Of a DNA stretch of 35,227 bases, positions 1 through 35,227 are shown in pieces. Every line of letters begins with the position of its first letter. Position 1 is the stretch's first letter. The notes beneath the pieces were generated by a model, which saw nothing but the letters and a program-made list of their open reading frames with translations, had not been told where the DNA came from and searched no databases. Position numbers and translations under genes: made by a program. The stretch is from Verrucomicrobiota bacterium (lineage in GTDB: Bacteria; Verrucomicrobiota; Verrucomicrobiia; Chthoniobacterales; JAFAMB01): the NCBI GenBank assembly GCA_019236675.1, contig JAFAIO010000425.1, positions 1 through 35,227 of the forward strand, read 5' to 3'.

Positions 1-317
1 CGCTCAGCGGCGTGTTGCAGGAAGAACTGCAGCGATCCCAAGAGGAATTTCCGGAATTTCCCGCGATGGGGATCAGCTCGACTAAATGCCCTTTTTTCCA
101 CGAGATGAATAAAGAAATCCTGGGTGAGATCTTGTGCATCCTGGCGGGTGTAACCGTGGCGTCGAATAAACGCGTAAACGGGACTGGAATAACTCCGGTA
201 GAGGCCCTCGAGAGCGGTTAGCCGTTGTTCTTCGTTGGTGGCGGCAGAGACCAAGCTCCATTGAGTGGTCTCGAATGCGAGGTGTCCCCCCGCGCTCGAA
301 CTTAGCCAACCAGTCAT
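1..317 (-). CDS. ECF-type RNA polymerase sigma factor, N-terminal part (cut by window edge)
   Basis: This reading frame is open from an ATG at 317 to the left edge and is absent from the ORF track because its stop lies outside the window. I translated it by eye to about 105 residues. It carries the opening seen in many planctomycete and verrucomicrobial ECF sigma factors (FETTQWSLVSAA, near residue 15). A sigma region 2 helix pair follows (YRSYSSPVYAFIRRHG, then DAQDLTQDFFIHLVEK), and after it the typical RGKFRKFLLGSLQFFL stretch. Region 4 would lie beyond the edge. Such proteins direct RNA polymerase to a small regulon and often sit near kinases, none of which is visible here. The start is supported by frame and family length; I see no clear ribosome binding site. 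Confidence 0.8.
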   Translation of the reverse strand, partial: MTGWLSSSAGGHLAFETTQWSLVSAATNEEQRLTALEGLYRSYSSPVYAFIRRHGYTRQDAQDLTQDFFIHLVEKRAFSRADPHRGKFRKFLLGSLQFFLQHAAE

Positions 318-368
318 GCCGCGGGGAACATACCTGAGAAGCGAGAGGTGAGAAGTGAGAAGTGCGAT

Positions 369-513
369 GTGGAGCGCTGCCTCGCTTGCGAGGCCGATGC
401 GGTCGGAACCGTGGAGCGCTGCCTCGCTTGCGAGGCCGATGCGGCCGGAACCGCGGAGCGCTGCCTCGCTTCCGCCTTCGGCGCGACAAGTTGCGAGGCC
501 GATGCGGTCGGCG
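369..513. repeat. Three tandem copies of the GAGCGCTGCCTCGC repeat, third copy in a longer form
   Basis: Units at 369-410 and 411-452 are 42 bp each and differ by about one base. They carry GGAGCGCTGCCTCGCTTGCG followed by AGGCCGATGCGG. The third unit (453 to about 513) has an extra block of about 20 bp (CCGCCTTCGGCGCGACAAGT) between CTCGCTT and GCGAGG. Both the short and the long form return as the two outer arms of the palindromic element at 2401-2805. A 7-bp periodic tract (GAGAAGT repeated) sits just before, at about 342-366. The 318-577 spacer holds these repeats and no gene that I can support. Confidence 0.85.
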
Positions 514-556
514 CTCGTCGAGCGCAATGACGATCCATTGGCCGCAGGCGGGAAAG

Positions 557-576
557 GTGCTACATTTGTGTAGCAC
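557..576. promoter_or_regulatory. Palindromic operator in front of the toxin-antitoxin pair
   Basis: GTGCTACA-TTTG-TGTAGCAC is a perfect 8-bp inverted repeat with a 4-bp centre. It ends one base before the ATG of the Phd-type antitoxin. Antitoxins of the Phd/YefM family repress their own operons by binding palindromes at the promoter, so this is the natural candidate site. It also occupies the place where a ribosome binding site would be, so a short leader or translation-level effect is possible. The function is inferred from position and symmetry. Confidence 0.6.
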
Positions 577-577
577 G

Positions 578-832
578 ATGAAAACTGCCAGCGTCCGAGA
601 ATTGCGCAATCGGTACACTGAACTCTTGAAGTGGCTCGAGGCAGGCGAAGAAATTACCATCACCCGCCGGGGCGTGGCGATTGCTCGGCTGGTGCCTGTA
701 AACAGCGCTAAAATCCGACGGACCACCGATTGGAATCAAAGCGCAGCCTTCGCTCTAGGCCGCCTAAAATTGCGGCCGCTAACGGAACAAGAAAGCGCCG
801 AGCTCCTCGACCAGAACAAAGGCCCATATTAG
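578..832 (+). CDS. Antitoxin of the Phd/YefM family
   Basis: The product is an 84-residue antitoxin expected to bind and block the PIN-domain nuclease encoded 33 bp downstream and to repress the operon. The N-terminal half matches the Phd/YefM DNA-binding fold: MKTASVRELRNRYTELLKWL, then ITITRRGVAIARLVP. The C-terminal tail from about residue 45 is the usual toxin-wrapping segment. The ORF track begins this frame at 362, but that extension only translates the intergenic repeat. The ATG at 578 gives the canonical family start, directly after the palindrome at 557-576. Confidence 0.88.
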   Translation: MKTASVRELRNRYTELLKWLEAGEEITITRRGVAIARLVPVNSAKIRRTTDWNQSAAFALGRLKLRPLTEQESAELLDQNKGPY

Positions 833-865
833 TCACCTCCGCCGCACGCACAGCAGCACTCCAAG

Positions 866-1303
866 ATGATTACCTGTGATACGTCCTTCCTTTATTCTCT
901 CTATGTGGTGGACGTTCATACCCCGCGAGCGCGGGCGAGACTGAGCCGGATGAGACGCCCCGAAGCGCTAACCATTTCTCCATTCATCGAATATGAGTTA
1001 CCGAACGCGATTCGATTGAGCGTCTTTCGGAACTTGCGGGACGCGAACACCGGCGCGACCATCTTAGCCGCTTTCGAAGCGGACCAAGCCGCCGGCAATT
1101 TTGACCGGCCGATCTGCAATCTGGCCAGCGTGCTCCAGGAAGCAAAACGCCTAAGCTCAATTTACACGATGCCCGATGGGCATAGGGCGTTCGATATTCT
1201 GCATGTCGCCACTGCCTTGCATTTAGGCGCAACCGAGTTCCTCTCGTTTGACCAAAATCAACGCAAACTGGCGGCCGCGGTAGGCCTAACGATTGGCCCT
1301 TAG
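866..1303 (+). CDS. PIN-domain ribonuclease toxin (VapC-like)
   Basis: A 145-residue PIN-domain protein, likely a Mg-dependent RNase acting as the toxin of the preceding antitoxin. The acidic residues expected for the active site are visible: D5 (ITCDTSFL), E42/E44 (FIEYELPNA), D110 (RAFDILHVATAL) and D129 (SFDQNQRKLA). Length fits VapC-type toxins (about 130-150). It follows the antitoxin gene with a 33-bp gap and no obvious terminator, consistent with an operon. It converges on pdxA, with a 7-bp periodic tract between. Antitoxins paired with PIN toxins vary, and the Phd pairing is common. The RNA target cannot be told from the sequence. Confidence 0.88.
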   Translation: MITCDTSFLYSLYVVDVHTPRARARLSRMRRPEALTISPFIEYELPNAIRLSVFRNLRDANTGATILAAFEADQAAGNFDRPICNLASVLQEAKRLSSIYTMPDGHRAFDILHVATALHLGATEFLSFDQNQRKLAAAVGLTIGP

Positions 1304-1344
1304 CAACGCCGGGAACGCGCGGGATCGCTGAGAACGAAAAACCA

Positions 1345-1379
1345 ATCACTAATCACAAATCACCTTTCACTTTTCACGC
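1345..1379. repeat. 7-bp periodic tract at the 3' end of pdxA
   Basis: The run reads as heptamers AATCACT, AATCACA, AATCACC, TTTCACT, TTTCACG. Its right end lies inside pdxA: read on the minus strand it encodes the last residues (VKSER) and the TGA stop of PdxA. The same TTTCACT word recurs at the end of the Gfo/Idh/MocA gene near 15495. Confidence 0.8.
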
Positions 1380-2355
1380 CTACCAACTCAGCCGCCAACC
1401 GCAGCGCAGCTAGCATACTTCTCTCGTCCGCTTTACCCGTGCCCGCGATGTCGAAGGCGGTCCCGTGATCAACGGATGTCCGCACAATCGGTAAACCGGC
1501 CGTCAGGTTAACTCCATCTTCAATGCCCAATACTTTAAATGGGCCGTGACCTTGGTCGTGATACATCGCCACAACCAAATCAAAACGGCCGGATGCCGCT
1601 AAATAGAAGAGCGTATCCGCTGGAAGTGGTCCTTCTACTAACCACCCCTTTTTCCGGCAGCTTTCGATCGCCGGCGCGATCTTTTCTGCCTCCTCTCCCT
1701 CACCAAAAATCCCGTTCTCGCCCGCATGCGGATTGATCCCACAAACACCGATGCGCGGTTCGCCGCGACCCAACAACATTTGGCGCCCCCGAGCGATGGT
1801 CCGCTCCACCAAAGCCGCGTCGATTTTGCGAATGGCTTCCGCTAAACCGACGTGTGCAGTGACATGAATTATTTTGAGCTTTGGACCCACTAACATTAGC
1901 GACACTTCTCGGGTCCCAGTTAGCTCTGCCAAGATCTCTGTGTGCCCAGGATAACGATGACCGGCAAGATGGAGCGCTTCTTTGTTCAATGGTGCGGTGC
2001 AGATCGCATCAATCCCGCGGTCCAGCGCCAGTTGGATCGCTCTCTCGAGAAAGCGAAAGGCTGCTTCCCCGCACGCTGCCGATAGCCGGCCAAACGGCGT
2101 TTCTTTCGGAACCAAAGCCAGATCCAGACAATCAATTTCTGAACGATGAAATCTGGCTTTTGCTAATCGAAAAATTGGCCGGACCGGCTTCGACGACTTC
2201 AGGATTCCCGCCGCGACCTCTAACCGCCTGGCGTCTCCGATCACCAGCGGCCGGCAAACCTCGTAAGGGCCGCGGTGCGCCAAGGCTTTGATGATCACCT
2301 CCGGCCCGACTCCCGCCGGATCGCCCATGGTAATGCCAATGATCGGAAGAGACAT
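1360..2355 (-). CDS. pdxA: 4-hydroxythreonine-4-phosphate dehydrogenase
   Basis: PdxA oxidises 4-phosphohydroxy-L-threonine with NAD(P) in the DXP-dependent branch of pyridoxal phosphate synthesis; its product is joined to deoxyxylulose phosphate by PdxJ. The 331-residue protein begins with the typical IIGITMGDPAGVGPEV. It has the three metal-binding histidines in family context: H168 (VTAHVGL), H210 (GINPHAGE) and H266 (MYHDQGHGPFK). GHRYPGHTE near 132-140 and the C-terminal RTSVDHGTAFDIAG motif are also present. Length is normal. The final residues and stop are supplied by the 7-bp periodic tract at 1345-1379. No pdxJ is near. Some PdxA paralogues act in catabolism, but nothing here suggests that. 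Confidence 0.96.
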   Translation of the reverse strand: MSLPIIGITMGDPAGVGPEVIIKALAHRGPYEVCRPLVIGDARRLEVAAGILKSSKPVRPIFRLAKARFHRSEIDCLDLALVPKETPFGRLSAACGEAAFRFLERAIQLALDRGIDAICTAPLNKEALHLAGHRYPGHTEILAELTGTREVSLMLVGPKLKIIHVTAHVGLAEAIRKIDAALVERTIARGRQMLLGRGEPRIGVCGINPHAGENGIFGEGEEAEKIAPAIESCRKKGWLVEGPLPADTLFYLAASGRFDLVVAMYHDQGHGPFKVLGIEDGVNLTAGLPIVRTSVDHGTAFDIAGTGKADERSMLAALRLAAELVGVKSER

Positions 2356-2360
2356 AATGA

Positions 2361-2398
2361 GAGGATATAGGAGCTAGGAGCTAGAATCTAGGAGGGAC
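2361..2398. repeat. AGGAGCT heptamer tract upstream of pdxA
   Basis: Just 5' of the pdxA start the sequence runs AGGAGCT, AGGAGCT, AGAATCT, AGGAGGG. It is the same word, including the variant AGAATCT unit, as the tracts at the 3' end of plsX (about 3918-3960) and on both flanks of the palindrome at 19159-19377. It abuts the left end of the 2401-2805 element. Confidence 0.75.
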
Positions 2399-2400
2399 AG

Positions 2401-2805
2401 CCGTGGAGCGCTGCCTCGCTTGCGAGGCCGATGCGGTCGGAACCGTGGAGGGGAGCCGCTTTTACCCGCACCCAATTTGCACGGACATTCTTGAAACCCC
2501 CGGGTTTACTAGTTGGACGTGTCCGAGCAAGCGGCTCCCGCGAACGTCTACTGACGGCCCTGCCTCACCGCGATTCATTTCGTTTCCTACCAAAGCGATA
2601 CGACAAGCCAAACCGCATCGTGGGACGTTTCCGGGAGCCGCCTGCTAGACAAACGTCTCAGAAATACGACGGTTTGTTGCACAATCAGCTCAGGTTACGG
2701 GCAACCTTCAAAAGCGGCTCCCCTCCATGGGTGTCGACCGCATCGGCCTCGCAACTTGTCGGGCTGAAGGCTCAGCGAAGGCGGAAGCGAGGCAACGCTC
2801 CACGG
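2401..2805. repeat. 405-bp nested palindromic element between pdxA and the aldo/keto reductase gene
   Basis: The outer arms are the GAGCGCTGCCTCGC repeat: short form at 2401-2444, long form inverted at 2731-2805. Inside lies an exact 18-bp inverted repeat, TGGAGGGGAGCCGCTTTT at 2446-2463 against 2710-2727. Deeper still is a third pair, GCGGCTCCCG near 2531 against CGGGAGCCGC near 2632. The core has no gene I can support; the ORFs 2431-3093 and 2727-2999 only read through it. This accounts for most of the 2356-2833 spacer. Confidence 0.85.
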
Positions 2806-2833
2806 TTGCTTCACCTATCACCTGTCACTTCGC

Positions 2834-3832
2834 TCACGCCTCTGTCGCTTCCACCGCGCTTCGCAGCGCTTTCAGGTCCGCTGGCGTTAACTCGATCTCT
2901 CCGGCTTTCGCATTGGCGATCGCTTGTTCGCCGTTACGCGCTCCTACCAGTGCATGCGTGCAGCCGGGTTGCGATACGGTCCAGGCAATCACGACCTGAG
3001 AAATCGTCGCTCCTTTTTCCTCAGCTACAACTTCTACCGCCTTCAACAATTGATCGACTTTCGGCCGGTTCTCCGGCTGGTACCAAGGGTTAGCCAATCG
3101 GACGTCGCCTCGATTGAATTTACGATTGGCGTCGATTTTTCCGCTCAAGATTCCCAAGGCCAATGGCGAGTAAGCCAGAAAGGCGACATGGTTTTCCGCG
3201 CAGAAAGCCAAATTAGTAGGCTCATGTTGCCGCTGTAGCATGGAGTATTGTTCCTGGTCGGTATCCAATTGCCCAACAGACAGGTAACGCCGCATCTGTT
3301 CCGGCGTGGCATTCGAACAACCAATTGCCCGGATCTTGCCTTCTTCCTTTAGCCGAACCAATTCAGCCATGGCATCCTCGGTTGCGGTCGTCGCATCTTG
3401 CCAGTGGGTTTGATAAAGATCGACCCGGTCCGTCTGTAATCGTTTCAGGCTCTGTTCAATTTCGTAGCGGATCTCTTTGGGCCGAAGATTCTTGTAGACC
3501 TTGTACTTCACTTCATCATCAGCGCGCCCATGCTGGTCGCCTTCAAAAAATTTCTCTCCCTCTTCGCTCCACCAATTTAAACCGCACTTAGTGGCCAAAA
3601 CCACTTTATCGCGGCGGTCCTTGATCGCTTCGCCAACCACGCTCTCCGAGTGGCCGTAACCATACATTGGCGCGGTATCGATCAAATTGATCCCATGATC
3701 GATCGCCGCATGAATTGCTCCTACGGGGTCGTTCCGGTCAGTCCCACCCCACATCCAGCCCCCCAGTGCCCACGCTCCGAAACCAACCACCGATGCTTCA
3801 ATTCCTGAATTTCCAAGAGTTCGATATCTCAT
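2834..3832 (-). CDS. Aldo/keto reductase
   Basis: An NADPH-dependent reductase of the aldo/keto reductase superfamily, about 332 residues from the ATG at 3832 (MRYRTLGNSGIEASVVGFGA), the usual family opening. The ORF track extends to a GTG at 3868, which adds residues not expected in the family. The catalytic tetrad is visible: Asp and Tyr in IDTAPMYGYGHSE, Lys in VVLATKCGL, and His in YQTHWQD. The C-terminal GARNGEQAIANAKA segment fits cofactor binding. The substrate cannot be predicted. Its TGA stop lies in a 7-bp periodic tract (CACCTAT, CACCTGT, CACTTCG) next to the element at 2401-2805. The upstream neighbour is plsX on the same strand, with a repeat tract between. Confidence 0.92.
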   Translation of the reverse strand: MRYRTLGNSGIEASVVGFGAWALGGWMWGGTDRNDPVGAIHAAIDHGINLIDTAPMYGYGHSESVVGEAIKDRRDKVVLATKCGLNWWSEEGEKFFEGDQHGRADDEVKYKVYKNLRPKEIRYEIEQSLKRLQTDRVDLYQTHWQDATTATEDAMAELVRLKEEGKIRAIGCSNATPEQMRRYLSVGQLDTDQEQYSMLQRQHEPTNLAFCAENHVAFLAYSPLALGILSGKIDANRKFNRGDVRLANPWYQPENRPKVDQLLKAVEVVAEEKGATISQVVIAWTVSQPGCTHALVGARNGEQAIANAKAGEIELTPADLKALRSAVEATEA

Positions 3833-3914
3833 AAGCCCGAGCCCGCAATAAGCCGGTTCCATGGACACGGCAAGGATTCATACAGCGTGGCCCGAGAATC
3901 GTCGCCAAACCGGC

Positions 3915-3962
3915 TCTACCCTCCTAGCTCCTAGGATTCTAGCTCCCAGCTCCTACCTCCTT
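3915..3962. repeat. AGGAGCT heptamer tract overlapping the 3' end of plsX
   Basis: On the plus strand this reads CCTCCTAGCTCCTAGGATTC and then TAGCTCC, CAGCTCC, TACCTCC. On the minus strand the same bases encode the last PlsX residues (EVGAGS) and the TAG stop. It is the same word family as 2361-2398 and 19126-19425. Confidence 0.8.
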
Positions 3963-4967
3963 GAGGCTCACCTCACAGGCTTCGATCTCTTTGGTAATTT
4001 GAGGGTTGAGTTCGTACTTGATCGAGTCCGCAGCCGCCCGAATCGCGTTTTTGATCGCTAACGGAGAGCTGGCTCCGTGCGCGATAATGCAGATACCGTT
4101 GACTCCCAACAATTGGCTGCCCCCGTAGGTATCCGGATTCATTTTCCGGCGGATAGTTTGGAATGCGCCTTTGGCAAACGAGGCGCCTAATTTGCGGATA
4201 GGGTTTTTGAAAAGCTGATGCCTTAGAGACGCGAAAATAGCCAGAGCGGCTGCTTCGGCCGTTTTGAGCACGACATTACCGGTGAAGCCATCGCACACCA
4301 CAACATCAACCGGATTCGCAAATAGATCGAAGCCCTCAATGTTCCCGTAGAAATTCAGCCGGGTCCGTTTCAATAATTTGAACGCTTCTTTAGTGGTTTC
4401 GTTCCCGAGTGTGTCCTCCTCGCCGATGGACATTAGCCCGATCCTCGGATTCTGGCGTCCGAGGACATAACGGGCGTAAATGCTGCCCATAATCGCGAAT
4501 TGGACCATGTGATGAGCATCGGAATCAGGGTTGGCGCCTGCATCGATCAGCACGAACACTTTGGTTTCAGTCGGAATCAGACAAGCAACCGCGGGCCTAA
4601 TCACACCGGGAAGAGTTCGCAGCTTCAGAACGGAAGCCGCTACAACCGCTCCAGTGTGGCCGGCGGAGACCATGGCCTGGACCGTACGATTTTTGACCAG
4701 GTCGATCGATCGCGACACGGATGAATCTTTCTTCTGCCGGATAGCTCTGGCAGCGGATTCATGCATGTCGACCACCTCGGTAGCGTGAAAAATCTCGATG
4801 CGCGAGTCCTGACATCCGACCCGCTGCAATTCGGCTTCGATCGCTGGGGTACTGCCCACCAAAACCAGCTTTTCAATCTCTGGCAGGGCTTTGAGCGCCA
4901 AGGCAGCACCCTCAATAGTATTTTTCGGGGCGTAATCGCCGCCCATCGCATCTAACGCAATTCTCAT
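3939..4967 (-). CDS. plsX: Phosphate acyltransferase PlsX
   Basis: PlsX converts acyl-ACP to acyl-phosphate, the acyl donor used by PlsY in membrane phospholipid synthesis; it is a peripheral membrane enzyme. The ATG at 4967 gives the family start MRIALDAMGGDYAPK and a 342-residue protein of normal length. The longer ORF start at 5033 adds an unrelated leader. Family motifs include MVSAGHTGAVVAAS, LIDAGANPDSDAHHMVQFA, NIEGFDLFANPVDVVVCDGFTGNV and AHGASSP. The C-terminal VGAGS and stop come from a repeat tract. In many bacteria plsX is paired with rpmF or fabH; here it lies downstream of the PhoH-like gene with a 121-bp gap holding a TGGCTAT heptamer tract. Confidence 0.96.
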   Translation of the reverse strand: MRIALDAMGGDYAPKNTIEGAALALKALPEIEKLVLVGSTPAIEAELQRVGCQDSRIEIFHATEVVDMHESAARAIRQKKDSSVSRSIDLVKNRTVQAMVSAGHTGAVVAASVLKLRTLPGVIRPAVACLIPTETKVFVLIDAGANPDSDAHHMVQFAIMGSIYARYVLGRQNPRIGLMSIGEEDTLGNETTKEAFKLLKRTRLNFYGNIEGFDLFANPVDVVVCDGFTGNVVLKTAEAAALAIFASLRHQLFKNPIRKLGASFAKGAFQTIRRKMNPDTYGGSQLLGVNGICIIAHGASSPLAIKNAIRAAADSIKYELNPQITKEIEACEVSLKEVGAGS

Positions 4968-5048
4968 GGGCAGCAGTGGTAAAAGAGAACGGACAACACA
5001 GCCGGATGCTATCGACGTTGGGAGTCCTAGCAACCGAAAAAACAGCGA

Positions 5049-5088
5049 ATTGGCTATTGGTTATCTGCTATTGGCTATTCGCGCAGCG
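5049..5088. repeat. TGGCTAT heptamer tract between the phoH-like gene and plsX
   Basis: The run reads TGGCTAT, TGGTTAT, CTGCTAT, TGGCTAT with a strict 7-bp period. It abuts the stop codon of the PhoH-like gene (5089). The same word is found inverted on itself in the spacer upstream of the fmdB-like gene (about 6880-6957). Confidence 0.75.
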
Positions 5089-6594
5089 CTACATCAACGA
5101 TGCGCCTGCTTCCGCCAGCGCGCTACGTTCCCCTTTCGTCAGGCAAACGTGAGCGGTGATCGCTTGATTCTTCAGCCGGTTACGGGTGTAGACCAGACCG
5201 TTAGAACGGCTATCGACATACGGATTATCGATCTGCGCCGGGTCACCCACCATAACGAGCTTGGAGCCTTTCGACATGCGTGTGACCACCGTCTTCGCCT
5301 CCAGTGGGGTCAATTGCTGGGCTTCATCCAGAACGAAATAGCGTTTCGGGATTGAGCGCCCACGGATATAGCAAAGGGCCTCAATTTCAACGACTCCTTG
5401 GTCGATCAATAGTTCGTACGGTCTAAGCTGCGGAATCGGTGCAGCCATTCCGTTCAGCTCCGCTCTATTCCGTTTTATTTTTTTTGAGCAGTCGGACGGC
5501 AAATTAGGCGGGAGCAACAACTCGAACGCGTCGTAGATCGACTGTAACCACGGCTTCATTTTTTCGTTCAGCGTGCCTGGCAGATAGCCAAGGGTGTCAC
5601 CCATAGCCACCACCGGCCGGCTCACCGTGATCCCACTGAAGACGTCGCTCCAGTAAAGGTGCAATCCCGCGGCGACCGCCAACAACGTTTTGCCGGTGCC
5701 AGCCGGTCCGTAGCAGGTGACTAACGCTATCTCCGGATCCAGCAACGCATCCAGCAAACACTGCTGACCCAGATTCATCGGTTTCAAATGGACTCCGCGC
5801 GGGTTCGTCAGCGCAGGTGGAAGATTTAACCGCCGGCAGAGGCCGCCTCCAAAATGTCTCGCCGGCATTAATTTGTTATCACCGCCGGAGAGGAACACAT
5901 ATTCATTCAGGGCCAGGCCTGCGGCCGGTTTGGAATCGAGCTGCAGTTCACGCGAACTGGCAAACCGCTGCAGACTCTTGGGATCGACCTCGACGACCGG
6001 ATGCCCATAATCTTCGACATCCGCTAAAGCGACTTTATCATTCTCGTAATCCTGAGCCTCGATGCCGATGGCAAGCGCCTTCAGCTGCATGTTCAGGTCT
6101 TTAGTGACGAGAATCGTGCGCTCCAAGTGCTTGCTCTGGACATACAGGCAAAAGGCTAGGATCCGGTTATCCGGATGCTCGAGGTCGCGGAACGTTTGTT
6201 GAAACCGGCGAAACTCCTTGTTAGTCCGGAGGTCTCCGAGAAATTCATTCACCGCGATCCGGATAGTCCCGCCCCCGGGAGTCTTAGCTCCGTTTGTCAC
6301 CAGTTTGCGATTCTGATTAAAACAGCGAGATAAGAACCGGTGGACTGCACGAGCGTTTGCTCCTCGCTCGCTCTGTTCGTTTTTGAATTTGTCGGTCTCG
6401 CCGAGCACGTCGATCGGGATCCAAACGTGATTATCGGCAAATCGATAAACGGAATGGGGATCATGCAGCAGTACGTTGGTATCAAGAACGTAGTTCTTGA
6501 TCTGACTGGTATGACCGTTCCGCGAACCGCTCGGCACAACTGTCGACCGAGCCGATTCCTGAAAGAGCCCAGGCTGGGTATCCGTCGTAGACAT
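5089..6594 (-). CDS. PIN domain plus PhoH-like ATPase (YlaK type)
   Basis: A two-domain protein of about 501 residues from the ATG at 6594, ten bases after the fmdB-like stop. Residues about 30-165 form a PIN RNase domain (NYVLDTNVLLHDP, then RTILVTKDLNMQLKALA). Residues about 265-500 are a PhoH ATPase with Walker A GPAGTGKT (about 296-303), Walker B YFVLDEAQQLTP (about 419-430) and the typical VTRMSKGSKLVMVGDPAQID. PIN-PhoH proteins are described as RNA helicase/nuclease enzymes in RNA turnover. The 25 extra residues offered by the ORF track would overlap the fmdB-like gene in another frame and are unlikely. It probably forms one transcript with the fmdB-like gene. Confidence 0.92.
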   Translation of the reverse strand: MSTTDTQPGLFQESARSTVVPSGSRNGHTSQIKNYVLDTNVLLHDPHSVYRFADNHVWIPIDVLGETDKFKNEQSERGANARAVHRFLSRCFNQNRKLVTNGAKTPGGGTIRIAVNEFLGDLRTNKEFRRFQQTFRDLEHPDNRILAFCLYVQSKHLERTILVTKDLNMQLKALAIGIEAQDYENDKVALADVEDYGHPVVEVDPKSLQRFASSRELQLDSKPAAGLALNEYVFLSGGDNKLMPARHFGGGLCRRLNLPPALTNPRGVHLKPMNLGQQCLLDALLDPEIALVTCYGPAGTGKTLLAVAAGLHLYWSDVFSGITVSRPVVAMGDTLGYLPGTLNEKMKPWLQSIYDAFELLLPPNLPSDCSKKIKRNRAELNGMAAPIPQLRPYELLIDQGVVEIEALCYIRGRSIPKRYFVLDEAQQLTPLEAKTVVTRMSKGSKLVMVGDPAQIDNPYVDSRSNGLVYTRNRLKNQAITAHVCLTKGERSALAEAGASLM

Positions 6595-6604
6595 TAAAGC
6601 TACG

Positions 6605-6838
6605 CTAACAACATCCGCAGTGGCCGGAGCCACACGAGTGCGAGGAGGATGACCCTGATGAAGGAGCATTCTTGGGCCCTGTCATGAGCCCGAAGCCGCC
6701 GGAAATGACACGCCGTACAGGCTGTCCGGTTTCGGGATCGTGAGTCAGCGGCGCATCGAGCATGCTCTGCCGAACCTCAAACCTCCGCGCTGGAATCTCT
6801 GCGGAGTCGGGCACCGTCTCATAGATGTAGGTGGCCAT
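6605..6838 (-). CDS. FmdB/zinc-ribbon-family small protein lacking the N-terminal cysteines
   Basis: A 77-residue protein from the ATG at 6838 (MATYIYETVP). The body follows the FmdB regulatory-protein pattern: ARRFEVRQSMLDAPLTHDPE and then GQPVRRVISGGFGLM. The CxxC pairs that usually bind zinc are replaced (no Cys before residue 60), while the C-terminal tail is rich in Cys, Ser and Gly (SHSCGSGHCGCC). Zinc binding through the usual ribbon is therefore unlikely, although the tail could bind metal. The longer ORF to 6919 reads through repeat DNA. Only 10 bp separate it from the PIN-PhoH gene. The function of this family is poorly known. Confidence 0.8.
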   Translation of the reverse strand: MATYIYETVPDSAEIPARRFEVRQSMLDAPLTHDPETGQPVRRVISGGFGLMTGPKNAPSSGSSSSHSCGSGHCGCC

Positions 6839-6879
6839 GACGACTGAAGATACTACAGATTGTGGCGCGGATGGCAAGC

Positions 6880-6957
6880 GCGAAGCGCGCATATGCAATA
6901 GACAATAGCCAATAGCCAAAAATGCCCCTACCCCTTGGCTATTGGATATGCGTTATG
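6880..6957. repeat. Inverted CAATAGC heptamer element upstream of the fmdB-like gene
   Basis: The left arm reads GCGCATATGCAATAGA, then CAATAGC, CAATAGC, CAA. The right arm is TTGGCTATTGG followed by ATATGCGTTATGCGC. The two arms pair with each other around a short core (AAATGCCCCTACCCC). The outer part of both arms is GCGCATA-like and the inner part is the heptamer word, so this is a two-shell palindrome lying between divergent genes. Confidence 0.75.
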
Positions 6958-7013
6958 CGCCGTGATGCGCACAGCGCTTGACAACCGTTCTCATCCCGAA
7001 CAATTGGTCATCC

Positions 7014-7772
7014 ATGACTTACTCCCCCCTTACCCCACTCGATGGCAGGGTCGCAGTCGTCACCGGCGGTGCTCGCGGAATCGGTTTCGAATCGGCTAAG
7101 GCATTGCGAGAATCCGGCGCCAAGGTGGTCATCGTCGATATAAACCGCGACATCGGGCCCAAAGCAGCCGGGGAGCTCGAGGCGGATTTCCTCCCGGCTG
7201 ATCTCACCAAATCCGACCAGGTCGCTCAAGTCGCTGCCGACATCGTTGCCAAGCACGACCGTATCGATATCGCGTTTAATAACGCCGGTATCTCGGTCAG
7301 TGTTCCGTCCGAAGAGTCCTCCGATGAACAATGGCTTCAGATAATCAACGTCAATCTGAACGCCGTTTTCTTCTGTTGCCGTGAGTTCGGCAAAGTGATG
7401 CTAAAGCAAGGCAAAGGCAGCATCATTAACACCGCCTCGATGTCGGGCGTTATCTCAAACGTTCCTCAGCCGCAATCTGCCTATAACACGTCGAAGGCCG
7501 GCGTCATTATGCTGACCAAATCCCTCGCTGGCGAATGGGCCAAACGAGGTGTCCGGGTCAACAGTGTCTCTCCCGGTTACATTGGCACGGAAATGACCAA
7601 GGAAGGAATGAGCAATACGGACTGGTACAAGTACTGGTTGGACTTCACCCCGATGGGCCGGGTCGGCGAACCCAGCGAAGTCGCTGCCGCCGTTCTTTTC
7701 CTTGCCTCTGATGCGAGCAGCTATTTCACAGGCAGCAATCTGATCGTCGACGGCGGTTATACCTGTTGGTAG
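7014..7772 (+). CDS. Short-chain dehydrogenase/reductase, polyol-dehydrogenase-like
   Basis: A classical SDR of 252 residues, oxidising or reducing a sugar or polyol with NAD(P). It shows the cofactor motif TGGARGIG (near residue 18), DINRD after the second strand, NNAG, and the catalytic Ser (NTASMSG) with YNTSK. SPGYIGTEM and the C-terminal FTGSNLIVDGGYTCW follow. The QPQSAYNTSKAG and LAGEWAKRGVRVNSVSPGYI stretches resemble sorbitol, mannitol and arabinitol dehydrogenases. I chose the ATG at 7014; the TTG at 6978 offered by the track coincides with a TTGACA hexamer that could be a -35 box. It lies ahead of a sugar importer, so it may act on the imported sugar. Its TAG stop is the first TAG of the repeat word GGTAGGGC. 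Confidence 0.9.
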   Translation: MTYSPLTPLDGRVAVVTGGARGIGFESAKALRESGAKVVIVDINRDIGPKAAGELEADFLPADLTKSDQVAQVAADIVAKHDRIDIAFNNAGISVSVPSEESSDEQWLQIINVNLNAVFFCCREFGKVMLKQGKGSIINTASMSGVISNVPQPQSAYNTSKAGVIMLTKSLAGEWAKRGVRVNSVSPGYIGTEMTKEGMSNTDWYKYWLDFTPMGRVGEPSEVAAAVLFLASDASSYFTGSNLIVDGGYTCW

Positions 7773-7937
7773 GGCAAAATCCTTCGTTCTCGTCCTCGTC
7801 CTCGGATATTGGTAGGGCGAAAACCTTGAATTCGCATGTTCTTCAATTCTGGCAACCACACGGAGTGGCTCAAATCCGGCGCGGACCTGGCAGTTGGAGA
7901 TGGCGACCGCTGGATGCGCCGAGATTTTCGCCCTACC
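7768..7937. repeat. GGTAGGGCGAAAA-arm palindromic element after the SDR gene
   Basis: GGTAGGGCAAAATCC at 7768-7782 and GGTAGGGCGAAAACC at 7811-7825 face the inverted copy GAGATTTTCGCCCTACC at 7921-7937. A CGTCCTCGTCCTCG word (7791-7804) sits between the two left copies, and CAAATCCGGCGCG lies in the core at 7871-7883. The arm and the core word are shared with the element at 17327-17550. The element begins inside the last codons of the SDR gene. The rest of the 7773-8119 spacer holds an AT-rich imperfect inverted repeat (about 7961-7990) and a TTGACA at 7989 with only a weak -10 match. Confidence 0.85.
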
Positions 7938-8119
7938 GATCTCGTCCTTGCATACCCCGGAAAAAATAAATCATTCCGATTTATTTATTGACACCTGCTC
8001 CTCTTTCCATGCAACTATTAGCCGCACCCGGTTTCCTCAATACGCCTGAACTATCCCCCGCCGCCTGTTTCTAGAAAAACAGACCAGTCCTTGTTTGTGC
8101 CCCTGATTGCGTCATAAAA

Positions 8120-9685
8120 ATGGCCGACCCAGCCGCCACGGAATCTTCGCCGTCCGCCAGTGCGCACGCTGCCCTGGAACTTCGAAACGTTACTAAGGCT
8201 TTTCCCGGTGTCGTTGCGCTGGATGATGTCTCTTTTGACGTTCAGCCGGGCGAGGTGCACGCATTGCTCGGCGAAAACGGAGCCGGCAAATCCACCCTGA
8301 TCAAGATCGTCTCCGGCGTCTACCGCCCCGACCAGGGAGAGATCCACATTAACGGCCGACCCGTTAGTCTGGCAAACCCGGGAGAAGCTCAGCACCTCGG
8401 TATCGCCACTATCTATCAGGAATTCAGCCTCTACCCCGAACTCACTGTCGCGGAGAATATTTTCGCCGGCCATATGCCGCGTACGTTCTTCGGAACCGCG
8501 CTGGATTGGGGAAAAGCAAAGCGGGAAGCCCGGACTTTATTGGATTCCCTGGAGGCAACCGACCTGGACGCCACTGCCCGGGTCGGAGTTCTTTCTGTAG
8601 GGAATCGTCAACGGGTCGAAATTGCCAAGGCACTGTCTCGTCACGCTCGGATCCTAATCCTCGATGAGCCGACCGCTGTCCTCACTCAACATGACACGGA
8701 ACGTCTCTTTAGCGTGATCCGCCGGCTGCGCGAGCAGAAGGTCGCCATCATCTACATCAGCCATCGATTAGAAGAGATTTTCAGGTTGGCGGATAGGGTC
8801 ACTGTTCTGCGAGACGGAAAGCTGGTTGGAATCAAATCCGCGAAGGAAACTAACGAGAACGAGCTGATTCGCATGATGGTAGGGCGCGCGCTGGCTCAAG
8901 AACCTGCCCCACACTTAGGCGAGTTACGCGAAAATCTGCCGATCGTGTTACGTGCGAAGAATTTAGCGAGACGGCCATTGCTCAAGGATGCCAGCATCGA
9001 GCTTCGAGCAGGAGAAATTGTGGGCATGGCCGGGCTGATCGGATCCGGACGAAGTGAACTTGCTCAGACTATCTTCGGGATTGCGCCGCCGGAAGCCGGT
9101 TCGATCGAACTGAACGGTAGGCAGGTAGAGATCAGGAGCCCGGAACGAGCCATCGAACTCGGAATTGCCTACGTTCCGGAAGACCGGCAAAGACAAGGCT
9201 TGCTCACTGCGATGACGGTCGGCCAAAACATCGGCCTCACCCGGCTATGGGAACTCACTAAAGGCCCTTTCCTCGATTTCGGGGCGGAAGACCGGTTGGC
9301 GGAAGAATATGTTGCCAGCCTGCGAATTAAGACACCGACCATCCGGCAGCTGGCCCGTAATCTCTCTGGTGGTAACCAACAAAAGATTGTGGTCGCAAAA
9401 TGGCTCGCTACTAAGCCGAAGTTACTCATCGTCGATGAGCCGACTCGCGGCATCGATGTTGGAGCTCGCGCTGAAATTCATCGGTTACTTGATCACCTGG
9501 CTAGAAATGAAAAAATCGCCGTCCTCGTGATTTCGAGCGATCTGCCCGAAATTCTGCGGGTCAGCGATCGAATCTGTGTAATGCGCGAAGGTCGCTCGGT
9601 CGCTGAATTTAATCGAAGCGACGCCAGCGAGGAGGCGATCCTGGCGGCCGCAATTGGGCAACCGGAGAACGGGCAGTCAACCTAA
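8120..9685 (+). CDS. Sugar ABC importer, double ATP-binding subunit (RbsA/MglA/RhaT type)
   Basis: A 521-residue ATPase with two ABC modules that powers uptake of a sugar-like substrate at the inner membrane. Module 1 has Walker A GENGAGKST (51-59), the signature LSVGNRQ (158-164; the family norm is LSxGxxQ), and Walker B ILILDEPTA (178-186). Module 2 has the degenerate P-loop GLIGSGRSE (305-313) that is usual in this family, signature LSGGNQQK (415-422) and Walker B LLIVDEPTRGID (435-446). Nine bases separate its stop from the permease gene. It heads an operon of ATPase, fused permease and binding protein. The best guess for substrate class is rhamnose- or AI-2-like, based on the binding protein. 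Confidence 0.94.
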   Translation: MADPAATESSPSASAHAALELRNVTKAFPGVVALDDVSFDVQPGEVHALLGENGAGKSTLIKIVSGVYRPDQGEIHINGRPVSLANPGEAQHLGIATIYQEFSLYPELTVAENIFAGHMPRTFFGTALDWGKAKREARTLLDSLEATDLDATARVGVLSVGNRQRVEIAKALSRHARILILDEPTAVLTQHDTERLFSVIRRLREQKVAIIYISHRLEEIFRLADRVTVLRDGKLVGIKSAKETNENELIRMMVGRALAQEPAPHLGELRENLPIVLRAKNLARRPLLKDASIELRAGEIVGMAGLIGSGRSELAQTIFGIAPPEAGSIELNGRQVEIRSPERAIELGIAYVPEDRQRQGLLTAMTVGQNIGLTRLWELTKGPFLDFGAEDRLAEEYVASLRIKTPTIRQLARNLSGGNQQKIVVAKWLATKPKLLIVDEPTRGIDVGARAEIHRLLDHLARNEKIAVLVISSDLPEILRVSDRICVMREGRSVAEFNRSDASEEAILAAAIGQPENGQST

Positions 9686-9694
9686 TACGTTCTG

Positions 9695-11740
9695 ATGAGA
9701 ACAGAGACCTTACCACCGTCGGCTTCGGGGCTTTCACCTTCCCCACGCAGCTCGCTCGGGAACTGGCTTTCCTGGTTGAACCAGCAGGAGACTGTCCTCG
9801 TTCTGACATTCGTTATCGTCTTTATCGGGGTCACTCTGCAGAACCCCGGTTTCGCGCAGCCAAGCAACCTCGTCGACATTCTTTACAACTCCTCGTACAT
9901 CGCAGTCGCCGCCGTCGGTATGACCATGGTTATTCTTTGCGGTCATATCGACATCTCCGTCGGAGCTGCACTCGGTATTTGCGCGACTGTCGCCGGCCAA
10001 CTCGCGGTCGCCCATCAACCGATGTATCTGGTCATCCCCATTACGATTCTAACCGGGGGCGCAATCGGTCTCCTCAATGGTGTGCTCATCGCTTATGGCC
10101 GCATCCCCGCCATCGTCACGACTCTTGGCATGGCTAGCATCCTCAAAGGAGGACTCATTCTCTCCACCGGCGGCAAATGGATCTACGGATTGCCCCCGGA
10201 GTTCGGGATTAGTCGTGAATACCTTTTGGGCATGCCCGTACCGATCTTCGCCATGGTCGTGTTCGGCGTCATCTTCTCGGTCTGGCTAAAATTTTTTGCT
10301 ACCGGCCGCGAGCCCTATGCAGTGGGAGGAAATGTCGAAGCAGCGCGGCTGTCTGGGATTTCCGAGCGGGCAGTAACCATCCGGGTCTTCTTCCTGAACG
10401 GCCTTCTCGTGGGAGTCGCTGCCATCCTGTACGCGACTAATTTCACGGCGATTCAGTCAAATGTCGCGCCCGGTTTCGAGCTGACTGTCATCACCTCCGC
10501 GGTGATCGGAGGAGTGAGTATCCTCGGCGGCACCGGAACCGTGATCGGAGCGCTCTTCGGAGCGATTCTTCTTCAGACGATCGGCACCGCTTTGGTCTTC
10601 CTTCATATCCGGGCGGAATGGTTTCAGGCAGTCCAGGGTGCACTCATCCTTCTGACGATCCTACTCGACGTCTTCCGGAGACGCCGCACGCCGGGTGCTT
10701 CAGTCGCACTGGCCGCTGCAGGAGGCGGCCGCGAAGCGGCTTCTCCGACGCTTTTCGGTATCAGATGGCTAACCTTGCAAGAAACCCTGCTGTTCGGCGT
10801 GCTCATCATCGTGATGATCGTTTTGGCCCAGAGATCCGATCGATTTCTCACGGTCGCAAACCTCATGAATCAAACTCGCTTCATGACGGAAGTCGCTTTG
10901 CTGGCGGTGCCCATGACCTTCATCATCATTCTTGGCGGTATTGATCTTTCGGTGGGATCGATGTTGGCGCTCAGCGCTATCGCGCTGGGATTTTCCTGGC
11001 AGAGCTTCGGATTCCCTCTCTGGCTGGCTGTCATCGTCGGTATCGTAGCGGGGTCTTTAGCCGGGTTACTGAACGGCCTGGCCATCGTCTACTTGCGCGT
11101 TCCTCCGCTGATCGTCACTTTGGCCACCCTGGCCATCTACCGCGGTCTCTCATTGGGGATTAGCGAATCCCGCTCGGTCAACGGGTTTCCCGATACTTTC
11201 GCTTTCTTCGGTAGCGGCGAAATCCTTGGGCTGCCCGTCCAGCTTTACCTTTTGATAGTCGTGCTGATCATTAGCGCGGTTGCGTTGGCTGCCACTCCAC
11301 TCGGTCGTTCCATCTACGCCATCGGCAACAATGAGACCGCCGCTCGCTTCGCCGGGATCCCAGTGAACCGGATCAAACTGTTTGCCTATAGCTTTAGCGG
11401 TTTTATGGCCGGGATCGCCGGGTTTATTTACACCTCTCGAGTTACTAGCACCCGAGCCGATGCCGCCACCGGAATGGAGCTGGACGTCATTGCAGCGGTA
11501 GTGTTCGGCGGCACCAGTATCGTCGGCGGCCGCGGAACTATCGTAGGTACCGCCCTCGGTGTCATCACCATCGAATTTTTAAGGAACGGTCTCCAATTGT
11601 CTGGCTTCCGCGGCGAAGCCACCGTCATCCTGATCGGAGCCGTTCTGATCATCTCTATTTTGCTAAATCAGCTGCTGGAAAGTTTTATCCTTTCCGGCCG
11701 CAGATTTAACAAATCCAACCCACCCCCTACATCCACATGA
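9695..11740 (+). CDS. Sugar ABC importer, two permease domains fused in one chain
   Basis: A 681-residue inner-membrane protein made of two complete RbsC-type permeases in tandem. Copy 1 runs to about residue 326 and copy 2 from about 355. A linker rich in Ala and Gly (TPGASVALAAAGGGREAASP) joins them. Each copy has the permease hallmarks: CGHIDISVG against GGIDLSVGS; NGVLIAYGRIPAIVTTLG against NGLAIVYLRVPPLIVTLA; and the ATPase-contact loop GREPYAVGGNVEAARLSGI against GRSIYAIGNNETAARFAGI. The usual family member is a single permease of about 320-350 residues. The copies are diverged, so they resemble the paired permeases of rhamnose and AI-2 importers (RhaP/RhaQ, LsrC/LsrD). The stop overlaps the binding-protein start as ATGA. 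Confidence 0.93.
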   Translation: MRTETLPPSASGLSPSPRSSLGNWLSWLNQQETVLVLTFVIVFIGVTLQNPGFAQPSNLVDILYNSSYIAVAAVGMTMVILCGHIDISVGAALGICATVAGQLAVAHQPMYLVIPITILTGGAIGLLNGVLIAYGRIPAIVTTLGMASILKGGLILSTGGKWIYGLPPEFGISREYLLGMPVPIFAMVVFGVIFSVWLKFFATGREPYAVGGNVEAARLSGISERAVTIRVFFLNGLLVGVAAILYATNFTAIQSNVAPGFELTVITSAVIGGVSILGGTGTVIGALFGAILLQTIGTALVFLHIRAEWFQAVQGALILLTILLDVFRRRRTPGASVALAAAGGGREAASPTLFGIRWLTLQETLLFGVLIIVMIVLAQRSDRFLTVANLMNQTRFMTEVALLAVPMTFIIILGGIDLSVGSMLALSAIALGFSWQSFGFPLWLAVIVGIVAGSLAGLLNGLAIVYLRVPPLIVTLATLAIYRGLSLGISESRSVNGFPDTFAFFGSGEILGLPVQLYLLIVVLIISAVALAATPLGRSIYAIGNNETAARFAGIPVNRIKLFAYSFSGFMAGIAGFIYTSRVTSTRADAATGMELDVIAAVVFGGTSIVGGRGTIVGTALGVITIEFLRNGLQLSGFRGEATVILIGAVLIISILLNQLLESFILSGRRFNKSNPPPTST

Positions 11741-12795
11741 AATCAGCGAAACCCATTACCTTAGCCAAATCGATCTTCGCTTTGGCGACGGCTCTGAGCG
11801 TGACTGCGTTCGGCGCCGATACTGCGTACAACGGCGGCAAAGCTACCAATCCAAAAGACTTAAAGGGCAAGAAAGTCGTACTCGCCGACATCCCGAAGCT
11901 TGTCGGCATCGGATACTTCAACGCAACTGCGAAAGGAATCGCGGACGCCTGCGCCGAGATGAGCAAGAACGGGATTCCGACTGAAGTCAGTACGGACGCG
12001 CCAACGGAGGGCGATATCCAGAAACAAATTGAATTCATCGACAACGCCGTGTCCCGAGGCGTCGATGGGATCTTTTTTGCCGCTAACGATCCGGTAGCAA
12101 TTTCGCCGGTCCTCCGGAAGGCATTGCAGTCCGGTATTCACGTGATCGGTTATGACGCCGAATCCCAACCCGATGCGCGCGAATGGTTCGTGCAGATGTG
12201 CACTCCGGATGCCGTTGCCAAAGCCGATATCGATTGCTTGGTGGCTGAGATTGGGAAGAAAGCCGATTTCGCGATCGTGACGAGTTCATTGACTGCGGCA
12301 GGTCAAAACGCCTGGATTGCTGAAATCAAGAAATACATCGCCTCGGCCTATCCCGACCTGCACCTGGTAACGATCCTTCCTGCCGAAGAAGATCAGCAGA
12401 AGGCGTTTCAAGTGACCGGCCAAATCATCAAGGCAAACCCCAACGTAAAAGGCATTATCGGTCTCTCCAGTGTTGCATTCCCTGGCGCAGCTGACGCCAT
12501 TACTCAAGCCGGTCTGATCGGCAAAATTGCCGTGGTGGGACAGTCTACCCCGAACCAAATGAAACCATTTATCAAGAACGGTGCCGTGAAGAGCGATGTG
12601 CTCTGGAACCCAGTCGATCTCGGTTACGCCTCGGCCTACGTAATGCGAGCCGTGATTGACGGAAAGCTCAAACCGGGTGACACCGAGGTCGAATGCGGTA
12701 AGCTCGGTAAACTCAAAATCATTAACGGTAGCCAGGTGCTGCTCGGTCCTCCGACCGTTTTTACGAAAGATAACATCGACCAATTCGACTTTTAG
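11737..12795 (+). CDS. Periplasmic sugar-binding protein of the rhamnose/AI-2 type
   Basis: A 352-residue secreted binding protein with a signal peptide in residues 1-26 (basic start, then LAKSIFALATALSVTAFGA). The mature part has the type I periplasmic fold. ADIPKLVGIGYFNA, DAPTEGDIQKQIEFIDNAV, FFAANDPVAISPVLRKAL, QSTPNQMKPFIKNGAVK and the end VFTKDNIDQFDF resemble LsrB, while LWNPVDLGYASAY and KLGKLKI resemble RhaS. I therefore call it rhamnose/AI-2 class and leave the substrate open. The ATG overlaps the permease stop by four bases, so it is translationally coupled. A strong terminator follows at 12863, so the importer is a complete three-gene unit. Confidence 0.92.
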   Translation: MKSAKPITLAKSIFALATALSVTAFGADTAYNGGKATNPKDLKGKKVVLADIPKLVGIGYFNATAKGIADACAEMSKNGIPTEVSTDAPTEGDIQKQIEFIDNAVSRGVDGIFFAANDPVAISPVLRKALQSGIHVIGYDAESQPDAREWFVQMCTPDAVAKADIDCLVAEIGKKADFAIVTSSLTAAGQNAWIAEIKKYIASAYPDLHLVTILPAEEDQQKAFQVTGQIIKANPNVKGIIGLSSVAFPGAADAITQAGLIGKIAVVGQSTPNQMKPFIKNGAVKSDVLWNPVDLGYASAYVMRAVIDGKLKPGDTEVECGKLGKLKIINGSQVLLGPPTVFTKDNIDQFDF

Positions 12796-12862
12796 GCCGC
12801 ACTTGGAGGAAGGATCATCCGGCAGCCGCCGAATCCTTCCCCGGCCAAAGGGTCCCTGCCAG

Positions 12863-12893
12863 AAAGGCGAACGCATGTTCGCCTTTTCTGTTT
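12863..12893 (+). terminator. Rho-independent terminator after the sugar importer operon
   Basis: AAAGGCGAAC-GCAT-GTTCGCCTTT is a perfect 10-bp stem with a 4-base loop, followed by a T-rich tail (TTTTCTGTTTAG). It lies 67 bp after the binding-protein stop and before the palindromic element at 12900. The short A run on the other side could also serve the convergent HIT gene. Confidence 0.85.
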
Positions 12894-12899
12894 AGTATC

Positions 12900-13029
12900 A
12901 ATCGTACTCGTCCTCCAATTTGGTGGGGCGAGGCTCCCGAATCACCCGAACGTGTTCGCAAAGCGGCCGGTATTCTACCCGATGAAGAATACTGCTACAC
13001 CAAATTCGAGGACGAGGACGAGTAGGATT
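12900..13029. repeat. 130-bp palindromic element with CGTCCTCG arms, between convergent genes
   Basis: The left arm (12900-12925) reads AATCGTACTCGTCCTCC then AATTTGGTG. The right arm (12998-13029), inverted, reads AATCCTACTCGTCCTCGTCC, then TCGAATTTGGTG. They differ mainly by one extra 6-bp CGTCCT unit. Directly inside the left arm is GGGGCGAGGCTCCC, the word that forms the 21-bp arms of the 19159-19377 element, so two word families meet here. Confidence 0.85.
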
Positions 13030-13050
13030 GGCTGCCCAGCTCCACACCTC

Positions 13051-13569
13051 TCACTCCAAAGGCCACGGATTCCTGCCGACGGCCGCAATCAGCTTCTCGT
13101 AGAGACCTTGCAACCCCTCGGAAATCACCCGTGTCCGGCCTAAGACCGGCATAAAATTATGGTCTCCCACCCAGCGCGGCACGATATGAAGATGAAGATG
13201 CCCCTCGACACCAGCGCCGGCCGCTGAACCCAAGTTAAAACCGACATTGAACCCTTGGGCTTTCACCACGTCGCGAAGTAACCTCTGCGCGTAAAGAGCC
13301 AGGTCCAGTAGTTCGCTGCGCTCTGCTGATGTCAGTGTCTCGAGGTCAGCAACCTTCCGATATGGCACCGCCATCAGGTGCCCTGCCGAGTATGGGTAAC
13401 GATTCATGATCAGAAACCCGCTTTTTCTGCGGTAGATCACTAGATGCTCGGCGTCGTTCGAAGTATGCGCCGCTGTCTCGAGGAAATTTTGCTCTTGATC
13501 GCGTCGTTCGAAATATTCGACCCGCCAGGGCGCCCATAGCGACTCAACAAACTGCTTGTACTCGTCCAC
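13051..13569 (-). CDS. HIT-family nucleotide hydrolase/phosphorylase
   Basis: A 172-residue histidine-triad protein, probably acting on Ap4A-like dinucleotides or adenylylated nucleotides. The triad HLHLHIV (H124, H126, H128) is intact and is preceded by the typical GFNVGFNLGSAAGAGVEGH. The N-terminal SLWAPWRVEYF and the central MNRYPYSAGHLMAVPYR match the Ap4A phosphorylase-like branch of the family. The start is a GTG at 13569, chosen because SLWAPWR should lie near the N terminus. Its 3' end is next to the palindromic element at 12900-13029. Upstream is an unknown gene on the same strand, 77 bp away. Confidence 0.93.
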   Translation of the reverse strand: MDEYKQFVESLWAPWRVEYFERRDQEQNFLETAAHTSNDAEHLVIYRRKSGFLIMNRYPYSAGHLMAVPYRKVADLETLTSAERSELLDLALYAQRLLRDVVKAQGFNVGFNLGSAAGAGVEGHLHLHIVPRWVGDHNFMPVLGRTRVISEGLQGLYEKLIAAVGRNPWPLE

Positions 13570-13646
13570 AGATTAATCCGTGCAAAATGCTTGCGCCCGG
13601 CCGGTACCGAGCAACGCCTTCCTCTAATTAAGGTTCGATCGAACTT

Positions 13647-14141
13647 TCAGGAAGCCGAAGACGATCGCTGAATATCAGATTGTTCCTGAGACGGGTTCTC
13701 GGCGTTCTCAGCGGCCTCATCCGGATTGAACTTCACCACATTTAGCGGCAACTGAGCCAAGATATCCATGAGACAGTGCGGATAGGGTACTTCGGGAGAA
13801 GGCGTATACTCACGAAGCTCTTTTATGGCCTTGGTCAAGCTATCGGACTGCCACTCCTTCCGGCCATGTCCCAATAATTTCGCTCCCGTGTGCCAGCCAA
13901 CCGCGATGAAAACCTCGGTTTCTACCTCAAACCGCAGCTCAATCGAACAGATTGAACGCTGCAGATAAAAAGTACCGTCGTCGCGCGCTACCTTAACTTC
14001 ACGATTGATAGAACAGCCAATTCTATTCACAAAGCAAACTCCTCCTGAGTAATGCTGCAATAAACAACGCCGCACAATCTCCCCGCTCTTCCCTTCTTGC
14101 CACCTAACCGTAACTGCGTCATAGGCCCAAACTGGGGGCAT
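13647..14141 (-). CDS. Hypothetical protein
   Basis: A 164-residue protein that I do not recognise. It is the only sensible frame in the 13570-14177 stretch. The N-terminal half (about 10-95) alternates charged and hydrophobic residues like a beta-rich domain (SGGVCFVNRIGCSINREVKV, then ICSIELRFEVETEVFIAVGW). The C-terminal 35 residues are acidic and Ser/Gln-rich and look disordered. There is no signal peptide or membrane segment. It lies between lpxB and the HIT gene on the same strand; the lpxB stop is 36 bp upstream of its ATG, so it may be co-transcribed with lpxB. An early AGG sits directly before the ATG. Confidence 0.6.
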   Translation of the reverse strand: MPPVWAYDAVTVRWQEGKSGEIVRRCLLQHYSGGVCFVNRIGCSINREVKVARDDGTFYLQRSICSIELRFEVETEVFIAVGWHTGAKLLGHGRKEWQSDSLTKAIKELREYTPSPEVPYPHCLMDILAQLPLNVVKFNPDEAAENAENPSQEQSDIQRSSSAS

Positions 14142-14177
14142 CCTAAGTGCCGAACTAGATTAATTCAATACTAATAA

Positions 14178-15305
14178 TTACTTCAGTGCCGGCGCGCCCA
14201 ACTCCCTTAAAACTACTTCGGCCGCACGGTGTCCTGCTTCTACCTCGGTGAGTTGTAAGATCACCTCATCCATCCCTCGAATCATCGATGTACGGGAGGA
14301 CTCATCGCTATACAGTTGCCAGACTGCGTCCGCGATCGCTTCGGGACGGGCTTGGTGTTGGATGAACTCTGGAACCATCGCACGCCCTGCTAAAATATTA
14401 GGCATCCCAAGATGTTGAACTCGGACTAGCAACCGGCCTGGGATAAATGTCAACCAGGACACCTTATAAATCAGTACGAAAGGAAATCGAAAAAAACTCG
14501 CCTCCATAGTCGCAGTTCCAGAAGCCACCATTCCCACGGCGGCACGTTGCATCAGGCCGGATGCATTAGCCACACTGATCGGTAGCCCGGCAAATCCGCT
14601 CGTAGCCGCGATTTTTTCTATCAAAGTTGTCATTTTCTCTGAGGCTGCTGACACCTCAAAGCGAATTTCCGGGTCCCGCCGCTTGAGCAACGATGCCGCG
14701 GTTAACATCGGAGGAAGGATTCGGCGAACTTCTCGCTCGCGGCTACCAGGAAGTAAGCCGACTAACTTTGGATCCCGATTGACTGAGATTCTCCTCTTCT
14801 CCAAATGCGCCAGCATCGGGTGCCCGACGAACTCAGTGCGGAGTCCACTTGCTTCATAGAGCGGCCTTTCAAAGGGAAAGATGCACAACATTAAATCAAG
14901 AAAGCGTGACATCTTCGGAATCCGGCCCCGGTTCCAAGCCCAAACCTGCGGACTGATGTAATAAATCTTTTTCCCGCGAAACCCCTTCAAATGGAGATAA
15001 CGAGCTAACCGAAGGTTAAACCCTGGATAATCAACAAAGATCACCGCGCTCGGCTGTAACTCAATAATCTCATGGTACATACGATAGAACTGCCCTCGGA
15101 AGTACGGGTATTTCATTAGGACATCCCAAAGACCAACTACCGCTTCCTGGGTCCAATCGAAGATATGTGAGCCGCCTACTTCCCGCATCTTGGGGCCGCC
15201 GGCGCCGCAGAACTCAATATCCGGCGCCATCGCGAGCAATTCGCTCATCAACACCGCGGCATGGCCATCACCACTGGACTCCCCAGCAATAATGTAAAGC
15301 TTCAC
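14178..15305 (-). CDS. lpxB: Lipid-A-disaccharide synthase
   Basis: LpxB joins UDP-2,3-diacyl-sugar to lipid X to form the lipid A disaccharide at the inner membrane. The protein is 375 residues from a GTG at 15305, whose start VKLYIIAGESSGDGHAAVLM is the family opening. The ORF track start at 15428 adds 41 residues that read through spacer. Family blocks include FCGAGGPKM, DYPGFNLRLARYLH, YYISPQVWAWNRGRIPKM, CIFPFERPLYE, FVGHPM, GLLPGSREREV and ASGTATMEASFFRFPFVLIYK. Length is normal. It is followed by an unknown gene and lies in the same minus-strand group as the GnnA-like gene and lpxI, which fits a lipid A cluster. Confidence 0.95.
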   Translation of the reverse strand: MKLYIIAGESSGDGHAAVLMSELLAMAPDIEFCGAGGPKMREVGGSHIFDWTQEAVVGLWDVLMKYPYFRGQFYRMYHEIIELQPSAVIFVDYPGFNLRLARYLHLKGFRGKKIYYISPQVWAWNRGRIPKMSRFLDLMLCIFPFERPLYEASGLRTEFVGHPMLAHLEKRRISVNRDPKLVGLLPGSREREVRRILPPMLTAASLLKRRDPEIRFEVSAASEKMTTLIEKIAATSGFAGLPISVANASGLMQRAAVGMVASGTATMEASFFRFPFVLIYKVSWLTFIPGRLLVRVQHLGMPNILAGRAMVPEFIQHQARPEAIADAVWQLYSDESSRTSMIRGMDEVILQLTEVEAGHRAAEVVLRELGAPALK

Positions 15306-15415
15306 AACTATCAGTTGGCGTGGAGCTCCATCCTTGCAAGTGAGAACGCCGTCATCGCCGGGATCGCCGAGAACAAAAAAATGCACCGCCGTCACGAGCC
15401 ACCCTCTATCGCGCC

Positions 15416-15510
15416 CACCCATCACCAATCACCTTTAACCAATCACCCTTCGACGCGCTAGACGCTTGCTCAGGGCAGGGCCTTCCACCTTTCACTTTTC
15501 ACTTCTCCCC
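15416..15510. repeat. 7-bp periodic tracts between the GnnA-like gene and lpxB
   Basis: One tract at about 15419-15450 reads CACCAAT, CACCTTT, AACCAAT, CACCCTT. A second at about 15487-15510 reads CTTTCAC, TTTTCAC, TTCTCC. The second runs into the oxidoreductase gene and supplies its final residues (GEK) and TGA stop. The short stretch between them carries CTCAGGGCAGGGCC and no gene. Confidence 0.7.
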
Positions 15511-16467
15511 CACCCCTTCCCCTCCTGCCCTGACCAACTTCAAATTCTCCTCAACTAACTCCGTGATCTGGATGGCAAGCTCAAGCGCAGCGGTGCCTTC
15601 GTACCCCGAAACCAACGGTTGCTGGCCGCGACTCGCGCACTCAATAAAGGAGTGTAGCTCTCGTTTCAACGGTTCATCTTTCTCGATTTGAACCTTATCT
15701 CGAGTTATCTGCCCGTTCGCCAATCGAAAGATCTCACCGGCTTGGTTTTGATAGTCTAACGACAGATATGTCTGGGGTTCCGCTTGAAACACCCGGATCT
15801 TACGCATCTTTTCCGGGCTAATCCTACTTGCCGTGAGATTTGCTACGCACCCACTTTGAAAACGGATCCGGGCATTCGCGATATCTTCCGTTTTACTGAG
15901 CGCGGGTAAACCGACGGCATCGATACTCTTCACCGGCGAACGCACCAAATGCAGAATGATCTCGAGATCATGAATCATCAGATCGAGCACAACCCCAATC
16001 TCTAGACTACGGAACGGATATTGAGATAGTCGATGGACCTCAATGAATACCGGCCTTGTCAATCGCTCCTGCAGCGCGCTCATCACCGGGTTGAACCGTT
16101 CTACGTGACCGACTTGTAAAATTACCGAGCGTTCTCGCGCCAAACGCACTAATTCTTCGGCCTCTTTTGGCGTCTCGGTGATCGGTTTTTCAATTAAAAC
16201 ATGTTTGCCGGCTTCCAACAGACGGCGGCCGATCTCGAAATGTGTGTTAGTCGGCGCTGCGACCGTCGCAGCATCCACCAACGCAATGAACTCATCCAGC
16301 GAACTGGCCACGGGCACGTTATATTGACGACCGATACTCCTCGCCACATCGCTGTTGGTATCAAAAATCGCTGCGAATTTTGCTTCCTTCAGGGCAGAGC
16401 AAATTCGAGCGTGATTTCTTCCGATACTCCCGACTCCAACCACTCCGACTCGGATGGATTGACTCAT
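15499..16467 (-). CDS. Gfo/Idh/MocA oxidoreductase, probable UDP-GlcNAc 3-dehydrogenase (GnnA-like)
   Basis: A 322-residue NAD(P)-dependent oxidoreductase with the Rossmann motif VGVVGVGSIGRNHA (8-21) and the family motif HVLIEKPIT (near 88-96). LQVGHVERFNP, VVLDLMIHDLEIILHLV and DIANARIRFQSGCVANLTAS match what I recall of GnnA, which oxidises C3 of UDP-GlcNAc for 2,3-diamino lipid A. In Acidithiobacillus gnnA lies beside lpx genes, and here the gene sits between lpxB and lpxI, overlapping lpxI by four bases. The partner aminotransferase GnnB is not in the window. The exact activity is inferred. The stop codon lies in a TTTCACT repeat tract. Confidence 0.88.
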   Translation of the reverse strand: MSQSIRVGVVGVGSIGRNHARICSALKEAKFAAIFDTNSDVARSIGRQYNVPVASSLDEFIALVDAATVAAPTNTHFEIGRRLLEAGKHVLIEKPITETPKEAEELVRLARERSVILQVGHVERFNPVMSALQERLTRPVFIEVHRLSQYPFRSLEIGVVLDLMIHDLEIILHLVRSPVKSIDAVGLPALSKTEDIANARIRFQSGCVANLTASRISPEKMRKIRVFQAEPQTYLSLDYQNQAGEIFRLANGQITRDKVQIEKDEPLKRELHSFIECASRGQQPLVSGYEGTAALELAIQITELVEENLKLVRAGGEGVGEK

Positions 16468-17278
16468 TCGTCTATACCGTAAATTGTGATCTGGCTCCGA
16501 CCAGCCGCAGCCTTAACCGCTGCGCTATCAAGCAACAAAGTGCGGGCTGCTTCGATCGCGAGCATCTTAACCCCAGCTTCGGCGGCTACCTCGATCGTCT
16601 GGCACCCGATGACCGGCACGTCAAAGCGAAAATCCTGATTCGGCTTCGATACTTTCACCACCACCGCCTCTCCTTTGGCCAGGGCTCCACCCCGGCGAAT
16701 CGCTTCATTCGTACCCTCGAACGCCTCAACCGCCACGACGGTCCCATGCCGAATCACCACGGTTTGGCCAATGTCCAGCCGGCTTACCTCTTTCGCGACC
16801 CGGTACCCGTACTCTGCGTCATCAATCGCCCGTCGCTTCGGTTTAGGGCCGGCTAACCAGCCCTTACCCGCCAATGAATCTTCAAGGAATGTAGTTGCCG
16901 GCAATAGGGTGACACCGATCCTAGCCAATTCATTCGCGATTCCGCCAAAGATCGTCTCGGCGTTTCGGGTCTTTAGCCCACCCAAAGCACTAGCGCTTTC
17001 AGATCCGGTCGCAATTCGAACAGGTTCTTCGGCGCGATCTGCCCGGCCATCATCGCATGCTGAACACCTGTTCTGCTGAAATAGTTCAATAACCGGCCGA
17101 GTTGCCCAACCCGCATCCACTCGATCGAGTCAACTCCCTCCGCCATCTCCGGGCGCGTCTCCCCTTCAAATGCGGCCACATGAATCTTCTGCACCCCTCG
17201 CTCCCGAGCCGCCCGCACCACCAGCAACGGGTACATCCCATTCCCGGCAATTAATCCTAATGAAGGAGGACTCGACAT
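16464..17278 (-). pseudogene. lpxI: UDP-2,3-diacylglucosamine pyrophosphatase LpxI, split by a one-base frameshift
   Basis: LpxI hydrolyses UDP-2,3-diacylglucosamine to lipid X, the step before LpxB. Its two halves are in different frames. The N-terminal half (ATG at 17278, MSSPPSLGLIAGNGMYPLLVV) ends at LRPDLKALVLWVG with a stop at 16973. The C-terminal half resumes in the next frame as LKTRNAETIFGGIANELARI. It continues through RLDIGQTVVIRHGTVVAVEA and KPNQDFRFDVPVIGCQTIEV to 16464. One extra G in the GGG run at about 16977-16979 would restore a 271-residue LpxI of normal length. A sequencing or assembly error is at least as likely as a true mutation, since the rest is undamaged. It overlaps the GnnA-like gene by four bases. 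Confidence 0.88.
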
Positions 17279-17326
17279 GGCCAGACCGTTAGGTGAAGAC
17301 CGCGTGCAGTTCAAGGAGTTCAACCA

Positions 17327-17550
17327 GGTAGGGCGAAAATCTCGGCGCGCCCAGGACGTAGCTACTATTGGGAATCCTCCGCGCCGGATTTGAGCCACGC
17401 CGTGCCCCACCCACCGCATTGCTTAGGCCCCAAACGCCGTGTTCGCAACCATCACAATGAATGCCGACCCGCCACAGCGGCACAAATCCGGCGCGAACTA
17501 CCGCTCACAATTAGCGATGATCCTGGGCGCGCCGAGATTTTCGCCCTACC
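17327..17550. repeat. 224-bp element with perfect 30-bp inverted ends between ispE and lpxI
   Basis: The arms at 17327-17356 and 17521-17550 are exact reverse complements over 30 bp; they begin GGTAGGGCGAAAATCTCGGC and run on to CCCAGGA. An inner pair, CGCGCCGGATTTG at 17380-17392 and CAAATCCGGCGCG at 17483-17495, is exact over 13 bp. The core has no open frame worth calling. The right arm reaches into ispE and provides its TAG stop. The element is too short for a transposase and looks like a MITE or a large hairpin. Confidence 0.92.
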
Positions 17551-18367
17551 CCGGATTCAACCGGCACACCTGAACCCAAAACTTAAATCCGAAAAACAGC
17601 GAAAACCGGCCACTCACCTGCTCTCCATCGTCGACGCTCTTTACGACCGCAAACATCGTGGATCCGGACCCAGACATTAAAGCGAGTTCAGTCTCTGGTT
17701 GTTGTTCCAACCAACTCTTTATCTCGGGTAAGAGCAGATATTTCTGAAAAACCGGTTGCTCCAAATCGTTGCGCAGAAGGCCCCACTCCGTTTTTTTGGT
17801 CTGGCCTCGCTTAAGTTCGGAAGGCAACACCTTATAGGCCGAGTAAGCGGCCGCGGTTGAAACCCCAAACTCAGGCTTAATCAAAACCACCCAACGATCG
17901 TGCGGAAACTCACGCATCTCCATCTTCTCGCCGCGGCCGGTGCACCAAGCCGCGCACCGTTTCAAAAAGAACGGTACATCTGATCCCAACTGCGCGGCTA
18001 ACCTAGCCAGTTTTTCATCAGTTAGCGGGTTCTGATGTAACTGATTCAACAAAAGCAGAGCAGCGGCGGCATCACTGCTACCGCCACCTAGCCCTGCACC
18101 AATAGGGATCTGTTTTCGCAAATCAATCCGGTAAGTCGCCCTCCGATCGGTCTCTTCGTGGAATCTATCGATCGCTTTGGAAATGAGGTTGGAGCTGTCA
18201 AAGGGCAGGCTCGTAAGATTCGATTCATAGGTCATCTCACCCGACAGCTCCATTGCCAGCTCATCGTAGAGGCCGATCGGGATCATCCATGTGGCCAGCT
18301 CGTGATATCCGTCTGGCCTTTGCCCGAGCACTTCCAGTGTGAGATTTATCTTCGCTGGCGTTACCAT
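17546..18367 (-). CDS. ispE: 4-diphosphocytidyl-2-C-methyl-D-erythritol kinase
   Basis: IspE phosphorylates CDP-methylerythritol in the MEP pathway to isoprenoids, which here would feed hopanoid synthesis. The GHMP kinase fold is clear: TPAKINLTLEVLGQRPDGYHEL at the N terminus, the ATP loop IPIGAGLGGGSSDAAAAL near 87-104, and LMSGSGSTMFAVV near the C terminus. From the ATG at 18367 it is 273 residues; an ATG two codons earlier (18373) is equally possible. The C-terminal end (CRLNPG, then TAG) runs into the inverted repeat of the 17327-17550 element, whose arm contributes the stop, so the natural end may have been slightly different. Divergent from pyrF. Confidence 0.94.
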   Translation of the reverse strand: MVTPAKINLTLEVLGQRPDGYHELATWMIPIGLYDELAMELSGEMTYESNLTSLPFDSSNLISKAIDRFHEETDRRATYRIDLRKQIPIGAGLGGGSSDAAAALLLLNQLHQNPLTDEKLARLAAQLGSDVPFFLKRCAAWCTGRGEKMEMREFPHDRWVVLIKPEFGVSTAAAYSAYKVLPSELKRGQTKKTEWGLLRNDLEQPVFQKYLLLPEIKSWLEQQPETELALMSGSGSTMFAVVKSVDDGEQVSGRFSLFFGFKFWVQVCRLNPG

Positions 18368-18386
18368 CCTCATACAGACTCACCCT

Positions 18387-19091
18387 GTGGAAGAATCCGT
18401 AACAGCGAAAGATAAAATTATTGTCGCGCTCGATCTGCCCTCGGCCGACTCAGCACGCGATATGGTAAAGACCCTGGGCAACGACGTTTCTTGGTACAAG
18501 ATCGGGCTCCGACTCTTTGCTTTAGGTGGACCCGCCTTCGTCCAAGAAGTAAAAGCGTTCGGCGCGAAAATCTTCTTGGATTTAAAATTCCACGATATTC
18601 CAAACACGGTGCGATCCGCGGTTGAGTCCGCCTGCGCTCTAGGAGCTGACATGCTGACGATCCACCTCTCAGGCGGCTCCGAAATGTGTCAGGCAGCAGT
18701 AAAGGGTCGAGGCTCCAATTCCACGCTTATCCTTGGTGTGACCGTTCTAACCAGCCAAACAGAAGCAACACTTGCAGAAATCGGAATCAATCGATCGGTA
18801 ACCCAACAGGTTATCTCCTTGGCCACGCTCGCCAAAGCCAACGGCATCGCCGGCCTGATCGCGAGTCCTCTTGAGTTACAGCCGCTCCGCCAAGAATTCG
18901 GTAAATCCCTTGTGATCGTCACGCCCGGAGTCCGCCCAACCTGGTCGGAGGCGGGAGACCAAAAACGATTTGCCACCCCTTCAGAGGCTATCAAACTCGG
19001 CGCAGATTATCTCGTCATTGGCCGCCCCATCACCGCCTCTCCCGATCCCAAAGCCGCTTTCTCCCGCATCGCCTCTGAGCTTTTGCAGTAA
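18387..19091 (+). CDS. pyrF: Orotidine 5'-phosphate decarboxylase
   Basis: PyrF decarboxylates OMP to UMP, the last step of de novo pyrimidine synthesis. It belongs to the short bacterial type (234 residues from the GTG at 18387). IIVALDLPSADSA opens the barrel. SWYKIGLRLF, the catalytic FLDLKFHDIPNTV, MLTIHLSGG, VTPGVRP and DYLVIGRPIT follow in order. The ORF track start at 18339 would overlap the start of the divergent ispE gene, so I prefer GTG 18387. That leaves fewer than 20 bp between the two starts, so each promoter must lie within the other gene. The TAA stop is formed by the first unit of the AGTAATC repeat tract. Confidence 0.94.
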   Translation: MEESVTAKDKIIVALDLPSADSARDMVKTLGNDVSWYKIGLRLFALGGPAFVQEVKAFGAKIFLDLKFHDIPNTVRSAVESACALGADMLTIHLSGGSEMCQAAVKGRGSNSTLILGVTVLTSQTEATLAEIGINRSVTQQVISLATLAKANGIAGLIASPLELQPLRQEFGKSLVIVTPGVRPTWSEAGDQKRFATPSEAIKLGADYLVIGRPITASPDPKAAFSRIASELLQ

Positions 19092-19441
19092 TCAGTAATC
19101 AGTAATCAGTAGGTCAGTGATCAGTTCAGGAGCTAGGAGCTAGTAGGGGTGGGCTCATATTTGGTGGGGCGAGGCTCCCGAATGGCCAAATTGTTGTAGC
19201 GAAGTTGCCGGTGATCCTCGTTGAGCACCGTTACTACGCCATTAAACGCGCCGAGCCGTGGTCTATCGTGGGCCGCAGCTCGGCGCGTCGCTAAACCTTT
19301 CTCATTAGTCTTTCAACGTTCGTACCACTTTCCTTGGTCAAATCGTCGGGCTAGTAGGGAGCCTCGCCCCACCAAATACGGCCCCGCCCTCCTAGCTCCT
19401 AAATTCTAGCTCCTAGCTCCTAAACTGATTACTGGTTACTA
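19089..19441. repeat. Three-shell palindromic intergenic region between pyrF and an unknown gene
   Basis: The whole spacer is symmetric. Outer shell: AGTAATC heptamers at 19089-19124 against the inverted GATTACTGGTTACT at 19427-19441. Second shell: AGGAGCT heptamers at 19125-19143 against inverted TAGCTCC heptamers at about 19389-19425. Inner shell: a perfect 21-bp inverted repeat starting ATTTGGTGGGGCGAGGCTCC, at 19159-19179 and 19357-19377. The core of about 180 bp (19180-19356) has no gene I can support. Both flanking genes end within the outer shell: pyrF at TAA, and the minus-strand gene at TAG. Confidence 0.9.
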
Positions 19442-20200
19442 CAGATCCACCGCTGCCCGCCGCAGCCTTCGATACTCCTGCAACACCCGGATCGAAGAAA
19501 AAACAATCGCTGAAACTTGCTCGACCGGACCCGAACCCTCCGGCGTCCGCAGGGTCAAACCAAACATCTGTTTCGGTACCCCGCGCCCAAGCCCCCTTTG
19601 CCGGCGCAGAACCGCGCTCGGTAAAACCTTAACCGGTTCCTCTGCTAGCCGAACAAACCTCCCTGCTACCTCCAACGTTGGCCATGCCACTTCCGTCGCG
19701 ATTAATTCGCTATCGGTCTCAAATTGGAACCCACTCAGACGTTCATTCGTGGCGATGGAAACAAACCCATCCACGTCACTGCTAGCCAAATCCGACTCTA
19801 GAACTTGCAAGACGGGTTGCACCCCGGATGACTCATCCAACCAATCGTTGCCCGCGGTTTCAGCCCCATTATCACTGGGTTCACGCGTTACCGCGTATGA
19901 GAACAACGCGTAATCCCGTCCTACCAAGGGCGCCACCTCCAATTCCACCAGCAACTTCGCTAGCGCTCGTTGGGCCAAATCATCGTGCGACCGCAAACCG
20001 GCTATAAACGCCATCCGCACGGGCAAATTATTAGTCCGTTGTCCAATAAAAACGTAGCTCGATAACTTGTACTTTGAGTCAGCGCACTCCCGCCAACGAA
20101 CCAGATGCGAAGGATAAGAAGAGATACTTTCTAGGGGTTCAAACGCCGGCGCGGGCGGCCGGGAAAAATCAACTTGAGGAGGTGAAGAAGTCGACGCCAT
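19439..20200 (-). CDS. Hypothetical protein
   Basis: A 253-residue protein that I do not recognise with confidence. The start is well supported: ATG at 20200 with AGGAG seven bases upstream, an unusually clear ribosome binding site for this window, and a plausible promoter at 20246-20274. The first 25 residues are Pro/Ser-rich. Residues about 45-115 (YVFIGQRTNN, then AFIAGLRSHDDLAQRALAKL) faintly recall the layout of M14-type carboxypeptidases and succinylglutamate desuccinylases. The zinc-binding HxxE is not seen, so a peptidase role is only a weak guess. There is no signal peptide or membrane span. It stands alone, divergent from hpnH. Confidence 0.75.
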   Translation of the reverse strand: MASTSSPPQVDFSRPPAPAFEPLESISSYPSHLVRWRECADSKYKLSSYVFIGQRTNNLPVRMAFIAGLRSHDDLAQRALAKLLVELEVAPLVGRDYALFSYAVTREPSDNGAETAGNDWLDESSGVQPVLQVLESDLASSDVDGFVSIATNERLSGFQFETDSELIATEVAWPTLEVAGRFVRLAEEPVKVLPSAVLRRQRGLGRGVPKQMFGLTLRTPEGSGPVEQVSAIVFSSIRVLQEYRRLRRAAVDL

Positions 20201-20245
20201 TTTTTTCTCCTGCTACAGCTACAAAATCCGGAAGCCGTTTGCACA

Positions 20246-20274
20246 TGTATAGCCCAGTGGCCAACTAATGTCTA
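20246..20274 (-). promoter_or_regulatory. Candidate sigma-70 promoter for the 19439-20200 gene
   Basis: Read on the minus strand: TAGACA, a 17-bp spacer, then TATACA. Spacing is ideal, with five of six and four of six consensus matches. The predicted start of transcription would leave a leader of about 38 nt carrying the AGGAG site. This is a match by eye only. Confidence 0.45.
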
Positions 20275-20534
20275 CTTGATTAGTAGCCTATTTTACGAAA
20301 CGTGCCAAATCGTTCTCCAGCACGTTCCGTCCACCCAACCTCTCCGCGAATTGGCGCCAACTACCCGGTTTCGGTGGCACTCCCGAACAAACTTTGCGGG
20401 GAGTCCGTCAAAAGTAACACATCTAATAGGACTTCCCCAAATACGAATTATTCCAACGCAATACGTTTTGTTCGACTCCAGGCAAATAACGCATTATGCA
20501 ATAACCCACCTTAAGCCGCCCTTTACGCTAGACC

Positions 20535-20562
20535 TTGAATCTCCTCCGTTGCCTGCTAGTAT
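20535..20562 (+). promoter_or_regulatory. Candidate sigma-70 promoter for the hopanoid operon
   Basis: TTGAAT, a 16-bp spacer and TAGTAT lie about 20 bp before the hpnH ATG, which would give a leader of only about 14 nt without a Shine-Dalgarno sequence. Each hexamer matches four of six. The rest of the 20201-20582 spacer shows no palindromic element or heptamer tract, unlike most spacers here, and no gene I can support. Confidence 0.35.
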
Positions 20563-20582
20563 GCGGCGCTTAAATCTTATCT

Positions 20583-21869
20583 ATGAGATTTCCTTTGGCT
20601 CTTACGTTGAAAGTCGCCGGCCACATCGTACGGCACAAACTCCGGGGCACGAAAAAGTTCGCGACAGTACTTCAACTCGAACCGCTGCACACCTGTAACT
20701 TGACTTGCACAGGTTGTGGAAGAATTCGGGAGTACTCCACGTCCTTGAAGAATGTGATGCCGTTGGAGGATTGTCTCTCGGCGGCGGCAGAATGTGAGGC
20801 GCCCATGGTCTCAATCTGCGGCGGGGAGCCCCTGATCTATCCTCAAATCGAAGCTTTGGTGGAGGGCCTGCGCGAGCAGGGCCGGATCGTTTACATCTGC
20901 ACGAACGCGATGTTCATGCGCCGCAAAATGCGGGAATATCTGGCGGGCGAATACAAAAAGCACTCCGCAGAAATTGAGCCGCTTCTCAGTAAACTGCTCG
21001 CCGAACATTTGGTGACGCCCAGCGAGGCTGACCAAATAAAGAAGGGGCCAAAAGACGCTTCCAAGCCAGTTATCTCTCCGTCAAAGTGGCTGTACTGGAA
21101 CGTGCACTTGGATGGCTTGGAAAAGATCCATGACATCATCGTAGAGCGCGAAGGCGTTTTCCGTGAATGCATTCTCGCCATTCGCATGGCCAAGATACTT
21201 GGCTACCAGGTCGCAACCAACACCACGGTCTATCGCGAGACCGAAATGAAGGAGATCGAAACGCTGTTGGAGTACCTCGGCAATCTGGGCGTAGACGGTC
21301 ACACCGTTACTCCGGGATACGATTATGACGCTGCCAAGACAGATATGGCGAAGCGCCTCGGCATTGATCCATCTGCTTTCTTCCTCACACGCAGGAGCAC
21401 GATCGAAAAATTTTCAGAAGCCAAGTCCTGGGGGAAACGTTTCCGCCTGCTCGGGACACCGGTCTACTGGGAATTTCTCACCGGTGATCGGGATCTGACC
21501 TGCTCAGCTTGGGCTATCCCCACTCGAAACGTCATGGGCTGGAAAGCGCCTTGCTACTTCCTGACCGACGGTAAAGGTCATTACGGTTCTTATGCCGAAA
21601 TGCTCGGCGATGTTGACTGGGATCGTTACGGCGTTGTCGACGGCGTGGCTAAAGACCCGCGTTGCGAAAATTGCATGACCCATTGCGGTTACGAGCCGAC
21701 CGCGGCTCTAGGACTTCAAAGCAGGCCAGGGGATACCTGGAAGAATATCATCTTCAATTTCGGACCTCGGCCGAACCCCAAAGGTAAAGTCGTGCTGTCA
21801 GAAGTGTTTAACGGGGTCTCGGCGACGCCCAAATCACCGGTGCAAAATCCGGAGTTGGTTAGCGAATAG
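20583..21869 (+). CDS. hpnH: Hopanoid radical SAM protein HpnH (adenosylhopane synthase)
   Basis: HpnH is a radical SAM enzyme that adds the adenosyl group of SAM to diploptene, giving adenosylhopane, the first C35 hopanoid. The cluster motif CNLTCTGC (C38, C42, C45; CX3CX2C) is intact. SICGGEPLIYPQ, WNVHLDGLEKIHD, REGVFRECILAI, TNTTVY and the C-terminal NCMTHCGYEPTAALG match the family. At 428 residues it is longer than the usual 330-380. A charged, helical-looking insert of about 45 residues (from EYKKHSAEIEPL to about KPVIS, roughly 120-163) sits before PSKWLYW. The cyclase gene follows 25 bp downstream in an operon ending with serA. Confidence 0.95.
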   Translation: MRFPLALTLKVAGHIVRHKLRGTKKFATVLQLEPLHTCNLTCTGCGRIREYSTSLKNVMPLEDCLSAAAECEAPMVSICGGEPLIYPQIEALVEGLREQGRIVYICTNAMFMRRKMREYLAGEYKKHSAEIEPLLSKLLAEHLVTPSEADQIKKGPKDASKPVISPSKWLYWNVHLDGLEKIHDIIVEREGVFRECILAIRMAKILGYQVATNTTVYRETEMKEIETLLEYLGNLGVDGHTVTPGYDYDAAKTDMAKRLGIDPSAFFLTRRSTIEKFSEAKSWGKRFRLLGTPVYWEFLTGDRDLTCSAWAIPTRNVMGWKAPCYFLTDGKGHYGSYAEMLGDVDWDRYGVVDGVAKDPRCENCMTHCGYEPTAALGLQSRPGDTWKNIIFNFGPRPNPKGKVVLSEVFNGVSATPKSPVQNPELVSE

Positions 21870-21894
21870 TTCTACCTATATTTGAGGCGGGAAC

Positions 21895-23913
21895 ATGGTA
21901 AATACTCCGGATTTATTGTCCTTGCTAGGACCGGCAATCTCGAGGGCTCAACAACATCTCTTAAGTCTGCAATCCCCAGATGGTTACTGGATCGGCGAGC
22001 TGGTAGTCGATTCGACACTCTGCTCTGACTACGTGGCTTTTATGCACTGGGCCGGTGAGGTCGACCCGGAATTAGAAGCAAAATGCGTCCGTCACATCTT
22101 GGAGCGACAGCTCCCAGACGGTGGTTGGAATATTTATCCAGAAGGGCCTTCCGAAGTTAACGCCACGGTCAAGGCGTACTTCTCTCTCAAGCTGGCTGGA
22201 TTCTCCCCCAATCACCCGATCATGGTAAAAGCTCGTGAACGGGCACGCGCGCTGGGCGGGATCGAAAAAACAAATACTTACGCCCGCCTTTACCTCGCCC
22301 TCCTTGGCCAAGTTCCTTGGGATGCAGTCCCAACTATACCGGTTGAATTTCTCATCCTGCCGCGGTGGTCGCCCATTCATTTCTATACCGTCTCTTCCTG
22401 GACCCGTTCAATGGTGGTTCCTCTTGTGATCATCAACCATTACAAGATCACTCACCGGCTCCCGGACGAACAGGGCATCAAAGAACTCTACGTCGCACCC
22501 GAGAAGACCCCTCGTTTACACGCAAAGGGTCTAAAAAAACTGTTCATCTTCTTTGATCGCATCCTGAAGTTCGGCGAAGACCACCAGATTCGTCCCTTCC
22601 GGCGGTACGCGCTCCAAGTCGCGGAACGCTGGATGCTCGAACGAATCGGTGATGGGAACGACGGCCTAGCCGCCATCTTTCCGGCGATGCTCAACTCGCT
22701 GATTGCCTTGCGTTGTCTTGGGTATCACCCTGACCATCCCCTTTATCGCAAGGCAGAGGGCGATTTTAAGGCTCTCTTTGTCGAAGACGAGAAGGGATTC
22801 CGCATCCAGCCCTGTTTTTCCCCTGTGTGGGATACTGCGATTACCACGATGGTTTTGGCTCGTTCTGGGTTGACGATTAACGATGAGCCGATCAAACGCG
22901 CCACAGAATGGCTTGCTGGCCGAGAAGTCCGGATTCCAGGTGACTGGGTCGTCCGAAACCCGAAGCCGGAACCTTCCGGTTGGTCTTTCGAGTTCAATAA
23001 CCCTTATAACCCCGATAGTGATGACACCGCGATGGTGTTATTAGCCCTGCGCACCGCTGGGTACGAGCCAGAAGATTCCGCTATGTATGATCGCGGGCTT
23101 AAATGGCTTCTCAGCTTCCAGGGTAAGGACGGAGGGTGGGCTGCGTTCGATAAGGATGTAACCAACCGCCTTCTGGAATACGTCCCGTTCGCGGATCACA
23201 ACGCCATTCTAGATCCGACTTGCAGCAATATCACCGCTCGAGTCCTAGAGGTTTTAGGTACTTACGGGTTCACCGCTTCTGACCCGGTAGTCGTTCGCGC
23301 CCTCCGGCTTTTGCGCGAACATCAAGAGTTCGACGGGGCATGGTATGGCCGTTGGGGTGTCAATTACGTCTATGGTACCTGGCAGGTGCTAAAAGGACTT
23401 CAAGCTATCGGTCTGGACATGGACGAACCGTGGATTCGTCGGGGACGCGATTGGTTGGAACGCCACCAAAACAACGACGGCGGTTGGGGGGAAAGCTGCG
23501 CCTCTTATGAAGACAGCTCGCTGCGGGGTCGGGGAAGAAGTACTCCTTCCCAAACCGCTTGGGCTTTGATGGGCCTGCTTTCGTTCCGGGATTGTTTTCG
23601 AGAAAGTATCCGCCGCGGAATCGAGTTCTTGCTTAAAACTCAAAACAAGGATGGATCTTGGGATGAAGAGCTTATTACTGGAACGGGTTTCCCGAAGGTG
23701 TTCTACTTGAAGTACGATATGTATAGGAATAACTGGCCATTGATGGCACTCTCACTCTATCAGCAACGAATTAGCGCCCAGGTTTCGACCGGTGCTACTC
23801 GTGGTTCCGTGCACACCGAGCTGCCGGCCCTGACTACACGGGGTTCCGGTTCGGGATTGAAGCCCGGATTTGGGTTATTAAAGGGGTTCTTCGCGAAATT
23901 GAATCATGGTTAA
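21895..23913 (+). CDS. shc: Squalene-hopene cyclase
   Basis: Converts squalene to hopene and hopanol at the membrane, supplying the substrate of HpnH. The 672-residue protein has the acid motif DSDD (DXDD, 374-377) that starts the cyclisation. Several QW repeats are visible (QSPDGYWIGEL near 26, QLPDGGWN near 72, GKDGGWAAFD, NNDGGWGES, NKDGSWDEEL). GDWVVRNPKPEPSGWSFEF and WYGRWGVNYVYGTW are typical. Length is normal; the last 45 residues are a Gly/Ser-rich tail. The leader GAGGCGGGAAC before the ATG can serve as a ribosome binding site. Its stop overlaps the start of serA by eight bases. No squalene synthase genes (hpnCDE) lie in the window. Confidence 0.97.
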   Translation: MVNTPDLLSLLGPAISRAQQHLLSLQSPDGYWIGELVVDSTLCSDYVAFMHWAGEVDPELEAKCVRHILERQLPDGGWNIYPEGPSEVNATVKAYFSLKLAGFSPNHPIMVKARERARALGGIEKTNTYARLYLALLGQVPWDAVPTIPVEFLILPRWSPIHFYTVSSWTRSMVVPLVIINHYKITHRLPDEQGIKELYVAPEKTPRLHAKGLKKLFIFFDRILKFGEDHQIRPFRRYALQVAERWMLERIGDGNDGLAAIFPAMLNSLIALRCLGYHPDHPLYRKAEGDFKALFVEDEKGFRIQPCFSPVWDTAITTMVLARSGLTINDEPIKRATEWLAGREVRIPGDWVVRNPKPEPSGWSFEFNNPYNPDSDDTAMVLLALRTAGYEPEDSAMYDRGLKWLLSFQGKDGGWAAFDKDVTNRLLEYVPFADHNAILDPTCSNITARVLEVLGTYGFTASDPVVVRALRLLREHQEFDGAWYGRWGVNYVYGTWQVLKGLQAIGLDMDEPWIRRGRDWLERHQNNDGGWGESCASYEDSSLRGRGRSTPSQTAWALMGLLSFRDCFRESIRRGIEFLLKTQNKDGSWDEELITGTGFPKVFYLKYDMYRNNWPLMALSLYQQRISAQVSTGATRGSVHTELPALTTRGSGSGLKPGFGLLKGFFAKLNHG

Positions 23914-25498
23914 CCAGAAAGTCCTGGTTGCCGACGCCATCTCGCCACGTGGGATAGAAGCTCTTCGACTCGGAGGTCGGCTCGATGTCGATGTGCAAAC
24001 CGGCCTGAAAGAGCCTCAGCTCATTCAGGTTATTGATTCGTACGCTGCCATCGTGGTGCGGTCCCAGACCAAAGTGACCGCGCCGGTGATCAGCGCCGCT
24101 AAATCGCTGAAAGCCATCGGCCGCGCCGGTGTCGGCGTTGATAATGTCGATGTCGAAGCCGCTACCCGCCGAGGAATTATCGTGATGAATACGCCCGCCG
24201 GCAATACGGTATCCACGGCTGAACACGCCTTCTCGCTGTTGGTATCGATTGCCAGGAGTATCCCTCAAGCCGATGCTAGCGTGAAAGCTGGCCGCTGGGA
24301 TCGAAAGAGCTTCGAAGGCGTTGAACTCAGCGGCAAAACTTTAGGGATCCTCGGAATGGGAAGAATAGGCAGCGAGATCGCCCGTCGCGCCATCGCTTTC
24401 GGTATGCGCCCTATTGCGTACGATCCTTATCTCTCCCCCACGCGCGCCCGCTCGCTCCAAGTCGAGCTCCTCGACGATCTCAATGAAGTACTCGCACAAG
24501 CTGATTTCGTGACTCTGCATTTGCCCATGACTGCCGAGACTCGCTCCGTTCTCAACCGGGAGCGCATTGCCCTCATGAAAAAAGGCGCGCGCGTGATCAA
24601 TTGCGCTCGCGGGGGACTGATTGACGAATCGGCGCTCTATGAGGCATTAACAAGCGGTCACATCGCTGCCGCCGCCCTCGATGTGTTCGAGACTGAACCT
24701 CCTCCACCAGATCTGCCTTTGCTCCGGCTTCCCAATGTGGTGTGCACGCCCCATCTAGGAGCTTCAACCGTAGAAGCCCAAGAGAGCGTCGGGATCGAGA
24801 TCGCCGAAGCCATCCGTTCCGTGCTCCTGGATGGCGTCATTCGCAATGCCGTCAATGTTCCCAACATCGACGCGAAGACCCTCTCTGTCATTCGCCCCTA
24901 CCTAGACTTGGCGGAGCGGCTCGGTCGCCTGTTACGGCAGCTCGCACCGAAACGTTGCGACCATTTCCATATCAATTACAGCGGCAAAGTGAACGAGGTA
25001 GAAACCTCACCCGTTTCCCGCTACGCGCTAAAAGGCTTTCTCGAAGAAGCTGGCGGTGCCGACGTTAATCAAGTCAACGTCACCTCACTCGCTAAGAATC
25101 TCGGCCTGCGCGTCCTTGAGACCAGAGAGAATGTGACGGGTGATTTCACCGACCTCATCGAACTCCAAGTCGAAGGCGAAGGACACAAAGTCTCCGTAGC
25201 CGGAACTTTCGTGGGCGCTTCGCCGCGGATTGTCCGGATCAACGGCCATTTCGTTGAAGCTCGCCCGGTTGGTACACTGATGATTTTTGAAAACAACGAC
25301 GTACCCGGCATTGTCGGGCAAATCGGCACCTTGTTAGGTAACCACCAAATCAATATCGCCGACATGTCACTCAGCCGCGGTGATGGAGATAGCAAGGCGC
25401 TGACTGTGCTTAATCTGGATTCACTCCCGCCCGACGCGGTCCTGCAAGCCGCTTTGCAGACCCCCAACGTCCGTTCCGTCCACATCGTGCAGTTTTAG
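23906..25498 (+). CDS. serA: D-3-phosphoglycerate dehydrogenase, long form
   Basis: SerA oxidises 3-phosphoglycerate to 3-phosphohydroxypyruvate, the first step of serine synthesis. The 530-residue protein is the long type: catalytic and NAD domains (1 to about 315), an intervening substrate-binding domain (about 320-450) and a C-terminal ACT domain (about 455-530; MIFENNDVPGIVGQIGTLLG). NAD binds at LGILGMGRIGSEIA (146-159). Catalytic residues R235 (NCARGG), E264 (FETEP) and H283 (TPHLGAST) are present. Serine feedback through the ACT domain is likely. Its ATG overlaps the cyclase stop by eight bases, so it is translated from the hopanoid transcript, an unusual pairing. Confidence 0.97.
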   Translation: MVNQKVLVADAISPRGIEALRLGGRLDVDVQTGLKEPQLIQVIDSYAAIVVRSQTKVTAPVISAAKSLKAIGRAGVGVDNVDVEAATRRGIIVMNTPAGNTVSTAEHAFSLLVSIARSIPQADASVKAGRWDRKSFEGVELSGKTLGILGMGRIGSEIARRAIAFGMRPIAYDPYLSPTRARSLQVELLDDLNEVLAQADFVTLHLPMTAETRSVLNRERIALMKKGARVINCARGGLIDESALYEALTSGHIAAAALDVFETEPPPPDLPLLRLPNVVCTPHLGASTVEAQESVGIEIAEAIRSVLLDGVIRNAVNVPNIDAKTLSVIRPYLDLAERLGRLLRQLAPKRCDHFHINYSGKVNEVETSPVSRYALKGFLEEAGGADVNQVNVTSLAKNLGLRVLETRENVTGDFTDLIELQVEGEGHKVSVAGTFVGASPRIVRINGHFVEARPVGTLMIFENNDVPGIVGQIGTLLGNHQINIADMSLSRGDGDSKALTVLNLDSLPPDAVLQAALQTPNVRSVHIVQF

Positions 25499-25511
25499 GG
25501 CAGCATCGCTG

Positions 25512-26000
25512 TCCCGAAGCGACGAAAGGACTCGGCCTGGGGTTTTTAGCCCCAGGCATCGATCAAAAAAACGTGCCCGCCTTCACCAGGCGCTTCGTTC
25601 TCGTCCTCGTCGTCGTCCTCGAATCCGACCGCGCAGAGTGATGGGTTACTGTGCTAGGTCCGAATTGCACCCTGCCACCGCGGGTTGTGTTACTGACGGG
25701 CGGCAGAAAGACTTCACCGATCCGGATATTGATGAAACGGAACTTCCACCACAAATCTCTTCCGCCGCTTCAGCATCCTCAACCCGGTGCGCGGATGCAT
25801 TTCCGGCTTGGCGCAACACTCCATACTCCAATGCTCCCCGCAGACGGGATTCGAGGATGAGGACGAAGTAAACCCGGTTAAAACCCCAGGCCGCCGTCGC
25901 CACGCTTTGGCGCGCGCCCGTGCTGTGAGCCTCGCCAAACCAAGATCTTGGCGCGACGAAGGCTTTGCGTAGTCGGGCTGAGTCCTTAAGTCCCTTCGGA
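25512..26000. repeat. Nested palindromic region between serA and the small peptide gene
   Basis: The left outer word (25512-25556) runs CCCGAAGCGACGAAAGGACT, then CGGCCTGGGG, TTTTTA and GCCCCAGG. Its parts return inverted on the right as AAAACCCCAGGC (about 25880-25891) and GGGCTGAGTCCTTAAGTCCC (from 25975). Inside are CGTCCTCG-type arms: 25594-25626 (TTCTCGTCCTCGTCGTCGTC, then CTCGAATCC) against 25847-25868 (GGATTCGAGGATGAGGACGA). The same outer word occurs once more at 29395-29438. The CCTGGGG/CCCCAGG hairpin could also end serA transcription, although no T run follows. No gene is supported in the 25499-26073 spacer; the ORFs there are non-conserved read-through. Confidence 0.8.
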
Positions 26001-26073
26001 CAACGCACCTGCTCCGCCTGGGCCCGGGAATAGAACCGTTCCTGGTCCGGTATATATCGGAAAAGAAGTTACT

Positions 26074-26292
26074 ATGAAGTTACTCAATCCGATTTATTCA
26101 ACTAACAAAACCACGAAATCTACTAACCATCCATTCTATTCCAAACTGGTTAGCAGTTTGTTAACCCTCGCGATTTGCACCATGTTGACGGCCAAGACTC
26201 AAAATCACGGCGCCAACTACGTCGAGCCGCGCGAACACGCAACTAACCAAACCGTTCAAGACCCCGACCCAGGCTATAACTGGTTCTATTAA
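26074..26292 (+). CDS. Small exported peptide, unknown function
   Basis: A 72-residue frame with a likely signal or membrane-anchor segment at about 24-42 (KLVSSLLTLAICTMLTAKTQ) after a polar basic N terminus. The mature part is short and ends DPDPGYNWFY. GGAAAAGAAG lies 5-14 bases before the ATG, and a TATATAT at 26051 may be the -10 box. These support expression. AT content is higher than in its neighbours. I know no family, and the length is near the limit at which chance frames occur, but the combination of ribosome site, hydrophobic segment and stop before the next repeat makes a real gene more likely than not. Confidence 0.6.
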   Translation: MKLLNPIYSTNKTTKSTNHPFYSKLVSSLLTLAICTMLTAKTQNHGANYVEPREHATNQTVQDPDPGYNWFY

Positions 26293-26371
26293 GCCGCGCT
26301 GACGCATTTCAGGACAAATGATAGGGACCGGTCCCATCGACGCTCCAGGGATAACCAAAGGCGCTCCGCGT

Positions 26372-26452
26372 AATGACAGATGACAAATGACAGATGACAA
26401 ATTAAATTGCCTCCGGTGCGCCCATTCGTCCACCTGCCGCGATCTGTCATTT
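26372..26452. repeat. TGACAAA heptamer tract with an inverted partner
   Basis: Four to five units alternate TGACAGA and TGACAAA with an exact 7-bp period (about 26372-26404). A single inverted copy, ATCTGTCATTT, lies at about 26441-26451. The word is shared with the palindromic region at 31613-31703. It lies between the small peptide gene and the end of ald. Confidence 0.75.
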
Positions 26453-26471
26453 CAAAGCGCGCGTGATCGCG

Positions 26472-27569
26472 CTAGAAATCCACTGGCACATACGGCAGCG
26501 CATGCGCATGCGCTACGGCTTCATTCCTGACCTTACCGCCCATCACATTGATCCCACCGACGATAGCGGGCTGTTTCTTTATCGCCGCCGAAAGACCTTC
26601 CGCCAAGAACTCAACAAAACGAGCTGTCACATTTGTCAGCGCCTGAGTTGCGGTGCGCGTATAAGCTCCTGGCATATTCGCTACACAATAGTGAACGATC
26701 CCTTCTTCTTCATACACCGGGTTCTCGTGGGTCGTTGGCTTTGAGGTTTCACAGCATCCACCCTGGTCGATCGCGATATCCACCAGCACACTGCCGGGCT
26801 TCATCATTCTTAACATCTCCCGGGTGATCAGCCGTGGCGCCCTGGCTCCGGGCACTAGCACAGCACCGATTAAAAGATCGGTGCGCGGCAAAATCTCTAA
26901 CAGATGCGCCTCACTGGAATAAAGCGTGTGCGCCGTATGCATTGTAATGTCAAGAAACCGCATTCGTTCGATATCCACCTCAAGGATCGTCACGTCCGCA
27001 CCCAGACCCGTAGCCATACGTGCCGCGTTGATTCCCGAAGTCCCTCCCCCGATAACAATCACGTTTCCCGGTAATACTCCTGGGACGCCTCCCAACAAAA
27101 CCCCTTTGCCACCGCGATGCTTTGCTAGAAAAAATCCACCCACGATGATGGACATTCGTCCCGCAATCTCGCTCATTGGCTCCAGCAGCGGCAATCGGCG
27201 GTTAATTTCCACCGTTTCATACGCCACCGCGGTCACCCCGCTATGCATCAACGCCTCGGTTAACGTCTTATTCGCCGCCAAGTGAAGATACGTGAAAAGA
27301 ATCTGCCCTTCTCGCAATAGCGGATACTCCGATGGCAACGGTTCTTTGACCTTGATGATGAGATCGCCTTGTTCAAAGACAGAACTATGATCGTCGAGGA
27401 TTTTGGCGCCGGCCTGCACGTACTCCTCGTCCGGAAACCCCGCCCCAGCGCCAGCGTTCCGTTCCACCAACACTTCGTGCCCCAAGCGCTTTAGCTGATA
27501 AACAACCGATGGTAGCACCGCTACCCGGTGCTCTTGCTCTTTAATCTCCTTGGGAACCCCAATCTTCAT
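26472..27569 (-). CDS. ald: Alanine dehydrogenase
   Basis: Catalyses reversible NAD-dependent deamination of L-alanine to pyruvate. The 365-residue protein starts MKIGVPKEIKEQEHRVAVLP and has the active-site K75 (IIKVKEPL) and H96 (FTYLHLAA). Further blocks are VAYETVE, EPMSEIAGRMS, the Rossmann loop VIGGGTSG (172-179) and the C-terminal VDIAIDQGGCCETSKPTTHE. VANMPGAYTRTATQALTN carries AYTRTAT where the usual sequence is AVPRTST, a small but conservative difference. Length is normal for a hexameric enzyme. The stop lies by a GCGCGATCACGCGC palindrome. It stands alone on the minus strand, with a palindromic element upstream. Confidence 0.96.
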   Translation of the reverse strand: MKIGVPKEIKEQEHRVAVLPSVVYQLKRLGHEVLVERNAGAGAGFPDEEYVQAGAKILDDHSSVFEQGDLIIKVKEPLPSEYPLLREGQILFTYLHLAANKTLTEALMHSGVTAVAYETVEINRRLPLLEPMSEIAGRMSIIVGGFFLAKHRGGKGVLLGGVPGVLPGNVIVIGGGTSGINAARMATGLGADVTILEVDIERMRFLDITMHTAHTLYSSEAHLLEILPRTDLLIGAVLVPGARAPRLITREMLRMMKPGSVLVDIAIDQGGCCETSKPTTHENPVYEEEGIVHYCVANMPGAYTRTATQALTNVTARFVEFLAEGLSAAIKKQPAIVGGINVMGGKVRNEAVAHAHALPYVPVDF

Positions 27570-27638
27570 GCTGCCCTGTTTATCCCCTCCAAGCCCCTAC
27601 GGCAAGTTAGCAGTTTGCAGTCCCGCAACCGCCAGCCT

Positions 27639-27791
27639 CGTAATCGTCCTCGTCGTCGTCCTCGAGAAAGCGCGTTCCTCCCAGCGTGTGGGAAGTTACC
27701 TCGAATCTGTTTGTCTCCAGGGCGAAACGATACCGGTCGGAGATACCACACGGTAGACCAACTTTCGAGGACGAGGACGACGACGATTACG
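27639..27791. repeat. 153-bp palindromic element with long CGTCCTCG arms, between yqgE and ald
   Basis: The left arm (27639-27665) reads CGTAATCGTCCTCGTCGTCG then TCCTCGA. The right arm (27765-27791), inverted, reads CGTAATCGTCGTCGTCCTCG then TCCTCGA. The arms have the same length and differ only in the order of CGTCCT and CGTCGT units. The core of about 100 bp has no gene. This is the clearest member of the CGTCCTCG family and fills most of the 27570-27808 spacer. Confidence 0.9.
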
Positions 27792-27808
27792 AAGTTCCCA
27801 ACCGCCCA

Positions 27809-28369
27809 CTAATTCAGCGAGGGATCATCCGGAGCCAGCGCCAACAAATAATAGACCGGCCCCTGGCCCTTCATAAACTGCAGCCACAGTGACGGATCAG
27901 GGTCCCCGCCCATAAATTCCGCATCCGCTTCCCGGACGAACCAGGCATTCTGACCCAGTTCCCCTTCCAACTGTCCTGCCTCCCACCCGGCGTACCCTCG
28001 GAACGCGCGCACAAAACCCCGCTTTTCCCGCAAGATCTCTTCCGCATCCGGGATTGACAACGGCACTTGGAAACGAGTCGGCTCACCGCCGTCCTCCCCG
28101 AGAAAGCCCATCAAGATCAACTCGTTCGAGGAGACCGGTCCTCCCTCGTACACAGGAACACCGGCTAACCCGGGTAAATCCGCTTCGGCGACGAAATCCG
28201 CCAATTTTTGATTCGTGGGCCGATTAATTACGACCCCAAACGCGCCGACACTCTCCTCATGACTCGAAACAAAGAGGATCGCCCGCCGAAAATTAGGATC
28301 CTTCAGCGATGGGTGGGCTAACAAAAGTTTTCCACTGACGTTGAATTTGTCTTCGCCCTGGAGCCTCAC
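27809..28369 (-). CDS. YqgE/AlgH family protein (UPF0301)
   Basis: A 186-residue protein of the UPF0301 family, conserved in Gram-negative bacteria with no settled biochemical role. Family features are GKLLLAHPSLKDPNFRRAIL, then GAFGVVINRPTNQKL, PVYEGGPVS, FRGYAGWEAGQLEGELGQNAW, and a C-terminal DPSLWLQFM. The start is a GTG at 28369, with the motif VSGKLLLAHP close to the N terminus as expected. Length is normal. It is divergent from thiG; the 111-bp gap carries a tandem 26-bp repeat next to the thiG start. Confidence 0.94.
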   Translation of the reverse strand: MRLQGEDKFNVSGKLLLAHPSLKDPNFRRAILFVSSHEESVGAFGVVINRPTNQKLADFVAEADLPGLAGVPVYEGGPVSSNELILMGFLGEDGGEPTRFQVPLSIPDAEEILREKRGFVRAFRGYAGWEAGQLEGELGQNAWFVREADAEFMGGDPDPSLWLQFMKGQGPVYYLLALAPDDPSLN

Positions 28370-28428
28370 AAGAGTCAGATTAAAGGCGACGTGCTACTGT
28401 TCAAGGGGCAAGTCATTTAAATTCCAGC

Positions 28429-28480
28429 TCTATAGGAGTGAAATCATTATAGCTTCCGTAGGAGCGAAATCTTTATAGCT
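28429..28480 (+). repeat. Tandem 26-bp direct repeat directly before thiG
   Basis: Two adjacent 26-bp units (28429-28454 and 28455-28480) share 22 bases, with the common parts TAGGAG, GAAATC and TTATAGCT. The second ends at the base before the thiG ATG. Each has a TAGGAG that looks like a Shine-Dalgarno sequence, but it is about 17 bases from the ATG and so too far for normal use. It could be an operator array, a regulatory leader or a small repeat family. I see no TPP riboswitch core here. Confidence 0.75.
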
Positions 28481-29272
28481 ATGCAGAATGTTCCTATTCG
28501 TATCGCCGATCGCGAGTTCCAATCCCGCCTCCTGGTCGGGACAGGAAAGTTCCCAAGCAACCTCTTGATGCGGGACGCCTTGGAAGCGAGCGGCACCCAG
28601 ATCGTGACGGTGGCCCTGCGCCGGGCTAATCTGTCGGGACGCCACGACCCTTTTGCGAACATTTTGGATTTTATCGATCCCGGTCGATACCTCCTTCTGC
28701 CAAACACCAGCGGAGCCATGAATGCGGATGAAGCAGTCCGTCTCGCCCGATTAGCCGCCTCCGCAGGCTTGCCCAAATGGATCAAGCTAGAGATTCATCC
28801 TGATCCCCACTACCTATTGCCAGACCCGATTGAGACCCTTTTGGCCGCGGAACGGCTTGTCAAAGAAGGCTTTGTGGTATTGCCCTACATCAATGCCGAT
28901 CCCGTTCTAGCCAAACGCCTCGAGGAAGTCGGCACGGCAACTGTAATGCCCCTGGGCTCCCCCATCGGTAGCAACCAAGGGCTGCGCACCCGGGACCAAA
29001 TTCGCATCATCATCGATCAGGTTCTCGTGCCTGTGATCGTGGACGCCGGCCTCGGCGCGCCGAGCCACGCCGCTGAAGCCATGGAGCTCGGAGCTGATGC
29101 TGTGTTGGTGAACACCGCTATCGCCATCGCTTCCGACCCCGTCCGGATGGCCATCGCTTTCAAAAACGCCGTCGAGGCCGGCCGCATAGCCTACGAGGTC
29201 GGCCTCGGTCACGAGCGTGACACCGCCTCAGCCACAAGCCCCCTCGAGGCTATCCTCCGCCAGAATGCGTAG
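28481..29272 (+). CDS. thiG: Thiazole synthase
   Basis: ThiG forms the thiazole phosphate of thiamine from deoxyxylulose phosphate, dehydroglycine (or iminoglycine) and ThiS-thiocarboxylate. The 263-residue protein has the (beta/alpha)8 fold with the Schiff-base lysine K102 in [10 protein letters not shown]. The start [76 protein letters not shown] and the C-terminal [10 protein letters not shown] are all family blocks. The usual partner thiS is not next to it, and no other thiamine gene is in the window. A 26-bp tandem repeat ends directly at the ATG, so the translation start signal is unusual. Confidence 0.96.
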
Positions 29273-29286
29273 CATCCTGCCTCAAC

Positions 29287-29590
29287 CATCGTCGTCGTCC
29301 TCGTCCTCGAAACCGGCTACGCGGAGTGGTGGAGTATTGGAGTAACGGAGTGTTGGAACACTGGAGTGCGGTATTGTTTTCTGTCGGTTCTTTGTCCCGA
29401 AGGGACTTAAGGACTCAGCCTGGGGTTTTAAGCCCAGGTACTAATAGAAGAGACGCCCACCCTGAAGGGGTGGTAGGCTGGCCGACGCTTAATAGAGCCT
29501 CCTACGTTGCCGATCCACTCGGTCCGTGGCGTCTACTAGGTCCACTCCTTTACGCCGCTCGCCCGGAGTCGAGGACGAGAACGAAGCGAG
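29287..29590. repeat. Palindromic region with CGTCCTCG arms between thiG and the OppF-like gene
   Basis: The left arm at 29287-29310 (CATCGTCGTCGTCCTCGTCC, then TCGA) faces TCGAGGACGAGAACGAAGCG at 29569. Inside lie an 8-bp periodic tract of GGAGTRNT-like units (about 29325-29370), the word CCCGAAGGGACTTAAGGACT continuing into CAGCCTGGGG (29395-29438; shared with 25512 and, inverted, 25975), and a CACCC-TGAA-GGGGTG hairpin near 29458-29471. No gene is supported in the 29273-29602 spacer. Confidence 0.8.
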
Positions 29591-29602
29591 ACCTCCAACC
29601 CC

Positions 29603-30403
29603 ATGCCGTCCACTCCTGACCTCCTGGAAATCCAGTCTTTGAGCGTCTGGTTCCCAACCAGAACCGGAATTCTTCAGCGCACCACCGGTTTCATCAAAGC
29701 GGTCACCGACGCCAGCTTTACCGTCGGCGCTCGGAGGACCGTCGGCTTGGTCGGCGAGAGTGGCAGCGGCAAAACGACTGTCGGCAAGGCCATCCTGAAA
29801 TTGATCCCCATCACTTCGGGCACGATCCGATTTGCCGGCGCGGATATCACGCCTCTCTCAGGTTTAGAATTCCGGCCGTGGCGCCGGCAGATTCAGATGA
29901 TCTTCCAAGATCCATTCAGTTCGTTGAACCCCCGTTGGACCATTTTACAAATCATCAGCGAGCCTCTCAAAATTCATTTCCCTCAGCTGAGCCTTCGGGA
30001 ACGTGAAGAACGGGTGGCTCAATTGCTGCAAAAGGTCGGTCTTTCGGCCGAACACCGCCGCCGGTTTCCTCACGAATTCAGCGGCGGGCAACGCCAGCGC
30101 ATTGGTATCGCTCGGGCCCTGGCAGTCGAACCAAAACTAATTGTGTGCGACGAAGTTGTGAGCGCCCTGGACGTCAGTGTCCAAGCTCAGATCGTTAACC
30201 TGCTTCAAGACCTGCAGGATGAGCTCGGGCTTTCTTACCTCTTTATTTCTCACGATCTTGCAGTCGTGGAACATATCAGCCATGATGTCGTCGTCATGTT
30301 CCGCGGTCAGATTGTTGAAAAGGCCGATGCTGTCTCGATTTACACGCACCCACAGCACGACTACACTCGAAACTTGCTCGCCAGCGTTCCTTCTCTTGAT
30401 TAG
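29603..30403 (+). CDS. Oligopeptide/dipeptide-type ABC transporter ATPase (OppF/DppF-like)
   Basis: A 266-residue ATP-binding subunit of the OppF branch. It has Walker A GESGSGKTTVG (about 51-61), the Q loop MIFQDPFSSLNPRWTI, the signature FSGGQRQRIGIARAL, Walker B LIVCDEVVSALDVSVQ (Val in place of the usual Pro in DEP) and the H loop YLFISHDLAVV. The N-terminal LSVWFPTRTG and the C-terminal YTHPQHDYTRNLLASVPSLD are typical of OppF and DppF. It is an orphan: no OppD, permease or binding protein lies nearby. The next gene, a RodA/FtsW protein, starts 16 bp later, so the two may share a transcript. The substrate is unknown. Confidence 0.92.
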   Translation: MPSTPDLLEIQSLSVWFPTRTGILQRTTGFIKAVTDASFTVGARRTVGLVGESGSGKTTVGKAILKLIPITSGTIRFAGADITPLSGLEFRPWRRQIQMIFQDPFSSLNPRWTILQIISEPLKIHFPQLSLREREERVAQLLQKVGLSAEHRRRFPHEFSGGQRQRIGIARALAVEPKLIVCDEVVSALDVSVQAQIVNLLQDLQDELGLSYLFISHDLAVVEHISHDVVVMFRGQIVEKADAVSIYTHPQHDYTRNLLASVPSLD

Positions 30404-30418
30404 AATCTCGCCAGTTTC

Positions 30419-31597
30419 ATGAATTTGTTTCTTCGGAAATTATTGGGCATGAATTGGTTGCTGGCGATAGTAGCAATCGCCCTCGCCATCTTCGGGGTCA
30501 TCGCCATCTATAGCGTCACCTTCATGCGGGAAGAGTCTTATCTCCAAGAAATGTGGAGACGCCAGATTGTCTGGCTGGTGATCGCTGTCGTCGGCTTCTT
30601 CGTCACTTCCTTTATCAACTACCGGATCTGGCTTTCGAACGTCATTTTTCCTCTGCTTTTATACCTAGCCGGTCTCGGGTTTTTGGTGTTGACCCATTTT
30701 TTTGGCCGTACCACTTACGGCGCCAAGAGCTGGTTAGAGCTCGGCCCGATCAGCTTTCAGCCCGCTCAACTCGCCATCATTTCCACCCTGCTATTGCTAT
30801 CCTGGCTGCTCGCTAACACTGGGAACTGGCAGGGGTTTTGGCCCACTGTGGGCCGGATTCTGAGCTGCGCCGCGATCATCGCGCCACCCTGGCTACTAAT
30901 CCTGATTCAACCTGACCTGGGCGAGTGTCTCGTGATGCTGCCACCACTCTTGGCTCTCTTCTTTGTCGGCCGTATCCCAAAAAGATACCTTTTGGTGATC
31001 ATCATTATGGCGGTCGCCATTGTGCCTGTGGTTGCGAATTTCGGTCTGAAGACCTATCAACGCGAACGTCTCACCACCTTTATCGATCCGGATTATGACC
31101 CCCAGGGCGCCAGCTGGACCATCAATCAGGCGCTGATCGCCATCGGCTCTGGCGGATTTAATGGAAAAGGATTCGCCGCTCCCAATACCCAGATCCAACT
31201 TGGGTTCCTTCCTTCGACGATCGTCCATACCGACTTCATTTTTGCCGGTATCTCCGAGCAGTTCGGTTTTGTTGGTGACGTGACTCTAATCGCCGCCTAC
31301 GCGGCCTTGCTGCTCACTGGTTTACTCATTGCCGCAATTGCTCCGGATGAACTAGGCAGATTGGCTGCCGTCTCCATCGTCGCGCTCATTTTTACTCACG
31401 TGTTCATGAATATTGGCATGAACGTTTCTATCACCCCAATCACCGGTGTCCCCCTTCCATTGATCAGTTATGGCGGCTCTTTCTTGGTCCTGATCCTTTT
31501 CGCTCTCGGTGTGCTGGAGAGCATCTGGATCCATCGTCATGTCCGCCAAACCCGCAGCGCCAATACCATGACCTACGCCTCCGCGTATGTGCGCTAA
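30419..31597 (+). CDS. rodA: RodA/FtsW-family SEDS glycosyltransferase, RodA-like
   Basis: A 392-residue SEDS protein that polymerises peptidoglycan strands, probably with a class B penicillin-binding protein, for cell elongation. About ten membrane segments are visible. Diagnostic blocks are GRTTYGAKSWLELGPISFQPAQLA, IQPDLGECLVMLPPL, WTINQALIAIGSGGFNGKGF, HTDFIFAGISEQFGFVG (with the catalytic-type Asp) and MNIGMNVSITPITGVPLPLISYGGSFL. The pattern is closer to RodA than FtsW. Phe follows SYGGS where Ser is common. It sits outside the usual mreBCD/pbp2 cluster, directly behind an orphan OppF-like ATPase. Confidence 0.92.
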   Translation: MNLFLRKLLGMNWLLAIVAIALAIFGVIAIYSVTFMREESYLQEMWRRQIVWLVIAVVGFFVTSFINYRIWLSNVIFPLLLYLAGLGFLVLTHFFGRTTYGAKSWLELGPISFQPAQLAIISTLLLLSWLLANTGNWQGFWPTVGRILSCAAIIAPPWLLILIQPDLGECLVMLPPLLALFFVGRIPKRYLLVIIIMAVAIVPVVANFGLKTYQRERLTTFIDPDYDPQGASWTINQALIAIGSGGFNGKGFAAPNTQIQLGFLPSTIVHTDFIFAGISEQFGFVGDVTLIAAYAALLLTGLLIAAIAPDELGRLAAVSIVALIFTHVFMNIGMNVSITPITGVPLPLISYGGSFLVLILFALGVLESIWIHRHVRQTRSANTMTYASAYVR

Positions 31598-31612
31598 CAG
31601 CGCGCACATGCG

Positions 31613-31729
31613 CGATGACAAATGACAGATCACAAATGACAAATGGCTTATCGGCTTGGGACAGGAGACTCCATCTGTCACCTGCCATTTGTCATCTGTC
31701 ATTAGCGTAGCGCTGTAAGCGCTACGCTA
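31613..31729. repeat. Palindromic region of TGACAAA heptamers and a 27-bp hairpin
   Basis: The left arm (31613 to about 31645) reads GATGACAAATGACAGATCAC then AAATGACAAATGGC. The inverted partner GCCATTTGTCATCTGTCATT lies at about 31684-31703. Directly after it TAGCGTAGCGC-TGTAA-GCGCTACGCTA (31703-31729) is a perfect 11-bp stem. The last three bases of that stem are the TAG stop of the minus-strand ABC-2 permease gene. It lies between two convergent genes and could act as a bidirectional transcription stop, although no T run is present. Confidence 0.85.
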
Positions 31730-32563
31730 CCCGCCCACGGCCTGATACTTCCTTAGCCCCTCCTTCCACATCAGTTGCGCCGCGGCCCAGGCGGCCACGA
31801 CCCAAAACGCCTGTATCCCCACCCCAAACCAAAGATCCGTTCCATGCACCCGGTTCATCAGCACTGACACCGGAAAATAAAGTTCATAAGGAAACGGCAA
31901 CCACCGCAACACCTCCTGAACCGACTCCGGCATAAAGGCGAGCGGAAACATTCTTCCGCTGAGCATATACTCGAACGAATAAACGATAAAAACGACAGTC
32001 GAAATCTCCAACATCCAGAACGCCAAGAGCGCAATCGAGATCGTAATAAAGAACTGCAATAGCGCCGCCATTGCCGTTGTCCACACTGCCACCAGCCACA
32101 ATCCGAGGTCGGACGGCCAACTAAAATAACCGGCGGTAAAAAAGAAAAGACACAGAAAAACCGGCAAAGTCATTGCCGTGAAAAGCAACCGGCTACTGGC
32201 AAAAAGGCTGAACCGGTAGAGAAGATAATTGATCGGTTTCACCAGGAACGCACTGATCTGTCCCTCCCTGATGTCAGCCGCGATCCGAAACTCATCATCT
32301 TTGGGCGTAACCAGACCGTCCAGGAACAAGACGATCAAGAAATAGGCAACCACCGTCCGAAAATCGAAGCCTCCAACTCCCTTCTCTCGCTGGTCAAACA
32401 CGACCCCCCAGATCAGTACCGTCCCCATCAAAGGCAACAGTTCAAAGATCGACCGCAGAAAGAAATTCCACCGATAAACAAACGTGTCCTGCAACCCCAC
32501 GTCGAACGCCTTCAAATAAACCCGAGGATTCCACCTCATCCCCGAACCATTCCCCTGATCCAT
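31727..32563 (-). CDS. ABC-2 type transporter permease (DUF990-like)
   Basis: A 278-residue inner-membrane protein with about six hydrophobic segments. It resembles the ABC-2 permease group with openings such as YRWNFFLRSIFELLPLMGTVLIW. EFRIAADIREGQISAFLVKPINYLLYRF between spans 2 and 3 is typical of this group, as is MLSGRMFPLAFMPESVQEVL near span 5. The ATG at 32539 (MRWNPRVYLKAF) is an alternative start. The usual operon holds an ATPase and a second permease; neither is in view, so the gene is isolated here. The substrate is unknown. The TAG stop is formed by the palindrome at 31703-31729. Confidence 0.87.
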   Translation of the reverse strand: MDQGNGSGMRWNPRVYLKAFDVGLQDTFVYRWNFFLRSIFELLPLMGTVLIWGVVFDQREKGVGGFDFRTVVAYFLIVLFLDGLVTPKDDEFRIAADIREGQISAFLVKPINYLLYRFSLFASSRLLFTAMTLPVFLCLFFFTAGYFSWPSDLGLWLVAVWTTAMAALLQFFITISIALLAFWMLEISTVVFIVYSFEYMLSGRMFPLAFMPESVQEVLRWLPFPYELYFPVSVLMNRVHGTDLWFGVGIQAFWVVAAWAAAQLMWKEGLRKYQAVGG

Positions 32564-32585
32564 GCGTTATAGCAAGGCCCCCATC

Positions 32586-32615
32586 GTAATCGTCGTTGTC
32601 CTCGTCCTCGACTGA
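32586..32615. repeat. Solitary CGTCCTCG arm
   Basis: CGTAATCGTCGTTGTCCTCG followed by TCCTCGACTG matches one arm of the CGTCCTCG palindromes (compare 27639 and 29287). I see no clear inverted partner in the 32564-32781 spacer, so this may be half of an element or a decayed one. Confidence 0.7.
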
Positions 32616-32679
32616 AAGCCTTCCACCGGGTAGGGATGACCACCCGCTCATCCATAAACTCGAACCGCGCGCACGCCGG

Positions 32680-32710
32680 AAAACAAAAAGGACGAGCCGG
32701 AGCTCGTCCT
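32680..32710 (-). terminator. Rho-independent terminator after the SurA-like gene
   Basis: On the minus strand AGGACGAGC-TCCG-GCTCGTCCT is a perfect 9-bp stem followed by TTTTTGTTTT. It lies 72 bp after the SurA-like stop and ends the mfd-surA transcript. Confidence 0.88.
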
Positions 32711-32781
32711 AATCGCATCAGAATCGCCGCTTCGCCACGTCGCCCATTCGCCGTTTCGCCCTTCCGCGAACCGCGTGCCCG

Positions 32782-33756
32782 CTAATAAACCTTAATGTAC
32801 GCCTTCTCCCGCAACCCATCCAACCACCGCTGTGTCGCCTTTTGCTTCTCGATCTGTGACAGCTTTTTCGTGATGTTATCCCGTACGTCGTTCAGCGCCG
32901 TGATGCTCGGGTCTTTCCTATCCTCACAAAAGAGCAGATAGAAAGAATCACCGATCTGGACCACCGGGCTTACGTCTCCTTTTTTCAGGCCAAACGCGGT
33001 CTTTGTCAGGTCTTGATTCAAGGTCTTCTCGTCCACCCAGCCCCAGTCACCGCCGTTCTCAGCGGTTCCATCCATCGAATACGTCTTGGCTAGAGTCGCA
33101 AAATCGCCGCCATGTATCGCCTTGTCCCGGATGTCGTCTGCCATCTGTTTCGTGGTCTTCGCCGAATCGCTTACCAGAGGATCGGAATTCAGCACGATCA
33201 TCCGAAGCTTGACCTGCGCCGGCGTCGCGAACTCCTGCTTGTTCGCATTGTAGTAGGCGGTAACGGCCTCCGGCGACGGCGTAAAATTGTCGTCCTTCAG
33301 CTTGTTCTGACGCATCACCTGCACGGTGATCTTTTCTTTCTCCTTGTCCCGGAACTTGTTCAGCGTATACCCCTGCGCCTGCAAAGTTCGCACAAAGGCC
33401 TGACGATCGCCACCGAACTCATCCTTGATGATCTCCTGGACTTGCTCTTCCACGACGTAATCCGGGAGATTGTATTCTTTCTTCTTAAATTCCTGCAGGA
33501 TGAGTTGCCGATTGATCAGATCGTTCAATACCGCCAACCGCGTTTCCTTGATCTTGTCGATCAGCTCCTGGCCGGTGTACTGCTGCTTCAGAGATTGTTC
33601 CTCAGGAGCAGCAACTTCTTGAACTTGGGAAAACGTGATAACGTCGCCGTTAACCACTGCAGCAATTCCATCGATTACCTCGGCCTCACCCCACACTACA
33701 CCCGGCACAAGTAGCAACGCGACGAACGAAACGCGACAAACAATCTTCTCTAGCAT
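32782..33756 (-). CDS. SurA-like periplasmic peptidyl-prolyl isomerase/chaperone
   Basis: A 324-residue secreted protein. It has a signal peptide (1 to about 23: CRVSFVALLLVPGVVWGEA), a SurA-type N domain (about 25-150: IDGIAAVVNGDVITFSQV, then LNDLINRQLILQEFKKKEYNL) and one parvulin PpiC domain (about 175-285: VKLRMIVLN, then ENGGDWGWVDEKTLNQDLTKTAFGLKKGDVSPVV). A C-terminal helix follows. E. coli SurA has two parvulin domains; a single domain is common outside proteobacteria. It likely assists folding of outer-membrane proteins. It starts eight bases after the mfd stop and is followed by a strong terminator, so the two form one transcript. Confidence 0.92.
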   Translation of the reverse strand: MLEKIVCRVSFVALLLVPGVVWGEAEVIDGIAAVVNGDVITFSQVQEVAAPEEQSLKQQYTGQELIDKIKETRLAVLNDLINRQLILQEFKKKEYNLPDYVVEEQVQEIIKDEFGGDRQAFVRTLQAQGYTLNKFRDKEKEKITVQVMRQNKLKDDNFTPSPEAVTAYYNANKQEFATPAQVKLRMIVLNSDPLVSDSAKTTKQMADDIRDKAIHGGDFATLAKTYSMDGTAENGGDWGWVDEKTLNQDLTKTAFGLKKGDVSPVVQIGDSFYLLFCEDRKDPSITALNDVRDNITKKLSQIEKQKATQRWLDGLREKAYIKVY

Positions 33757-33764
33757 GCCTATGA

Positions 33765-35227
33765 TTATGAAAGCCTCCGTAGGAGGGACAACAACTCGGC
33801 GAGCCTAGATTGCGGGTCTGGTGAAGTCAAGCGGGGAAACCGATCTCCAATTAGCAAATAATCTCCTCCCCGCAGCAGCATCACTTTGTTTTCTTTCACC
33901 TCCACTCGCGCCACTCGAGCCTTCCCCGCAATCAACTTGATTTCGGTCATCAACAATAGATTGCTGACCGCCTCCGGTAGTGGCCCGAACCGGTCTCGCC
34001 ACTCCTTTTGAAGCTTGCTCAATTCTTCCGCATTGATCGCGGCTGCAAGCTTCTTATATGCCTGAATTCGCAGGTGTGGCTGAGAAATGTAGTCGGCCGA
34101 AATGAATGCCGGCGCTTTTGCCTCTCCCGCAGTCACAAATTCTGCCTCGTTCGTCACTACAAAATCCAGCCTGAGAACTGCTTCCGCCCTTCCCCTTGCT
34201 TTCTTGCCTTTCAGTTTCTCAATCGCGTCGTGCAATAGCTGGCAATAAAGCTCAAATCCAACGTTCGTGATGTGCCCGCTCTGAGCCGTTCCCAGTATGT
34301 TCCCTGCGCCGCGAATCTCCAGATCACGCATCGCAATCTTAAATCCGGCTCCCAGACCTGAATATTGCTTGATCGCATTAATTCGCCGGCGAGCCGCTCC
34401 GACCCCCATCAATTCCCGCGGCAACATCAGATAAGCATACGCCTTGTGTTGAGCTCGGCCCACTCGACCTCGCAACTGATAGAGATCAGCCAACCCAAAT
34501 CGATCTGCCCGATCAATGATGATCGTGTTCGCGTTCGGAATATCCAGCCCGCTCTCGATGATCGTCGTCGAGATCAACACATCGATCTCTCCTCCTACAA
34601 AACGCTGCATGACCCGTTCAAGTTCGTCTTCATCCATCTGCCCATGGCCGATCTCAACCCGCGCCCCCGGGCAAAGTTCGGTTACCCTCTCTTTCACTCG
34701 CTGGATCGAATGGATGCGGTTATGTAGAAAATAGACCTGACCTCGCCGCTTCAGTTCCCGTTGAATCGCGTCTCGAATCACGCGCTCGTCATAAGCGCAA
34801 ACGATCGTCTCGACCGGTAACCGGTTCGGTGGCGGCGTTTCAATCACCGACATATCTTTCGCTCCCACCAACGAGAGATACAGCGTGCGCGGAATCGGCG
34901 TAGCCGAAAGCGTAAGCACATCAACGAGTTTGAATCGTTCTTTCAAACGTTCTTTGTGCCGAACCCCAAACCGTTGTTCCTCGTCGACGATCACCAGCCC
35001 AAGATCCTTGAACTGGATATCCGGCGACACTAACCGGTGAGTCCCAATCACAATATCCAGCGATCCGTCCCGAATCGCTTCAACCGTCTTACGCTGTTCC
35101 GCCGCCGATAAGAACCGGCTCAACATCCCCACCGTCACCGGATAATCCGAAGTTCGTTCCCGTAACGTTTGGTAATGTTGTTGCGCCAGGACGGTAGTCG
35201 GTACTAACATCGCTACTTGTTTTCCGC
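33765..35227 (-). CDS. mfd: Transcription-repair coupling factor Mfd, C-terminal part (cut by window edge)
   Basis: Mfd removes RNA polymerase stalled at lesions and recruits UvrA. The frame is open to the right edge (GKQVAMLVPTTVLAQQH), so the ATG at 35210 given by the ORF track is internal, not the start. Visible are the translocase motifs VIGTHRLV, VIVDEEQRFGVRHKERLK, TLSATPIPRTLYLSLVG and IGHGQMDEDELERVM. STTIIESGLDIPNANTIIIDRADRFGLADLYQLRGRVGR and the C-terminal regulatory domain follow. About 487 residues are present of some 1,100 expected. The SurA-like gene follows eight bases downstream. Confidence 0.96.
   Translation of the reverse strand, partial: GKQVAMLVPTTVLAQQHYQTLRERTSDYPVTVGMLSRFLSAAEQRKTVEAIRDGSLDIVIGTHRLVSPDIQFKDLGLVIVDEEQRFGVRHKERLKERFKLVDVLTLSATPIPRTLYLSLVGAKDMSVIETPPPNRLPVETIVCAYDERVIRDAIQRELKRRGQVYFLHNRIHSIQRVKERVTELCPGARVEIGHGQMDEDELERVMQRFVGGEIDVLISTTIIESGLDIPNANTIIIDRADRFGLADLYQLRGRVGRAQHKAYAYLMLPRELMGVGAARRRINAIKQYSGLGAGFKIAMRDLEIRGAGNILGTAQSGHITNVGFELYCQLLHDAIEKLKGKKARGRAEAVLRLDFVVTNEAEFVTAGEAKAPAFISADYISQPHLRIQAYKKLAAAINAEELSKLQKEWRDRFGPLPEAVSNLLLMTEIKLIAGKARVARVEVKENKVMLLRGGDYLLIGDRFPRLTSPDPQSRLAELLSLLRRLS

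Follow-up and report, generated by a model that had tools for sequence, protein, structure and literature searches.

A GTAG-tagged hairpin dimer between ispE and lpxI, very probably a RAYT-moved REPIN of one uncultured Verrucomicrobiota genus

What is the 224-bp noncoding element with perfect inverted ends that lies between ispE and lpxI in this verrucomicrobial contig, and how does it come to hold the ispE stop codon? We addressed this in a window of 35,227 nucleotides, the whole stretch of DNA analyzed, which is the entire contig C523 of draft genome G000 (5.87 Mb in 565 contigs; 84.7% complete). The 30-bp inverted ends described in the sequence-only reading were recovered at 17327-17356 and 17521-17550 (100% complementary, 164 nt between the arms). 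The exact inner 13-bp pair was also present, as part of a 17-nt inverted pair (17380-17396 and 17479-17495; 94%). As single-stranded DNA, the 224 bases folded at -73.9 kcal/mol, compared to -36.7 ± 3.3 for shuffled sequences (z = -11.2; 0 of 200 shuffles equal). Rfam gave no match for the window or for six element copies. The perfect 30 bp consists of a 24-nt conserved box plus 6 nt from this copy's own loop. The features are as follows.

17327..17550, no strand: whole nonautonomous element, 224 bp, a REPIN-like head-to-head dimer of two GTAG-tagged hairpin arms
17327..17350, plus strand: left arm box A, GGTAG foot and 5' side of the stem, GGTAGGGCGAAAATCTCGGCGCGC
17351..17379, plus strand: left arm variable loop, 29 nt (loop identity between copies ~42%; shuffled, 34%)
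17380..17396, plus strand: left arm box B, 3' side of the stem, CGCGCCGGATTTGAGCC, 15 pairs with box A
17397..17478, no strand: variable core separating the two arms
17479..17495, minus strand: right arm box B, 1 mismatch
17496..17526, minus strand: right arm variable loop, 31 nt
17527..17550, minus strand: right arm box A, whose GGTAG holds the ispE TAG stop
17546..17548, minus strand: ispE stop codon TAG, from the element (ispE ORF, 17546-18373)
7811..7937, no strand: second, degraded family copy in the window, with a complete right arm and a truncated left arm

The arm is not unique to this locus. Genome-wide pattern searches with the first 26 nt of the end gave 105 occurrences at up to three mismatches in the same genome (reversed control, 0), and a relaxed 23-mer gave 126. 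At up to two mismatches, the counts were 119 in G000, 120 in the sister species G003, 59 in G002, and 10 in G001, where a relaxed pattern raised the number to 34. Of the 57 related genomes searched, these four, all of one genus, were the only ones to carry the end; the 53 genomes of the order outside the genus had none, and neither did the viral contigs searched. In a scan of public genome contigs, all the matches listed fell in two Verrucomicrobiota bacterium metagenome-assembled genomes matching G003 and G002. As far as we searched, the sequence data place the family within one uncultured Verrucomicrobiota genus. We collected 83 paired elements (86 once more sequence was added), mostly of 170 to 290 bp with their ends pointing outward. 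Sixty-three of 75 elements lay outside crude ORFs of at least 90 amino acids, and the remaining 12 were mostly inside short ORFs.

Paired copies revealed the full arm, which spans about 72 nt: box A (24 nt; GGTAGGGCGAAAAWCTCGGCGCGC), a variable stretch mostly of 28 to 31 nt, and box B (17 nt; CGCGCCGGWTTTGAGCC). The two boxes form a 15-bp stem around a loop of 29 to 32 nt, with GGC/GCC at the foot (3 bp), a GA/GA internal loop, AAAWC/GWTTT (5 bp), one bulged T, and CGGCGCG/CGCGCCG (7 bp). Two such arms, set head to head, are separated by a variable core of about 80 nt, giving a typical element length of 220 to 235 bp (range, 160 to 303); rarer short forms of 42 to 87 bp are made up of A and A', either alone or with one loop. 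The arms of the window copy fold as the family model predicts, with GGTAG unpaired.

We then considered whether the stem is a property of the family. In 151 arms, collected with box A as the search probe at up to five mismatches, GGTAG was conserved at 96 to 99% at each position. Cells of the stem were paired in 97.1% of cases, compared to 93.8% ± 0.3% for re-dealt arms (maximum of 1,000, 94.7%). Pair A14:B9 alone was AT in 87 arms, TA in 60, CG in 2, TG in 1, and GG in 1. As judged from the aligned copies, this covariation shows a stem kept through compensatory change. In nine elements whose arms are of different types, 17 of 18 arms paired within the arm and not across, so the structural unit is the single arm and not the inverted repeat as a whole. 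The loops and core, on the other hand, were near-random between copies.

A full-length element with the same ends was found in the sister species G001 by searching for inverted boxes spaced farther apart. At this locus (L317, which is L088:771-1523 on G001:C405), the family's arms form the ends of a 753-bp element whose one long ORF is on the minus strand. Flanking this gene in the order A-B...B'-A', they make up an inverted pair of 97 nt (79%). The product carries the motifs YVLMPDHVHF and YMDKNPVRAGLV and matches the NCBIfam model REP_Tyr_transpos (REP-associated tyrosine transposase) at 1.1e-14 (54.5 bits, below the curated cutoff of 80). All 11 RAYTs of the genus match this model, and H66, H68 (HxH), Y123 (the catalytic-type tyrosine), and NPVR are invariant in their alignment. 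A profile of the 11 proteins retrieved E. coli TnpAREP (PDB 4er8) at 9.9e-13, with IS200-type transposases well behind. Despite its score below the cutoff, the L317 product is very probably a RAYT, since the top PDB hit and every motif point the same way.

At one contig end, an A+B arm is followed about 20 bp past its box B by a second RAYT fragment (L353). No RAYT with box A/B ends was found in G000 (84.7% complete), G002, or G003. G000 holds six RAYT-like matches, and those with readable flanks bear other end families; the cognate gene of G000 may lie in the unassembled part or may have been lost. Pfam PF01797 as a probe gave 16 genes in the four genomes, none with box A within about 1.5 kb, and this model misses the cognate RAYT (16.1 bits; cutoff, 23). 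Each of the other RAYTs of the genus has a palindrome family of its own at its flanks: TTTGGTGGGGCGAGGCTCC at L319 (L318 being readable on one side only), CGGTAGGGACGAGC at L322, GGAGGGGAGCCGCTTT at L347, L349, L351, L204, and L352, GGAGGGGCGTTGC at L063, L206, and L350, and GTGGAGCGCTGCCTCGCTTGCGAGGC at L355. We also noted two box A arms 1,049 bp apart in G003 (L169:5968-7016), adjoining a GGAGCCAGAATCC array. Their 276-residue frame has repeated motifs and, by eye, looks to be of beta-propeller type and not a transposase; we read it as a nested insertion.

Based on the tag, the stem, the dimer orientation, the copy number, and the RAYT between the same ends, we are highly confident that the window element is a nonautonomous head-to-head dimer of GTAG-tagged REP hairpins (a REPIN), moved in trans by a RAYT and belonging to a genus-restricted family. 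The RAYT, an HUH/Y1 single-strand transposase, is predicted to bind each arm hairpin in single-stranded DNA and to cut at the GTAG foot. The dimer would then be copied or moved in trans as a single strand, with the tip of existing intergenic palindromes as the preferred target.

The sites occupied by the copies bear on this last step. No target-site duplication was seen at the window copy, as the sequence-only reading had stated, and over 80 elements the flanking direct repeats resembled those of shuffled pairs; a RAYT/IS200-like enzyme is expected to leave none. At about 87% of ends, GGTAG is bordered on the outside by a pyrimidine. Twenty-six of 148 ends have G[AG][TC]C as the four outside bases (2.0 expected), and 14 have GATC itself (0.6 expected), a rule from which the window copy deviates. 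The flanks of the two ends tend to be mutually complementary, with a mean of 10.6 matches per 20 nt compared to 8.6 ± 0.2 after re-dealing (a value reached in none of 500 re-dealt sets). A strong flanking palindrome was centered within 2 nt of the element in 14 of 83 copies (mean by chance, 2.5; maximum, 6), and these outer palindromes are of several unrelated types. Copies thus tend to favor the tips of older palindromes. Three REP families have also been reported inside palindromes, in A. variabilis, T. roseum, and H. neapolitanus (PMC3733652).

At the window locus, ispE (17546-18373, minus strand) ends ...CCG GGG TAG in the six-frame listing, the final GG TAG being the five bases with which the arm begins. 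The gap between ispE and lpxI is assembled in two sister species, where ispE ends elsewhere: RLNP-G* in the window corresponds to RLNP-TTKVIAER* in G003 and RLNP-EPTRIA* in G002. The proposal that the arm sets the ispE stop was therefore borne out; since the sister genes continue further, insertion of the element would have removed five to seven codons from ispE and given it a new stop. Five of 75 copies, ispE included, supply the TAG stop of an adjacent ORF (215 to 597 codons). The same gap holds different palindromic or repeat-rich DNA in G003 and G002 and unrelated nested palindromes in three more distant relatives. The element may have replaced or entered other palindromic DNA here, and it is now predicted to form a strong hairpin in any ispE-lpxI transcript. 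On the other side of the gap, lpxI is split across two frames at 16973-17120 of the window (ORFs 16464-17120 and 16973-17419). Here the window reads CCCAAAGCAC, as against CCCAAAAGCAC in G002, a one-base difference within an A run that implies either an assembly error or a real frameshift.

Other orthologous gaps also differ between sister species. The sister carries the GGTGGGGCGAGGCTCC family in L147/L248, L128/L251, and L066/L249 and another family in L129/L219, L178/L264, and L132/L130. In L209 (G002), the gap orthologous to L034/L192, a GGTGGGGCGAGGCTCC element is nested within A/A'. The sister gaps that we compared by eye always held other DNA, nearly always palindromic; no clean empty site and no transposition event was seen among them. 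It is possible, and we suggest it tentatively as somewhat short of an even chance, that the intergenic gaps of this genus serve several unrelated kinds of palindromic mobile DNA (S23-gene elements between inverted short-repeat arrays and at least five RAYT/REP families) as common docking slots. These families would nest one within another at the tips of hairpins and take each other's place from one sister species to the next, the tips being the actual target of RAYT and S23 elements. A separate observation concerns the family copy at L068:1036-1523 (G002), whose core contains a palindrome of the GGAGGGGAGCCGCTTT-type RAYT family; the copy's ortholog in G000 (L006, 189 bp) is too short to hold one.

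Some copies are inherited by both species, and they allowed us to follow the arm in place (L026/L180, L029/L158, L045/L165, L058/L094, and L087/L151). Identity was 96% in box A (biased upward, as box A served to recognize copies), 95% in box B (which in the second species played no part in recognition), 77% in the loops, 80% in the core, and 88% in the mostly coding flanks. From one species to the other, the stems show roughly one-fifth of the change seen in their own loops. The stem is therefore maintained after insertion, by selection or by conversion. The sequence-only reading had taken the identical arms to mean recent origin or active maintenance: maintenance holds, and recent origin is not needed, because the 24-nt box is about 94% identical between copies of any age.

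This slow change is a point in favor of a host-maintained, nonmobile structure (a terminator or an mRNA-processing or nucleoid-protein site) whose boxes are selected locus by locus. Such a structure would also fit a hairpin that is strong on both strands. However, the same gap in a sister species often has no copy or has other families, which argues that no locus needs the element. The expansion is restricted to one genus, a RAYT sits between the same ends, and the gene context is unremarkable (37 codirectional, 15 convergent, and 11 divergent gaps by a crude ORF call). We consider a purely host-maintained structure very unlikely. Nevertheless, the mobile-element model alone leaves the slow change of the box unexplained, and boxes changing about five times more slowly than loops indicate that a host-level or conversion process also acts on the RAYT-moved family. 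A classical MITE, i.e., a deletion derivative of a DDE transposon moved double-stranded via its terminal inverted repeats, would account for a noncoding element of ~225 bp with perfect inverted ends and many copies, and the sequence-only reading had likened the element to a MITE. The small noncoding repeat of mobile type was well seen, but the classical sense of the term fails, because the transposase is a RAYT and not of the DDE type. Target-site duplications do not exceed chance, the ends are structured hairpins that covary within the arm, and the sole transposase gene found between such ends encodes a RAYT; this origin is extremely unlikely.

The copies might also spread to hairpin tips by other means, for instance with S23/IVP four-helix-bundle proteins, the RAYT ends being coincidental. 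S23/IVP genes (PF05635; L287 to L312 in G000, G002, and G003) have inverted arrays of degenerate short tandem repeats around 22 of 22 in alignments. An inverted pair within 260 bp flanked 18 of 18 S23 genes compared to 9 of 513 control ORFs, a contrast that is overstated because the control ORFs are random frames, many within genes. The repeat units differ widely among genes; the same array types fill many intergenic gaps without a gene and form the outer layer around many element copies. However, no S23 gene was seen between boxes A and B, and the inverted pairs at the 22 genes are other repeats, which have neither the GTAG tag nor such arm covariation. The RAYTs, in contrast, bear boxes A/B and similar GTAG ends. 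Spread of this kind is very unlikely, and the element itself is not an S23/IVP intervening sequence: it is noncoding, with no S23 ORF in a hairpin loop.

The window holds further nested structures. Downstream of pyrF (19084-19443), palindromes are layered like an onion, from CAGTAATCAG arrays through GGAGCTAG arrays to a GGTGGGGCGAGGCTCC element (19160-19376); the ends of this last family occur 215 times genome-wide, and it has a RAYT of its own (L318/L319). Another GGTGGGGCGAGGCTCC end (12919) lies within inverted TCGTCCTCG arrays at 12899-13030. At 2389-2817, nested palindromes have GTGGAGCGCTGCCTCGCTTGCGAGGC and GGAGGGGAGCCGC ends, which match two other RAYT families (L355 and L347/L351/L204). 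At 560-1303, a Phd-like frame (MKTASVRELRNRYTELLKWLEAGEEITITRRG) followed by a PIN-like frame (MITCDTSFLYSLYVVDVHT) is, by eye, a probable antitoxin-toxin pair. The more surprising pattern is the nesting and exchange of several families in the gaps, together with the S23 genes between arrays; we found nothing specific in the literature on nested palindromes or S23 arrays.

With these data, a RAYT-REPIN system whose autonomous form is identified and whose hairpin is shown by covariation is placed in a verrucomicrobial genus that is uncultured. Orthologous copies between species allow the upkeep of a REPIN stem to be measured in place, which bears on the open question of why bacteria keep such repeats. 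The repeated docking in existing palindromes, with several families per gap, leads to a testable insertion rule for single-strand elements.

How does the family compare to known systems? Bacterial MITEs such as RUP, NEMIS, and ERIC share the size and the terminal inverted repeats; unlike them, the family has hairpin arms in place of simple repeats, with neither target-site duplications nor a DDE transposase that bears these ends. The GTAG REP families, including those of the verrucomicrobium Opitutus terrae (PMC3733652), likewise have a GTAG (or GTGG) tag at the stem foot, tags-outside dimers, and an association with RAYTs, and P. aeruginosa GTAG-24 also has unpaired GA in the stem (PMC3733652). 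REPs in that survey are described as 20 to 40 bp with a short loop, a description of size and not a mechanistic requirement, compared to the ~72-nt arm here; their loops are 2 to 20 bp (up to 27 bp in one Bradyrhizobium family) and their stems 5 to 13 bp, compared to a loop of ~29 to 32 nt and a stem of 15 bp (PMC3733652). The family differs from the described GTAG REPs in its large arm and loop, as set apart by descriptions and not letter by letter. The RAYT-flanking REPs of Nunvar et al. (PMC2817692), a study whose main text does not contain the word Verrucomicrobia, resemble L317 in having a RAYT gene between two inverted GTAG-tagged REPs. Closest in organization are the REPINs of Pseudomonas fluorescens (PMC3116915) and E. 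coli. In the GI REPINs of strain SBW25, two 16-mers lie 71 bp apart (PMC3116915); the dimer here reaches ~225 bp because each arm encloses a variable loop of about 30 nt. Unlike in those species, we found no box A RAYT in the window's own assembly. As in P. fluorescens and E. coli, the element is nonautonomous, with two inverted REPs, conserved ends, a less conserved spacer, and a hairpin with compensatory changes, and its cognate RAYT lies elsewhere, flanked by the same REPs.

Follow-up and report, generated by a model that had tools for sequence, protein, structure and literature searches.

REPINs are believed to be mobilised in trans by a RAYT (REP-associated tyrosine transposase), and IS1397 inserts in the loop of REP palindromes. 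In REPtrons and TIRtrons a RAYT gene lies between inverted repeats, gene-less copies of which occur elsewhere (Di Nocera et al. 2013, PMC3733652); REPs are located mostly between unidirectional and convergent genes (PMC3733652). REPINs are miniature mobile DNA made of inverted REP-like sequences (PMC3116915), and extragenic REP palindromes serve insertion sequences as landing sites (Tobes and Pareja 2006, PMC1525189). Seven-base repeats are known as the intergenic TAACTGA arrays of Beggiatoaceae and Cyanobacteria, which contain stops in all three frames (PMC4679880), and as the heptanucleotide-repeat sites of Geobacter metallireducens, whose class 3 has the consensus MTYCTGA (PMC2700814).

The intergenic region described here belongs to a window of 35,227 nucleotides (contig JAFAIO010000425.1) from a member of the Verrucomicrobiota. 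The mobile element that it holds is of a known kind but has an unusual form, concentric and wrapped in arrays, which we call an onion. The window's own genome is referred to as G000, its sister species (congeners) as G002 and G003, and a fourth species of the genus as G001.

The gap between pyrF and its convergent neighbour

Hairpins nested in one another, in the order A, B, 21-bp arm and core, make up the gap that separates pyrF from a 253-aa gene convergent to it. The outer shell, A, is made of CAGTAAT units and the middle shell, B, of TAGGAGC/AGGAGCT units, while T1 denotes the innermost 219 bp. The features, in window positions, are as follows:

18339-19091, + strand: pyrF (orotidine 5'-phosphate decarboxylase; Pfam OMPdecase, E 1e-57)
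19086-19127, + strand: A array, outer shell, left arm; CAGTAAT units and an irregular unit AGTAGGTC
19128-19146, + strand: B array, middle shell, left arm; AGGAGCT units
19147-19158, + strand: short link, partially complementary to 19378-19388; belongs to inverted repeat I1
19159-19377, + strand: T1 element, 219 bp, non-autonomous and of the RAYT family as judged by copy number, genus-limited matches and alignment to the T1-RAYT element
19159-19179, + strand: T1 terminal inverted repeat, left, perfect 21 bp, ATTTGGTGGGGCGAGGCTCCC
19246-19288, no strand: T1 central hairpin, arms 19246-19261 and 19273-19288 (inverted repeat I8)
19357-19377, - strand: T1 terminal inverted repeat, right, perfect 21 bp
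19389-19422, - strand: B array, middle shell, right arm; CTCCTAG units with an interruption
19424-19443, - strand: A array, outer shell, right arm (inverted repeat I3)
19439-20200, - strand: convergent 253-aa gene, with its stop codon at the right A arm's outer edge

The coordinates of the inverted repeats bear out the original prediction of a nested palindrome in which the same words are met in the same order from both ends. The shells are inexact mirror images with arms of unequal length, the right B arm exceeding the left by one interrupted block, and their centres lie within about 15 bp of each other. Between the two 21-bp arms are 177 bp, and this core holds a fourth hairpin. The shells had also been expected to pair better than shuffled sequence, and they do so by far: the single-strand DNA fold of the onion reaches -95.5 kcal/mol (z -11.0) and the RNA fold -183 kcal/mol (z -12.0), with none of 100 shuffles as good in either case. 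No Rfam match at the gathering score was found anywhere in the window, nor any Pfam match for the 253-aa gene. Beside this gene G002 and G003 (L118, L117) have about 62 bp of ordinary spacer which the window's genome lacks (19380-19441).

Both convergent genes end in the outer shell, as predicted, the TAA stop of pyrF being part of the first CAGTAAT unit. The pyrF C-termini vary across the three species (SELLQ, SELSSK and AELP), since the stop is supplied by whichever structure comes next. The stop of a long open frame entering from outside lies in 39 of 203 A arrays, 27 of 113 B arrays and 25 of 78 GTGAAAA-type arrays, and in 8 of 206 T1 ends; reading from the inside gave 0-2 per family, a weak control as there are no genes there. 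Two octamer families hold the stop of the entering frame in 0 of 26 and 0 of 30 arrays. These counts fit seven-base units containing a stop, as described for the TAACTGA repeats (PMC4679880). Heptamer arrays thus give stops to incoming genes, which is perhaps why such structures are tolerated at gene ends.

T1 and its RAYT-bearing relatives

The inner shell had been regarded as a unique arm. The perfect 21-bp arm is there; it is not unique, since it forms the end of a mobile element of the RAYT family whose ends exist in about 140 copies. The 15-bp core of this end occurs in 142 exact copies in G000, which often form +/- pairs about 200-345 bp apart, and gene-less T1 copies are represented by 82 end pairs in the roughly 1.5 Mb of DNA sampled across three species. 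With the 216-bp T1 core as query, matches came from the same genus only. The exact 20-bp end is present in a few genomes outside the genus, as short palindromes or chance coding matches: those in other Verrucomicrobia are just palindromes of roughly 50-80 bp, and those in Clostridia, Thermoguttaceae and Abditibacteriota are unrelated and look coding (IWWGEAP, in a flavodoxin-like protein, by eye). REP hairpins typically bear a GTAG (or CGTC) tag at their foot. At the T1 end GTGG precedes a weak GGGC-GAG-GCTC stem; one G001 copy has GTAG, as does the T2 family.

At locus L248 of G002 a RAYT gene is located between T1 ends at 1324-1345 and 2058-2079, making an element of about 756 bp. RAYT genes with a T1 end on one side, the other being cut off by the contig end, occur in G000 (L256) and G003 (L254). 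The T1-RAYT was missed by a Pfam Y1_Tnp search and detected by a profile built from related RAYTs. The G002 protein scores above the NCBIfam REP_Tyr_transpos [NF047646] cut-off (82.1 against 80) and, compared by eye with an alignment of related RAYTs (A1) in which H76, H78 and Y136 are invariant, possesses an HUH motif, PDHLHLF, and the catalytic-tyrosine motif AKRDYMMMNPVRAGLV. Its G000 counterpart, at 70.5, falls under the cut-off of 80 and departs from the G002 protein near the C-terminus; because of this divergence and the cut by the contig end, any present activity of the RAYT of the window's own genome is putative. The T1 of the window aligns to the first 105 bp (left end) of the RAYT-bearing element, past the terminal repeat. 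Given this alignment and the RAYT gene between T1 ends, T1 is, on sequence grounds, a non-autonomous RAYT-family element related to REPtrons and TIRtrons, its putative mobilising enzyme, the RAYT, being identified by association.

No T1 element the size of an insertion sequence was present among 54 T1 pairs in 958 kb of G000 DNA. We also considered a MITE of a classical DDE transposon and rejected it, the gene between T1 ends being a Y1 RAYT and a target-site duplication being absent. In 81 T1 copies there was no direct duplication, the flanks being inverted instead, and 20 T2 copies showed no excess of direct flank repeats.

The arrangement of a RAYT gene with repeat ends also occurs in families T2, R42, R86 and R43, and several Y1 transposase genes of the genome occupy the centres of onions of other families. 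Around the R86 RAYT element lies a heptamer shell in G000, and a different array in G002. Within the window a T2 element (GGTAGGGCGAAAA ends) is found at 17327-17550, and T2 has a RAYT-bearing relative in G001 (L231/L245); copies of R42, a 42-bp repeat (GTGGAGCGCTGCCTCGCTTGCGAGGCC) which flanks a RAYT gene in L222/L238, are found at 369-471 and 2403-2440. A T2-type element in gap E of G003 (L119 reverse complement, about 9956-10528) has two arms that are perfect complements for more than 100 bp. Relative to other T2 copies, both arms contain about 100 bp of additional sequence, and the element may be very young or mirror-copied. T3 (TTGTCCGACGTAGC) is a hairpin insert of roughly 60 bp in one stem of the T1 central hairpin (L088, L133, L136, L079, L090 and L135:9253). 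It accounts for four label changes on the T1 tree described below, so it would have been gained or lost several times.

How the shells came together

The reading which we favour, at a probability of about 0.62, is that a B-T1 element landed near the centre of an existing A hairpin, the onion being a two-part mobile structure. B-T1 would be a short non-autonomous RAYT relative whose 21-bp end is extended outward by inverted TAGGAGC arrays, and its host would have been a CAGTAAT hairpin at the 3' ends of the two convergent genes. Entry close to the centre of this hairpin would give the order A, B, T1. Presumably the RAYT moves T1 in trans via single-stranded HUH/Y1 chemistry, and hairpin centres may be preferred for landing, since single-stranded DNA is exposed in the loops.

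Array and tree counts given here cover about 1 Mb of G000 DNA, for the most part on contigs selected for the T1 copies they contain, and about 0.5 Mb of DNA of two congeners, some of it selected in this way; the analysis draws on metagenome-assembled genomes, sampled DNA and fixed-motif family searches. The flanks of T1 are complementary, left against right, in 33 of 81 copies, compared with 7.4 expected from mismatched pairs (binomial 3e-14). The polarity of paired repeats is fixed (A 65 to 2, B 33 to 0, T1 82 to 1, F 29 to 0, T2 21 to 0, R42 8 to 0). Nested pairs almost share a centre, their median centre offset being 4 bp (n=42). Intergenic direct heptamer arrays of the TAACTGA type were considered as well and do not fit A and B, the paired arrays of which are inverted in these proportions.

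Fifty-two of 65 A hairpins contain no recognised inner family, and their median loop is 34 bp; some A hairpins enclose T2 or F rather than B or T1. Inspection by eye had hinted that the A arrays share a conserved outer end, but 211 arrays from the genus showed none. Further afield, A hairpins of the same polarity occur in G215 (L259-L265), from a distant genus of the same phylum, where they are long, with up to about 16 units per arm; in the phylum the array is patchy (5 of 289 genomes). G241, another distant Verrucomicrobiota genome, gave 34 matches to the reversed control heptamer pattern, perhaps representing another heptamer array family.

On a tree of 71 T1 cores 19 of the 24 copies with a B shell, including that of the window, fall in one group (support 85), which sits within a clade of 22 T1 copies (support 99). 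The B label changes six times on this tree, compared with 20 times when shuffled, and none of 500 shuffles was as low. By this grouping B and T1 most likely became one unit once, and they travel together; it rules out independent insertion of T1 into B locus by locus. Because B goes with a single lineage of T1, the middle and inner shells would not be separate steps here, and two of the three shells probably arrived together at the window locus. The stepwise nested insertion originally proposed is thereby retained in part, with two steps rather than three.

The junction of A with B (CAGTTTAGGAGC) looks similar at many of the loci, which gives the impression that the two sometimes travel together, and this speaks against our reading. 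The order A>B>T1 is present at about ten loci with this similar junction, and the irregular unit AGTAGGTC recurs in several. The whole of A-B-T1 might on this evidence move as one element, the copies without A having lost their outer shell. We think this unlikely, since the A label is not clustered within the B-T1 group (7 changes, compared with 7.0 after shuffling) and most A hairpins, as noted, are devoid of B and T1 or hold T2 or F. Furthermore 18 of 20 copies of the group either carry A on both arms or lack it altogether, and in all ten copies lacking A it is missing from both arms together, which erosion of the ends would not produce. The scatter of the A shell and this both-or-neither pattern are fitted better by repeated landing of B-T1 in A hairpins than by repeated loss.

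G002 and G003 share the window's genes in collinear order and at about 83-89% identity, yet the seven window gaps that were compared differ from their counterparts. Among 94 orthologous gaps 23 are palindromic in both compared species and 38 in one only, and homology over most of the length was found in 0 of those 23. In G002 the pyrF locus contains nothing more than an A-type heptamer hairpin whose loop is short. In G003 it contains B and A arms, on the right only, together with part of an oppositely oriented T1 and, on the left, a hexamer array. Relatives with fewer shells had been named as support for nested growth; the A-type hairpin of G002 and the one-sided B and A arms of G003 supply this in part. 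Against it, the G002 hairpin is built of AGTAAGC-type units and may have arisen independently at that site, in which case it would not be the empty host.

Elsewhere orthologous gaps have their outer family in common and differ within it. The pairs are A>B and short-looped A at L135:955, E>R86>T1 and E at L086, F>T1 and F at window 12812-13045, and G>T1 and G>T1>J at L072; each can also be read as loss. L157 differs in the opposite direction, with T1 in both species and one-sided B and A arms in one only. At L132 a B>T1 onion is common to two species, and the third has a different onion at that site. In the window a hexamer (GTCCTC) palindrome at 12904-13025 surrounds a truncated T1, and the corresponding G003 gap has this hexamer palindrome with another core.

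Growth at a hairpin by template switching had been offered at the outset as an alternative to insertion. The palindrome would have grown by template switching or fold-back copying, independently of transposition, with quasipalindrome correction keeping its arms alike. Template switching is reported to create and maintain hairpins (PMC8794818), and it would suit the variant-by-variant matching of arms (for example in the hexamer palindrome of G003 gap C and the heptamer hairpin of G002 pyrF) as well as the perfect long arms in G003 gap E. We nonetheless hold it to be quite improbable. Such growth is not needed: the core belongs to a family of many copies, one relative of which bears a transposase, and B-T1 is a lineage dispersed over many loci. 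In the one onion compared that two species share (L132/L127), moreover, left arms are closer to left arms across species than to their own right arms (by eye), which argues against fast arm-to-arm copying at that locus.

A strong inverted repeat is present in 35-57% of sampled intergenic regions of G000, G002 and G003, a figure which can be inflated by the choice of contigs for T1 (mostly in G000, partly in G002 and G003), and in none of the shuffles. Convergent gaps in these species have them most commonly (48-79%) and divergent gaps most rarely (12-22%); in small samples of G001 and three other genera they are found in 0-10% of gaps. Although the preference for convergent gaps would suit an ordinary bidirectional terminator or 3'-end stabiliser under selection, with the repeats incidental, this is very improbable in view of their rarity in G001 and the other genera, the 23 doubly palindromic gaps that share no sequence homology, and the mobile-element ends. 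A putative terminator function is compatible with the landing of B-T1 in an A hairpin.

As a wider proposal, which we put somewhat below even odds, RAYT-type elements of several families might preferentially enter hairpin centres, with array hairpins as landing pads, and the concentric nests would turn over between species whose genes stay collinear. Since T3 is inserted in the stem of T1, not the loop, centre targeting is not universal.

Comparison with known systems

On how REP-like elements choose their sites the genus offers a large natural record, in which several RAYT families are nested mutually or within array hairpins, the median offset between centres being a few bases, and in which collinear congeners hold different nests in the same gap. 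Intergenic seven-base arrays and RAYT elements, usually treated apart, are linked here. If centre targeting were confirmed, it would provide a simple rule for the accumulation of intergenic hairpins in bacterial genomes.

Like REPtrons and TIRtrons, T1 has a RAYT gene between inverted repeats, together with gene-less copies. Unlike them, its ends are extended by inverted seven-base arrays, and different families nest concentrically. T1 is longer than REPINs (mostly about 219-355 bp) and its end carries GTGG in place of the typical GTAG. A palindrome would serve as landing site here, as it does for the insertion sequences found in REP palindromes; the latter carry their own transposase, whereas here short elements repeatedly nest in one another. 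The TAACTGA repeats are almost all direct (PMC4679880), and the arrays of this genus are often inverted pairs of fixed polarity which form hairpins. The Geobacter metallireducens sites, as treated in the relevant passages of PMC2700814, share tandem heptamers in multicopy sequences, drawn as looping back on the other strand; they are proposed there as protein-binding sites, with no transposase link or nesting described in those passages, in contrast to the nested, RAYT-associated arrays of this genus.
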